Position numbers and translations under genes: made by a program. A stretch of DNA of 64,000 nucleotides from Heterodera schachtii (taxonomy: Eukaryota > Nematoda > Chromadorea > Rhabditida > Heteroderidae). The notes below the pieces were generated by a model. The model was given only the letters and a program-made list of their open reading frames with translations. It had not been told where the DNA came from and did not search any database. Below, in pieces: positions 1-64,000 of this stretch. How positions within the stretch are numbered: position 1 is the stretch's first letter; each line of letters starts with the position of its first letter. The stretch is taken from positions 62,834 through 126,833 of the forward strand of contig SIJG01000116.1 of assembly GCA_023374025.1 (NCBI GenBank), written 5' to 3'.

Positions 1-83
1 TTTTCGTGCAAGATGTTCAAATGATTTAATTTTGAAAATTAATAATAATTTATTATTTATTGTCCACTAAATAAGCTCCTATC

Positions 84-206
84 CTTTGTTCTTTTTCATA
101 GTTTTTGTTATGGGATATGGTTTTGTTTCAGTTTTATTGTTTATGCATTAATGTGAGGAAAACTTGACACCCAGACAGATCCCGTCCATTCTTTAATGTC
201 TTCCAT
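84..206. repeat. Diverged repeat, paralogous to 10,577-10,700
   Basis: The two segments share an ordered series of words: a GGATATGG core, then GTGAGGAAAA, then CGA/TGAC-type sequence, a CCATTCTTT or CCTTCCTTC stretch, and a final ATGAAT. They are collinear but diverged by substitutions and small indels, as expected of old copies of a dispersed element. Identity of the element is unknown. Confidence 0.45.
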
Positions 207-599
207 GAATCAATATAAATATTTTGTGCAATTCAAATAATTTTTGAACTTTTAAAACCTTTATATTTTAATGTGTTGTTCGATATTTAATATTTAATTT
301 TAATTGACTGTCGAACGTGGCAACAGTTTTTTTTGAAATTTATTAATTTTACTTTACTTAAAATATTTAATACTTTTTTTTTCAAAAATATGTAGACAAA
401 GATAGTTTTGTTGCCGCATTTAATTATAAGTTTGTTGCCTATTAATTCTACAATATATTAATTTGTTTGAGTATGCAATCACATGCATTCGCCGGAACTC
501 GCAATGACTGTGAGTAACATGGCGCTGGTTGTCCGCGGCCGCCTTATTTGCATTATTTTACAAATCTCCCTCCTATTGTACTCTTGCACTTTAATTGGC

Positions 600-680
600 A
601 TCATATATTCATTAATTTTGTTAAATATCTCGCTCCTCTGTGTTCTATTCGTTTAATATTAGGGATACTCATTAGAAAAC
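600..680. repeat. Diverged repeat, paralogous to 13,240-13,320
   Basis: Both copies contain the words GCTCCTCTGTGTTCTATTCG and TTTAATATTAGGG in the same order and spacing, preceded by TTCGTTAAAT-like sequence. The exact match across the core shows a shared origin. There is no coding potential common to both copies. Confidence 0.6.
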
Positions 681-3169
681 AAAATTATTTATTATTTCTT
701 TATTTCAATTTTTAAATTTAAAATAAAATTTTCGTGCAGACAATTTTCTTTATTGTCTGATTTAATAATTTTCTCTTCAATTTTAATTTGTATTATAGAA
801 AAAGGAACAAATTTTTTAATCTGGGTATTAACAACTTTATTTATCTAGTGAAAATAAGATTCACTTAAATTAAATGATATCAAATAAATGCATTTAATTT
901 GTTTTAACTAATATCATTTTTTGCTTATTGCATAGGCAGTAGGGTAGTATTGTGTATTCTTTCGACTCAAAAATCAGTTGGAGATTCTTTCTTCGTTTTA
1001 TTATGTTTTTATTCATTAATTTCTTTTTTCTTTAAAATAAATTTTTTAATATAATAAGCATTTTGGAGTTTATTTTTGAATTAAATTAATTAATTTTATC
1101 GCCATTAAAGCGATAGAAAATTCAGGACATTTTCACATGGGGAAAATCGTTCAGTTCATACGTGCGTAATCAGCAGAGTAGTGACAATGTGTCCTTCAAA
1201 AGTTTCAATTTTTAATTTTTTATTAATCTTTTAATTTTTTCATCTATTTGAATGCATTTGATGCTTTGGTTTTAAAATTAAATTAAATCATAAATTTTAT
1301 AAGTATTTTAATATTATTTTAATGCCCATCCATGTGCGTATATTTTTTAGAATTTAAATTATTTGATTATTTAAAGTATTCATATCTTTTAAATATTTTA
1401 AATCATTCCACGTGTGTCATTGAAGAAGTAATCTTCTACATTCCCTTTAGTTTCATTTCATTTATTCGGGTAGCAAATTCTAATCATTGCAGTTCATATT
1501 CGTTTTTTTTTGTTAAGTATTTATATATTTTTGCTATTTTTCCATTTTTTAATATTAAATTAATAATTTATTGAAATATTATAATTCATTTAATTCCTTA
1601 ATATTGGCGATCTTATAAACTCAAAAAGACAGTTCCATCTTACATTTTCTTTTTAATGATAAGGATTTGGAATAATTTTTAGTATATTTTGATTATTCTG
1701 ATTTTATTTTCGGAAAATTTCGGTTAATAAGTTTTTTGTCAAGTTACTCATGAATTTTTAGTAATTTCGAATTTATGGTTAAATTTTTATATGAGTTTGT
1801 TCAAGTTTAACACGCAAATAAATCTTAATATTTGATTTATTTTGGTATTTTCGTTTAATTAGTTTTCCTTGAATCAATTTAATAGTCAAATAATTTTTTT
1901 TCTTTTATTTGCATTTGTTTTAATGTATAAACAATTAATAATAATTTTAAGCTTTTTTTTCACTTTTAATAGTTTCAATAATATAGCATTGTAATGTATT
2001 TTATATAAAATTTTTCGTTACCTAAAAAAGAATTTAAAATGATGAATTTATTTTGATGGTAATTTTTTTTTTAAATTTTTGGTTTACAATTTCTTGAAAT
2101 TCTTGGCTTTTGAAGTTTGTATTTTCAACGATTCTGTGGGTCTCGCTTTTTTCCTAAATGAAAATTAAATATTTATAAATCATTAATGGTTTTTGAATTC
2201 ATTGTCACTTTTTATTATTTTCTATTCTTTATAAATTAATTGTTCTAATTTTTAAGACAAGCTTGTTTATTTGTTTATCTTGTAATTTATGTTCTTTTTG
2301 ATCTCATTTTCTTTTTAGTAAAGCTTTGAACTTATGGAATAATAAGTCAATACTTCTTCGCGTTTTTTGAATATTATGCAATTAATATTTCATTTTTCTC
2401 TGTTCAAGTGACACGGATCTATTCTTTTCGTTCACGTTCTAAGATTTTTTTTCTCGTCTTGTTGTCTTTATCTCGTTTAATTTGCTATGCGATTCCTTGG
2501 TTTCCAATGCAATCACTCGAAATATTTATATATATTATTTTTTGATTTTGTTTGAAACTATGAACTATATTTTCTTCAGGAATTCTAATGTTTTTTTTCT
2601 TTTTATCCTCATTTGTACTTCCTAAGTTTGTTAAAGCAATTATAATAAATTTTATGACAAAATAGTGCATTTTTTTAGTTTTTATAAAAATTAATGATTT
2701 TTTTCTAATTTAATGTTGCATTTATATTTAGCTCTTTTTTTAAAAATTTATCCTTTGTGCAATTTTTTTATTACAAAACTATGTAGTTATTTTAATTTAG
2801 AAAATATTGTTTTGTTTTTATTTTTACATAAAATTATTATTGCTTAAATTAATATATTAATATCTATAATTTTTCTCAATTAGAATACTCCTATTATATT
2901 TCTATCCAGACATTCAGAGGTAATTCATTTCTTTTAAAATTTAAACTTTGTCTTCTAGTCGGATCACGGATGCATTTCAAGATGTCAAAAATTATTTTTC
3001 TCAGATCCATTATTTTTCATTTTTCATTAATTTCATCTTTTATAATAGTAAGTTGATTTAACATATTTCAAATTCAATTTTTATAATTTTTATTTGATTT
3101 TTCTATTATTTTTTTACATTAACATATTTCAATTCATTTATTTTAATTTTTCCAAATTAATATTTTTAG

Positions 3170-3330
3170 CTATATTAATGCAGCTTTCATTAATGTCACA
3201 TGTATTGTCCGGTATTCGGATATAGCAAAGGAACTTCTTCTTTTTCCCGTTGAAACGGTTTGATTATAGAATTTTTCAATTTAATTAATTATATTTCATT
3301 GCTCTTTTTAAATATTTGTATTATAAAATA
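3170..3330. repeat. Diverged repeat, paralogous to 21,375-21,520
   Basis: Both segments begin with GCAGCTTTCATTAATG, pass through ATGTATTG, then a GTTGAAACGG/GTTGAAACAG word followed by TTTGAT, then TTTTTCAATTTAATTAATTA and a CTCTTTTTAA tail. The order is conserved over about 150 bp. It belongs to the same T-rich repeat landscape as the 13,455 family. Confidence 0.6.
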
Positions 3331-3865
3331 ATATACTTTATTTTTATTATAAGGTTTTACTTAAACAGAAGGATTATTTCTTATGTTCTAAATTATAGAT
3401 AGAATAAATTTTTAATAAATATACATATTCAAACAAAATCATTTCTTATTTTATTAATTTTAACCTTTTCAATATTTTATTTTTTCTTGTTAATGATAAA
3501 ACATATTAATAATTTTTTAATTTGAATTGATCGTTAAACTATTATCTCAAGTTTTGAATCATGCATTTCAATTCCTTATCGCCAATTAAAATTATAAAAT
3601 TGATTTCCACCCTGCTTTTTTTTCATTTATATAATAAATCACACTCTCTAATTGTTCAAAATATTTTGCTCATTCTCTGTGAATAATTTAATTATTTTCA
3701 TTTATGCCAATGTTTTCACAGCATTTTATATGAGTCCGGAAACAGATTTATTTAGAAAATATTATTTTATTTTTTTTGCAATGGAATTAACTCTGGCTAA
3801 AGCAGACGTAATTTTGTTTAATTTTGGGCTTATAATTAAATTTTTAAATAATTTTTTTTGTTTCA

Positions 3866-4045
3866 TTGAAATCCCCAAATGTCGGGTCCCTAAATGTTGG
3901 GTTGCCAAATGTCGGTGGTTTCACTAAGTGCCTTTTGCTCAAATGTCGTTCGGTCCTCAAATGTCGGGTCCACAAATGTCGGGATCCCCAAAAGTCGGGT
4001 CCCCAAATGTCGGGTCCCCAAGTTGCAAATCCCCAAAAGTCGGGT
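3866..4045. repeat. Tandem array of AAATGTCGGGTCCCC-type units
   Basis: About ten imperfect copies of a roughly 12-16 bp unit (CCCCAAATGTCGGGT and variants AAAAGTCGGG, AAATGTCGTT). It is far more GC-rich than its surroundings. Both strands stay open across part of it, giving spurious peptides rich in Pro-Thr-Phe-Gly or Lys-Cys-Arg. These are products of the repeat, not genes. Confidence 0.85.
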
Positions 4046-5154
4046 AGCCATATATACAAGGTAAATAAAAAAGATTATAGAATTTCATCCAAGAAAGGAT
4101 CAAATTTAATAAAATTAAACCAGGTAGTTCGGCTCAATATAAAATGCTGTGAAAACATTGGCATAAATGAAAATAATTAAATTATTCACAGAGAATTTTG
4201 TCTTAAGTTGTTCTATTTTATAAAGAAATATGCTTATTTTAAATTGCAGAATAAGCTAATAAATTTTAAAATAGCCTATTTGGCAATGTATACCCTATAA
4301 GGTGTAAAATTTATAATGAATTTTCATTTTATTTTTATATTATCAGTGAAAGGCTTCAAATTGCGAATGAAATTTTCTATATTATTTTAATTTAATTCTG
4401 TTGTATTATGTTATTTTGTTATCATTTCTGCTGATGTACAGTTTGGTATGAAATTTCTGTGATTGTTTAAGGAAAGAAAATTTTTAAAAAATATATTTTA
4501 ATCAATTCTTAAAATTTTGTTGATTAAAATTGCCAAATATACACTTAATTTTAAATTAATGAAGAATGTTTTAAATCAACGAAGAAAATTTAATATTCAA
4601 TCAAATATATTCCTTTTAAATGGTTTTTGTTACTTTGTTTATGAAATCAAAGTATAAATTTTCATTTGAAAATGATCAAACATGGCATTAATAATTATGT
4701 ATTATTTCTTTTATTCATTAGGCTTTTTGCAGAATTTTCATATTTCACTTCATATTCTATATTTTTTTTACTTTAAAATCTAGAGAAATTATTTTGAGTA
4801 ATATTTTAATTTTGTTTTCACTAAGATGAAAAATGTTTATTTTATTGTCTCTTAATTTTCCAATTCAAGTCAAATTATCGTTTAACTATTTAATTTTTTA
4901 TTTTTATTATTGCTTTTTCTATGAGAAATGAACCTAACATTTTTGCAGCTTAAAGTTGATTGCTTTTTCAATTTTGAAAGTTGTATTTTAATTTTCTTGT
5001 AGTCAATTATTTATATGTTCGTAGTCTGCTATTAAATGATTAGCCCAATAAGTTTTTAAATGATGCATACAACTAATTCAATTAATAATATTTTTTCGGC
5101 TACATATTTCATTTTATAGGCCTAAAAACCTAAAATTATTTAAAAAACTTATTT

Positions 5155-5335
5155 TCACCTATTTTGGCGTTTTGCCGAAATTTGTTAACAAAAAAGGAAA
5201 AATACACCCCTGAGAATCGATCCAAAATTTTTCAAAAAATACATCCTTAAGAATCGACAACGAAATTTTCAAAAATGCACCTATAAGAAATGGATTTTTC
5301 AAAAATTCACCTCCCAAATTTATTAATTGATTTTC
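5155..5335. repeat. Repeat family with AATACACCC-TTAAGAATCGA units
   Basis: Three or four short units of the form AAATACACCC(C/T)..AGAATCGA..CAAAATTTTTCAAAAA, preceded by a TTGGCGTTTTGCC word. Related segments lie at 12,110-12,460 and 27,040-27,180. Non-coding by appearance. Confidence 0.65.
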
Positions 5336-5429
5336 TTTCATAGTAATTTTATTGTAAGAGCTTTCTTATTTATTCGTTTATTTTTAATTCTTGCATTTTC
5401 TTTTCAGTGATTCCATTTGTTTTTGGTCA

Positions 5430-5570
5430 GTCCCATGTACCGGGAAAAAACCCGGGAATTTCCCGGTCCCGGTTAAAATTTGTCAAACCATGACTGGGTA
5501 CTCATTTGTACCCGTTTTTTCAGTGTCAGTCACGGTCCCGACCAACTCTAGTCCCATGAGATGAACCCTG
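5430..5570. repeat. GC-rich low-complexity patch with CCCGG inverted words
   Basis: A run of CCGGG, CCCGGG and CCCGGTCCCGG words separated by short A/T tracts, then ACTGGGTACTCATTTGTACCC. Several arms are complementary and could form small hairpins. No coding content is seen. It resembles other short repeats of the window such as the GAGAC array at 29,085. Confidence 0.55.
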
Positions 5571-8500
5571 TCCATGACGATGGTCAAGCCAGTACGGCAT
5601 AAGCATATGCATACTCGGGTAAGTACATTTTTTAAATATAAATGGTTTATAAAAAATAGACTTTTAATATATATTTACTTTTAATTTTGTTTTAAACCCT
5701 TTTCAAAATTTGCAAATTTATTTATGCTTTCATTTTTATTTAAGCATTTTAACTTGAATTTTCTCTTTTATTTAAGTTTCATTCAAATTCTGAATAATAA
5801 TTTTGCGGAATGATTTTAATTTCTCTTGTACTTTTTTTTTATTTTAAACAGATAAAATTTATAAATTATTTATTACTTTTATAATTTTATTATTAAATGT
5901 AATTTTTAGCGTTGTTAGATTTTAAGAGTTTGTTGTTTTTTAAGCAGTTTATTTCGAGAGTAAAATGTAAAAATTATGTTATCAATTTTTTTCTTGATCT
6001 ACTTAAAAATGTTTTTTTTTATTATAACGCTGTTTCATAATTAATTTTTATTTGTTTTAGTTTATAGTTTTTTAATTAATATTACTTTAATTCTGGTCAA
6101 AAATTGCTTAATTTCTTGCATTGACATCAAAAATGGACCTTATCCTTTGAATTCTGCGAAGATCAATGCCCTTCAAATTTAAAAAATAGTTTGTAAATTT
6201 TATTTTGAAAAAAAAATTATGTTATTATTTATTTATTATAACTTTTTATTTTTAGATGAATATCTGCAGAAATGGTGAATGCCATTAATACAAGTTAATG
6301 GACATTTCTTTGCTAAATTCACTCAAAAATGAAATTTTTTTTTGAAAAATTTCCAATGATGATAAAAAATAATTTTCCACTATATCCCTCTTTTTCATAC
6401 TTTTTCGTGAATAATATTCAATATCAAGCACTTTAATAACAAAATAATCTCATTTTTTGTTGGAGCTGTGTCTCATTATTACTTTTATTTAATTATTTAT
6501 TTATTTCAAATTATTTTTGATTTTTTTATGTAATTTTATGTTTAAATACAAATTGAATGATTTAAATTTTTTTCTGTCTTCAATAAATTTTTACTTTTTG
6601 TTCATAATTGATAATAATTTCCAAAAATAGACATAAAATCTTGCACATTATCCTATGTAGATTGCGAAGCACAATGTCCTTCAAATTTAAATCGTTTATT
6701 TTTATTTATAATTTAATATTTTAAATATTTTTTATTTATTCCACTTTTTTTTTTTTTGCTGTTTTGACCTTTTGCATGAAATCTATTAAATTATTTTTTA
6801 AATCTATTATTTGTTCACTTTTTGGATAATTTGGATTGACACATTGCCTGTAAATTACATTATTATTAAATATAATTTTATTAAATCCTATTTTTAAGGG
6901 CTGAATCGTTGATCATTTTGTCTATAATTTATTTATAAATGTATTTTTTATTAATAATAATTATTTATTTTTTCATTATTGGTTTATTTATTATTAAGTT
7001 TTTTAGTTTTTTTCTAATAAATTATTTTATTTTATTTCACTATTTTTTAGTTTCTTTTTTTGAACTCCTCTAAAAGCACTTTGGCTCCTTCTAGAGTTCT
7101 ATAGGCTGCAAAGTGGACTTTTCGGGATGGAATCCTTTCTGCAGTCATGCTTTTTGTGAGGTGAAAGGAATATTTTTATATCAATTTATTTAAAATATTT
7201 ATCATTAGTCTTCATAAAAACAGCACATTTTTCCATTTTCTCTTGCATATTTCTGTTTGACTTACATAAAACATTTGATGTCTATAAAAATTTGACATTC
7301 TTATTTTAATATTATTGGTTATAACACACTGCATCAATGAAATCATATTTCTAGGACCAGAACAAATTAATTAATAACGTTTTGTAGATTTTTAAATTAT
7401 TTTATTTTTCTTTTTCTTGTTAATTTCCCGTTGTTGTCATAAATGTATATTTTTGGGTGGTTTTATAGATTTTTTAGTCCTTTGGTATTTTAAATATATA
7501 TTTTTTGCAAAATTATATTCGACGAAATTTTAATTTAATTGTTTGTGTAAAGGTATAGTCAAGAGGCAATTTCTTTTTTAAGTAAAGGCTGATATTGATT
7601 ATTTCTCTTAAATTCCAACAAATATAATAAACTTGTCTGGTAGCATTTTTATGAGTTTGCAAAAATACCGATCATTCACAATTAACTACAACAAAAATAA
7701 TCATCAATTTTTGATCATTTACACTTGAAATACGGTGGAAATTAATCATTTTTAAGTTGTCCTTATTTTGCTCTACCTTTATCTCAGCAAATATTCTTTC
7801 CGATTTTTTTCCTTATTCGAAAATTGGTTTTTTTTATTAATTTTTACTAAAATAAATAAGGTAAACTCTAATTCGATTTAATTCTTTGTACGTGCCTTAT
7901 TATGATTCTTAATGCACACAATGAAAAAAAAAACATTTGATGATTCGAAAATTTTAAAATTGATTTTTCTATAACAAATTTGCTATTTTTTCTATATTTG
8001 ATTTATATATTCATTATTTCAATTTTATTTGTTTTTATGTAATAATAAATCAGTTATATATTTACTGCTTAGAATGGATAAATTTTAATAATTTACTTTT
8101 ATCTCTTATATAAATTTAATTGCTTGCGAGTGACTCCAGAGATGATTTATTTTTATTTTCGTATATTGTAAAATAGTTTAAATTCTTGAAGAAATTTAAG
8201 TTTATTTAAATTTTTCCAGTATTTATTAACTTTTTAATTTAGTTTATTTATAACAATAAACATTATTACTCATGTTGTAAAGCTTGTTAAGTGCTACCAC
8301 TTTTATCGTTATCTTTATTAATACTTATATTTACTATTATAAATTTATAAACATTTTTTTTCTCTAACCAGTTGAGCTTTTTTGGTGTTTCAGAGGCGAT
8401 CATTTTACTGAGAAACTCATGAGCATGCTTAAATGTTATAGTTTAATATAAAAAACTTTATTAAATAAGAGTAATTTACTTTCATTCATTTTATAAGTTT

Positions 8501-10576
8501 AGAAATTTATTTTCAAATATATTTTTTATATATTTTTTTTATTTTCATGGAGCAGAATAAAAAAGATAATAATTTAATTTTCTATTTGAACTTCTGAATA
8601 ACTAATTTTTTGTTTACTTTTCAACATAAAAAATAGATCTAATTATGAAAACATATATATATATAATCAAAAAGTCAATCAAGTATTTATTTTTAACTTT
8701 AATTTATTTTTTAGTCTTATTTTATTATAATTTATTTAAATATTAGTCAGAGAGATTAAATCAACCAGAGTGTAGTGATTTGTTATTACTATAAAATTTG
8801 CACATTTAATTTATCAATTTTTTCATATTCAACTTGATACAATAAAATTTATTAATTAGCAAAATGCTTGATCATTATTTTAAATAAAATTTTTAGTTTT
8901 TTAAATTCCTTTTATCTTATATGACAAGAAATATTACGAAAATAAATAATAAAACTTTTTTTATTCGTATTCAGTTTTGCTTTATTTGAATTTTTTATAA
9001 TAATTCCCATTAATTTTCATTGAACAAATGTTTTATTTTCAACATCTAAATATGTAAATTTATTTTTGTTATTGTTTTAACTAATTTTAATATCGATTTA
9101 TTAATAGTTCAAAATAACTAATTTTCGAGTTATTTTTCAAAGCGAATTTATAAATATTCTGTTTTTTTTAATTATATTTTGTTTACTCTTGCATTAAACC
9201 GTCAATCAGATAATAAACAAGGCTATTTTTAATTTGATTTTAAAATTTTTGCAATATCTTAAATTATTAATTAAAATTTTAATCTGCATATTTATATTAA
9301 ATTATCAATTTTTTCAATTATTAAATATATTTTTTCGTAACATTTTTATCAAAATGTCTTTTGATGTGCTTTTTTAATTTATTGTGGATCCTTTACTTAA
9401 TCATTCAAGGCATTTATAATTCAAAACATTTTCACATGGCACAAAAGCGAAAACCCTTTAGGGCAGCATTTGCTTTTCTTCGAAATTTTCATTTTCTATT
9501 ATATAAAAAAAAACAATAGAAATTTTTAAGATATATTCATCAACATACCTTTATGATCATTGTATAGTTTCTGTCCAGCAAATGGGAAAAACGGTGGGTG
9601 TTGGATTAGGATACATTAGTGCCAAGCAGTTTTTAAATTTGTTTTTAATTGTAAAGCTATTTAAAAATTAACAATTTTTGTTAAAAATTAATTTTTATTA
9701 ATGCTATCATTTAAAATGCTTAGAGTTTTTTTAAATGCACATTTATGGTCTTCGATAAACAAAATAAGATTCACAATATATTATTGTAGCTTTTTTTATT
9801 GAGCTTATGATTATTTTGAAAAATTTTTTTTTGCTAATAATTTTGAGAATTTATTTTTTCAATATTTCATTATTAACTATTTTTTATTCATATTAATTTA
9901 TTTTAATTCAATCCTCGTGTGCCAGGGTGTCTGAACTTTTTTTTGAATGATGAGGATATTTGCAGACATACAAAATCTGTGTTCTTTTTTTTTATATTGA
10001 GTTAATTTAGCAAAATATATTTTTTATTTAATTTCACCAGAAAAATGGTTATCTTAAAAATAATATTTTTTCTTCTTTTTTAATGATATTCTTGAGTACT
10101 ATTTGCTAGTTTGCAGAATGTTTCATATATTATAACTTTTTTTTCTTTAAAATCTCTTTAAATTATTTTAGGTATATTTTAATTAATTTTCACTGTGAAA
10201 ATGATAATTTTTTATTGTCTCTTTATTCCGGCTGAATTCAAACTATCTTTTTTACGCATTTATTTTTTATTAGCTACTTTATATTATCTTTATTATATAA
10301 TTTGTCGTTTCTTTTAAACGTATTTTATTTTTTCTTTATTTACTTATTTTTTTATATATAGTTTATTCATTTCATTTTTTATATTAAATTTTAATATAGT
10401 AAATTTTTATTAAATAACCTTATAATAGATATTTTTTATATTTTTAAAACTCCTATTCAAATTGATTGTAATTCGTTTCGATAAATTTTTATTTATTTAT
10501 CAGAAAAATATTTATTTATCTCCATTATGTCTATAGGCAGTAGCAATATTCTAACAACACAGCGTATTATTTTCTT

Positions 10577-10700
10577 TTTCATATCTTTTTGTTATAACTG
10601 GATATGGCATTGTTTTAATTTTATTTTTTTATTCATTATTGTGAGGAAAAACTCGATGTCGACAAGAATCCAGCCTTCCTTCTTTTTTTGCTTTGTTTGT
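10577..10700. repeat. Diverged repeat, paralogous to 84-206
   Basis: Second copy of the segment described at 84-206. The order of GGATATGG, GTGAGGAAAA and the CC(A/T)TTCTTT stretch is kept. A short hydrophobic ORF crosses it but is not shared with the first copy. Confidence 0.45.
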
Positions 10701-11044
10701 CTTATGAATAATGTTTTCAGTTTTTATTTAATTTTTTTACAATATCATATATGATTTTGTAAATTATCTTTCTAACGTTATTATGCATTTGAAATTTAAA
10801 GAGAATTTTTTCGAAATTTCGAATTTTTTTTTTAGCTATTTTGTTGACTTCAGAAAATTTTTGCTGCAAACAGTAAGAGATTATTACAAAAATTTTGATA
10901 ATATTTGATTTATAATTGTGAAGCTAGAATTTAATAAAAATTGAAATTTTTAAATGTAAATCCATTTTTGTGCAGTTTTTAGCATATTTTTAAGTCTGTT
11001 TTAGCAAATATTGAATATAAATACATTTTTCGGAATTTTTTAGG

Positions 11045-11180
11045 CTTTAAAGATATATTTTGGCAGTTTTTAGTCCATATTTTGGTCCATATTTGGCCAT
11101 TTTTGAGCTTTTTAGTCCATATTTCGGACTTTTTTAGTCCATATTTTATGTCCATATTTTGCGTTTTTTAGTCCATATAA
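11045..11180. repeat. Tandem TTTTTAGTCCATATTT repeat
   Basis: About six imperfect copies of TTTTTAGTCCATATTT(T)GG. The same unit occurs in the opposite orientation (AAATATGGACATAAAA) at about 28,800-28,870. Confidence 0.8.
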
Positions 11181-12109
11181 TTTATAAACCTAGTAATAAG
11201 CCATCTCGATGGCGTCTTCCATTTCTGACAATGGTTGTACGAAATTTTCAAATATAAAAAAATTATTTGTTATCTTTTACATATTATTAAAATATTTTTT
11301 CATCATTTTATATTTTAATCAAATTTTAATAATTATCTTTTCAGTTGCAAAGTTCTAAATTTAATTAGAAAATATATTTTTACATATTTGTTTGTTACAT
11401 AAATTTTTACTACTTTGTATTTTTTGTTTGTTTTTTAGTTAACTTTTTCGTTTTTCGTATCCATGGGATGTTTAATAAATGGGGCTTGTGCTCTCTTTAT
11501 AAGTTTATTCCATTATTATGAATTCATAAACTTTTTCTGGAATACAATTGTTTACTTTATTGTATCTTTCTTTATATGCTGTTGTTTATTATTGTATTAT
11601 TTTTCACTATATCTTTTAATAAATATTTTTGTTTTTCATTTTATCTTTTTAGGTATATAGAAAAATAAATAAATTATTGCTAATTAGTTACTCATGGCAA
11701 TAATTTTGTTTTTGTTATTTATTTTTTGACATTCGTTATTACATTTTTTGATTTAGTACCAATTTATTATTATATTTCTCTTAATTTTAACGCTTACAAA
11801 CTCCCATGAGACATGAGAAGCGTTCTTTATGGATCCTTTGATTGATAGCTCCGAGTGCAACTTTATTAAAATAAATATTTTTAATTTTTTTTTACTCCAA
11901 TTTTAATAATTTTCTCTTTAATAGAAAAATGTTTATATTTAATTCGAAAATATAGTTTTATCATATTATTTTTTATATAAGTTTTTAGTGCCTTTTATTT
12001 ATTTATTTTTAATTTACAATAGTTTATCTTTTTTCGTAGGGCATTTGCTTTCTTTATAAAGAATTAATATTTTTAACAAGGGAAATTTTCTTCCTAATTA
12101 TTAGGGTCG

Positions 12110-12460
12110 CAACTATTAGTGAAAAAACTTTTTTTGCTCATTTGTTTTGAAGAAAGGAGCTCAAAAAACGCATTTCTGCATTAAAAAACTTTCATTTGGA
12201 CGTCATTTTTCGACACTAGAAATCATTATTTTGGCGTTTCGTCACTTAAAATTGTGAAAATTCACTTTTTGGCGTTTTGTCACTATTTTTTCATTAATTC
12301 GACATTTTTTGGAAAATTTCTCAACAAAAATGCAATAAAAACGAAAAATACACCCTTAAGAATCGACCTAAAAATTTTATTTCAAAAATTCACCCTTAAG
12401 AATCGACCTTTTTTTGAAAAAATACGACTAGGAATTCAAAAATTATCTTGAAAATTCTTC
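12110..12460. repeat. Repeat family with TACACCCTTAAGAATCGACC units
   Basis: Contains several copies of ACACCCTTAAGAATCGACC separated by AAAAATTTTATTT-type spacers, preceded by words with TTGGCGTTT(C/T)GTCACT. It is the fullest copy of the family also seen at 5,155-5,335 and 27,040-27,180. No common reading frame. Confidence 0.65.
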
Positions 12461-12594
12461 CCCAGAATTTTTTTCTTTCAAAATTTTGGTTTAAAAATGT
12501 TGTGTATTTACTAAGGAAATAGTTCTAAGGAAATATAACTCATTTGCAACTGCATCAGTGAATAAAAAAAAGTTTTTGCTCAATTTTTGGCTGA

Positions 12595-12685
12595 AAATTA
12601 TGTCACTATTCGTCACTATTTTGGACTTTTTTCACTATTTTGTCATTTTTTTAGCACTTTTTCTTCACTATTTTAGATATTTTTG
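12595..12685. repeat. Tandem GTCACTATTTT repeat
   Basis: Five or so copies of TCACTATT(C/T)(T/G) and TTCACTATTTT spread over about 90 bp. It may be a degenerate continuation of the GTCACT words at 12,240-12,290. Confidence 0.55.
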
Positions 12686-13454
12686 CATTTTTTGTTTATT
12701 TTTTATATATGAGATGATGTTTTTTTTTTCTCATCTTTTAATAAATTTATTTCTGTTTTTCATTTTAATCTTGCCGTCTTCTTATGAGAATGTCCATTAT
12801 AGGTGTTAATTTCATTTTATTTCTTTAAATATGGTTTCGAGCACCTGAATTGTTATCAACAACAATTATCAGAAAATTTTATTTTACAAAAAACTTCGTT
12901 AAACTTCATGTGCTCGCAGGGATTTCCATCTTTTCTTGTTGATTTCTTTAGTAAATTAATTTAGCTTATCATGAGTCTAAATTTATTTAGATTATGTTTA
13001 AAAGAATTTAAATAATAACCAAAGTCTTAATAATATTTATTAAAGAAGAATTTATAATATTACAAATCTGACGTTTAGTTTTCAATTTATTATATTAAAT
13101 TTTCTGCCTACTTTTATTTAATTAATAACTAATTTAATCAATTGCTTTAAACTCCTTGTTTCGCGACGCAATGTAATTCGAATGTTGGCAGCATTTTTCA
13201 AATATAAATCTTAATTAAAAATTGTTGCTTCACTAATTGTATGCTTAATTTCGTTAAATGTTGTGCTCCTCTGTGTTCTATTCGTTTAATATTAGGGTTA
13301 ATCATTTCAACAAAATATTTACTTTTTTTATTTCATGTGTTTTTAGTACTCTTTTATTAAAATATTTTTTATATTATGTAATTTTGTAGTAGTATATTTT
13401 ATGAAAAATTTTCTTACTATTTTAGGTGGTATTTTTGTACAATAATAATTGAAT

Positions 13455-13660
13455 TGGTATTTATCAATTGTTTCTTTTTATTAATAAAATTTGTTTATAT
13501 TTCCTAATGCTCCCACAGTGACATAATAGCTTTTTATTTTTCTATTTCAACTGCTTAATAATATTATTTTTTATTTTATAATCCAAATTAAATTGTTTAT
13601 ATTTAGAAGGTTTAATTAATGCTTTATGCATTAATGCTCGAACCTCGCGGTTTTGAGTCT
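13455..13660. repeat. Dispersed repeat family, copy 1
   Basis: Core order: TGGTATTTATCAAT, a TCTTTTTATTAATAAAAT word, CTAATGCTCCCACAGTGACA, TTTTTCTATTTCAACTGC, then GCTTTATGCATTAATGCTCG and AACCTCGCGG. Further copies, whole or partial, are at about 21,230-21,440, 21,770-21,850, 22,285-22,440 and 61,383-61,440 (last block only). The CTCGAACCTCGCGG word is the most conserved GC-rich part. I found no frame open in all copies. The nature of the ancestral element is unknown. Confidence 0.6.
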
Positions 13661-14529
13661 TTATCGTATTCAAAAAACTTGAGACTGAATGGGTTTGACG
13701 TTTAAGTATTCCCAAATTATTTTATTGTTTTTTTTCTTCATATGAGAAGATAAATAAGCAATATTTTCTTACTCTAATTATGATTGTTTAAAATTTACAT
13801 TGCAAGTTAATCCTTTATAAATCCCATGATTTTTATATTTATAATTTTTAAGACAATTTTCATCTAGTTTAGCTTCATTAGTATATTAACTTGTTTATTA
13901 AAATTGATGTATTAAAATTTTTTTTGATTATGATGTCTATTATAATTTATTAACAAGAAGCCAATGGTTGACTTTTTAAAGTCTTATATTTTTACTGATT
14001 AAATCCTGAACTTTTTTATTATTATCGATTTAATTATAACTTTACTTAAAATAAATTTTGTAATTAAAAATGCATATATTTTTGTCTTATCGAAACTCAG
14101 GATATGTGATCTTGCAATGAGCTGTGTGTAATGATGCTCAACGAAGTTTTAATCCAAGTTTATTTAAAAATTAAGTACTATTAGGATTTTATGATTATTT
14201 TCAAAAAATTTTTTACTTTCTTTGATTTGTTTCTTTGATACCATTTTATTTAATTTTTTATTTATTATGATATTAGGAATTTATAATATCAATTTTTGTT
14301 GGGTATTTTATGTAAATCTTAGAGTTGCTTCAGTTTATTTCTTATAACATTTTTCTGAGACATTTTTCATGCCATTGATACTGAATGATCAAATTTGGTT
14401 GAGCAATTTAAATTTATTGTTTTTGAATTTTTTTAAAATAAAAATGGCAGTTTTGTGACTCACTATTGGTTTTATTTAAATACTTCTTTAAAAAACAATC
14501 TCGCCACATTTTTGCCAAACTTATGAATT

Positions 14530-14766
14530 TTATACTGCCGCTGGTATCAACAATTATTTCTCTCTGTAGCATTATACTGATATTTTGTTTTTATTTTTTA
14601 TAATATTACGCTTACTTGACTTATTTCAAACTTTCAGTTTATAATTTTTAATTTTTTACAATTTTAAAACATAAAAAATATTTATAATTAAAAAATATAT
14701 CTATTATTTTTACAAATGTGATTCAAATATTTATTTTTTACTTTAATTATTTTTAGTGTTATTTTA
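14530..14766. repeat. Diverged repeat hosting the Gypsy insertion
   Basis: Shares ordered words with about 61,870-62,092: ATCAACAATTATTTCTCTCT (GTACAACAATTATTTCTCTC in the second), GTAGCATTAT, CTTGACTTATTTCAAACTTT or its CTTGACGTATTT variant, CAGTTTATAAT, and a final TTTTTAGTGTTATTT. The retrotransposon entered this copy just after that last word. The other copy has no insertion there. Confidence 0.6.
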
Positions 14767-15096
14767 TGTTCGGACTTTAGCCGACACAATAAAATGTTTA
14801 TTTGTAGAACAAATAAATTAAACAATTTAAATAAAATTGGAGAAGTCGGTGGCGCGAATAAATATTGGAGGAGAACAATAATAGGCGAAGTTAAAAAAAG
14901 TGCATAAATAGCAACAACTGAATGAATGAGGGGAATGGAAATGCATGGACATAATTAATCAATAGTGTCTGACACAAATAAAAGGAAGACACAATAATAG
15001 AGAGTGGGGTAAAAGGAGAGGAAAAGAAATAAACAAATGCAAAGGGAAATAAATGCAATTGTGTACTTTTATCTCTCGGGGTTGACCACCCGAACA
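14767..15096 (-). repeat. 3' LTR of the Gypsy element
   Basis: 330 bp, bounded on the left by TTTTA (14,762-14,766) and on the right by the polypurine tract. In element orientation it supplies the polyadenylation region. One substitution separates it from the 5' LTR. Confidence 0.95.
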
Positions 15097-15107
15097 CCTC
15101 CCCTTTT
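15097..15107 (-). promoter_or_regulatory. Polypurine tract
   Basis: The minus strand reads AAAAGGGGAGG directly before the 3' LTR. This is the usual primer for plus-strand DNA synthesis. Position and composition both fit. Confidence 0.9.
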
Positions 15108-15113
15108 AAATGA

Positions 15114-16187
15114 TCAACGGGGCGAGAATCGCGCAGGTGGTTGCCGTCGGCGATCAGGGTAGCGTCGTTGTGGCGTCGGCGATTGAACGGCAGGCGTCGG
15201 CGATCGAGCGGTTTGAATGACGTCCTGCTGTTCCTCTTCGATCGGCTGTTCCTCCACTTGATCTTCGGCATTGATCGGGTCAGGCCTATTCTCTAGGACC
15301 TGCCCATTTTGGTGTCCATTTGCCATTTGTGCCATTTGAATTGGCAAATTGAATTCCTCATTCAAAATGTTTAATGGGTCCTCGACAATTTGAGTCGCCT
15401 TTCGGAATCTCAGCTGATTCGCATGATAGCGACCGCTGGATCCGTCTTCAAATCTCACATTATAGATGACACCGGAACATCCGCAGATCGTTCCGGCCTT
15501 CCAACTTTGTGAAAGGCGATGTCGGGCCCAAACTGCGTCCTTTGAACTGAAAATTTGTGGACGTGTGCCAAATCGGCGATTGAACTTCTTCTCCATTGCC
15601 TGATCACGTTCGATCGGCTGAATTGGAGGTGGCTTCAGCAGGTCCAATGTTGTTCGTGGCTTCCGTCCAATGAGCATTTCGGCTGGACTTTTCGAGTCCG
15701 GCAATGAATCGTTGGGGGTTGTTCGATACGTGATCAGAAATGTCTCAATTATTTCTTTAACTGAGGACATTCCCTCCCCTTTTAATTTTCTGAAGGCACG
15801 TTTAAACGTGTCAACAAATCTCTCCGCTTGTCCATTGGACATGGGATGATACGGAGCCGAGAACAAGTGATTGATTCCATTGGCCGCTGTAAATTTAGCA
15901 AATTCCGAGCTCTTAAATTGTGTGCCGTTATCCGAAACCAACGTTTCTGGAATTCCGTGCCGTGAAGCCAAATATCTTAGCTTTTCAATTGTCATCGCCG
16001 TTGAAATTGTTGACATTTCGAAAACCTCGGGGTATTTCGAGTAAGAGTCAACAACAATCAGAAAATATTTTCCGAAAAACGGTCCGGCAAAATCCATGTG
16101 CACGCGTTGCCACGGGCCTGATGTTTTTGGCCATGATTGTAAATTTGTCTTAATTGGCGCTTTGCAGCAGCCTGACATGGCACACAT
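15114..16187 (-). pseudogene. pol: integrase catalytic core and C-terminus
   Basis: Contains the full DD35E integrase core: Asp in VHMDFAGP, Asp in VSDNGTQF, Glu in MSNGQAERFVD, with 35 residues between the second Asp and the Glu. The C-terminal part has the FGTRPQIFSSKD and GRYHANQLRFRK segments expected of Gypsy integrases. It ends in a Pro/Arg/Glu-rich tail of low complexity, TGA stop at 15,116-15,114. The real protein would enter this frame near 16,165 from the upstream frame, so the ATG at 16,187 is probably not used. It inserts the cDNA into the genome and made the 5-bp TTTTA duplication seen here. Confidence 0.92.
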
Positions 16188-16813
16188 TCACGGACATAAT
16201 CTTCAATGTCCTGATCGATTTTTGGCCAGAAGACATATTGTCGGGCCAGCTGCTTCATCCTTTTCATGCCAGGATGTCCTTGGTGCAGCAATTTCAGAAT
16301 TTTTGAATGGAATACTTTCGGGATTACCACTCTTTCTCCAAACATGAGGCATCCCTTTTCAATTGAAAGTTCTTCCTTTCTTCGGCAAAAATCACGGACA
16401 TTTTGGTTTTCTTTGTCCATGGCCTTTTCGTTTGGCCAGCCATTTTTGACAAATATTTTGACTTGAACAATATTTTCATCACGCTCAGAAGCAGCGACGA
16501 GGTCCGAAAATTTTAATGGCAATTTTGAAATTGTGTTGCCGAAATTTGTCTCAAAATCTGTTTCCGCGTTGATCATGGCGATGATTTTCTCGTCTTCGGG
16601 CTCATTTCCTTTGGCGATGAGGCGCGAGAGCGCATCCGCCTGGCCAAAATCCTTTGTGTTGATGTATTCGATGCTAAAATCATAGGCCAAAAGGATTAAT
16701 GACCACCGAAGAAGACGATTGGCACTGCACTGCCGAATTCCCTTTTTGCTGCCAAAAATACTAACAAGGGGTTTATGGTCAGTTTGCAGAGTGAAATGCC
16801 GTCCATAAATCAT
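16166..16813 (-). pseudogene. pol: RNase H second part and integrase zinc domain
   Basis: Frame shifted by one missing base relative to the preceding part. It opens with the RNase H segment containing LQTDHKPL (a catalytic Asp) and the terminal ADALSR motif. A linker follows, then the N-terminal zinc-binding region of integrase (LLHQGHPGMKRMKQLARQYV, later CVPC). The open frame itself runs on to 16,058, but its similarity to integrase ends near 16,165, where a second single-base loss (CAAAAG read as CAAAG) moves the protein into the next frame. The last 36 or so residues of the ORF are therefore shadow sequence. Confidence 0.9.
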
Positions 16814-18291
16814 TTATGGAATTTTTGTACGGCAAAAATCAACGCCAAGCCCTCTTTTTCGATCTGCGAATAATTTTTTTCCGCAGGGGCGAGTGATTTT
16901 GAAGCATGGGCAATTGCTTTGATGTTTCCGTCCTGAAATTTGTGATAAATGACTGCTCCGATGCCCAATTCGGAAGCGTCAGCTGCAACAATGATCTCCA
17001 TTTTGGGATCATAATGTGTTAGCAGCAAATCTGATGCCAAAATTTCCTTAATTTTTCGGAATGCATTTTCGCATCCTTCACTCCAACTCCAATCAATTTC
17101 CTTTTTAAGCAAATCGTCGAGCGGTTTTCGAATGAACCGCATGTTTTTGACGTATTGTTGATAATGGTTTACCATACCAAGGAATGATCGGAGCGATGGA
17201 ATGTCGTTTGGTGCAGGCATTTGACTAATTGCATAAATTTTTGCTGGATCCGGTCGGCGTCCGTTTTTATCAATTATCTGTCCGAGATATTTGATTTGAT
17301 CTCGGAAAAATTTACATTTTGCCAATTTGACGCGGAATCCGTATGCCTGAATTCTTCCAAAAACTTCTTTTAAGTGATTGGTATGTTCCGAAATGTTTTT
17401 GCTGACGATTATAATGTCGTCCAAATAGGCAGTGGCAAATTCCAATCCTGCCAACATTTTATCCATAATCGATTGAAATATGGCTGGGGCTGATTTGACA
17501 CCGAACGGCAGTCTTTCCATCCGGTAATTGCCCTTGTGGGTTGCCAAGTCACACAAATTTTTGGAATCTTCGTCCAATTCGACTTGGAAATAGGCGTCCC
17601 GCAGATCGATTTGCGAGAAAATTTTGCCTCCATTTAGCGTCGCAAAAATGTCTTCCGGTATTGGAAGCGGGTATTGGCAGTCGAGAAGGGCATCGTTTAA
17701 GCCTGTAGAGTAATCAATGCAAAGTCGGGCGGATCCGTCGGCCTTTTTGACAATTAGAATAGGCGCGGCCCACTCCAAATGTTCGACTTTGTGGATGACG
17801 TTCATCTGTTCCAATCGGCTCAGTTCGCGCTCAACAACCTCTAACGAATTGTAGGGTACTGGACGAGCTTTGCGGTATACTGGCCTTGCGTCATCTTTTA
17901 GGGTGAGATGAGCCTTCTCCTTTAAGCAATGGCCCAATTTTTCACTGAAAATTTCGTGGAATTCCTTTTCCAGGGCTTGAATTTCGGCTTCTGTCCCAGC
18001 AATCTGCGTTGCTTCACTTGGGATCAAATTTTCAGCCTTTTTGCCATTTGTGAGGCATGTATTTACTGTAGGATTGTTGATTTTCGACTTTAATTCGTCC
18101 AACAATCCAAATAAGTCCATCATTTTGCAGCTCAACAAATTTAGTGAGCCTGCTTTGGCAACATAAAATGTTTGCTCCACTTCAATTTTGCCAAATTTGA
18201 ATGTGCCGAATCCTTTTCCAATAAAGGAAATTTTTGTGCCGTCGAATGCTTTGCCAATTTCGTTGCATTTTTCGATTGGTGGTCGTCCAAC
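16810..18291 (-). pseudogene. pol: protease remainder, reverse transcriptase, RNase H first part
   Basis: Continues in the gag frame after the protease TAG. The first 37 codons complete the protease. Reverse transcriptase follows, with the palm aspartate in FSQIDLRDAYFQ and the YLDD box (AYLDDIIIVS, about 17,420), then the thumb and connection sequence (SFLGMVNHYQQYV). RNase H starts with its first Asp at DASELGIGAVIY and its Glu region KNYSQIEKEGLAL. The frame stops at TGA (16,812-16,810) in the middle of RNase H. The protein continues in another frame directly after, consistent with loss of one A from an A run (AAAAT read as AAAT). The enzyme copies element RNA into DNA in cytoplasmic particles. 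As written it cannot be made in one piece. Confidence 0.92.
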
Positions 18292-19431
18292 CTACTCGTG
18301 CGTCAATTCATCAATGACGACAATGTCCGAGCCGGTGTCGAGATGGAATTCGACTGGCTTCTTGTTGAACAGAACCGCTGTTTTCAGCAGTGAAATGGAA
18401 TTGACGGCATGGGTGGTCATTCCAATGCGAAGATGGCCAACACGGTTGTTGCCTTTCTTTTTGGCATTTTGGCGTTTGCGCCACTCTTGGACTCGTTCGC
18501 ACTGTTTATCCAAATGGCCAACAAACTCACACTTCCGGCATTTGCTCGTTTTGTAACGGCATTCGTCAGGTCGATGCACGCCGAAGCCGCACCGCCAACA
18601 TATCATGGTTGCCTGCGTGTTGGTCCGTTGATTGGAAAAATTCTTGTAGGATTTGTTGGGTGAATTGTTCGGCTTTGGAACTTGTCGAACTGCATTCACT
18701 GGCCTCGAAGAACTTGTCGCTTCGATGGCCTTTGCTTCTGAAATTGTGGACTGGAAACTTATTAAGTCTTCCACCACTCCATCATAGCTGATGTTGGAGC
18801 TATCTGCTGCCAATTTTGTCAGAATTCGCTGTCGCAATGCAGCTTCATTGGGCGCTTTGAGTGCCATCAATAACATGAGGCAATTAAATTGCTCTTTGGT
18901 CAGCTCATCGAATTTAAAATCGGTCAGCAATTTTCTGTGCCGATTTATGAACTGCCTGAATTGTTCGCCTTCTCCTCTCACCGCTTTTAAGCACTCATAG
19001 CGGTCGATGAATATGGACTGAGTCTTGGCAAATAGCTTCTCGAGCTTTTCGGTCGTCACTTTAAAATCGAAATCGGTGACCGACGACGGCAGAACTGATC
19101 TGCTGTACTCGCTGAATGCTGACTCGCTCAGCTTATTCATCAAACATTTGACCTTGACTTCGTCGTTAGCTGTTGGTGCCGTGCAATCCAACGCGAATTT
19201 GAATCTCTCAATCCATTCCGAAATTCGGCTCTTGTCGTCCGTTGGCTCGAATGGTGAGATGTCCGGCAATATTGGCACTGAATTTGCTCCTTGATTGGGC
19301 TATGCCGCCGCATTTGGTGCGTTTTGTCGGATCGCAATCAATTGAGCAATTTGCTGTGATTGGTCCTGCACCATTTTTTGTTGGTCCGCCAGCATTTTCA
19401 CTAGCTGGTCAATTGTCGGATTTTGCGCCAT
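18292..19431 (-). pseudogene. gag plus start of protease, with two in-frame TAG stops
   Basis: Structural (capsid and nucleocapsid) part of the Gypsy polyprotein. The best start is the ATG at 19,431-19,429. The frame then runs MAQNPTIDQLVK... to a TAG at codon 44 (19,302-19,300), and continues in the same frame through the capsid-like region. Two zinc knuckles of type CX2CX4HX4C follow (about 18,600-18,500; cores CWRCGFGVHRPDEC and CRKCEFVGHLDKQC), then the beginning of the aspartic protease with FHLDTGSD (Asp-Thr-Gly at about 18,339-18,331). A second TAG at 18,294-18,292 falls inside the protease domain, about 15 codons after that motif. A stop inside protease is not where programmed readthrough normally sits, so mutation is more likely. 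Both stops are one C-to-T change from CAG (Gln). Confidence 0.88.
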
Positions 19432-19439
19432 TTTCGTTG

Positions 19440-19650
19440 ATCAACTTTCGGGGAATTTCCTTGTCTTTGTTGAGTAAACCGCAACTGGCGGAAACCGCAA
19501 CCACCTGGGTATCTTGGTTTTTTTTTACGATGATTAAACCGCACCTGGCGGAAGCTCACCCTTATTGGGTCTATTGCTTTTTTTGAAGAATTGTTGAATA
19601 GCAATTCGGAGTCTGTCCGAAATTGCCAAAATCCCGAGTTGAGTTTATTT
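19440..19650 (-). other. 5' leader of the Gypsy element with a short direct repeat
   Basis: Non-coding leader between the primer-binding site and the gag ATG. It contains two similar blocks, each with AAACCGCA(A/C)CTGGCGGAA followed about 20 bp later by a GGGT(A/C)T word and a T-run. The blocks start near 19,477 and 19,530. They could be packaging or structural RNA signals, but that is only a guess. Confidence 0.6.
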
Positions 19651-19667
19651 GTAGACGGGCGTCGCCA
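19651..19667 (-). promoter_or_regulatory. Primer-binding site
   Basis: On the minus strand the sequence TGGCGACGCCCGTCTAC lies two bases inside the 5' LTR. It begins with TGG, the complement of a tRNA CCA end. TGGCGAC-type sites are used with arginine tRNAs in other Gypsy elements, but I cannot confirm which tRNA matches here. Confidence 0.8.
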
Positions 19668-19669
19668 AT

Positions 19670-19999
19670 TGTTCGGACTTTAGCCGACACAATAAAATGT
19701 TTATTTGTAGAACAAATAAATTAAACAATTTAAATAAAATTGGAGAAGTCGGTGGCGCGAATAAATATTGGAGGAGAACAATAATAGGCGAAGTTAAAAA
19801 AAGTGCATAAATAGCAACAACTGAATGAATGAGGGGAATGGAAATGCATGGACATAATTAATCAATAGTGTCTGACACAAATAAAAGGAAGACACAATAA
19901 TAGAGAGTGGGGTAAAAGGAGAGGAAAATAAATAAACAAATGCAAAGGGAAATAAATGCAATTGTGTACTTTTATCTCTCGGGGTTGACCACCCGAACA
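19670..19999 (-). repeat. 5' LTR of the Gypsy element
   Basis: 330 bp, flanked outside by the target duplication TTTTA at 20,000-20,004. Its ends form the short inverted repeat TGTTCGG/CCGAACA. It is identical to the other LTR except for one base (GGAAAATAAATAAAC here, GGAAAAGAAATAAAC at the left LTR, about 15,026). In element orientation it should hold the promoter and transcription start. Confidence 0.95.
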
Positions 20000-21229
20000 T
20001 TTTATTTTTTTAATTTTTTTTTAAGTTTTGATATACTACAAAATTTATGAATTTAATTATTAAAGTGATTTTTTCCACATCTTAAACTTTATAATTATTT
20101 TTTTAGTTTTTGAAATCGCTCCGAGGATAAAAATTCGATGAACTTTTTATCCTCTAACTTATTAACAAACACTTGGGTATAATTAAAAATTTTACAATAT
20201 ATTGTTGCAGTATTTTGAATTTCATTGGTTTTGTATTTTTTCATATATCTTATAACTTCTTAGATTTTATTTTTGTAATTTTTCATAATTTAAATAAAAT
20301 ATCTTTTGTTCATATTCATTCAAATATTTGATTCAATTCTAGTTGTTCGGTTCTTCGTTTTTTCTAACAGCCACTTCGGTTTAAATGGTAGTAATATTTT
20401 TCTCCTGTTGAATAAAGAATTTATAGAGGAAAATTTTTGGCTCTGAATTTGCTTTAATTCAATTAATGAAGTTTTAAATTAGGTTTTTGCTTTATTCTGC
20501 ATTAAGTTACCAGATTATTTATAGTATAAGTCCATTCTTTAATTTCCTTATCTGTATTTATGTATTTTTTTTACATAACTTGATAATATTATGATTAGTA
20601 AAACAACTAAATTTTAAGCAATAATATTTTAAACAAAAAATTTAAAATCCGATTTCAATTACATTTTTATAATTTTTATTAAATTTATTATTATTTTTCA
20701 ACACAAAAAATTTTAAAATAATTTTTAGTTTGTTATTTATTTGAAAATATAATTTTTTTTACGACTATTATTATCAATGTTATTTAAAGTTTATTTATTT
20801 TTTACATTAATTTGTTTTTAATGTGATTTTAATATTTTTCAGAATAAACCTATGTTTTTATTATATTTATTTGGTTTTGATAAAAATATGCTGCAATTCT
20901 ATTATTTATTTCTTTGCTCATGATCATCAGGTATTCATAATTTTTGCTTCGTTCTCTTGGACATTAATAATATTAAAAAAATAAATAATTATGAATAATA
21001 TAAAGATTATTTATGGAATTTTATTATGTATTTAATTTATTTATTATAACTTTTCTCGTCTCTTGAAAAGAGAATAAAATTGTTAAATAAAAATTATTGC
21101 GTAAATCAGCATTTTGCATAACACTTTTATTTTATCCAAGTCAGAAATAATTTTCCAAACAAAATTTTGTTTATTTAACATTCATGACCAAGAATTTAAA
21201 AGAAAAATAAAATTTCAAATGGTATTTAT

Positions 21230-21520
21230 CAATAATTTCTTATTATTAATAAAATGTTATTTCTTTTCCAATGCTTCCGCAGTGTAAATATAACTTTTTC
21301 TAGTAAACTTTTTCTATTTCAACTGCAAAATTAATAATTTTATTCATTTATTTTAAATTTTCATTTAAATTTTTAGATATATTTGTGCAGCTTTCATTAA
21401 TGCCTCATGTATTGGCGTGTTTGATCAGTGGAAATTCTTTCTCCATTCGTTGAAACAGTTTGATGATTGAAATATTTTTCAATTTAATTAATTATATATT
21501 TCAATCCTCTTTTTAACTAT
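21230..21520. repeat. Dispersed repeat family, copy 2, with the 3,170-type segment
   Basis: Starts with TGGTATTTATCAATAATTTC, then CCAATGCTTCCGCAGTG, TTTTTCTATTTCAACTGC, then GCAGCTTTCATTAATGCCTC. The second half matches 3,170-3,330. This copy shows that the 13,455-type and 3,170-type segments are neighbouring parts of one longer ancestral repeat. Confidence 0.6.
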
Positions 21521-22284
21521 TGTCTGGTATTAAAATAATTTTTATTATAAGGTTTTAGTTAAAAAGAATTAATAATAATATTTCATTGGTATTTTTTCGT
21601 TAAAATTCTCGCCCATTAATTAAATCGATTCAGAATTCAATTATTTATCTCTCTATCTTTTATAGCAATGATTTCTTTTTGTATTGGTTGAGCGTAGAGA
21701 TTTGATATTATTATAAATTTGGTCCATTTAATTTATTAATTTTTTCATATTCAACTTCATAGAATAATTTTGTTTTTTTAGTTTCCAATACTTCTGCAGT
21801 GTTCTACAAATTTATATTTAAACTGTTGAATAAATAATTTATTTTCAAGTTGCTTCGTCATTATATCAAATAAAATTTTTAGGTTCATTAACACCTTATT
21901 AATTTATATGATATTGATTCAATTTTTTACGAAAATATATTACAAAACTTTTTTATTCGTATTCTATTTGTTTTTATTTGCACCTATTATAATGTTCCTA
22001 TTTTTATTAAAATATTTTTATATTGTTTAATTTTTTTTTTGTATAAATTATATATAAATCTTAGATGTTTTTTTTGCAGCTTATTTCTTATATCTTTTTC
22101 TGTTAATATATTTTAGTGCAATTGAAGTTGAAATGATCAAACATGAATTAATAATTTATTTCTAGTCTTCTTCTCTTTCGAGATTCTTATGCGGCTGGTA
22201 GTCTTGAAGCGCATTTTAGTTTTTTTAAGTAATTTTTCACATTAGAATTTTTATTTTCAAAAACATTTTTTGTTTTTTATTTTC

Positions 22285-22440
22285 AAGTGCTCCACAGTGA
22301 CATTAATTTTTTATTTTTTCTATTTCAACTGCTGAATAAATAATTTTCTTTTTATTTTATAAAAACAAATGATTTTTTTTTAATTTATAAGCAGCTATTA
22401 ATGCTTTATGTATAATGCTCGAATCTCGCGAACTTTGGGT
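22285..22440. repeat. Dispersed repeat family, copy 3
   Basis: Contains GTGCTCCACAGTGACATTAA, TTTTTCTATTTCAACTGCTG, AATAAATAATTTTCTTTTTA, then AATGCTTTATGTATAATGCTC and GAATCTCGCG. Close in order and wording to 13,455-13,660. Confidence 0.6.
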
Positions 22441-22721
22441 TCATTTTGTAATGGTTATTCATCCTTTTAAATTTTATGTTGCATTAAAAAAATAAAAAAT
22501 TTTTTTATTATAAGATTTTTACTTAAACCGAACTATCTTTCTTCTTATACCGTATTTTATTGATGCTGTTGCAAACCAAAATTTGCAGAAATAATAATAT
22601 ATATATACTAGCAAATTAAACCCATATTTTTTAAAATTTTAAGAAATTTTTAAATTTATTTGGTTAATAATAATACCAAGGAAATTTTAAATAGAAAAAC
22701 CTCATCCGCACTTGTTTCTAT

Positions 22722-24276
22722 CTAACTCCCTGGCCTGGGCGCTTCTACAACTTTTTGTGGTCAAAAGTGTACACTTCAGTACCAGGCGAATGCACGCCCG
22801 GGTTTAATCTAAGTGGGGAGTGGCCAGCAGACTTATTTTAGAGCTTCGAAAGCTTGATTTTTGGAATTTTTAAAATTTCGAAATTTTTCGAGTTAGGCCC
22901 CCTAAACGGTTTTGCAGTTTTTGAATTTTATGATTTTTTAACGAATTTTCCCGCGAAAACGGAGACCACTTCCAAAACATCGTTTTTCGAGCTCTATCGA
23001 CTGGAAATTTTTTTAGAAAAATTTCGATTTTTTCCCTGAAATAGAAAAAATTTTGGCCTTAGCGGGACATTTGAGTCCCGGGCCCATATAAATTAGGGTA
23101 CTGATCACGAATATGATGCTTATTATCAATTTCATAATTTTTTGAATTTTTTTAAATTCAAATTTTTTTAAATTTTTTGGTCCTTGGAAATTTGGGTTAA
23201 AATTTGAAAATTCGTAACTCACTTCACTGTTGGACAATTTTCATACAATAAAGTTCTAAAAATACAGAAAAAATAATGAGTATTTTATGGGATTTATTTG
23301 GGGTTTCTATCTTAAAAAAAGTTATTCCAGAAATTCTGGAAATTTTCGATTTTACAGAAAAAATTTCATCACCCCTTTATGAAAAGAAATTTTTTAAATT
23401 GAAATACTACAAAAATCCGCAATTTTGGCTCTATTATTTAAATTTTATTTTACATTTTTATCACTTTTTAAAAAAAAAGATAAAAAAATAAAAGTGATTT
23501 TGGGATTCTGGACCAAAGGGGGGTGGGTGACCAGGATTTTTGAGTGAAAAATTTTCACCAAAATCTTCAAAAATATGTCTTTGGGGGTGAAGTTCGGATC
23601 TGGACGGTGCATACATTATTTTTCTTTGTATTTTTCGTTAATTTCAATATTAATTTAAAATAATTTTTTATTTATAATAAAGAAAAATTAATTTATTTTT
23701 TGGTGAATATTTTATTTAAAATTAATTATTATTATTTTTATTAAAAAATTAAAGAATTTCATGTATTTTAATTTAAATTTGTTAGAAAATTAATTTCTTA
23801 AATTAAATAAATATTCAATCACTGTACCCCTTCTAATCACTATTGTACCTCTTCTAATCAAAACGGGCGCAAAGCGCCCGTTCGAGGCCGCGAAGTGGCC
23901 TAAAAACCCCTGATAATTTTTTAAAATTCCTAATCTCTTCACACAAATTTTAAAAACGGGCGCGAAGCGCCCGTCTGAGGCAGCGAAGCGGCTTAAAAAC
24001 CCCTGATAATTTTTTAAAATTCCGAATCTCTTCACCCAAATTTTAAAAACGGGCGCGAAGCGCCCGTCTGAGGCAGTGAAGCGGCCTGACCAACAAAACG
24101 TAGTAACGGGCGCGAAGCGCCCGTTCGTGGCCGCGAAGCGGCCAAAAAATCCCTGTAAATTTTTTAAAAATTCCAAATTACTTCACAACGCAATAGCTTA
24201 TCTAGGTAGCGAAGCTCAAGAAGCGCGAAGCGCTTTATCCCAGGCCCCCAGACCCGACGGTTCACGCACCCGCTAG
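22722..24276. other. GC-richer composite insertion
   Basis: The word CTCATCCGCACTTGTTTCTAT occurs at about 22,702-22,722 and again at about 24,661-24,681. At the first site the host repeat breaks off and a more GC-rich block begins. The block includes ACACTTCAGTACC (22,771-22,783), an arm-loop-arm GGGACATTTGAGTCCC (23,064-23,079), a stretch of FEKF-like AT-rich filler, and the hairpin array at 23,862-24,190. It ends near 24,276. No transposase is visible. The exact borders are uncertain. Confidence 0.45.
23862..24190. repeat. Four tandem units, each with two short hairpins
   Basis: Units begin at 23,862, 23,955, 24,048 and 24,105 (spacing 93, 93, 57). Each holds GGGCGC(G/A)AAGCGCCC, a 6-bp stem with a 3-base loop, followed by GGC(C/A)GCGAAGCGGC(C/T), a second short stem with GAA loop, then an AT-rich spacer. 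Because 93 is a multiple of three, the minus strand stays open through the array. The resulting 31-residue peptide repeat has no recognisable family. Confidence 0.85.
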
Positions 24277-26530
24277 TTTTGTATATAAATTGATTGGGTT
24301 TACTAATTTAATTAATTATGTTTTTTGTAACGTGAGTATCAAAGGATTTACATTTTTGTACCAATGTGATAATTTTGTTTAATCCATGTGAACAATTTTT
24401 GCAGTTCAAATATTTTCATATATTAACTAGTTTCGATGCAAATTAAAGGTAATCGTATTTTTTACAAATTTAAATTAATTTATTTATTATGTTGATCTGA
24501 TCCGTGAACATGTTTCTATTTTTTTTGTTTATACATGAATAATAATAATTTATCTTTATGTATATGTATAAATAATGATTTATTTTTTCAATTTTTAATT
24601 CTTTTTTTATTAATTAATAATTTTGATATGATTTTGTAAATATTTTTCTCTTATCTTGGGCTCATCCGCACTTGTTTCTATTTTTTTAATTCGACATGAA
24701 GAAGGATATATCTTTATGTTAAATAATGATTTTATTTTTTCATTTTATTAAATAGTGATTTTTATTTTATTTTTAAATTAATTTTATTAATTAGCGTCAT
24801 TTGTTATGCTTTTTTGTCAAACCTGAGTTTCATAAATATTAAACACTTTTATTTATCAAAATCAGAATTTTTTTCAATTTTATTTTCATGTTAAGAATAA
24901 AAAATAATTACCAGTTTTATACCTTTGAAATTTTTTATAGTTTTATATAGCTTGAAATTTTTTTAAATAAATAGTTCTTAAAATATAAAAGTTTTTATTT
25001 TATAATGTATTTAAATGTGAACGTAACATTGTAAAATAAAATTAATTGCTCAGCATTTTAAAAATCGTCCTTATTTAATTTAAAAGAAATGAATTTATCA
25101 TACATTCTTGGCGTACATCAACAATAATTGAAATTTTTTCTTCTCCAATAAATTTATTAAATCGATTTATTTATTTATTATTTTTAAATATATTTAAAAA
25201 AGATTTTTTCTAAAGAATGTATAAGCATCAAGATTTATTTTTATATTAATTAATCATGCAGTAAGAAATAAGTGCGTAACAATATTTATTTTTTATTTTA
25301 TTTAAGAGAAAAATGTTGGAACTTTATTTGCATCTGAAATTTATTTAATCAAGAAATGCTTTTTATTATGCCTATTTGCTTCTTTTAAAATAAATTGATG
25401 TATTGATTGTTATAAAGGCTGTAATTTGCAAAGTTGAGAGAAAATTAGGTCAAAAGACCATAAAAGATCATCGGATTTTCCTTACGATTATTTTTCTGGC
25501 TAAGGGCTTATCTGTCATAGCCTACTGAGCCTGGGATTATATCGTGTGATTTGGAAAAATATTTTATATTTACAAATATATTTAAACAAAAAAAAAAGAT
25601 TTAAATGATTTGTTCAAGTTTTCATTTGACATTTTTCAGTTTTTAACATTTATTCGGCTTTTATAGCATAAAAAAGCAACTGTCTCGATTTTTACAATTT
25701 AATTATATTTCATTGTCAATAACCAATTTTTTGAGCCTTAATTTCTTATATTCATTTTTAAAATTTATGTTAATGAATTCAATTATATAATAAAAAAAGG
25801 CTTTTGAAATAAAAAAGACATCAAAATTAAAAAAAAACAAAATAAAAAGCTAAAAAGCAAATTTTAAGAAATGCATCAAAAATTATTAAGGTCATATTTT
25901 GATTATTTTATTGCATAATTTTTATTTTGAATAAATTTAAATTTCGAGTTTTTGTTCGAATTCGGCTCCAGGGTTCTAAATTAGGCGAAATGGATGTCAT
26001 ATTAGTGATAGACAATCCCGAAAACCACTAAAACATTTTTGGGACTTACTAAAAATTCAATTTTTTCAAAAAAATGGGAGGAGGATAGGCCCTATTAACC
26101 AGAAAAGTTCTGATTTTTGAATAGTGACTAAATGTTTTTGATTTGTTAAAATTAATTTAATTTTTAAATTTTATGGCATAATGTCATAGCAAAAAATATA
26201 AATATTTTAAACATTTTGGTCAAATAAATTTTAAAAAACTAATTAAATTTTTTTGAAAAATCGTCTTTTTTTGACTCCGAAATCCGATTTTTGTACTTGA
26301 TATTTTGATTTTAAAAATTTGAGCCCGACCTCTGGTGTAAAGTGCAATAAATTGGGCTAAAAACATAAATTGGAGGGAAAAAAATTAATATGCAACGCAA
26401 ATATGATGATGAAGTGAAATATGGGAGAAGGTGGAAGGGCAATCGGATGGGGCAATGCCAAATGATGTGCTGAGATAACGCCAACAGTGCCAACGAGTCA
26501 GCGTCGTTTTGTGTTGATTTTCAATTGATG
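24277..26530. other. AT-rich non-coding region with a short tandem duplication
   Basis: No gene seen. A unit with GTTTCTATTTTTTT, TTATCTTTATG, AAATAATGATTT and TATTTTTTCA occurs at about 24,487-24,600 and again at about 24,663-24,760. The rest is plain AT-rich DNA in which the T bias of the top strand fades. Confidence 0.6.
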
Positions 26531-26533
26531 CAG

Positions 26534-26678
26534 CGAGAGAGTGGTTGAGAGAGAGTCAGAGAGCAAAGAGACAGAGAGGAGAGAGAATAAGGAGGGAGAG
26601 AGTGGGAGTCGGAGAGCACAGAGAAAGAGATGAGAATGAGAGATAGAGAGAGATAGAGAGAAAGGGGAGAGAGAGAGT
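26534..26678. repeat. (GA)n-rich tract
   Basis: Top strand is an impure GAGA tract of about 145 bp. It is the opposite polarity to the (CT)n tract at 43,753-44,175. ORFs over it are Ser/Leu-rich repeats of the tract. Confidence 0.95.
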
Positions 26679-26834
26679 TTAAATTTTGGCGTTCTGATTT
26701 CAAATATTAAACTGTGAGCCCAAAAGGAAAAGGACAACTTTTTAGGCTTTGAAATAGGCTATTTTAAAGCTTTAAGAGGAACAACCTGCCCCAATAATTA
26801 TATATTTTTTTTATTTCAGCATGAATTTCACGGC

Positions 26835-26978
26835 TTATTGTTGGACCAATTGCTTCATTGTGCTCATCTCACAACCTGGCATTAGTGCCGCCAATAAAAT
26901 GATTTGGCCATGGATGTCCAGCCATTCACATCCGTTGGCTGATCGCTGATCAACGAGCTCTCCGCTATAATTGCGCAT
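26835..26978 (-). CDS. Short ORF, possible exon remnant (47 aa)
   Basis: A 47-codon frame from ATG (26,978) to TAA (26,835) in a GC-richer island: begins MRNYSGELVDQRSANG and ends STMKQLVQQ. It has mixed, protein-like composition, unlike the AT-driven ORFs around it. The frame is open upstream to about 27,045, so an exon is possible. I do not recognise the family. The opposite strand has a TTTTATTTCAG acceptor-like site at about 26,811-26,820 followed by a 43-codon frame, so strand is uncertain. Weak call. Confidence 0.2.
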   Translation of the reverse strand: MRNYSGELVDQRSANGCEWLDIHGQIILLAALMPGCEMSTMKQLVQQ

Positions 26979-27039
26979 GGAATCGGATGAACAAAAACGG
27001 TAAAAATAAGACTCATTTTGGCCAATTATTGTAGGACTT

Positions 27040-27180
27040 CATTTTTTGCAAATGCCTAAAATTTGTGTCTATTTCGCCACTTTTTAGTGCCTATTTTAGA
27101 TTTTTGGAAAAATCCATAAATGCAATAAAACGAAAAATACACCCATAAGAATTGAAAATTTTTCCCAATAATTAATTCCC
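27040..27180. repeat. Repeat family with TACACCC(A/T)TAAGAAT units, third copy
   Basis: Contains ATAAAACGAAAAATACACCC followed by ATAAGAATTGAAAATTTTTC, matching 12,330-12,380 and 5,195-5,245. Same orientation as those copies. Confidence 0.55.
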
Positions 27181-27270
27181 TAAAATATATTTTGAAGATA
27201 AAAATAATTTTGTTTTAAAAATTTTCCTAATTATAACAAAATTAAATAAAATATATGAAAATTAGTGTAT

Positions 27271-27678
27271 TTAGGGCCAATGAGAACACTTATAAAAATA
27301 TGTACTCATTTTTTTAATTTTGTATGATGGTAAATACGATTTATTTCTCGTTACAGGACCATTTATGTGCTTACAGTTCGCCTCCAAAAAGTTGGCACTT
27401 TTCATTTGGCAAATTCTTCGCGGACCATCAAAAAGTGCCAGCAAAAGTTGGGACACAAAAATATGGCACGCCATACTGCTTTTGCCATTTTTGTCAATTT
27501 TTGAATGACAAAATTCAATGTTTAATTTGGACAAGTTCATTTTAAATGATGCCTTGCGCGATTTTGCATAAATTTGCCGGCAAAAGTAGCCCATTCGGGG
27601 GACTTGTGGCCGCGGCTTTCCTTTTGTTTTTTCTGATTGCTGTTGCTTTAATGTACGCCTTCGACCTTGCCAATCCAA
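27271..27678 (-). CDS. Hypothetical ORF (135 aa), doubtful
   Basis: Frame from 27,678 to 27,271 within a moderately GC-rich island, beginning MDWQGRRRTLKQQQSEKTKG. The N-terminal part is basic; the middle contains FCHSKIDKNGKSSMACHIFV. No family motif is recognised. The C-terminal 25 or so codons run into AT-rich sequence and look like filler. A TGTAAGC donor-like site lies at about 27,370. The island shows several short self-complementary AAAAGTTGGCAC / GTGCCAACTTTT-like words, suggesting a decayed repeat rather than a gene. Confidence 0.2.
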   Translation of the reverse strand: MDWQGRRRTLKQQQSEKTKGKPRPQVPRMGYFCRQIYAKSRKASFKMNLSKLNIEFCHSKIDKNGKSSMACHIFVSQLLLALFDGPRRICQMKSANFLEANCKHINGPVTRNKSYLPSYKIKKMSTYFYKCSHWP

Positions 27679-27754
27679 ATTAATTGCAGGTCAACCATTT
27701 TTTTTTTTTGGTTTTCTTTTTTTGCCACCAATTTCTCATTAAAATTTGGATAAA

Positions 27755-27900
27755 TATGTAAAAGATTTTGTGCCAAAAATCGTTATTTTGAAAATTTTTG
27801 TGCCAAAATCGTTATTTTTAAGGATTTTGTGCAAAAAATCATTATTTTGAACATTTTGGTGCCAAAAAGCGTTATTTTTACAATTTTTAAGGCAAATTTT
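27755..27900. repeat. Tandem TTTTGTGCCAAAAATCGTTA repeat
   Basis: Four imperfect copies with a period near 40 bp: GTGCCAAAAATCGTTATTTT, GTGCCAAAATCGTTATTTTT, GTGCAAAAAATCATTATTTT, GTGCCAAAAAGCGTTATTTT. Non-coding. Confidence 0.85.
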
Positions 27901-28340
27901 GAAATATTTTTTATTTCGAGTCAGGAAAACCCGGAGATATTTATTGAAAATTTATTTTTAAGAATTTAACTTTAATCCCTTCTCGCTTCCCCAAAATAAT
28001 AATTTTTTTCTCACCGGCAAAAATAAGTGAGTTAATTAATTTCTTTTTAAAATTAATTAATTTATTTTTCCATAAAAATTCGTAAATATATTACGCCTTG
28101 TTCGATTTTCAAATAACTCATTCCGGCTTTGTTTAATGGAGTTTGTCCAAATAGCGTAAAGTCAACTTCGCTGATAGCCAACTATTTTTATAGCTTCATG
28201 TCTTTGTTCCTCTAGCCTATCATTTTGCCGCTCTTTTTTCTATTTTTATTTAATTATAAACTTTTGCTCTAATTTTTGTAATTTGTCGGAGAGTCAAACA
28301 TTTTTTATTTCTGCCAAAATAAGGCGCGCACTTTCCTGGG

Positions 28341-28580
28341 CCCGTAGAATAAGAACGTGGTCATGGTTAAATGACCACGAAGTTGGTGGTAAAACCAGCA
28401 GAACAAGAGCTACCACGAACTTTGGGCAAATGACCATGAAGTTGGTGGTCATTTAACCATAACCATGACCCTCTTTTTAACCCGTAGAATAAGAAGATAG
28501 TTCGTGGTCATTTGACGGGAGTTGGTGGTTAGAAAAGCTACCACCATCATACCCATGGTTGCAATATTTACCATGAGCCT
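28341..28580. repeat. Direct and inverted repeat element (MITE-like)
   Basis: CCCGTAGAATAAGAA occurs at 28,341 and 28,481. Inside, GTGGTCATGGTTAAATGACC (about 28,357-28,376) is the reverse complement, with a small gap, of GGTCATTTAACCATAACCATG (about 28,446-28,466). The block could fold into a long imperfect hairpin. A second half-unit continues to about 28,580. It is much more GC-rich than its flanks. Confidence 0.7.
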
Positions 28581-28794
28581 TTTGACACGGAAAATTGTGA
28601 GACAAAAATAAACAAAAATAAGTTTCTTATAGATTGAAGTGTGCTCTTTCATATGATACCAAAATAAAAAATTTATCTTAATGTTAAGTATTTTTAAAAC
28701 CACTTTTTACAAAGGTAGTCAAAACTCGACAAAAAAAATTTTTAGAGACAAATAATTTTTACGAAAATAACAAAGAATTAACTAAAAACACCTC

Positions 28795-28875
28795 GATAAA
28801 ATATGGCCATAAAATATGGCCCAAAAATCACGAAATATGGACATAAAATGGCAAAAATATGGACATCAATTTTTA
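28795..28875. repeat. AAATATGGAC-type repeat, opposite orientation to 11,045-11,180
   Basis: Copies of AAAATATGGCC, AAATATGGACATAAAA and AAAATATGGACATC. It is the reverse complement of the TTTTTAGTCCATATTT family upstream. Confidence 0.6.
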
Positions 28876-29084
28876 CAAATTGAGTGTATAATTTCTCAAA
28901 CCTTAAAATTCGCTAAATGGAAAGTAAAACTTTCAAAAATGTGCTTTTGTTTTTCAGATCTTATAATCAAACAAAAGTTATTCACAACCCACTAGACCAT
29001 GCATATAAACAAGTAAATGGAGCAAAAAGTTACCAAAACTTACATTAATTTTAAATTTACTAAAAAGCCAATCATTAGGGGTGT

Positions 29085-29215
29085 AAAAAAGTCTCGGTAT
29101 CGAGTCTCGAAAATCGAGACCGGGACTTAAAAACGCGAGACCGAGATTCAAGACCGAGACCAAAAAACCCGAGACTTTTCTCGAGTCGAGACTCGAGACC
29201 GAGACTCTCGGACAG
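29085..29215. repeat. CGAGAC/GTCTCG low-complexity array
   Basis: Dense run of GTCTCG, CGAGAC and CTCGAGTCGAGACTCGAGAC words, self-complementary throughout, so it can fold into several hairpins. Non-coding. Confidence 0.85.
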
Positions 29216-29219
29216 CACT

Positions 29220-32200
29220 ATTGATTACTACTCATGGACGGTAAAAAACGAAAAAATTGCCAAAAAATCATTGGCGTAAAAAACAAAACGCCAATGCATT
29301 CAAATGGAAAACAAAATGACTTAATGTTTGATCAAGTTCCTAATCAGAGGCCAAAGCTTTCAATCCACTTCAAATAATTTAAATCAGTTGTTTTTTAAAG
29401 CTAATAAAAAATGAAATTTAACTTATAACATTTACTAAAGTTGCACTGTCATATTTTGTTGTTTAGTTTTGATCACATTTGATCAGCCATAGCTCGCTTC
29501 ATTCCCAACTAAACTGAACGAATTTGGTATCTAAAAAAAGATTTTGAAAAGTAGAATCTTTTTCTAAGCGAATGCTAAGCAATGTGACATCTCAGAAAAA
29601 AGTTGTAGGAGTTTCAAATTTTCATTACGTTATAACTCAAGCTATATGCAGCAGTTTTTAACCAAAATGCTAAAATTTATTCTTTTGGTATTGATTCTAA
29701 AAGGCTAAAGTGATTTTATACCATTTTAGAGAAAATTGTTAGTATTTATGAAGTTCATGCTTTTTCATTGGTTAGAGGCATGAAAATAGTACGTCAAAAG
29801 AAGAGAAAAAGAAATGCAAATTTTTATTATTCAAAAACTTTCCTATTTGACCCATTTTCCTATCACTAAATGCAGTATTTTTTTTCTCTATCGATAAGTT
29901 AAAATTTAAAGAAAATCTGTAAGGCGGAAAAAAAGTTATATAGAGCGAAGTAAATGTTGTTCTTAACACATTAAGAATGAAGAGATAGTTAAAGATAAAA
30001 AGTAATGTGACAGAATGCCAATTTTTATTGTCATTTTTTTTTCTTTTTTACCATCCATGTACTATATCTTTCATCAATTAAATTACAAGATGAATAGGTA
30101 AAATTAAATTATAACATTATTAAACAAATTTATTAAAAAACAGAGTTCGTATAGCGCGAAGGAAGCGCAATAACAAATAAAGATATACAAAAATTATTAA
30201 ATGGACAAATAAATTAACTGGTGAATAGACGGCAAGGGAATGCAGAAATAATTTTTCAAAGTTAAAACCCGAGCAAAAATAGTTTATAAACTAATTAATT
30301 TTTTAAAAATGTGAAAGCCATATATATCAGATAAAAATAATTCAAAGGAAATTATCCAGATCAAGTTAGAGCTAATGTTCTTAACAAACTAATGCCCAAC
30401 TAATTGTGTAAAGGACGAATTAAAACTAAAAGAAATATTTTAAAACCTGCAAAAAAATAATTGAAATTAATAGTTTTATGTAAAATAAAACCATGTAAAG
30501 TGTTATTGATTTTACGCCTAGCGAAAACTAAAAATTTATATTTAGTTTATGTAACAAAAACTACATTCTCTATGCTGAGAATTCAACAAACGAAATGGAG
30601 GAGTGCGCAATTATTTCTTAAATGATCTAAAATCTTAAAAAATTAATTTAAAAACATACAAAAATTAGAATGAGAACCCAATAGAGAAAAACAAATAAAA
30701 TGGCAGATAAATTTTGTCTTTAATTGTAAAACAATAATTAATCTTTATTTCGTTTTCACTGAATAAACGAGATATATATTATTAAAGAAACTCAATTTAA
30801 AAATAAAAGGCTTTTTAACCTTAAATTAAAATCAATTCATATTTACAATTAAATAACAAATTATGATTTATTTAAAAATTTATAATTCAAGTGAGTTTTA
30901 CAAACAGCCGAAAATTTTATTGGCTTAAATTAAACAAAACTAATGAAAAAAAGAAAAGAAAAATTATTAAAAAAAGAATGATTTAATATGAAGGTAACAC
31001 ATTTAAACTTTATGTATGAATCCGTAATAAATCAAAATTAGAGTTTTAAAGTAAATTTATTTTTTAAACAATTTTCAAAATTATACAAAAGAAATGATTG
31101 ATATAACCAAATATGAATCGTACTTAATCTATTCACTGCAACAAAATTAATGCCTTCTCAATTTCAAATGGCATACATAGATAATAGACAAAATTAGCAA
31201 CAATGAAATAAAAGATTTTCAAGGAAATATGAAAAAATGACAATGCACATAAAACAAAATTATACTAAAAAAAGAATTAATTCATAATAAATAATATTAT
31301 TCAAAAAGACATAAACTTAAATACATAAAAAACTTAGAATGAATTCAATAATGATGAAAACATATAACAAAAAATTCCATTTTCGCTAAATTTAATACAT
31401 AAAAAATATTTAAATAGGAAATAAACTGCACAAAGTCAACAAAAATTGACATAATAAATCCTTAATAAAAAGATAATTAAATGGTATAGAAATAAACAAA
31501 CGAAATATAGAAAAAATTATGATAAAACACTAACTGTATTTTAAATTTTTAAATTAAAACTTGGGTATTGACTACATCGAACAAAATATTATTAATGCGA
31601 TAATAATAATAATTACGAATATTTAATCAGTTAAAATATAAATTATTTCAATATATATAACTTATAATTTTAAAGAACATAGTAAATATGTCAGCAAAGC
31701 CAATGTCGATTTGTGCTGTACATTCAAATGTAAGGCTTTTAAATCTTAAAAAGCTATTACTACAAAAAAATCTAAATTTATAAATTATAGAAATATACCC
31801 AATGGGTGCTAAAATTATTTTGAAGGCACCACAGCCGGAGACAATCCAGGCCGAATTCCCTTGAACCAACAGCCCTCAAATTCAAAAGATGTTGGAAAAA
31901 ACAACATGCCGAGTTGCATTACGATTTAGATAAAAAAACAAACGCGTATAAAATCATACTTCAAAAAAATTTAAAATCTTTGAAATACAGTAAAACTAAT
32001 AGTAATTAAAATTAACATATAGAAAAAAACAGTATTCGAGTTTCGTCTGCTTTTTGTATAATGTTTTTTTAATATTTACTATTTATTTTGACTACTTTCA
32101 GCTACACATTCCCGCAAACAATAAATTTATCAATCGATTAATCAATTAAGATTATTAAATATAATCAAAAAATAAGCGCCTATTACCTTTTTAAATAATG

Positions 32201-35200
32201 TCCAATGTGGCAATACGAAACGCTCTTGTGAATCTTTATGAATTAACCAGTATAAACAAAGTAAAAAATATTACAAAATATAAAATTTATGAATTAAATT
32301 GTTTCAATTATAATTTATTATAAAAATGAAACAATTAGTTATATTAAAAGTTTAGGTGAATTTCTAAAATAATATTGTAAAGACAAAATTTAATTAATTA
32401 TGACTATATATAATTTAAATGTTTTTACAAAAATTTATTTAAAATTGTAAAGAAATATTAATTTAAATTAATTTAAAAAAATATAACTTATTCATAAGAA
32501 TACGGAAAATAAAATCAAAAAGGTATAAAATAAAATGAAAAAATCTTATAATTTTGTCATACCCTTTTAAGCCTAAATTAAACATAATTACTAAGAATTT
32601 TACCATTTACAATCTAAATATAAATATAATATTGTGCCACATGTAAAGAAATAATAATTTCAATAATTTATTTAAATTAAATTATATAATTTGTGTATAA
32701 GAATTAGCACACCATGAAATAAAAAGATATGCAGGAGTAAATTCAACAATTAATATGTTAACAATATTTTATTTCAATTGAAATTAATGAAGTGACGATT
32801 ATTAAAAAAACTGACTGATATAATTTGTTTAATTAATTTATTACAAAGAAAATATAATGGCAACAGAAAAGTCTAATTAAAATAAAATTTAATTTTAATA
32901 TAAAGAAAAAGCTCGCTTCTTAGCATTAAAAATTAAATAAACAAATAAATAAACAACATCATAAAAATATGAAGAAGTTGATTAAATTACGTTAATAGCA
33001 ATAGCGAAAATGAAAAAATTAAATGCACAACCCCTCTCTACGCCTTAACAATTGAATTATCTGAGTCTCCATGTCTAAATGATGACAAAATTAATTAACA
33101 ATTATGAAAATAAAGCACAAAATTCATATTTTAAAAAATGTAACGAATGATAATAAAAAGATAAATAATAAAAATTAATATTTATAATGAAGAAAAGAAT
33201 GTTCAACCTTCTTAGAATGGGAAGGAATGCACAAAGAAATACCTAATTATATTAACTTATAAGAAAAGAGTAGAGAAAAATCCATCTCTTATTTTGACGT
33301 ACTATTTTTTTTATCTATGTTACCATAGAAAAACTGAATTTTCTTCTCTCTAAGAATTTTTTTTCTTCATACAGTTTTCTTTACTATTTCATATGGCAGA
33401 GAAAAATTTTTGCGTGTAATAATAGTTTTTTCTTTTTTGTTAATCGTTTGTTCCTGAGTTATAAGAAAAATAATTTTTTGACGCCTATAACTTTTTTTCA
33501 TTATGCATCAAATTGCATAGCATTTGCTTAGAAAAGCCTCTCCTCATCAAGAGTTTTCGGACTATAAAATGTTTTACTTTTAAATTTTTTCTTATTATAA
33601 ATGTTTATTTACAAAAAATTTTCAATCTTATAACAAAATCTTAATGAATATAGTTCAATTTTTAAAAGATATTTTTATAATATTTTAAAGGTGGCCATTT
33701 TGTCCGCTTGAATGCGGCTTCAAACCCAATTTTAAAAATGTATACATTTGTTTAAATAATTAATATAACAATAATCTTATTTATGAACAAGAAAGTGAAA
33801 ATATCTGAAAAAATAATTAAATTGCATCAGTAAAGAGCTTAAAGTTGTATTTTAAAATTAAATAGAAATTTCAATGTTTAGGATGGTTAACGCAAAGGTT
33901 CTTAAAAATAATTAATATAAAAATGATAATAGCACAAAAAATTTAATTTTTATATACAATTGCTTTTAATCAGTAAAATTCAATGTAAAAAAAGATATTA
34001 AAAAGTAGTTACTACGAAATAAATATTAGCTATTTAATGTTATGACTTATTCGGTCAAAATTAAAAAGATACAAAGAATCAATTATTTTATAATTAATTC
34101 ATTATTCTATATACAAGCTTTGCTCTTTGGGAACCAAACTCTTCAAAATCAGCAATATGGAAATCAAGTTTTTTAACATACTGATTAAAAAGAATCTGTG
34201 CGAATAGAAAGGGAATCGATTATAAATTTATGTCAATTTTCAAAAAATTTACTTCAACTTTTACTATTAAAACGAATAATATTTAATTTTGAATGTTTTT
34301 TCTGTCAAAACATCTCAAAGAACAAATACTGATTTATATTGTTAAAATATGTTAATAATAAACATCAATATCGCGACTGCTGACTTTGTTTTTTTTACGG
34401 ATTTTGTATTTCTACAACTTATTAATGAAATATAAAATTTCATAGAATAAATAGTAACCTACACAGACAAAAGCTTTAATTGCAATTGGCCTTGCAAGAG
34501 AATATAAAAAAGAAATGAATCTTATTTTTAATTAACCGTCATAATCGACTGCTGACTTTGTTTTTTTGTGAATTTTGTAATTAAATCAAAAACTAATTCA
34601 TGAAATATTAAAATATAATAGAATAAATTGCAACCTAACTCAGACAAGTGCCCTAATTGCAAATGGCCTTACAAGAGAATATAAAAAAGAAATGAATCTT
34701 ATTATTTTGTTTTAGTATTCTTCAAAATGTTAATATCCTGACCGTCCATGAGTTCGATGTAGTAATAAACATCTCAGTTAATATTGTAAAATAAATTAAA
34801 ATTATTGCGAAGAAAAAATAAATTTCTGGGTTTTATAAGAACAACCTTCTTGTCTCAAGAATGATATTGTTGTCATTATAATATAAAGTAATATGATTGT
34901 AATATAAAAGACAGATTAATAAGAGAAAAATATTCGACAGATTTAAAAAATCTAAGACGGCTTAATTTCATAAAAAATAATTTACTTAATCATAAATTGC
35001 AAAATGTTATTTTAATTTTAAGAAAAAAACAAAAAATAAAATTCTATGAAAAAAATAATAATTCAAAGTTTTCTTCTTAAAATATATTAAAAATAAATAG
35101 CTCATAAATGCACATTTTAATCAAAATTAACGAAAAAGAAAAAATAAATTAATTAATAAAATTGCTTTAGTAAAACAAAAAAAAATGTCCAAATAACCTT

Positions 35201-36060
35201 GAAGTCGGAAGAAGACACAAAGAAACACCATGATGACTTTACAATAAAGTGAATATTATATTAAATTAAAAATAATTAAAGTTAAAATTTTGAAAAAATA
35301 AATTAAAAAAAAAGATATTAAAAATAAAAATACAACCTATAAAACAATTAATTATAATATAAAAATCTAAATTAAAAAAACTCATTTGAAATATCAATGA
35401 ATAAAGAAATCTTAATTGAATTAGTTAAATTAAATTTTAAAACAAATTTTATAAAATAAAATCTGGTTGAGCTGTTATGGGTTAGAAATGACCAACGAGT
35501 TTTCGCGTGAATCGTCGACTCATAATACCATCAGAGCATTGGTGGAATGCCTTGAATAGACAAATAGAAATAAAATATAAAAACATTACAAATATGCAAC
35601 AAAAAGTTATCTTTAGAAAGAAAGTATTTTCTAATGTTTATGATGAACACTTTCAATGAATTATTGTCCTAAAGAGCAAATATGTTATTAAAATAACAAA
35701 AAAAAGTGAAAAAACTCATGAGAAAAAATTATTTAAATTTCAGTCCTTAAAAGAAAATATTTTAATAATGGAACATAAATAAATGAAAAATATTTACCTT
35801 GAAAATAATTTTTAAACATTGAATTATAAAAAATATATATTAAAAGAAGATTCCCAGTTAAAAAGTGTTCTCATTCCCACTTAACTAACATAGCATTCTC
35901 GCAATACAATTGAAAAAGAAATTATCAATAAAATGTTCGTTTATAAATAAATAATTATAAAATTTTAAGTGATAAATAAAATAAATAAGGCTCAAAATTT
36001 TGTTAAAAAAGACAAAACTAAACCACTAGTAAAAGTTACAGACCAATTTAATAATAAAAT
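29220..36060. other. A-rich non-coding region
   Basis: No gene recognised across almost 7 kb. The top strand is A-rich here, the reverse of the first 26 kb and of the region after 44.6 kb. The few ORFs over 60 codons have no family signature. A small GC-richer patch at 31,800-31,870 carries no motif I know. Confidence 0.7.
34374..34710. repeat. Tandem duplication, unit about 172 bp
   Basis: Two units starting at CGACTGCTGACTTTG (34,374 and 34,546). Both end with TTGCAA(T/A)TGGCCTT and CAAGAGAATATAAAAAAGAA and ATGAATCTTATT. The copies differ by scattered substitutions and small gaps. Confidence 0.85.
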
Positions 36061-36117
36061 AATAGATCAAGAACTGGAGAGCGGTGAATGAGTAGGGGTA
36101 AATAATTGATGAGAGAG

Positions 36118-36231
36118 CTACTGACCAATTTGTGCCCAATCCAAAGTCTCGGGGAGTCGTATTGTGAATTTTGATGTGCTGTTCCCCTGCCCCGGTGTGT
36201 TCGAGGGTAGTACAATGTAAAAGTCATCCAT
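36118..36231 (-). pseudogene. Penton-like minor capsid protein, N-terminal fragment
   Basis: Starts at ATG 36,231-36,229, overlapping the end of integrase (its TGA is at 36,226-36,224). It reads MDDFYIVLPSNTPGQ and then NSTSKFTIRLPETLDW before TAG at 36,120-36,118. The pattern FY(I/V)xLPSN ... N-T-x-x-x-F-T-x-x-L-P-x-x-(I/L)-D is the usual opening of the Polinton/adintovirus penton-like minor capsid protein, which normally runs to several hundred residues. After the stop nothing similar follows and the sequence falls into the AT-rich flank. The gene is therefore cut by a deletion or by the element border. A TATA-like ATATTTTATA lies 22-33 bp before the ATG. Family assignment rests on a short match. 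Confidence 0.55.
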
Positions 36232-37177
36232 CTGTTTTCACCAATTCTTGGTTATAAAATATACCTTTTATTAAATTTCCTTCCAAGTCTTCAATCCTGT
36301 ATGACTCGGGTGTCGTTGGATTAACAACAACGATTTTAAACAATTCTTCAGTAAAGTTTGGGAGATATCCCTTTGCAAATTTCCCCTTTTCTTTTGTAAT
36401 ACGAACTATATCACCAATTTTAAATCGTTTATTTTTCGAAATTTTAAATTCCTTCTCCTTATATAATTTTTCCCAGAGCGCACGGGCATTTTCAAAATTA
36501 ATTGAAGACGGTTTGACTCCCAATGTCCTATTCACACTGTTGTTAATGTTTATTATTATTTTGTCAATTACATCGACCCATCTTAGAGTGTTCTTCTTTG
36601 TAAAGTATCTATAAAGCCGTTCCTTTATTGTTCGATTTGCCCTTTCAACGACTCCAGCATGCAGATCGGGGCTATACATTACATTTTTGATGATAAATTT
36701 TTCCTCAAAATATTTTTTCATTTTTACCGCCTGAAACTCTAAACCGCTGTCACTATATATTTTCATCGGGATAATTTTTGACTTTTCGAACACCCGATCA
36801 AAAGCCTCGATCATGTCATCACTCTTCTTTGACTTGGCCGGTGCACTGAAGATCATTCGACTCAGCACGTCGATGCATACCAACAGATACTTGTAACCGT
36901 CGTTATGCTTTTTCAACTGGTCAAATATGCACAAATCGCACTGCCAATCGGTATGGAAGCCGCTCGGTATTGTCTTTAATCTCGGGAATCTTTTCCTTAT
37001 GGGCTTGTGAATCGTGTATGTTCTCTGCTTTTCTAGGAATTTATTTACATCTTCACTCGTGATTTCCGGGTCAATCTTTTTGGCCTCATTTAAAATTTTT
37101 TGAATTCCAGCAAAACTTGCCGGAGATTTTAAATTAAAATAAATTTTTGATAAAATTTTCTCTACAGTCTTGCCCAT
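36224..37177 (-). CDS. Maverick/Polinton integrase
   Basis: Retroviral-type integrase that would insert the element DNA. ATG at 37,177 gives 317 residues and overlaps the upstream gene by only 16 bp. An in-frame ATG at 37,261 would add 28 residues but overlaps by 100 bp, so I prefer the shorter form. Numbered from the preferred start, the N-terminal domain has SPASFAGIQKIL and YTIHKPIRKRFPR, as in the C. elegans F54H12.3 family. The catalytic triad is Asp81 (DWQCDL), Asp143 (YSDSGLEF) and Glu178 (VVERANR). The C-terminal SH3-like part has FKIGDIVRITKEKGKFAKGY. All three acidic residues are present and the length is normal, so the enzyme looks intact. The start of the penton-like gene overlaps its stop. 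A TATAAAAA box lies 44-51 bp before the ATG, inside the upstream gene. Confidence 0.93.
   Translation of the reverse strand: MGKTVEKILSKIYFNLKSPASFAGIQKILNEAKKIDPEITSEDVNKFLEKQRTYTIHKPIRKRFPRLKTIPSGFHTDWQCDLCIFDQLKKHNDGYKYLLVCIDVLSRMIFSAPAKSKKSDDMIEAFDRVFEKSKIIPMKIYSDSGLEFQAVKMKKYFEEKFIIKNVMYSPDLHAGVVERANRTIKERLYRYFTKKNTLRWVDVIDKIIININNSVNRTLGVKPSSINFENARALWEKLYKEKEFKISKNKRFKIGDIVRITKEKGKFAKGYLPNFTEELFKIVVVNPTTPESYRIEDLEGNLIKGIFYNQELVKTDG
36253..36264 (-). promoter_or_regulatory. TATA-like box of the penton-like gene
   Basis: The word GGTATATTTTATAACC (36,251-36,266) reads TATATTTTATAA on the minus strand, 22-33 bp before the ATG at 36,231, inside the end of integrase. Confidence 0.45.
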
Positions 37178-37968
37178 ATTAGTGGTTTGAAGGGTTTCTT
37201 CTCTCGTGTTATGCCGGGTGTTTTTATAGATTTGGTTGCCTTTTTCCTTCCACGTCCCCACATAACCCTTGATTTATCAACTATATCTTTTACTGTTGGA
37301 TCCTTCAGTAACCGATCTTTAAGAAATTTTGCACCGCGGGGCGTTTCATCTTTCTTCCCCGCGAGATACACCAAAACATCTCTGTAATTACTGTTTTCGA
37401 TCGGTAAATTCATGTTCGACTGTACCTTTCCAGCCGCGGTAATTTTAAATAAATCTTTGTTGTCTTTTACGTACCTAAAAAGGTCATTTAAAAGGGTCGG
37501 GTGTATAATAGACGGTTTCATCGGAACGGGTGTTTTGAGTGTGGGTGTTATTTGGGGCTCCGGAGTTAACTCCTCAAGTGTATCATTATCGGATTCGGAA
37601 TAAGGAGTTTGCTCTTTAAGTCTTTTCCTAGGAATAATTATTTTCCGTGGTTCATCAGTCTTCTGTGCTTTGGATTGAGTGTTGAGGCCAAGATATGGTG
37701 CAACGTTTGGACCGGGTCCATGATTCTCAATCACCACCTTCTGTGGTCTATTTTCAAGCATCCCCTTTACCGTACGTCTTTTTTTATAGAGCCAATCGTG
37801 CCTCTTCGCCTTGAGGTCCTCGTTTATGCCGGGGTCTTGTAAATTCTAAGAAATCTTTGCGTCTAAACTTGCTTTTTCATTTTGGAGATAATCACCACTA
37901 TTCATCGCACTTCGCAGAGCCAAATATTCTGCCTCGGGAATCATTAACATTTTCTTTGCAAATTTCAT
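37162..37968 (-). pseudogene. Conserved Polinton protein with one in-frame TAG
   Basis: ATG at 37,968-37,966 overlaps the TGA of the preceding gene as ATGA. Forty codons (MKFAKKMLMIPEAEYLALRS...) are followed by TAG at 37,848-37,846. The same frame then stays open for 227 codons to TAG at 37,164-37,162. The post-stop part holds DPGINEDLKAKRHDWLYKKR, an acidic/Pro-rich stretch (SESDNDTLEELTPEPQ), and SNYRDVLVYLAGKKDETPRG, then a basic tail. A KK-M-(V/L)-(V/I)-P-x-E start, an early 'DPxLxxExKAKxY' region and a late 'GSNIxDLIxxL.RK...P.G' region recur in a Polinton protein of unknown function, and this layout fits. An internal ATG at 37,761 could restart the protein (199 aa). Readthrough, restart or loss of function all remain possible. 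Confidence 0.6.
37221..37228 (-). promoter_or_regulatory. TATA-like box of the integrase gene
   Basis: Minus strand TATAAAAA, 44-51 bp before the preferred integrase ATG at 37,177. It also favours that start over the one at 37,261, which lies upstream of the box. Confidence 0.5.
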
Positions 37969-38315
37969 GATGTTATTTTTTCTAATAAATGTTGGGCTAA
38001 TACACTAAGCACCGGGATCAAAATAGCTCCCAGGGCTATACCACTACCCTGCTGTATCCTTTTTCTTGCTGTTTTCTCTGAACGTGATTTGGCAATTTCT
38101 CGATAGAAATCGGCGAATAGTGCCAACCTTCTTTTTTGTTTGTTCGTGAGTTTAAAATTAAAACTCAATATATTTGCACAAATTTCAACGATTGTTAAAA
38201 TTTGGTCAGCTGTAGCGTTTTCGATTAATTCGTTCTTCTTTTGTTCTGATCTGAGGAAGGCAAGCTTCTTTAGGAACGCTGTATTCTCCTTCACTTCGGA
38301 GCTAAATTTATACAT
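37965..38315 (-). CDS. Small basic Polinton/adintovirus protein (116 aa)
   Basis: 116 residues: an N-terminal helical part (AFLKKLAFLRSEQKKNELIE), then ATADQILTIVEICANILSFN, the basic motif LTNKQKRRLALFADFYREIA, an Arg/Lys stretch (SRSEKTARKRIQQG) and a hydrophobic Gly/Ala/Leu/Ile end (GSGIALGAILIPVLSVLA). This order, including 'L(T/S)xxQKxxL' and the terminal hydrophobic patch after a basic Gln-Gly word, is typical of a small protein found in most Polintons and adintoviruses. It is thought to be a virion component, with no agreed function. It starts 33 bp after the ATPase gene and overlaps the next gene by four bases (ATGA). A TATATAAG box lies 26-33 bp before its ATG, across the ATPase stop codon. 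Confidence 0.8.
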   Translation of the reverse strand: MYKFSSEVKENTAFLKKLAFLRSEQKKNELIENATADQILTIVEICANILSFNFKLTNKQKRRLALFADFYREIAKSRSEKTARKRIQQGSGIALGAILIPVLSVLAQHLLEKITS

Positions 38316-38340
38316 TTTTAATTTAATTTAAATTATTATT

Positions 38341-38348
38341 CTTATATA
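38341..38348 (-). promoter_or_regulatory. TATA box of the small basic protein gene
   Basis: Minus strand TATATAAG, 26-33 bp before the ATG at 38,315, directly following the ATPase stop codon. Confidence 0.6.
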
Positions 38349-38963
38349 CTATTCAATTGGTAAATAAATTTCCAGAGTTTCATCGGGAAAAATTTTGCTA
38401 CATAATCTGAATTCCTCATCAGAATTTGGATGCATGTTAATCATGAGATAACTAAATTGATTGTTGGTCGCATCGTGATATGCGTCCATGAAATAATTCA
38501 ATCTTTTAGGGAACAGTTGTGACCCCAGTGTTCTCACTTGCAATTGTCCAGAAGGGTTGCGCATTAATACCAGATAATGTGCGTTGGCTCTTGCCGTTTT
38601 AATGTCCCGGCCATAGAGACTCTGGGTTACAAAAATTACACTTACGTTCCAGTTATGGGAGCCCCTGGTAAAGAGTATATCGAGGAAAGTATTCTGCATG
38701 TTAAGCATTAAATCGTCAAGTATGAGTAACAGGGGTTTTTCCTGTTCTTTAATCTTATTCATGTCCGGAATCCCGTTAAAAGTCTCAACGCCATCCCCGA
38801 TTAATCCTAAAATACTATCATTCATCTCACCGTAACAATAAAGAATTTTGTTGGGTGATGGTTCAATTAAATTCTTATGATGTTTTAAAAACCGTAATAG
38901 CCAACGGGTCTTACCACTCCCGGTAGCCCCCGAGAGAATCAGAGTGAACGGGCCGCGAAACAT
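38349..38963 (-). CDS. A32/FtsK-like DNA-packaging ATPase
   Basis: 204 residues, normal length for a Polinton packaging ATPase, which pumps the element genome into the capsid. Walker A is GATGSGKT at residues 12-19, only 11 residues from the start, as usual for the family. Walker B is LLLILDDLM (Asp83, Asp84). The family signature FTRGSHNWNVSVIFVTQSLY follows at residues 98-117, with the TQ sensor, and then MRNPSG. No break is seen. ATG at 38,963 is 12 bp beyond the stop of the zinc-ribbon gene. A TATAAATA box lies 27-34 bp before it, within the end of that gene. TAG is the stop. Together with the integrase it identifies the element. Confidence 0.95.
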   Translation of the reverse strand: MFRGPFTLILSGATGSGKTRWLLRFLKHHKNLIEPSPNKILYCYGEMNDSILGLIGDGVETFNGIPDMNKIKEQEKPLLLILDDLMLNMQNTFLDILFTRGSHNWNVSVIFVTQSLYGRDIKTARANAHYLVLMRNPSGQLQVRTLGSQLFPKRLNYFMDAYHDATNNQFSYLMINMHPNSDEEFRLCSKIFPDETLEIYLPIE

Positions 38964-38975
38964 TTTTAATGCCTC

Positions 38976-39155
38976 TTATTTATTTGATCTATTTATATTT
39001 TCATAGGGAACATGTTTCGCGCATTTGGGGCATAGCCAGAAATTATCAAAAAATGATGTACCGAAATGCAAAAGACTGTGTTTTTTACATCTGTTACAAA
39101 TCTCGTAATGACAGGGACAGTAATGACAACATTTAATTTTATGTGGGCAGTTCAT
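38976..39155 (-). CDS. Cys-rich zinc-ribbon protein (59 aa)
   Basis: A 59-codon gene from ATG (39,155) to TAA (38,976). It has nine Cys and six His. Three CX2C pairs are seen: Cys10-Cys13, Cys20-Cys23 and Cys42-Cys45. The last two form CX2CX18CX2C, the spacing of a zinc ribbon. Protein begins MNCPHKIKCCHYCPCHYEIC and has FWLCPKCAKH near the end. Small zinc proteins are common in large DNA viruses and Polintons, but I do not recognise this one. It is transcribed away from the TBP gene, 91 bp apart, with its own TATAAATA box. Because zinc ribbons of this kind occur in TFIIB-like transcription factors, a partner role for TBP is conceivable; that is speculation. Fold and zinc binding are inferred only from Cys spacing. 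Confidence 0.75.
   Translation of the reverse strand: MNCPHKIKCCHYCPCHYEICNRCKKHSLLHFGTSFFDNFWLCPKCAKHVPYENINRSNK
38990..38997 (-). promoter_or_regulatory. TATA box of the ATPase gene
   Basis: Minus strand TATAAATA, 27-34 bp before the ATG at 38,963, lying within the last codons of the zinc-ribbon gene. Confidence 0.6.
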
Positions 39156-39184
39156 TTTTTCAATTTAATTTTATTTTTGGTTGC

Positions 39185-39192
39185 TATTTATA
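39185..39192 (-). promoter_or_regulatory. TATA box of the zinc-ribbon gene
   Basis: Minus strand TATAAATA, 30-37 bp before the ATG at 39,155. Implies a very short 5' leader. Confidence 0.65.
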
Positions 39193-39199
39193 GAAAGGG

Positions 39200-39207
39200 T
39201 ATATAAA
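39200..39207 (+). promoter_or_regulatory. TATA box of the TBP gene
   Basis: TATATAAA followed by GGGG, 40-47 bp before the TBP ATG. It is a near-consensus TATA box in the 91-bp divergent promoter, so the protein may act on its own gene (inference). Confidence 0.7.
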
Positions 39208-39246
39208 GGGGTGTAAGGACCATTTGATTGGTACATTGTATCAAAA

Positions 39247-39795
39247 ATGCAAAAACCGATTGTCGTAAATATAATTGCTCTCGCTAATCTCGGTACCGAG
39301 ATTAAACTAAACTCTCTGACGATCACCGAATGCCAATTTAATTATAACCCAAGAAAATTCAATGCCGCAGTTATCAAATGTGCAAGCCCCATCAAAGCCA
39401 CCGCGTTACTATGGGAATCCGGGAAAATGATATGTCTGGGGACGAAAAGTCTGATAGACTGTGAAAATGCTATAAAAACTTTTATAGAAATAATTAAGGG
39501 CTCTGGGTGTCCTAAGGCATCTTACGCAGGACACACTGTTGAAAATATTGTTTCGACCTTTAAATTCGGACATGAAATTGAACTGAATGAATTCAGAAAA
39601 AATCGTCGTGCCTTTTATGAACCAGAAATATTTTGCGGTTTAAATTTCAAGAGGGGTAAAAGCATGACTGCATTAATTTTCTGGACCGGTAAAGTCGTAA
39701 TTACCGGAACAAAAAACAATTCTGAAATTGACGAAATGTATCATTATATACTTCCATATTTGAAAATTGCTCAAAAGAATTTAAAGAGACGCTAA
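39247..39795 (+). CDS. Element-encoded TATA-box-binding protein (TBP)
   Basis: 182 residues, the length of the TBP core saddle, in one intronless frame. Both direct-repeat halves are visible. First half: VVNIIALANLGTEIKL, FNYNPRKFNAAVIKC, TALLWESGKMICLGTKS. Second half: VENIVSTFKFGHEIEL, RAFYEPEIFCGLNF, TALIFWTGKVVITGTK, then YHYILPYL. Residues that in yeast TBP contact or kink the TATA box are largely kept: Asn8 and Asn100 (yeast Asn69/Asn159), Phe38, Phe129 and Phe145 (yeast Phe99, Phe190, Phe207), Thr153 (yeast Thr215). Two differ in the first half: Trp56 replaces Phe116 and Leu64 replaces Thr124. A Trp at this place also occurs, from memory, in the TBP-like factor TLF/TRF2, but the NPRKF and YEPEIF words are TBP-like. 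It shares a 91-bp divergent promoter with the zinc-ribbon gene. It is strongly diverged from host TBP, so not a recent host copy. Confidence 0.93.
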   Translation: MQKPIVVNIIALANLGTEIKLNSLTITECQFNYNPRKFNAAVIKCASPIKATALLWESGKMICLGTKSLIDCENAIKTFIEIIKGSGCPKASYAGHTVENIVSTFKFGHEIELNEFRKNRRAFYEPEIFCGLNFKRGKSMTALIFWTGKVVITGTKNNSEIDEMYHYILPYLKIAQKNLKRR

Positions 39796-39859
39796 AAATT
39801 CCTTTTATTGGGACGGTCCCCCTATTTTATGGATTGATTGTGTTATCGTTACTTCGTGT

Positions 39860-40122
39860 AGAGGTGCATCGGCGGGGAGGGTGTTGGATGCTACTATTGA
39901 TTTTTTATTGCGCGACTCGGCATCGGTGGGAGTGTGGGCAGTGTCATTATTGATTATTTTTATCGATTAATTTACGCGACTCAGCATCGGCGGGGAGGGC
40001 GGGCAGTGTCATTATTTTACGCGGCGGTGCATCGGCGGGAGGGATGGGCAAAAAAAAAAGCACCCGTGCGGATTTGGGGAAATCGAATTTGGGTTGCGGA
40101 TTTGGGGAAATTGGATTTGGGT
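39860..40122. repeat. GC-rich short tandem repeats beside the TBP gene
   Basis: Four copies of a GCATCGG(C/T)GGG(G)AG word at 39,866, 39,920, 39,984 and 40,029, three of them preceded or followed by ACGCGACTC or GGGCAGTGTCATTATT. Then two copies of CGGATTTGGGGAAAT at about 40,069 and 40,098. ORFs across this are repeat products. Together with the next array it may be the terminal region of the Maverick. Confidence 0.75.
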
Positions 40123-40450
40123 GGGCGGCAACTTCAAAGTGGTCCAATAGGTTTTGGTTCTGGGCGGCAACTTCAAAGTGGTCCAATAGGTTTGGGTTCG
40201 TTGGGCGGCGACTTCAAAGTGGTCTAATAGGTTCGGGTTTGTTGTGCGGCAACATCAAAGGGCAGCACCCCTCCCATAGGCACGGGTTCGTTGGGCGGCG
40301 ACTTCAAAAAAATGCACGCCTCCAATAGGCACGGGTTCGTTCCGGGGCGGCGACATCAAAGGGATGCATCCCTTCAATAGGCACGGGTTCGTTCCGGGGC
40401 GGCGACTTCAAAGGGATGCACCCCTCCCATAGGCACGGGTTTGTGCGGGA
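40123..40450. repeat. Seven tandem GGGCGGC(A/G)AC(T/A)TCAAAG units
   Basis: Units start at 40,123, 40,162, 40,203, 40,244, 40,293, 40,345 and 40,397. The period grows from 39-41 bp to 49-52 bp because the later units gain a GGGATGCACCCCTCC-like insert. Each ends with (C)AATAGG...GGGTTCGTT. Maverick termini often contain tandem repeats, so this may mark the right end. Confidence 0.85.
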
Positions 40451-40745
40451 AACGCCCGTGCGAAACGTGCGCTTTAGGGGTCATATACTACTACAAGCAG
40501 TAGCTGGGCGGCGGGAATTGGGCGGCGTGCGCATCGACCTTTGGGTGCACTTCTTACACTCGGTGCCGCTTTTCAAAAAAGTGTTGCACCATTTCGACCA
40601 CACGCAAGCACGTGGGCCAACGATTTTTTAGGGGTCACCCGCCCCTCGGGGTTTGCTGTGGTCATTTCGAGGGTGGCCGCGTATTACCCGCCAAGAATAC
40701 CCCCCCTTATACTACTTCTGTTGCTGGGCTCTATACACAAATAAA
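40451..40745. other. GC-rich non-coding flank of the Maverick
   Basis: GC-rich unique sequence with no convincing ORF. The base composition drops abruptly to AT-rich after about 40,745, so this is a reasonable right border. I could not find a matching inverted copy at the left side. Confidence 0.5.
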
Positions 40746-41489
40746 ATAATAACAAAAAATTTATATATTAAATAAGGGTAAATTTCGACGATTCATGACC
40801 GCTCGGTTTATTGGACACGAGAATAATAATACTTTTAAATATTTTAAATAAGATTTTTTAACATTATAAATTAAAATTATTACTTAAAAAACATTAATAA
40901 AGGAAAAAACAAAAAAAAACATAAAAAATATTATAATGACGACAATAATCTGAATTATGTATTTAATAATATGTAATTAAAAAAAATAAAACAATTTTAA
41001 ATATTTAGAAACGTGCAATAAGATACAAAATTCCACAAATTACTTAAATTATTTATCTGTTGAATTATATAATATGATAATTTTTGATAAATTAGATATG
41101 CTATTAGAGAACAAATATAGCAAAATACAAAATATATTAAATTAATATTATTTACTAGAAGCAAATTTTGTTGTTCCTCAACAAATTCGATGTTTCTCTT
41201 GTTTGTGAGTTAAACCATGTTAACAAGTTTTATGCAAAAAGCTATGACTTTATTACCAAATAGACAACTATTTTTCTTCTAAAATTCAAAGGAGCAGACA
41301 TTTAACAAACCACGTTTTAATAAAAACAAAACAGATCAATCTTGTTGAAGAATAAAAGGGAAAAACATTGCTAAATATTAAATAAGAAATATTTTCAAAA
41401 GAATAACAAAATATTTAAAATATATATATATTATATATCGTAAAAACCACAAAATTCTCACTAAGAAAAAGAATAAATCGTAAGCATCT

Positions 41490-41730
41490 TTGCCTCTTTT
41501 GGATCGTCGCCACAGGCTTCATCATAAATAAAAATAAATTTACGACCTAACTGTACCGACAGAAATATTCGTTCATTAATTGGAAACGCCTTTATAAAAT
41601 AGCATTTATATATATTTATTGCTTCAATTTAAATTTATTTATAAACTCCTTTAGCGCAGCAAGGAGGAGGCGTTCAACTGCAGCAGGGACAAGGAAGAAA
41701 TCAATTACAACAAGGCCAGCCTGATTAGTT
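41490..41730. other. GC-richer island with short protein-like frames
   Basis: Minus strand: a frame with AFPINERIFLSVQLGRKFIF then DEACGDDPKEAKMLT (about 41,590-41,470) and, further upstream, a frame with GLVVIDFFLVPAAVERLLLA (about 41,725-41,620), separated by about 60 AT-rich bases that could be an intron. Plus strand: after an acceptor-like CTCCTTTAG (41,647-41,655), a Gln/Gly-rich frame GVQLQQGQGRNQLQQGQPD ends at TAG (about 41,730), with an AATAAA at about 41,806. Either strand could be an exon remnant. No family recognised. Confidence 0.25.
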
Positions 41731-42984
41731 TCCTATTATTGCCAATATAGCAATCATTCATTTAAATTTGTTCAATCTTTTAATACAAAATTAAACAATT
41801 GGAATGAATAAAATTTTACAATTTATTAATTTTCTGCATTCCATTTCTAAAAATGTTCACCACATCCCATTATTTAAAAATCTAAGGTTATTAAAATTTA
41901 GTATAAAAATACATAAAAATCTAAATAATAATATTATATAAAATATATAAAAATAACTAATTAATAACAATAATGCTTTATTATTCTAATATAGAAAACA
42001 ATAACAATAACAATAGTAATCAATATGAAACCTTTGACAAGGGGACCCAATGAAAACGTACCAAGGTGTTTGAGTTGAATCGATGTATTACAATGAAATG
42101 GGTTCTCCTCTGCATGAGATAATTTTAAAAAAAATTTGGAAAATCAAACTTTAAATAATATTCAGAAATTCTATTTAAACGTTATAAATTTAAATGAAAA
42201 AAATGAAAGTAAACGAATAATAAAAAATATTTTAAAATTTTTAATTGGAAAAAATTACTTTAAAAATTATAATACAATATTTACTGCATTTTTTGAATTG
42301 TTGGCATATATATGCTGAACAAACCGAAGGAAACTTTGCTTGAAAATTATTATGAGGCTATGATCTGAAAAAACGAAATAGACATTTTACAATGGAATAA
42401 ATTTTATAATATTAAAAAAGCAAAGCAATTTGTCAATCTTTTTATACTTACAATTTGTCTCTGACTTGCTTGCTTTGATGCTAATCACGCATATGTGCGA
42501 CGCATGCCATTAGCGAAGAGATCCGTATAATAATTAAATATTCGTTTTCCAAAGTGTATGATTTTCATACATCCTGTCTTTCAATGATTGGATCGGTTAT
42601 GATAAATCAAGATTTTTAGAAAAGCAAAAAATATATATTAAATAAACTAATAAATCTATGCAAGATAAAAATATGAAAAATAGCATTTTCTACGAATATA
42701 TAATTAAAATAAAGATTATTTAAATAAATGCAATATTTAACTAAATAAAAATTAAAATGATATTTATAATTTTCTTTCAGTTGTTAAAGTAGAGGCGACC
42801 AATAAAATTGTAATTTGTATATTTAATATGAAACAAAAATCTCCAACATAAATGTTATTGAGTAAATAAGTTTTATTTAAATAATTAAAATCACTTTGTA
42901 ATAGACGAGCAACACAAACAGTAAATCATGAATTTCTACGTTTAATAAATACAAAAATATAAACAAGTAGATTCTTCCTATATG

Positions 42985-43735
42985 AAGAATATTATAAAAT
43001 CAATATTCATAATTATTGAAAATTTTGTAAATTTGTTTTGTATAACAATTTACCGCATTTTTTTTATCAAAACCAAAAAAAAATGAAAATAAATCACATT
43101 AAAAACAAATGAAAGTAAAATAAATACATGAAATGACATTGTGATAATTTAGATCGTTTTCTTAATTAGAAATTTTATTTATCATAAATATTTGACCAAA
43201 TACTAATAAATTTATTTAAGAAACTTTAATAAGAAATGGATTATTTCATTAATATAAAATTTCCAAAAAAAAACTAAATTTTAATTAATGTTATCATAAG
43301 TTTTAATTTAGCATTTCAGAGCTTAAAACTCACACAATATCGTTAAACAATTAAAGCACAATATATCAAATTCAACTTGCTAAAATAATATGTTTATGAC
43401 AAAACCCACATATATAAGATAAATATAATTGAACCAAACATGGAATATGTTATTGTTGAAAGAAAGTAGCTGGCAGAGTTGGTCAAAAAATGTTTTGGGC
43501 AAACTTGAAAATAAGAAATAACCTGCAAAGAGTCTGAACAATACAAAAAATACACAACAGACATAAATCATAATAATTCTCAAGTTAAAATTAACAGGAA
43601 TTTTTATCATCTATTAAAAAGATTATAAAAACTTAAAAGATCTAAATTATTTTATAAAATTATTACTAATAAAAATCTTGCAAAATGAAATACAAATTAA
43701 AATAAGCGAATTTAAAAATCAAAATGCGCCTATTT
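42985..43735. repeat. Long inverted repeat arm, partner 59,885-60,610
   Basis: The reverse complement of this segment matches 59,885-60,610 almost continuously over about 700 bp, with frequent substitutions and small gaps. Examples on the reverse strand: CTTTGCAGGTTATTTCTTAT, CCAACTCTGCCAGCTA, ATGATTTATGTCTGTTGT, GTGAGTTTTAAGCTCTGAAA, CGATCTAAATTATCACAATG. The small ORFs in each arm are in different frames, so the conserved sequence is not protein coding. The arm ends next to the (CT)n tract. Confidence 0.85.
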
Positions 43736-43752
43736 AACATTTATATTAAAAT

Positions 43753-44175
43753 TCTTTCTCTCGCTACTCTCTCCTCTTCTATTTTCTCTCACTCATTCTC
43801 GCTCTTCTCTCACTCTCTTCTCTCTCTCCTCTTTCTCTTTTTTTTCTTTCTCTCTCTCTCCCAGTCTCTCTTTTCTCTCTTACTCCCTTCTTTTCACTCT
43901 CTCCTCCTCTATTTCTCTTTACTATTCTCTCTATCTTCTCCCGCTCTCTCTTCTCTTTTGTCTCTCTCTCTCCCTATCTATTCTTTTTCCTCCTCTTTTT
44001 TCTCTATTTTTCTCTCATCTCTCTGTCCCAGTCTCTCTCTCTCTCTCACTTTTCTTTTCTCTATCACCTCCTCCCAGTATCTCTCTCTATCTCTTCTCCA
44101 TTATCTCTCTCTTTCCCACTCTCTATCTATCGCTCTCTGTCACACCCTCTCTCCCAGTCTCTCTCTCCCTCTTTT
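43753..44175. repeat. (CT)n-rich tract
   Basis: About 420 bp of impure CTCT sequence on the top strand. A 163-codon Ser/Leu/Phe ORF crosses it and is a product of the repeat. Opposite polarity to the (GA)n tract at 26,534-26,678. Confidence 0.95.
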
Positions 44176-44654
44176 GGCCACATTGCCTTTCAAAAAGTCC
44201 GATCCGATCGCTTGAGCGTCCACTGTTGATTGTTCCAGCACAATTGCCAATTCGACGGCATCTTTGAATTTGAGATCCTTGTCCCCTTTTTTACCAATTC
44301 GGCTCGAATTGAATCGTCGACAATTCCATTGACGAATAATGCACTTAAGCACATGTCGATGCTATCCTTGCCCCACTCCGCTTTGGCGATAAGTGAACGC
44401 AATTGTGTGGAAAAATCGCGAATTGATTGGCCTGATTGTTGCCTGGCGGTGAACTGCTCATGCCTCCTTGCGGATATCGACTTTGCTTCGCCGTAACTCT
44501 CGCACATCAATGCTGTAACTTCCGCAAAATCCATATCACGGATGTCGTCAGGTTGCGCCATTTCTTTTGATTTCCGGTTTAATCGTTTCGCTCGTCGGAA
44601 ACCCCTTTTAATTTTGGTGGGGAAACGGCTGGGTCTCCTCTGCCGTTTCATCAT
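44176..44654 (-). pseudogene. Gag fragment of a second Gypsy-type element
   Basis: The gag similarity starts near the ATG at 44,561 (MAQPDDIRDMDFAEV). It runs through TALMCESYGEAKSISARRHE, SIRDFSTQLRSLIAKAEWGK and CLSALFVNGIVDDSIRAELV, a standard retrotransposon capsid pattern. Near 44,285 the frame is lost by one base in a G run, and the protein continues in the next frame as KDLKFKDAVELAIVLEQSTV to about 44,176, where the (CT)n tract replaces it. The part between the first 10 residues and FAEV looks shortened compared with full gag. 44,562-44,654 is probably leader sequence. The lineage differs from the element at 14,767-19,999. No pol, LTR or target duplication is visible. Confidence 0.8.
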
Positions 44655-46202
44655 TTGTACTTATAATTTATTTTAGCTTATATATATATACTTATTTGAT
44701 TTTAATAGATATTTACTTTCATTAATTTCTATTAATTTTCGTTAAAATAACTTTAGTGTAATATGTTATATTCGTTTTTATTTTTAAATTTAAATTGACA
44801 ATTTGGATCTTTCTAATTTTTCCATTCATTTCATTATGTGTTTATTAGTGTACCCATGAGTCGTTGTTGTCAACACAAAATTTCTTTCGATTCCTTGAGC
44901 CAAATCAGAATCGTACGAATAGTAACGTTCAGAAAGAACTTGCTGTTTTTGTTTTTACAAGTTCCTCTAAATCAAAAATTCTTCGGAGAAAATTATTTTT
45001 ATGGTCAAAAAATTGTTAGCAAGGTTTTATAATTCATTAAAAAAATGAGAATTATTTTGCTCATCTTAATATGATATGATTTTTCTAACAAATTTTATCA
45101 AGATTTTTATAAGCATTTAGGTAACATTTTAATTTTTATTTATTTTGTGGTGTTTAATTGACTTAGTTCAAATTTAACACATGAAAATAAATTTAACTTT
45201 AATTTATTTTAGTATATAAATAGATATTTCTTATAAGAAAATTGTTGTGATATACTTATTTGGTGAGAAATTTTAAAATATTTTTGGTAATTTAAAATCT
45301 TCTCATGTGAAAAGTAGCCAAAATTGATGTTTGCTTCATTTTTGTTAAACAATTTTATTTTATTTTAAGTTATTATTTTTATAAAGGGATTTTTTAATTA
45401 TTTCCCCTTTGAGTAGTAATGCCTCTAATATAAATAAGGTTTATATTTATATTTATTTTTTTCTTTTCTAGTTTTTTGAGTCCAATTTGAGTTATTGACT
45501 TTAATTAATATTTAGGTTTTTAGGTTGGCATAAATTTTTCTCTATTCAATTCCCTTGCAGCCAGCAGAGGTGGAATGTTTTCTTTGTTCGACTCCTAATT
45601 GTTTTTCAATTTATATTTTCTTTTAGCATAATAGCTTTTAAAATGTTTATAGTTTTGCTTTTGATATTTATTATTTTCTTATAAGAAAATATTATATTTT
45701 ATTATTTATTTTATTTTTCTTCTTCCGATAAACAGAAAAAATCAGCAATGAAAAACCTTTAATTTAATTGATGATTCATTCATTATTTAATTTTTGTATT
45801 AATATTATTTTTTCCTATTATAACATATTTTTTTAGTCTGAATGATTAACTTCTTGATGCTCTTTTACTTATACTAAATTCTTTTTTTAGAATAAATTTT
45901 ATTAATTGACATTTTTACAGCAAATTAATATTCAGATTTTTTTATTTTTTAGATCTTTCAAGCCATGTAACGGCGCCATATGCTTTATTCTTCCAATTCT
46001 TGGCCATCCATTCACTGTTTTGTAGAGCTTCCGCATTGTCTTTTTGTAAATGCTTTCCTTTTTTGTTTAAATGCGTTAGAACTTTGAATTTTATATTCTA
46101 GATTTCATTCATAATTAATCATTTAATGTTGTGTCTCTAAATTATTTTATATGGTTTGATAATTATATTTTTTTTTCGTATTAATAAATAATCGGACACT
46201 TT

Positions 46203-47300
46203 GAAATTGTTTAAATCTAATCCATTAAAATTTTCAACCTTTTATGCTATTATCTAACTTAAAATAATTTTTTAAATTTTTAAACAACCAAAATTTATTT
46301 TATTCACAATTATGTATAAAATTAAGGTTAGATAATATTTTGTTCATTATCATCAAATATTTTTATCAATATTTTCTGATCATTTATTAGTAGGAAGTTA
46401 TTGATAGTGGTATTTTGTATTTATCTATGAAAATATTACTTTTTTTCTCGCTGAGTGCTGTCAATCGTTGAGTCGGCATCATGAAATGTGTTTAAAATTT
46501 TATTTTCTCTAATAATTATTACCTGGGGCGTCCAATGAGCTTTCGACAAGCAAGTTTAAGAACCTCTCCATAGGTTGATTTTGTTATCACGGTGTTTAAA
46601 AAGTAAAATATTTTTTGTCTTCTTATTTATGTCAATTCAAGTCAAAATCTTTCTAGCCGTTGATCCATTCATATATTACTTAATTATATCGATTTTTATT
46701 TCAATTATTAATCCTTTGATTTTTGTCATTTGGTCATGTATTTATTAATTAAAAAACATTTATTTATAATAACTTTTTTTCTCGCAGTGCTTTTATTAAA
46801 ATATTTTTGAATTAATAAATGCTTATTTTATTGTTACTTTTTTAAAAATAAATAATACTTTCATCATTTTCACTTGTAACTAATACATTTTAAATCATTA
46901 ACAAATTTTATCATATTAAAGGAAAATACCAAATTATAACATGTTAAATTTATATTAATTATCAGCATTTTCACTAAATTTTTTGCTTTATACCAAATTC
47001 GGAGTAATAATATTAATTATATTTTGAAATTTTCTTTATTTTCTTCGGCTATGTTGAACTTGTTTAAATCTAATCCATGAAATTTTCAAATATCTATAAT
47101 TATTAACTAACTTAAAGCATTTTAAAATTTTGAATAGAGCGATTTTTCATAATTATGTATAGAATTAAGGTTTGCTTCTTCATTTATTCTTATTAAAATA
47201 TTTCTATACTCTCGTTTCTGTTTCATAATTTACTCGCATAGCTTATGTGATAAACCTACCCGATATATTCGATTCTGGGATGTTTTTATCGTCATAGTTT
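46203..47300. repeat. Diverged tandem duplication, unit about 850 bp
   Basis: TTGTTTAAATCTAATCCAT occurs near 46,208 and 47,060. Each is followed by AATTTTCAA, TCTAACTTAAA(A/G) or CTAACTTAAAG, and ATAATTATGTATA(A/G)AATTAAGG. The unit is seen again, less completely, at 49,980-50,083 and 51,009-51,130 around the foldback element. Confidence 0.6.
47229..47262. other. Empty paralogous site of the 50,084-51,008 foldback element
   Basis: Reads GCTTATGTGATAAACCTACC followed by CGATATATTCGATTCTGG. The filled copy reads CTTATGTAATAAACC, then 925 bp, then GTAATAAACCTACCCGACAT and CTTCAATTCTGG. Removing the insertion and one TSD copy restores the same order of words. Confidence 0.75.
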
Positions 47301-48835
47301 TTATTTCTGGGTTTGTATATTTCTTTTTAAATAATTAAAAATTTGTTTTCAATAATATTTTCAAGAAACAAATAAGAGTTAATCTATCTATATATCTTAT
47401 TTTTATGTGTTTATTTATCTGTAATTTGATATGCAGTGCTTACAATTCTTTATTTCTTCTATCTTTATAAAATATATAAATTAAAAACTCACTTATTTAC
47501 TAAACAAAAGCAATCTTTCATTATGTTTTATAATTTAAAAAGAAAACTTATTTTTTAATAAATTGCAGTTGAACTTTCAAGTAGTAATAAATTAGATTTA
47601 GGTGTAAATCGTTGGGTAATTAATAGGTCAGTAAAATTTTAATATTATGTCAAAATCAGTCTGAGTTTGATAGTACATTGTTTTATTCGAATTTATAAAT
47701 CTTTATATTATAGGTAAATTTTAATTAGAACTTGAATTAATTAATTAATTTACTTTTTAAATATTCATTACTGTTTAATTATACATTTTTATTAAAAATT
47801 TATATCCGATAATTAAGTTAAGTAAATCTGATGTTATTTTTTTAAATCTAAATCTACAAAATTGTTTATGTTGTTTTTATTATATTTTCGACATTGAACT
47901 TAATGAATCAGCTTCTTTTTATAGTTTTTTTGTTTAATGTTGATTTTATTAATTATTTAAAAAAATTCTTCTCTTTATTACAATATCTTTTTCAAGAATT
48001 TTAGTTTATGAATTTTACTCAGAATTTTTTTTTAAATGTTCCTGAGCTAGATTATTTCAGTTCTTAATAATAAATTTTTATTTTCAATATGGTTCAACTT
48101 TTATTTTTGTTTGAAAAGATTATCAATCTATAGCTTTTTTTAAATTAATAGTAATGTTTAAAGGCATTATGATTTTTTTTAATATCCGATTAATTAATCT
48201 TTCTAACAATCAAGAATATAATTTTATCTTTTTATTTATGTATTTAAATATAATCATTCCATGATAATAAAGAACATTATTTAAGTTAGAAATAGTAATT
48301 TCAACTTTTAAAATTAAAATAATTCTATGGTTGGGAGTCTCTTCAAAATTATTTCTTCTGTTTTTTTCGGTTTTCTGTTTAAATTTTTGTTTTGATTAAG
48401 CAAATACATATCAAATAATTAAAGAAGTTGAATGATTGTACTGTTTCGTTAATTTATTATTTTATAAAAAAAAACTAATTTTATTTTTCTTCATTCGAGA
48501 AAACAAGTAGAAAATTTCTGATTGACACTTATCACTTGACTTGTCTCTCAATCTTTGTGTTTCTTTTCCACCCCGGCGATTTACTTTTTTTCTCAGACAA
48601 TAGAGAGTATATCTTAATTTCTAACATTTCACTAGGTTATTAGTTTTAAATTACGAATAGTTTGCAGGCATTTTGAGTTTCATTTATTCAACTTAATTAA
48701 ATACCTTTTTATTTTATTCAACAAAAATTTTTAACATATAAGAAAAAGGAAGAATATTAGTTTTTAGAATATAAAAAGATTAATTGCATCTTTTGTTTAA
48801 ATGAACTTATTTACTTGAGTATCATTATTATTATA

Positions 48836-49210
48836 AAGTTAAGTTTTTCTTTCTCTGTTTAAGGCACAGATGCTTCATTTATATTATTTTTATTTGCATT
48901 TTTCGAGACACATGGCATCTTGAGGATCATTAAATATTTAGCTATTAAGCTAATCAGTGTAGCTTTGGAATTAATGTTTTTTGTTGTTCTAAATTTTAAT
49001 TTCATTATTTAGAATTTGTATTATTATTATTATTGTTAAGTTATTTTTCTCTGTTTTAAATAGCACATGCTTCATTTATATATCTTTGTTTTATTTTGCG
49101 GCATTTATAGCAGATATAATGGCATCTTGAGGGTCATTGAAATGTCCCAGCTATTCTTAAATTAAATAATTGGAGCTTTCGTGTTAATGTTTTTTTTGTT
49201 CTAAATATCA
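48836..49210. repeat. Tandem duplication, unit about 207 bp
   Basis: Two units sharing GTTAAGTT(T/A)TT, TCTCTGTTT, ATGCTTCATTTATAT, TGGCATCTTGAGG(A/G)TCATT (48,913 and 49,120), then GAGCTTT or TAGCTTT, TTAATGTTTTTT and GTTCTAAAT. Small differences throughout. Confidence 0.85.
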
Positions 49211-50083
49211 TATATTTATTAACTTTTACCATTTTTTGCGCTATTTCTCATCTTCTGACAATCAAACACTTTGTGAACTTTTGTATTTTGTAATTTGGTC
49301 AATTCAAATTTTGCGCATTTAATTTATTAATTTTTTTCATTTATAAGAATTTCATTCTTAATTCTTTATTATTTTATATTACTGCTTTAGTCTTTTTTAT
49401 CATTTTACAAACATTAATTTACTTCCTGCGCTGGATTTGACACCTTACAGCAATTTTTATTGAAATTTTTTTATTGCATAATAAAAGTTTTTATGATTAT
49501 AATTTCTAAAATAGATTTTTAAATTTTACAAAAAATGGTATTTTTATATTTTGATTAATTGAGGTAGTTTTTCTTTTATTAATTATTTTTATTAAAATTT
49601 TTTACTTCCTTCGTTATAATTGTATTTAATTTATAATAGAAACTGACGACCATCAATCACATGGGCTAAAGGTTGTTATTGAAATTATTCATAAAATTAA
49701 ATTTAGAAAATATATTTAATCTGGGAATGGGAGGTGTAATGATAATATGTCCATCAAATTAATCAATTTTTAATTTATCTATTATATTAAATAATTGCGG
49801 TAGTGCGAAGTCATTTTAACAAATTTTGTAATTTTAATATATGTGAATAATTGTTCTTAATCTTTCCTGTTACAATTTCATAAACATTTTGGAACATTAG
49901 CCTATTTTAAGCAATTAAAAATCAATCAATTTAAAATCATTCATTTAAATGAATTATTAATTTTTTCAAATTCCTAACTTTTTTGAAAAATTATTTTATT
50001 CACAATTAGGTATAAATTTATAAAATATTTCTGAACTTTCGCATTCTGCTGCAAATGCGCTTGCAAAACTTATGTAATAAACC

Positions 50084-51008
50084 GTGATGAGACATTTGCG
50101 CCGCGCCATTTGCGCCGCACAGCAAAAATGGACATTTGCGCCGCCCAGCAAAGTCGACACTTGCGCCGCGTCATTTGCGCCGCAGACTGTTGCGCCGCGG
50201 ATATTTGCGCCGCTCCATTTGCGCCGCGACATTTGCGCCGCCCAGCAAAAATGGACTTTTGCGCCGCGCTGTCAAAAATATTATTTTCATTAAAGTTAAC
50301 CACTATTATCAATAAGTTTTAATAAAACTAAAACCAACGGCAAAAATAACAAATTGAAAATTGCAAAAAATTATTAGTCACAAAGATTGACATTCAATTA
50401 AAAGAATTGCTGTTAGAAAACCCAATTATTTTTTTGCTTCAAAAAGAAAAATTCAATTTTTCCATAATTAATTTGCTCAATAAGATATTTACATCAATTT
50501 TGATTTAATTTTATTGAAAAAAGAACCGATAATTTTCAAATTTTCGCTCCTATTTTACCATTTTTCGCATTATTTCGCAATTTTATGTCCTTATTTAAGT
50601 ACCTATTTTGATTTTTTTTTTTCGCCCTAAAATTCGCGGCTTGATGATCAAACAATACGAAGGCTTGTTATCCCATACGATCACAATGAAAACGAAAATG
50701 ATAAAGATTTGATCAATCATTACCTGACTTCAATATGGAATTGACATGAAAGGCTTCGAAGAAGGAATTAATAATGAATATCAAGCAATTCTTATTCAAT
50801 AAAACACCTAAATTTATTTTAATGAGAGCGAAAATGTCTTTTTTTGCTGTACGGCGCAAATGTCGCGGCGCAAATGTCGCTTTTGTTAAGCGGCGCAAGT
50901 GTCGCGGCGCAAATGTCCGCGGCGCAAGAGTCTATTTTGCTGAGCGGCGCAAGTGTCGCGGCGCAAATGGCGCGGCGCAAATGTCCGCGGCGCAAAAGTC
51001 GGCTAACC
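50084..51008. mobile_element. Foldback (long-TIR) element with 10-bp target duplication
   Basis: 925 bp flanked by the direct repeat GTAATAAACC (50,074-50,083 and 51,009-51,018). The left arm (50,092-50,275) is a tandem array of (A)CATTTGCGCCGC units. The right arm (50,833-51,005) is the inverted array GCGGCGCAAATGTC. Both arms also carry a CCCAGCAAAAATGGAC or GCTGAGCGG/TTTGCTG variant. A 557-bp AT-rich centre has no ORF with a known domain. A 9-11 bp duplication is characteristic of Mutator-like (MULE) and some foldback transposons, so this is probably a non-autonomous relative moved by a transposase encoded elsewhere. An empty paralogous site supports it. Confidence 0.8.
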
Positions 51009-51018
51009 GTAATAAACC

Positions 51019-54000
51019 TACCCGACATCTTCAATTCTGGATCGGTAGTTAAATTTCGTTTCTTTCTGTGTTTATATATTATTATTAAAAATTTATTCTC
51101 TATAAAATTTTCAGAAAAGAAATTAAATATTTGGTATGCCAATTATGAAGGAATTGGTAGCACTTTTTCACATGATTGTTTTGTCTTGGGGATGGAGTTC
51201 AATATTTTTTAAATATTTAGTGTAGTTTTGCGAGTTTTGACTCACGGATTTCATTTTTAAAAAGATTAAGAAATTCAATGAATTGTTTTAATATTCGTTA
51301 ATTGTCTCATTTTAGTTTTCTTTTTAAATATTTTCTGGTAATCATTCGCTGTTAGTAAAAATTCATTTTTTCGTCTTTTAAGTGTGTAATATAATAAATA
51401 CGAAGATTTTCTTTGATAAAACTTGGGTTCAAGACTGCCCAGATGAACCAAAATTAGGAGTTTCAATTTTATCATGTCCTATTTTATTTTGTTCATTATT
51501 AAATTTAATAATTCTTCAAATAAGAATTTTTAGTATAATGTTTTGCTATAAATTAAGAAATAATTTATTTTCATTTAAATTAGTAGAAATTTTTAAAATT
51601 TATTCATGTTTAAAATTATTGATTTTTAATATGTATTTATTAATGAAAACATTAATTATTTAAAAACTTTTTTGTCTTGTATTTAGTCAGCTATCTTTAT
51701 TCGGGGGTAATTATTTCATTTTGTAAATATAGGTTTTATAATATTTTTCTTATTTTTTGCGTTACGAATGATATTAATTTAGCTTTAAGAAGAATTTACA
51801 AAAAATATTTTAAAACATATAATAATTTATTTCCTAATGCTTATATTTGTATTATATTAAATTTTGTCAAATATTCAATTACTATATTGTTCTACTTGGT
51901 TTTAAATTTTTGAATAAAATTCATTCACTTGGACACATTTATATTCGTAAGCTATTTTTCAAATATTAAATTACATTCAAATTACAGTATTCTTGATCAC
52001 CTCTTCCTTTAATCACGAAAGAAAGTATTATAAAATAAATGTTTCATTTTTTAATTTTAAATATTGCATTTATTATTATAAAAACCAAGCTTAGCCATTT
52101 GTATTGAGTTATATTGAATAAAATTCTTTATCATAGTAAAATTTTTCCATATAAGGCTAATTTGCATATTTAAATCAAATTTGAAATTAAAACAGTGTTT
52201 TTTAATATTTAAACCGACGAAATTTGATGAGATTATTTTATTTTATTTTTAAAAAATAAAATAAAAGCATTTTTCAATTATAAACAACGGATAATATCTC
52301 CAAAAAACACATATTATTGCTATCTTAATTAAAATAAATGATTTTTGCATCTTAAATTTTACCCCAGTTTTTTTAAAATTTAAATAGTATTCTCATGGCC
52401 ATGCCGGTAAAATTGAAAATTGTTGCAGCTTTATTTAAATATTTATTATTAAAGTTTATTTTATTGAAATTTTTAAAACCTGGAAAATAAACAGCAAATG
52501 ATGCGAAAAATGCACGAAACCGATAAGTACGACTGAAAAATTTATTTCGGGATCGGAGAACTTAAGAAACTCGTTACTCATCAGTCCAGCCCGTTAAATA
52601 TGCATAATTTAATTGAAATTAATAAATAATAAATGCGCAAAAGGGTCTTTTTTCGATCTGTTAAAGGCTATAAAACCCATGGAAAAAACATATAATCACA
52701 ACTATATAAATAATAAATGTTTTATCAAGCAAGCTGTAGAAATTGTAAACTATATAATATTAATGTTTTAGAGAGATTAATCCAGTAGAATATTATCATT
52801 TTTTATTATTGAAATTTGATGAACCCCTTTAATTGCAACAAATTTTATCCTTTTTATAACGATTATTCAAATTATTTTTATCTTATTTATATAATGTAAT
52901 TTTTTAGTTTAGTTTTTTATGTTTTTTGTTACTTTTATAATATAAGGTGAAAATCTTTCTTCACTAGAGCTCGTCGTTTTAGTCTGTCTGTGCTTACTAT
53001 TTTTGGGACTTTTAAAAAACATCATTTTTAATATCAATTAGGATGAAATTTAAGATAAGGATATTTTAAAAAAATTTGTTAAATACGTCAAATGTTTTAA
53101 GAAATAGGGTTTTAAATATCTTTGTTTTAGTATTATTTTTTTTTATAATATTTTATGAATTTTATTTAACAAGATTTTTTGTTTTTTGTCCACAATTTCA
53201 GATAAATTAGTAATAATTGTTTCTATTTTCGTTTTTGTTTTGCTTAAATCTCAAAAAAAAAAAATTTATATTCCACTTGAAATATTTTTTAAGATTTTAT
53301 ATGTTTTAAATTAAATTTATATATTATTCAAAGAAGTATAAGAAATTCGTTTTTTATTTTATCTGGTTTCTAATTAATAAATTCTTTATTAATCTCATGA
53401 GCAACTTGTTGAACTTGCACAAATATGCCGCGTACTTTTTTGTATTAAATATACTGTAATTTTCTCAGTTAATATTCTTAATATATTATTTTGTTTATTT
53501 TTTATTTGAATTAAAGATTATTCAAAATACCTATTGAAGATTTTTAATTAGTTTATTTGATTTTTTTTTTGGCAAAAGATGTAATGATTAAAAAACTTTA
53601 TTAATTTTTCGCGTAATATTTTAACTTCTCATTTTTACATTCGATTATTTTATTAGCTAAAACAATTTAGTTAAAATTATTATTTTTTGTAATAATTTGA
53701 TATATTTTTTTTTAATTTGTACAAGCATTTTTGTAATAATCCCTTGTTCAATTCATTAAGTGAATTTGTAATTTATGTGCTGTGAAAAACTCATTTTTTA
53801 ATGTAAAATATTTTAAGTTTGCATAGAAGAATGTGAATTTATTTCTTTACTTTTCTTGGATGACCAAATTTTTCATGGTAATACAGATTAAAAACAATTA
53901 CAAATATTTTTGTTTAAAATTATGAAATCTTTATTATAAAAATGTTTATGTTTTTTATTTTCTAATATTAATGATTACAATTGCATTTTATAAATTGCAC

Positions 54001-55627
54001 AAATAGTTTAAAACATTGTTATCTTTAAAATATTATAAATATATTTTGAAAAAATTGACCTATATTTATTTTCCCTTGATTTGTTTCTCTAGTTTGCCTG
54101 TTTTCTAGATGGCTTCTTCCTTCAAATTAATATTAAGTCTTTAAAATTACTATGTTTAGTTTATTTTAAAAATTCAAATTTATATGCTAATTAAATGTTT
54201 ATTTTGTTTATATGAGTAATGGCTAATACTAATATTAATTAAAGAATGCTAATTAAATTACAAATTCATTTCTGAATAAAGATAAGATTCACCTAAACCT
54301 TTTTAAGCAAATATAAATAATAATTCCCTTAAATTTATCAAAATCTTTTTTACATTAGATAATTTTTTTTATCCATTAAACGCACTTTACTTGAAAAATA
54401 TGATTTTTGTTTTATAAATACTTTATATATTTTATCTTTATTGTTTTTAAAATTCTCTGCATGCTCCATCCTGAGCACGCATTTGTATTTTGATGAAGTC
54501 ATCATATGTTGTCGTACAAATTGATTTGCTTAAATTGTTATTAATTTATTAAAGTAAACACTGAGAAAAGCAATGAATATAAGCATTTCAAATTTTCATC
54601 ATCTTCTTGCATTTACATTGTTATTTTAATTATATATTATTAATCATAAAAACGTAATTGATTGTCTTTGTCTTTACATAATTTAATGTTTTTTATTCTT
54701 ATTTTCTTATTTTTTTATATTCGAAGTATAAATGTAATTATTATAAATTTTCACTTTTTATATATTGTAATGTATAGGTGTCATATTTGTATATTTTAAT
54801 GGAAAATAATTACAATGCATTCAAACTCATATTCATCAACAAGTTGTTTCGTGACTGCTTTAATGTATTATATTTTTACTTCTATGAAAATATTTTCTTA
54901 TATTTTTAAATTTCTGTCAATAGAGTAATTAATATCAATTTAATCTTAGAATAAAAATCAGATGTTATTACTTTAAATTACATGAATTATTTACAATATA
55001 TTAAAAAAAATATTTTATAGAAGATATTAACTTTTTTTTATCAAAAATTCTCGCTGAAATCGCACAGGCAAAACGCAGTGAGGCTCGCGCTCACGTGCTG
55101 CGCTTGACGTTCTGCGTCCATTGATGCCGGTGTGGCAAATTTAATGATTGTTTAAATTTGATTAGTTTTAGGCCGGGAAGTAAAAAATTAAAAAAACTAC
55201 CGAAATTACTTAATTCATAACCAAAACCTTTGGTATAAACTCCTTATGTCAATGCACCTTTTCCTTCTTGCTAGATGAGTATTATAAATTTGGTATAATG
55301 CAATTTTTTATGAATTATTTTTATTATTGTCAAATAATTTAGTGAATATAAGATAATGTATATGAAAATTGATTTTACATCATATGCAATAATACTAAAA
55401 ATGACTAATTGTCACAGTGAAGTCTGTTAAAATGGTCAAAAATTTAAATTTTTCCCGGCAGCACTAATCGGTACCGCCGGGCCCCAAAAACTATTTTTTC
55501 CATAAAAAAGGCTCAAAATAGTAAATTTGTCATTATTGGTGAAAATCTGTTAAAAATTACTCAAATTTTCAAGTTTTCCCTGCGGCGCCTAGCACGCCGT
55601 AATGACATTAAGATAAAGTACTTTCTG
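51019..55627. other. AT-rich, T-biased non-coding region
   Basis: No gene recognised. A GC-richer patch at 55,050-55,130 (GTGAGGCTCGCGCTCACGTG...) and one at 55,455-55,610 hold small self-complementary words (CCCGGCAG...GCCGGG; CGGCGCCTAGCACGCCG). The latter lies just outside the foldback element and may belong to it. Confidence 0.6.
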
Positions 55628-56592
55628 ACTAAAATTTTGGTAAATATCCATCATAGGTCCCAGACTCAAAATTGCATAAAAACACTTTTATAGGTTTTCT
55701 TAGGTGCTGTGAACGATAGAAAAGCTTAAAATTGGGCGCGGCAAAGCGTTTAAACCGGTTTTTGAACCGGTTTAAACTCGAAAATTTGAGTGAAAAGGGG
55801 GGCTCCTGACCTTTTAAAACGTTCAAATTCGGACAAATTAGGTATTATTCGAAAGCTCTTGACGAGCTAAGTCTAAAAATCAAAGAATAAACTCAAACCA
55901 ATGCCATCTAGGCACTGGGACAACTGAGTCCCAATGAAAATGGACACTTCAGTACCGAAAAATAATAAATGGGAAATAACAATTTAAAGGCAAAATTTCG
56001 CAAAAGGGAGCATGCGAAGACCGAGCAAGTAGTGGGGCGAGACGGAGGGCGGAGGAAAAAGTCTGACGAGCGCCACAGGCGGTTGACTGCGGGGGCCCGA
56101 AGGGCCCCCGCCATCAGTCAACCGCCTGCGGATCACGCGCGGACTTCTTCCGGAGCCCGTAGTCTCGCCCCACCTACTGGCCGCCGTAGTCGAGTGTGCG
56201 GCGGTTTTTTAGCGCAATACGCTAAATTCAATCTTTTATATTTGACATTCTTTCCCATTTTCTGACTACTGGTTTAAAAATAGTTTTAACGATTTTGAGG
56301 ACCCATAACATGCGTCGGTTCGACTTAATTCCATGATTTTTAGACTTAGCTCGTTAAGAGCTTTCGAATGATACTAAATTTATTCAAAAATTTTTTATTT
56401 AAAACTCATTTTTGGCTGATTTTTCACTCAAATTTTCGAGTTTTAAACCGGTTCAAAAACCGGTTTAAACGCTTTGCCGCGCAGTTTTTTTGACGGTTTA
56501 GGCGTTTTCAGCACCTAAGAAAACCTATAAAAGTGTTTTTATGCAATTTTGAGTCTGGGACCTATGATGGATATTTTCCAAAATTTTTTTTT
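55628..56592. mobile_element. Foldback element with nested hairpin
   Basis: The left arm (about 55,628-55,885) and right arm (about 56,328-56,592) are inverted copies with ordered matches: ATATCCATCATAGGTCCCAG, ACTCAAAATTGCATAAAAAC, ACTTTTATAGGTTTTCTTAG, GCGGCAAAGCGTTTAAACCG, GTTTTTGAACCGGTTTAAA, ATTCGAAAGCTCTT(A/G)ACGAG. The middle holds GGGACAACTGAGTCCC (55,917-55,932), ACACTTCAGTACC (55,944-55,956) and the GC-rich hairpin of the next entry. No transposase ORF. I could not find a target duplication. A short 98-codon ORF over the hairpin is a composition effect. Confidence 0.8.
56028..56178. repeat. GC-rich nested hairpin
   Basis: Core stem: AGGCGGTTGACTG (56,077-56,089) pairs with CAGTCAACCGCCT (56,115-56,127), and inside it CGGGGGCCC (56,090-56,098) pairs with GGGCCCCCG (56,102-56,110) around a GAA loop, with a 4-base CCAT bulge. 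An outer pair AGTAGTGGGGCGAGAC (56,028-56,043) matches GTCTCGCCCCACCTACT (56,162-56,178) with one extra base. It is extremely GC-rich for this genome and sits at the centre of the foldback element. Confidence 0.9.
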
Positions 56593-59500
56593 TGTCTTTC
56601 AAATACTATTGAAAAATTGGTAAATAGCTAAAAATCCGAGTCCTACTGCTGGAGCTAGGGTTTTTCGTTAGTCTGCCTATTTTACACTTTTCTTAAACAA
56701 AACTTAAATAAATAGTTTCTGTATCAAAATCCTTCAATAGGCGATCATTTATGCCTTTTTTGAACCATAAATGCTAAATTCGAAATTTGGGCTTTCGATT
56801 TTTTGTCCGAGTTCCATTCCGGGATTTGGAATTGTCCGAAATGGATATCGAATTCGTGGTCAGTGAATTAAAAAACGAAAGAAATTTGTTTTTATGACAA
56901 TAAAATTTTCACTGACGCATTTTCTACTGACGTTTTTTCCACTGACGCATTTACCGGGCTCCCTACTCACGCCCCCTAACTCTCAACATAAAGCTTTAAG
57001 AACTAATTTTTGTGCATTTTATTTGAATTTTCGGGAAAATAATACAATTAATAGTTCTAATTTTTTCATTTATTTTAAGTGATTTTTTGCTTTAAATATT
57101 TTCTTTATTTAACATTAATTTATGTATTTACTTTATTTACAAATGTTTGGGTTTTCATTAACTTTAAAATATTTGATGACTTCATACAAATAAATTACTT
57201 GAAATTTCTTAATTTATACATTTTTGCATCTTTTTAATTGCTTATTTTATTAAAAATTTGTTTATTGTTTATGTACGCTTTTATGTGAATATTAGGCTGT
57301 TTATTACTATTTAATTGTTGTTGTTATAATTCAACGGTCGCATTTTCTCGTCCTTGTTCTTCTCGTTTTCAAATACTCAACCAGCTATAGATTTTTTGCT
57401 TGTGTATATGCGTTGTTTTTGCTTGAAATTTGTAATAATATTCTTTTTCAATTATTGTTTATATTTTTCTCACTAATATATTGATTAATAAATTTTTTAT
57501 ATACTTTTAATTTGTTCATATATTTATTTTATGAGTAATTGTTAACTTTTATTTAATGATCATATATAAACTCGGATTTCACTCTTTCATAAAAAATCTT
57601 CTTCCCTTAACTATTAATTGTATCGTTGACTATAATTAAATAACTCTTTCTTTAATTAAAGCCTCGAATATAGAATTTTTATTTGATATTATTTAAGATT
57701 TGTTTTCTTTTAAATAAAATTAGGAATATATATTTTTATATTATTTCAGATGTATGTAATCTTAAGTTATTTTTTTATATTAATTTATTCATATCTTGCA
57801 TGACAGCAATTCCCCTTTTCAACATACTTTGACAGTCTCAATTCGACAATTTCATATTAAATGTTAATAAGATGCAATTTAATACACCTTGAAATGTAAA
57901 TATATTAATCACTTAATTAAATATTAATTTATTTGAATTGAGATTTTAATAGACAGAAATATTAGTTTTTTTTTACTTTATATATAAATTAAAATCATTT
58001 TTTAAGTAGAATGTTAATTTATCATTTTTCAGTTCAAGCCTTTATATTAGTTTCAAGCTCAGTTCTAAACCCATGATATTTTGTTTGTCGAAGCAACAGT
58101 TCAACAAATGCACATTAATTTTCCATCATTTATTTTTAATTTTTATCAAATTTTCAATTTTAATTTGTCTACTTATTTTGTTGATTTAATGGATAAGCTT
58201 TTTTAATGGAATACATTTCTTCTTTGTTTTTAAATATCTAACATTTTTCACTAGTACAATTCTTATTATAGGTATATCGTTTGTATGAATCGTCAAACGA
58301 TTCAACAATTATATTTTTAAGTATTTCAAAACTTTTTTTTAAAGTTTTTCTGTTTTTTCGTTTACTTTCATTTTTCAATCACAAACCAATCTATAGTCTA
58401 AAAATGCATTTCCTAAAAAGAAAAAATTCATGATAATGGAAAGCTCTTTTTATTTTTTCGACTTCAAATTTATAAATAACATACATATGTTATTTTCTAA
58501 TTTATTATTCTCATTTCACATATATCCATGTTAGTTTTAAATTTTTGTGAAATTTTTCTATTTTAAAGAATATAAATTAATATAATTTTTTCTATTAAGC
58601 ATACGGAAATTATCACATTTTCACCACAACAATGAGCAATTCATACAAACTTTTATAAAAATAAATATTTATGAATTGCTTATAAAATTATTTAGTTTAA
58701 AATTATTTTATTTTTTTCATTTGCAAAATTCATATTAAAAAGTATAGATAGTTTGGTCCGAGCCGGGTACTATTTATAAAAACTATTTATTAAAAATGCA
58801 GTTGATAAACTTTATCTATTTAAATAATAGTGCTGCCATGATTTTTATCACAATAATTCTTACATTTTATTTAACCAATTATATAACAAAATGATTTAAA
58901 GAATATCTTTACGCAGAGATTATAATATTTGGCTTTTTAATCTATTCCTAATTAGTTTGCATTCAGTGTTTCCTTGTAGTTTATTAAATTTTTTCAAACA
59001 AAATAACATATGAAATGGAGCCAAATAATTACTAATAATCGGTTTATGCATTAATTTTTAAACTCATTTGAAATAGGAAGTTAGCGATCCATTTATATTA
59101 AAATAAATGTTAAAGTTTCAATTTAGTAATTTTATTGTATAATATTTTTTTTTCTATTTTTTTGACTGAAATTATCATAGTCCTCATTAATTATTACAAA
59201 TGATTTATCAGCATTATTTGCTTTTTAATTTGTCTTTATTAGTAAATTAGAAAAATAAATGTTGATAAATTGTGATCGATGCTTTTCTTTATGCAGTTAA
59301 AAAATGTCCTATTTTATTAAAATTGTTGTTAGTGTTTAACTTGCTGCAGAGAAATTAAAGCACTCCATTCTTATTTTATCAAATATAATTTATTTCATTT
59401 TGTCTTTAGTTTTTTGTTTTTTTCTAATCGTTCAAATTTTGTCTTCTTATCATAAATGTAGTTGTTTAATTTATTTTTTTTTTTTTTTTTTGCAATTTTT

Positions 59501-59884
59501 CGAGATAATAATTTTTTTCACTTTTATTTTTTCAAAATTCATTTTGCGATGATAAAGCAAGCTTTTCAATCTTTTTCTTATCATTTTATTTTGATTAAAG
59601 TATTTCTGCACTTTCGCATAAGAAAGATTACTTCTCCTGCTTTCTTAACAATTATCTCAATTTCATATCGGTGTTTTCATCGTCAAATCTCTTTCTTTTA
59701 TAGTATTTTTATATTTCAAAATATTTTAATTAAAATTTAATATTTAACTCTAATTTTAATTAGAAAATTGTGTACAAAAATTTATTTGTCAATTTGCAAA
59801 GATTAAGTAATTAATTGTTTGGTTGGCCGTGTAATAATAATTTAGTAAAATATTTAATATATTTAAAAAAAGAATTAACCTGTC

Positions 59885-60610
59885 TTTTAATATTAATGAT
59901 AAATAAGCATTTTGAGTTTAAATTCGTTTATTTTAATTTGTATTAATTTTGCATGATTTTTATTTGTAATAATTTTATAAAATAATTTAGATCTTTTAAG
60001 CTTTTATAATTTTTTTAATAGATCATAAAACTCCTGTTTTTTTAACTTAAGCATTTCATTATGATTTATGTCTGTTGTATATTTTTGTACTGTTCAGACA
60101 CTTTGCAGATTATTTCTTATTTTCAAATTTGCCCAAAGCAATTTTTCTCCAACTCGGCCAGCTAATTTTCTTTCATCAATAACATATTATATTTTTCTTC
60201 AATTATATTTATCTTATATAAGTGGTTTTTGTCATAAATATATTATTTTAGCATGTTAAATTATCAATTAATAATGTGCTTTAATTATTTTACAATAATT
60301 ATGTGAGTTTTAAGGTCTGAAGTGCTAACTTAAAACCTAAGATAACTTTTTACTGAAGTTTGGTTTTTTTTTAAATTGTATATTATTTGAAATAATCCAT
60401 TTCATCATAAAGTTTTTTAAGTAAATTTATTTAGATTTGGTCATATATTATTGATAAATAAAATTTCTAATTAAAAAAACGATCTAAGATTATCACAATT
60501 TCTTTTCATGTATTTATTTTTTAGTTTCATTTGTTTTTAATGTGATTTATTTTCATTTTGTTTATTTGGTTAGGATAAAAACATATGGCAAATTTTAAAT
60601 AAGAAAATTG
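59885..60610. repeat. Long inverted repeat arm, partner 42,985-43,735
   Basis: See the partner arm. The match runs from about AAATAAGCATTTTGAGTTTA at the left to TAGGATAAAAACATATGGCA at the right. Divergence is scattered, so the duplication is old. Confidence 0.85.
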
Positions 60611-61382
60611 TTTAAAATCTAAAAGATTTTCAACCTTTCCCCCTTTCCTTGTTGAATTAACTTTTTATTTGTAAAAGCTTAGCGGAACTAATAAATATTT
60701 GGATAAAACCATTCCGGGGAAATATAATAATTATTTGAGGAAAATTAAACTTTTTAAATTTTTTGTTTTGAACAATTTTTAAGTGTACTTGGATTTCACA
60801 AATTTTCCCCGTTATGTACTTGGAAATTGGAATGCTTGTACTTGGAAAATGAACTTGGTAGGATCCGAAACCCTATCTTAAACCCAATTTATTTATTTTA
60901 ATTTGGGATCTTTTTATTAGTAGATTTTCAATTTTATATTATAAGTTAAAATATTTTATTTCTAATGAAAAAATTTATATTTTATGTAATTTGTTTATTT
61001 CTATCTAGTTACGCCATAAGTTAATCTCTTTATCTTTTAAATAGTCGTCACTTCATTAATTCTTTAATTTGATCATTTGATTTCATTACTCATTATTTTT
61101 TGTTTTTCGTTGTATTACTTTAGATATTTAATTTCGTTTTATTATTTATTTTTTTGAAAATATGAAAATGAAAGAATTCATTAAATTTTGATATTATAAA
61201 CCCATGACATTGAAAACCAGACGTTAACGATTGCTCCGTTTGGTGCTCCGAGTGTTTCTGTTATAAATTTCAAAGTTTTAAAAAATATTGTTAAGTTTTC
61301 TCATCTTTATTAAAATGAAGTTAATTTATTGTATCTTTTGTTTGTTTTTTTAATTATATAAATGAATTTTTTAGTTTATATT

Positions 61383-61440
61383 TATGCAGCTTTGATTAAT
61401 GCTTTATGCATCGGTGATGCTCGAACCTCGCGGCTTTGAA
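61383..61440. repeat. Dispersed repeat family, partial copy
   Basis: Contains GCAGCTTTGATTAATGCTTT, ATGCATC, GATGCTCGAACCTCGCGG and TTTTGA-like sequence, matching the last block of 13,455-13,660 and 22,285-22,440. Confidence 0.6.
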
Positions 61441-61869
61441 GTTCTTTTTCCTTTTGTGGCGGATGGTTTATGTACTCCCAAATTTATTTCATTTTTACTA
61501 CTTTTAGCCCCACTCTCTTTTCAAAAAAATAACGCGGGTAAACCGATGTTTTTTTATTCTTATTATAATTTAGTTTTATATATTTTTTCAAATCAGATTA
61601 ATTTTAAAATTATTTTGCTTTTACTATAAAAGATTTTCAATTATAAATACTTTAATTAATATTTTAAAATGCATTTTGTCATTTCGCTGAATCTTTTTCT
61701 TAAATAAAGATTTTATTTATTTAATTAAATATTTTAATACGTTAATATTAACTGTTTAGGAAGAAAAATTACTTACGTATCCCCTTAAGGGTTAACGTTG
61801 GGATTTATTTTTATTATTTTGTTTAAAATAGTGTGCCCTCTCTGTGGGCGAGACTTATATCGCCTCCGT

Positions 61870-62092
61870 AGCTTGTACAACAATTATTTCTCTCTATAGC
61901 TTTATAATGATATATTTTTAATTATATTAAGCATACTTGACGTATTTCAAACTTTCAGTTTTATAATTTGTATTAGAATTTTTTACTTTTTTTTCAACGT
62001 AAAATATATTTTAATTAAGAAAATAGATCTATTTATTATTTAATATACAAATTTCATTCATATTCTTTATGTGGGTTTTTAGTGTTATTTGA
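61870..62092. repeat. Un-inserted paralogue of the Gypsy target segment
   Basis: Matches 14,530-14,766 in order (ACAACAATTATTTCTCTC, ATACTTGACGTATTTCAAAC, TTTCAGTTTTATAAT, TTTTTAGTGTTATTT). Here the last word continues into GATTTAGCGCAATTC instead of an LTR. Confidence 0.6.
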
Positions 62093-64000
62093 TTTAGCGC
62101 AATTCTATCATTTACTTGCTCATGATTCCGACTCACAACCATACAACCATTTTTGTCTTTTACATTTTTCAACAGATCAATAAGTTAATCTGTTGCTGTT
62201 TAATGTCTGTTTATTAATAGTTTCAAAATAAATTATGTTTTTTAATAAATAAAAAATTTCCTTTATTTATTCAAAAATTAGAAATTCTTTTTAAAAATAA
62301 AAATAAGGAATTTGAAATCTAATTTATTTTTGAATTCTTGATTCTCTTTATCCTCTCGCTGCCGACGCAGGATCAATAAAAGAAGTTTTCATCTATCAGT
62401 TTCATTTAAGCTCGTTTTTATTTAAAGCAAAAATTAATAGATTTTTGATCAATTAAGAAAAATTGCTTTAATTAAATTTATCATTCTATATCTGTAATTT
62501 CTAATTTAAGCTAAGAAAAATAAATTTTTATATCTTGAAATTAAGTAATATTTTTAAGGTAAAATATTAAAAAAAAAGGTAGTTTATCTATTTTTCAATT
62601 AGGGTATCAATATTAATTTTCAAGCTTTCAGGCTGCAAGGATTTATTTTGTTATTTTTTCTTCTTGAAAAATGAAGCTGTCTATCCACTTTACAGGTTGG
62701 TATTATTTGTCTTTGTTAATTTGTCAGAGGTTGTATTTTTGGGTCAATATTGCTTTTAAGAGGCAAAACTCTGTGATTTAATGGCATTTTGGGTTTTTTA
62801 ATCGCTTTTACTAACATTAATTGTCAACAAATTGATATTAAAAATATATATATACTTTTATTTTCATTAAATATTAATTGTATTTTCATTAGATATTAGT
62901 TTTATTTCTATTTTGAACTTTTAAAATAATAGTAAAATTCCGTCAAAAATGTGTGTATCAAAAACAATTCTCACTTATTATTTATCTTGTAGCAACAGGT
63001 ATGAATAAGTTAAAGATCCGAATCCCGAATCCAAATCATTTTTTTTTGTATTAAAATTATTATTTATGTTGATATATAAAAGCATTTTTTTTCACGATGT
63101 ATGGAGGATTATATTCCATTGGGTTTGTTTCCAATTTCTAAAATATTTAAATTTTGTGTGATTTATCATACGTTTATTCACAACAATTAATTGTTGGACT
63201 TGTAGTGTCTCATTTATTTAAAAAGTTTTACAACATTATAAATATTTAATTATTAATGTATTAGTTTGTATTTATAAAAAAGTATATTTAATTTTTTCAA
63301 TGATTTCTTTTCAAAATCAATTTTTTATTTTATTTTTTGCGTTTTTAACGAGATAATGCAACTACTATTATTATCTTTTATTTATTTTAATTATTTACCA
63401 ATACAAGTCTTGTTTTATTTATTTTTCTAAAATTTTTGTATTTTATATTTAAACCATAAATATTGATTTTAGCACGAAGATGTATTTCGATTGCTATTAC
63501 TAGCTTCTTTTTTCTTTGTATGAAAGTCTGTATTTCTTTTTTAAAATGTTTATGAATAAAATACATGACCAAAAACAGAACTCTTTTATTTAAAAAGTAT
63601 TTAAATTCTGATTTTTGATTTATATTCTTGAAATTCACGGTACCATGCAGCATTCAGAATTCACATAAAACACTTTTTTGTCCGTCAGAAGTGACCACTT
63701 TATTTTTATTTGAACACTGTGACTATATTTTTAATAATAACTTTATTTGTTATTTCGATTAGTTTTTATTAATTTATTATTAGATGTAATTTCAAAACTT
63801 ATATAAATTAACAATCATTTGTTTCAATTAAACAGATTATTCGTAATGCTAAATAGATTATTAAAATGAACCAATTTAAGTTATTTTGATATTTTTGATA
63901 TTTAATCAAATTCATTTTTCACCAAATATTTAATTTTTTTGACAAATATGTTAGTTTTATTTAGGTTTTAGAAATTTTTTTATGTTCTTGCTATTATTAT

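Follow-up and report, generated by a model that had tools for sequence, protein, structure and literature searches.

The locus described here raises the question of whether a Maverick (Polinton) element can encode its own TATA-box-binding protein (TBP), as the initial annotation had proposed for an open reading frame (ORF) in the nematode Heterodera schachtii. The ORF lies at 39247-39795 of a stretch of 64,000 nucleotides of contig SIJG01000116.1 (hereafter, the window; coordinates without a locus name refer to it). Many large DNA viruses of eukaryotes have small relatives in the Mavericks. The evidence collected below identifies the ORF as a TBP gene carried by a family of Maverick elements.

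Sequence and predicted structure of the TBP

The ORF runs as a single uninterrupted frame of 182 codons from ATG to stop, and the Pfam TBP family matches two stretches of it (E 5.5e-38). In the PDB, the closest sequence is that of human TBP (E 2.4e-24). An AlphaFold2 model reached a pLDDT of 92.8 with a 30-row alignment (45.9 with three rows), and in Foldseek alignments this model has query TM-scores of about 0.85-0.89 and identities of 32-33% with human and yeast TBP; the comparison with the TBP saddle recommended by the initial annotation thus gave a TM-score of about 0.88 to the human protein. The protein is two TBP lobes in one chain with a predicted saddle fold, and ORF, Pfam match and predicted structure together confirm the intact, intronless 182-residue core with both halves that had been claimed. 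A viral structure library yielded 59 matches to the model at E 0.001; the best 50 of the 59, annotated giant-virus TBPs among them, are 6-21% identical to it, compared with 32-33% for human and yeast TBP.

Residues are given in the numbering of yeast TBP, which was placed on the window protein by motif. The earlier statement that most DNA-contact residues are retained holds, with nine kept (F99, F190, F207, N69, N159, L114, L205, V161 and T215) and three changed (F116 to Trp, T124 to Leu and V71 to Ile). Three of the four DNA-kinking phenylalanines are therefore present, the fourth being Trp, and the asparagine pair is kept. Trp116, Leu124 and Ile71 could weaken binding to TATA. Both TFIIB-contact glutamates are present, and the first-lobe lysine positions at about 138 and 145 are altered.

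Organization of the window copy

The features of the window copy are as follows.

36077: left truncation point of the copy, from comparison with other copies
36224-37261, minus strand: rve-type integrase (PF00665, 4.7e-9)
37162-37845, minus strand: basic ORF with an in-frame stop in the window copy, no Pfam match
37965-38315, minus strand: 116-aa ORF, role unassigned; homologue in another copy without Pfam match
38342-38349, minus strand: TATA box upstream of the 116-aa ORF
38349-38963, minus strand: packaging-type ATPase, 204 aa (Pox_A32, PF04665, 5.7e-8; Adeno_IVa2, 1.8e-5)
38976-39155, minus strand: Cys-rich 59-aa ORF, no Pfam match
38992-38999, minus strand: TATA box upstream of the ATPase
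39185-39192, minus strand: divergent TATA-like box upstream of the Cys-rich ORF
39200-39207, plus strand: TATA box TATATAAA upstream of the TBP gene
39247-39795, plus strand: TBP gene of the element, 182 aa, no intron (PF00352)
39836-40492: GC-rich right terminal repeat region, from blastn ends against other copies, end motif and repeats

The neighbours are those originally claimed, namely an rve integrase and an A32/IVa2-like ATPase, both with Pfam matches, and a small basic ORF, which has 268 aa in other copies. The spacing of 91 bp is borne out as well, and the ORF nearest to the TBP ORF is the divergent Cys-rich one. On the right, the element terminates in TATACTACT (40484-40492). About 3.75 kb of the window (36077 to about 39835) is common to most copies at 91-99%, in some of them in pieces. 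Leftward of 36077, a position inside the gene for a minor-capsid-like protein of complete copies, 11 of the 12 other intact copies carry one common sequence that is missing from the window, and the window copy is therefore truncated.

Other repetitive DNA occurs in the window. A second TATACTACT end motif at 40708-40716 lies in a GC-rich stretch (40493-40740) that is probably a remnant of another Maverick end. A retroelement at 15114-19278 on the minus strand, in several frames, contains reverse transcriptase, RNase H, integrase zinc-binding and rve domains, with a GC content of about 43% against about 21% in its surroundings. Inverted arrays of GGCGCAAATG-type repeats, with arms of up to 69 bp and approximately 90% complementarity, occupy 50091-51003.

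Full-length elements

Ten-kilobase regions surrounding the 12 other intact copies and one stop-bearing copy (C82) were compared with the window, and two copies, on contigs C16 and C2, were read out to both ends. The C16 copy measures 16,750 bp, with inverted repeats that align over 699 bp at 99% and a 6-bp target duplication (TCTGGT); in the C2 copy, of 14,680 bp, the inverted repeats align piecewise, over 109 bp at 95% and over 149 bp at 88%, and the 6-bp duplication is TTTATA. Both elements start with AGTAGTATA, and AGTAGT-ended inverted repeats are found in both. The C2 copy encodes a family B DNA polymerase (PolB; PF03175, 2.7e-12, over the cut-off), a part missing from the window copy and distributed, through introns or decay, over several ORFs in the full-length copy, and an rve integrase (PF00665, 2.4e-9). 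An adenain-like protease is matched in the C16 copy, a member of the window family, just under the cut-off (5.5e-4) and over the cut-off in a second group of elements, M2, described below (PF00770, 7.8e-6). Two ORFs of 423 and 432 aa occupy the usual place of capsid genes, a position that suggests a capsid role; neither has a Pfam match, and the 423-aa ORF has no PDB match. Each full-length copy has one broken gene (a major-capsid-like frame in C2 and the integrase in C16). PHROGs gave no match for six proteins.

These features are those of Mavericks/Polintons, that is, PolB, rve integrase, A32-like ATPase and adenain-like protease in elements of 14.7-16.75 kb here, with long inverted repeats ending in (AGT)2 and 6-bp target duplications. 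Features of this group are described in passages of PMC8097293 and PMC4028283, the former reporting (AGT)2 ends and 6-bp duplications for vertebrate Mavericks. The present elements additionally contain a TBP and a PAZ-domain ORF; the eight core genes named in the relevant passage of PMC8097293 include neither TBP nor any other transcription factor. The TBP is the last gene in the full-length elements and faces outward, with the ATPase cluster on one side and the right inverted repeat on the other. The proposal of a Maverick encoding its own TBP stands on this location, inside full-length elements bounded by inverted repeats and 6-bp duplications.

Copy number, distribution, and selection

Thirteen full-length open TBP copies, the window copy included, occur in the 178.5-Mb assembly at 92-100% identity, which argues against a chance ORF. 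The pooled pN/pS of the TBP is 0.131 (78 pairs among the 13 copies), indicating purifying selection; that of the ATPase is 0.077 (10 copies, the three others of the 13 being L041, with a shortened ATPase, and L040 and L046, which the anchor missed). The family-wide selection on the TBP supports the long residence in the element that had been suggested.

All 18 ATPase loci of the window family, which include a degraded ATPase (C44, 77%) assigned by hand, have a TBP within 12 kb. The corresponding counts are 0 of 19 in the sister family closest to it (ATPases 60-81% identical, two short fragments included), 20 of 57 in a group of 42-55% identity, where one of the 20 (C2:993806) merely adjoins a window-family copy, and 0 of 16 in the most distant group. 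These analyses used 111 of 126 ATPase rows and 87 of 89 PAZ rows, the remaining rows (15 for the ATPase) being second pieces of loci already listed. Two sister elements (L060, 433-789, minus strand; L061) contain, beyond the Cys-rich ORF and in the place of the TBP, an acidic ORF of 115-118 aa, without a Pfam match in the L060 copy and followed in one of the two elements by GC-rich repeats. With a different ORF in this position, the right end seems to be an exchangeable slot.

Other TBPs in the genome and their origin

A search of the genome with the Pfam TBP family gave 97 rows, which were grouped into 52 loci. For 39 of these, a Maverick-type ATPase or PAZ match is found no more than 12 kb away, so that the neighbour listing called for by the initial annotation shows homologues adjoining Maverick genes, rather than host genes only. 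Eight of the 13 remaining loci are pieces or lone copies of the window family. Also outside the 39, a PAZ piece is visible at C13:727759, of which C36:552563 is a relative, and C84 has a PAZ remnant. The host TBP (C2:2091479) is a separate gene split by introns, and C29 is read as the host TLF, likewise a separate, intron-containing gene. TLF/TRF2 resembles the element TBP in being a divergent TBP paralogue of animals; the host TLF differs from the window TBP in lacking most DNA-contact residues and in its introns.

Identity to the window TBP amounts to 34% for host TBP and 25% for host TLF, values that argue against a recent copy of either gene. A recent retrocopy of host TBP or TLF was considered and rejected, with identity, introns and selection all speaking against it.

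The Maverick TBPs form three groups, M1 (the window family), M2 and M3. The M2 TBP and a PAZ-domain ORF stand tail to tail next to the protease, and the M3 TBP follows the PAZ ORF on the same strand. Beyond the M3 TBP, a PolB-like end is found at two loci, L054 and L057, assigned by motif and mutual likeness, the L054 piece having no Pfam match. One M2 TBP (L010) is letter-identical to an annotated Heterodera trifolii protein (P0004). Relatives of the M3 TBP occur in H. trifolii, H. schachtii, Globodera pallida, Meloidogyne enterolobii and M. hapla (among the best 120 of 336 proteins), those of the other species being proteins or gene models alone, some of which also contain a PAZ piece. Public models from Heterodera, Globodera and Meloidogyne (P0047, P0151 and P0177) have PAZ and TBP pieces in one protein; such fused models are probably two adjoining ORFs joined by annotation. 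Being a joined model, P0151 has first-lobe columns that cannot be relied on.

A tree was built from 51 hand-picked rows, the metagenome rows among them that bear the M3 label having received it on similarity alone. M1 and M2 form a group in this tree at 79/78, which is not a firm branch, and they separate in a tree without M3 and TLF; the TLF and M1 branches are very long. Neither a single clade of all Maverick TBPs (p 0.539) nor a grouping of M1 with nematode TBP (AU p 0.455) is rejected. The proposed tree with host TBP and TLF is compatible with an old origin from nematode TBP. The three positions of the TBP within the element suggest repeated gain or relocation, between which the trees do not decide. 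Scans of viral contigs with the window TBP and with profiles of Maverick TBPs, PAZ and cellular TBPs gave nothing confirmed; these are weak negatives, because the cellular-TBP profile also missed all known viral TBPs.

Putative promoter boxes of the M1, M3, and sister elements

The TATA box upstream of the TBP gene (forward TATAWAW) and the divergent TATA-like box of the Cys-rich ORF are present in 13 of 13 M1 copies, and the former may serve as the promoter of the TBP gene. Among the copies with located starts, TATA boxes precede the ATPase by 34-35 nt (11/11), the 116-aa ORF by 32-33 nt (9/9) and the capsid-like ORF by 32-35 nt (6/6), in each case out of 13 copies. TATAWAW is found within 60 nt upstream of 8 of the 13 M1 ORFs examined, and five have neither this motif nor TATTTAA, which precedes none of the 13. 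Half of the 14 TATAWAWR matches in 8.56 kb of M1 pieces lie 33-51 nt before an ORF start, the other seven elsewhere. In M3, the divergent PAZ and ATPase ORFs have a common TATATATA-type box (loci L063-L065). In the sister elements, which have no TBP, TATA boxes likewise precede the ATPase and the Cys-rich ORF, and host TBP can thus probably serve such promoters.

TATTTAA boxes of the M2 elements

Several M2 genes are preceded by GTATTTAA boxes, and the M2 TBP gene is preceded by TATA. The motif GTATTTAAR occurs five times, both strands together, in 8.55 kb of M2 DNA (L062 and L009 1-2150), at the following positions.

L062: 407, 3278 and 5446
L009: 110 and 966

All five boxes lie 39-53 nt upstream of the start of a same-strand ORF, the ORFs being the ATPase, minor-capsid-like, pVI-like, TM and PAZ ones; the number expected in the 11 upstream pieces tested is 0.07. 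Of 11 M2 ORFs, six have TATTTAA, one (the TBP gene only) has TATA and four have neither, although one of the six motifs (ORF123, 12 nt upstream) is probably coding sequence. Box use differs between M2 and M1 with a Fisher p of 0.0014, for a motif chosen post hoc. In other M2 copies, TATTTAA is found before PAZ in five of five, two of which also contain TATAWAW close to the ATG, and before TM in four of four; TATA precedes the TBP in five of six, one of which (C192) also has TATTTAA. As these copies are homologous, they show conservation and are not independent cases.

The M2 TBPs deviate from host TBP at Phe99, Leu114 and Leu205, of which position 205 is also changed in a yeast altered-specificity TBP. 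By analogy, the GTATTTAAR boxes look like the TATTWAA promoter class; beta- and gammaherpesvirus late promoters carry TATTWAA and are read by a viral TBP mimic, according to passages of PMC12529657. The M2 elements would resemble the KSHV ORF24 system in pairing a TBP with TATTTAA boxes, which the M2 TBP may read. M1 elements differ from the herpesvirus late system in using TATA. KSHV ORF24 itself is described in the same passages as lacking TFIIB-contact residues and as acting with five other viral proteins.

PAZ-domain ORF

A stand-alone PAZ-domain ORF is present in these Mavericks at the following places.

L053, 8250-8594, minus strand
L009, 1006-1488, plus strand

Further PAZ pieces are found in L056, L057 and L058. 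The match to PF02170 has an E-value of 3.5e-10 in M2; in the window family it is 3.1e-6 and falls just short of the cut-off. The ORF is similar to the domain of Argonaute that binds RNA ends and could be a suppressor of RNA interference. Among open-licence papers, none of the listed matches on PAZ contains the term PAZ domain.

Possible roles of the element TBP

Probably, although with moderate confidence, the element TBP directs host RNA polymerase II to the TATA-box promoters of the element itself. The TBP gene would be transcribed from its own conserved TATA box, and the saddle-fold protein would then bind the TATA boxes that precede the ATPase, capsid-like, PAZ and other ORFs by 33-51 nt. 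Host TFIIB and polymerase II would be recruited through the two glutamates that presumably contact TFIIB, and the altered lysine positions of the first lobe may free the protein from regulators of host TBP. Under this scheme, the element would be independent of the limiting and regulated host TFIID. The M2 elements would take this scheme further, with a TATA-driven TBP gene whose product would read the GTATTTAA boxes of other genes. Several observations speak against the promoter role, namely the TATA boxes of the sister elements that lack a TBP, the five of 13 M1 ORFs with neither box, the seven of 14 TATAWAWR matches that do not precede an ORF start, the three changed DNA-contact residues and the lack of a TFIIB match among the scanned element ORFs.

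Giant and other large DNA viruses provide a close likeness, a virus-encoded, two-lobed TBP. Passages of PMC7221094 describe viral TBPs as keeping DNA contacts and changing regulator contacts; on this reading, the same combination in the window TBP fits a promoter-acting TBP that evades host regulators. The passages add that most of the viruses encoding a TBP encode TFIIB as well. Pfam scans of element ORFs revealed no TFIIB domain, and the window TBP, in contrast to many viral TBPs, retains both TFIIB-contact glutamates.

An unlikely alternative is that the protein is an antagonist, which competes with host TBP or titrates TFIIB and thereby damps host transcription or defence genes. Kept TFIIB-contact glutamates together with changed DNA-contact residues would allow a partly defective competitor, and the same elements carry the PAZ-domain ORF, a possible counter-defence gene. 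However, most DNA-contact residues are retained, and a pure competitor would not explain why a distinct motif before several M2 genes coincides with the M2 TBP. It is less likely still that the TBP is cargo from a host genome, retained without much use to the element; the exchangeable end slot, with another ORF in the sister family, and the absence of the TBP from two ATPase groups would suit such a history, but the low pN/pS over 13 copies and the occurrence of TBPs of three groups at three element positions argue against it. A domesticated or duplicated host gene in many copies, as the public naming of several as TATA-box-binding proteins might suggest, is very improbable, since the copies either adjoin element genes or lie inside elements that have inverted repeats and are flanked by target duplications, and host TBP and TLF are separate, intron-containing genes.

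Returning to the promoter-acting TBP, a broader and tentative proposal can be made from the three groups. Nematode Mavericks may have gained TBP repeatedly and evolved promoter systems of their own; in M2, an early, TATA-driven TBP would read a late TATTTAA class comprising packaging, minor-capsid-like and PAZ genes, independently of the beta- and gammaherpesviruses, and PAZ may shield the element from RNA interference.

Relation to previous reports and significance

In agreement with the initial annotation, which knew of no report of a Maverick TBP, none was found among the listed matches of full-text searches of open-licence papers. The match that combines Mavericks, Polintons and TATA-binding protein deals with vertebrate transposons, no paper links nematode Mavericks of Meloidogyne to TATA, and in a broader search on TBP none of the listed papers contains the words Maverick or Polinton. 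Judged by title and start of abstract, the listed matches on nematode Mavericks contain no Maverick TBP, and those on Mavericks and the TATA box are unrelated. In the passages of the Polinton literature that mention TBP, it belongs to giant or algal viruses. No Maverick TBP is among the listed matches on Mavericks and Heterodera, one of which, PMC11118728, mentions Maverick once, as a widespread superfamily.

Some of these TBPs are named TATA-box-binding proteins in public nematode annotation, a naming that can mislead gene-family studies. That an element of 15-17 kb spends one gene on a TBP hints at promoter recognition as a limiting step for it in the animal nucleus, and the comparison of the three lineages offers a ready experiment on the joint change of TBP specificity and promoter sequence.
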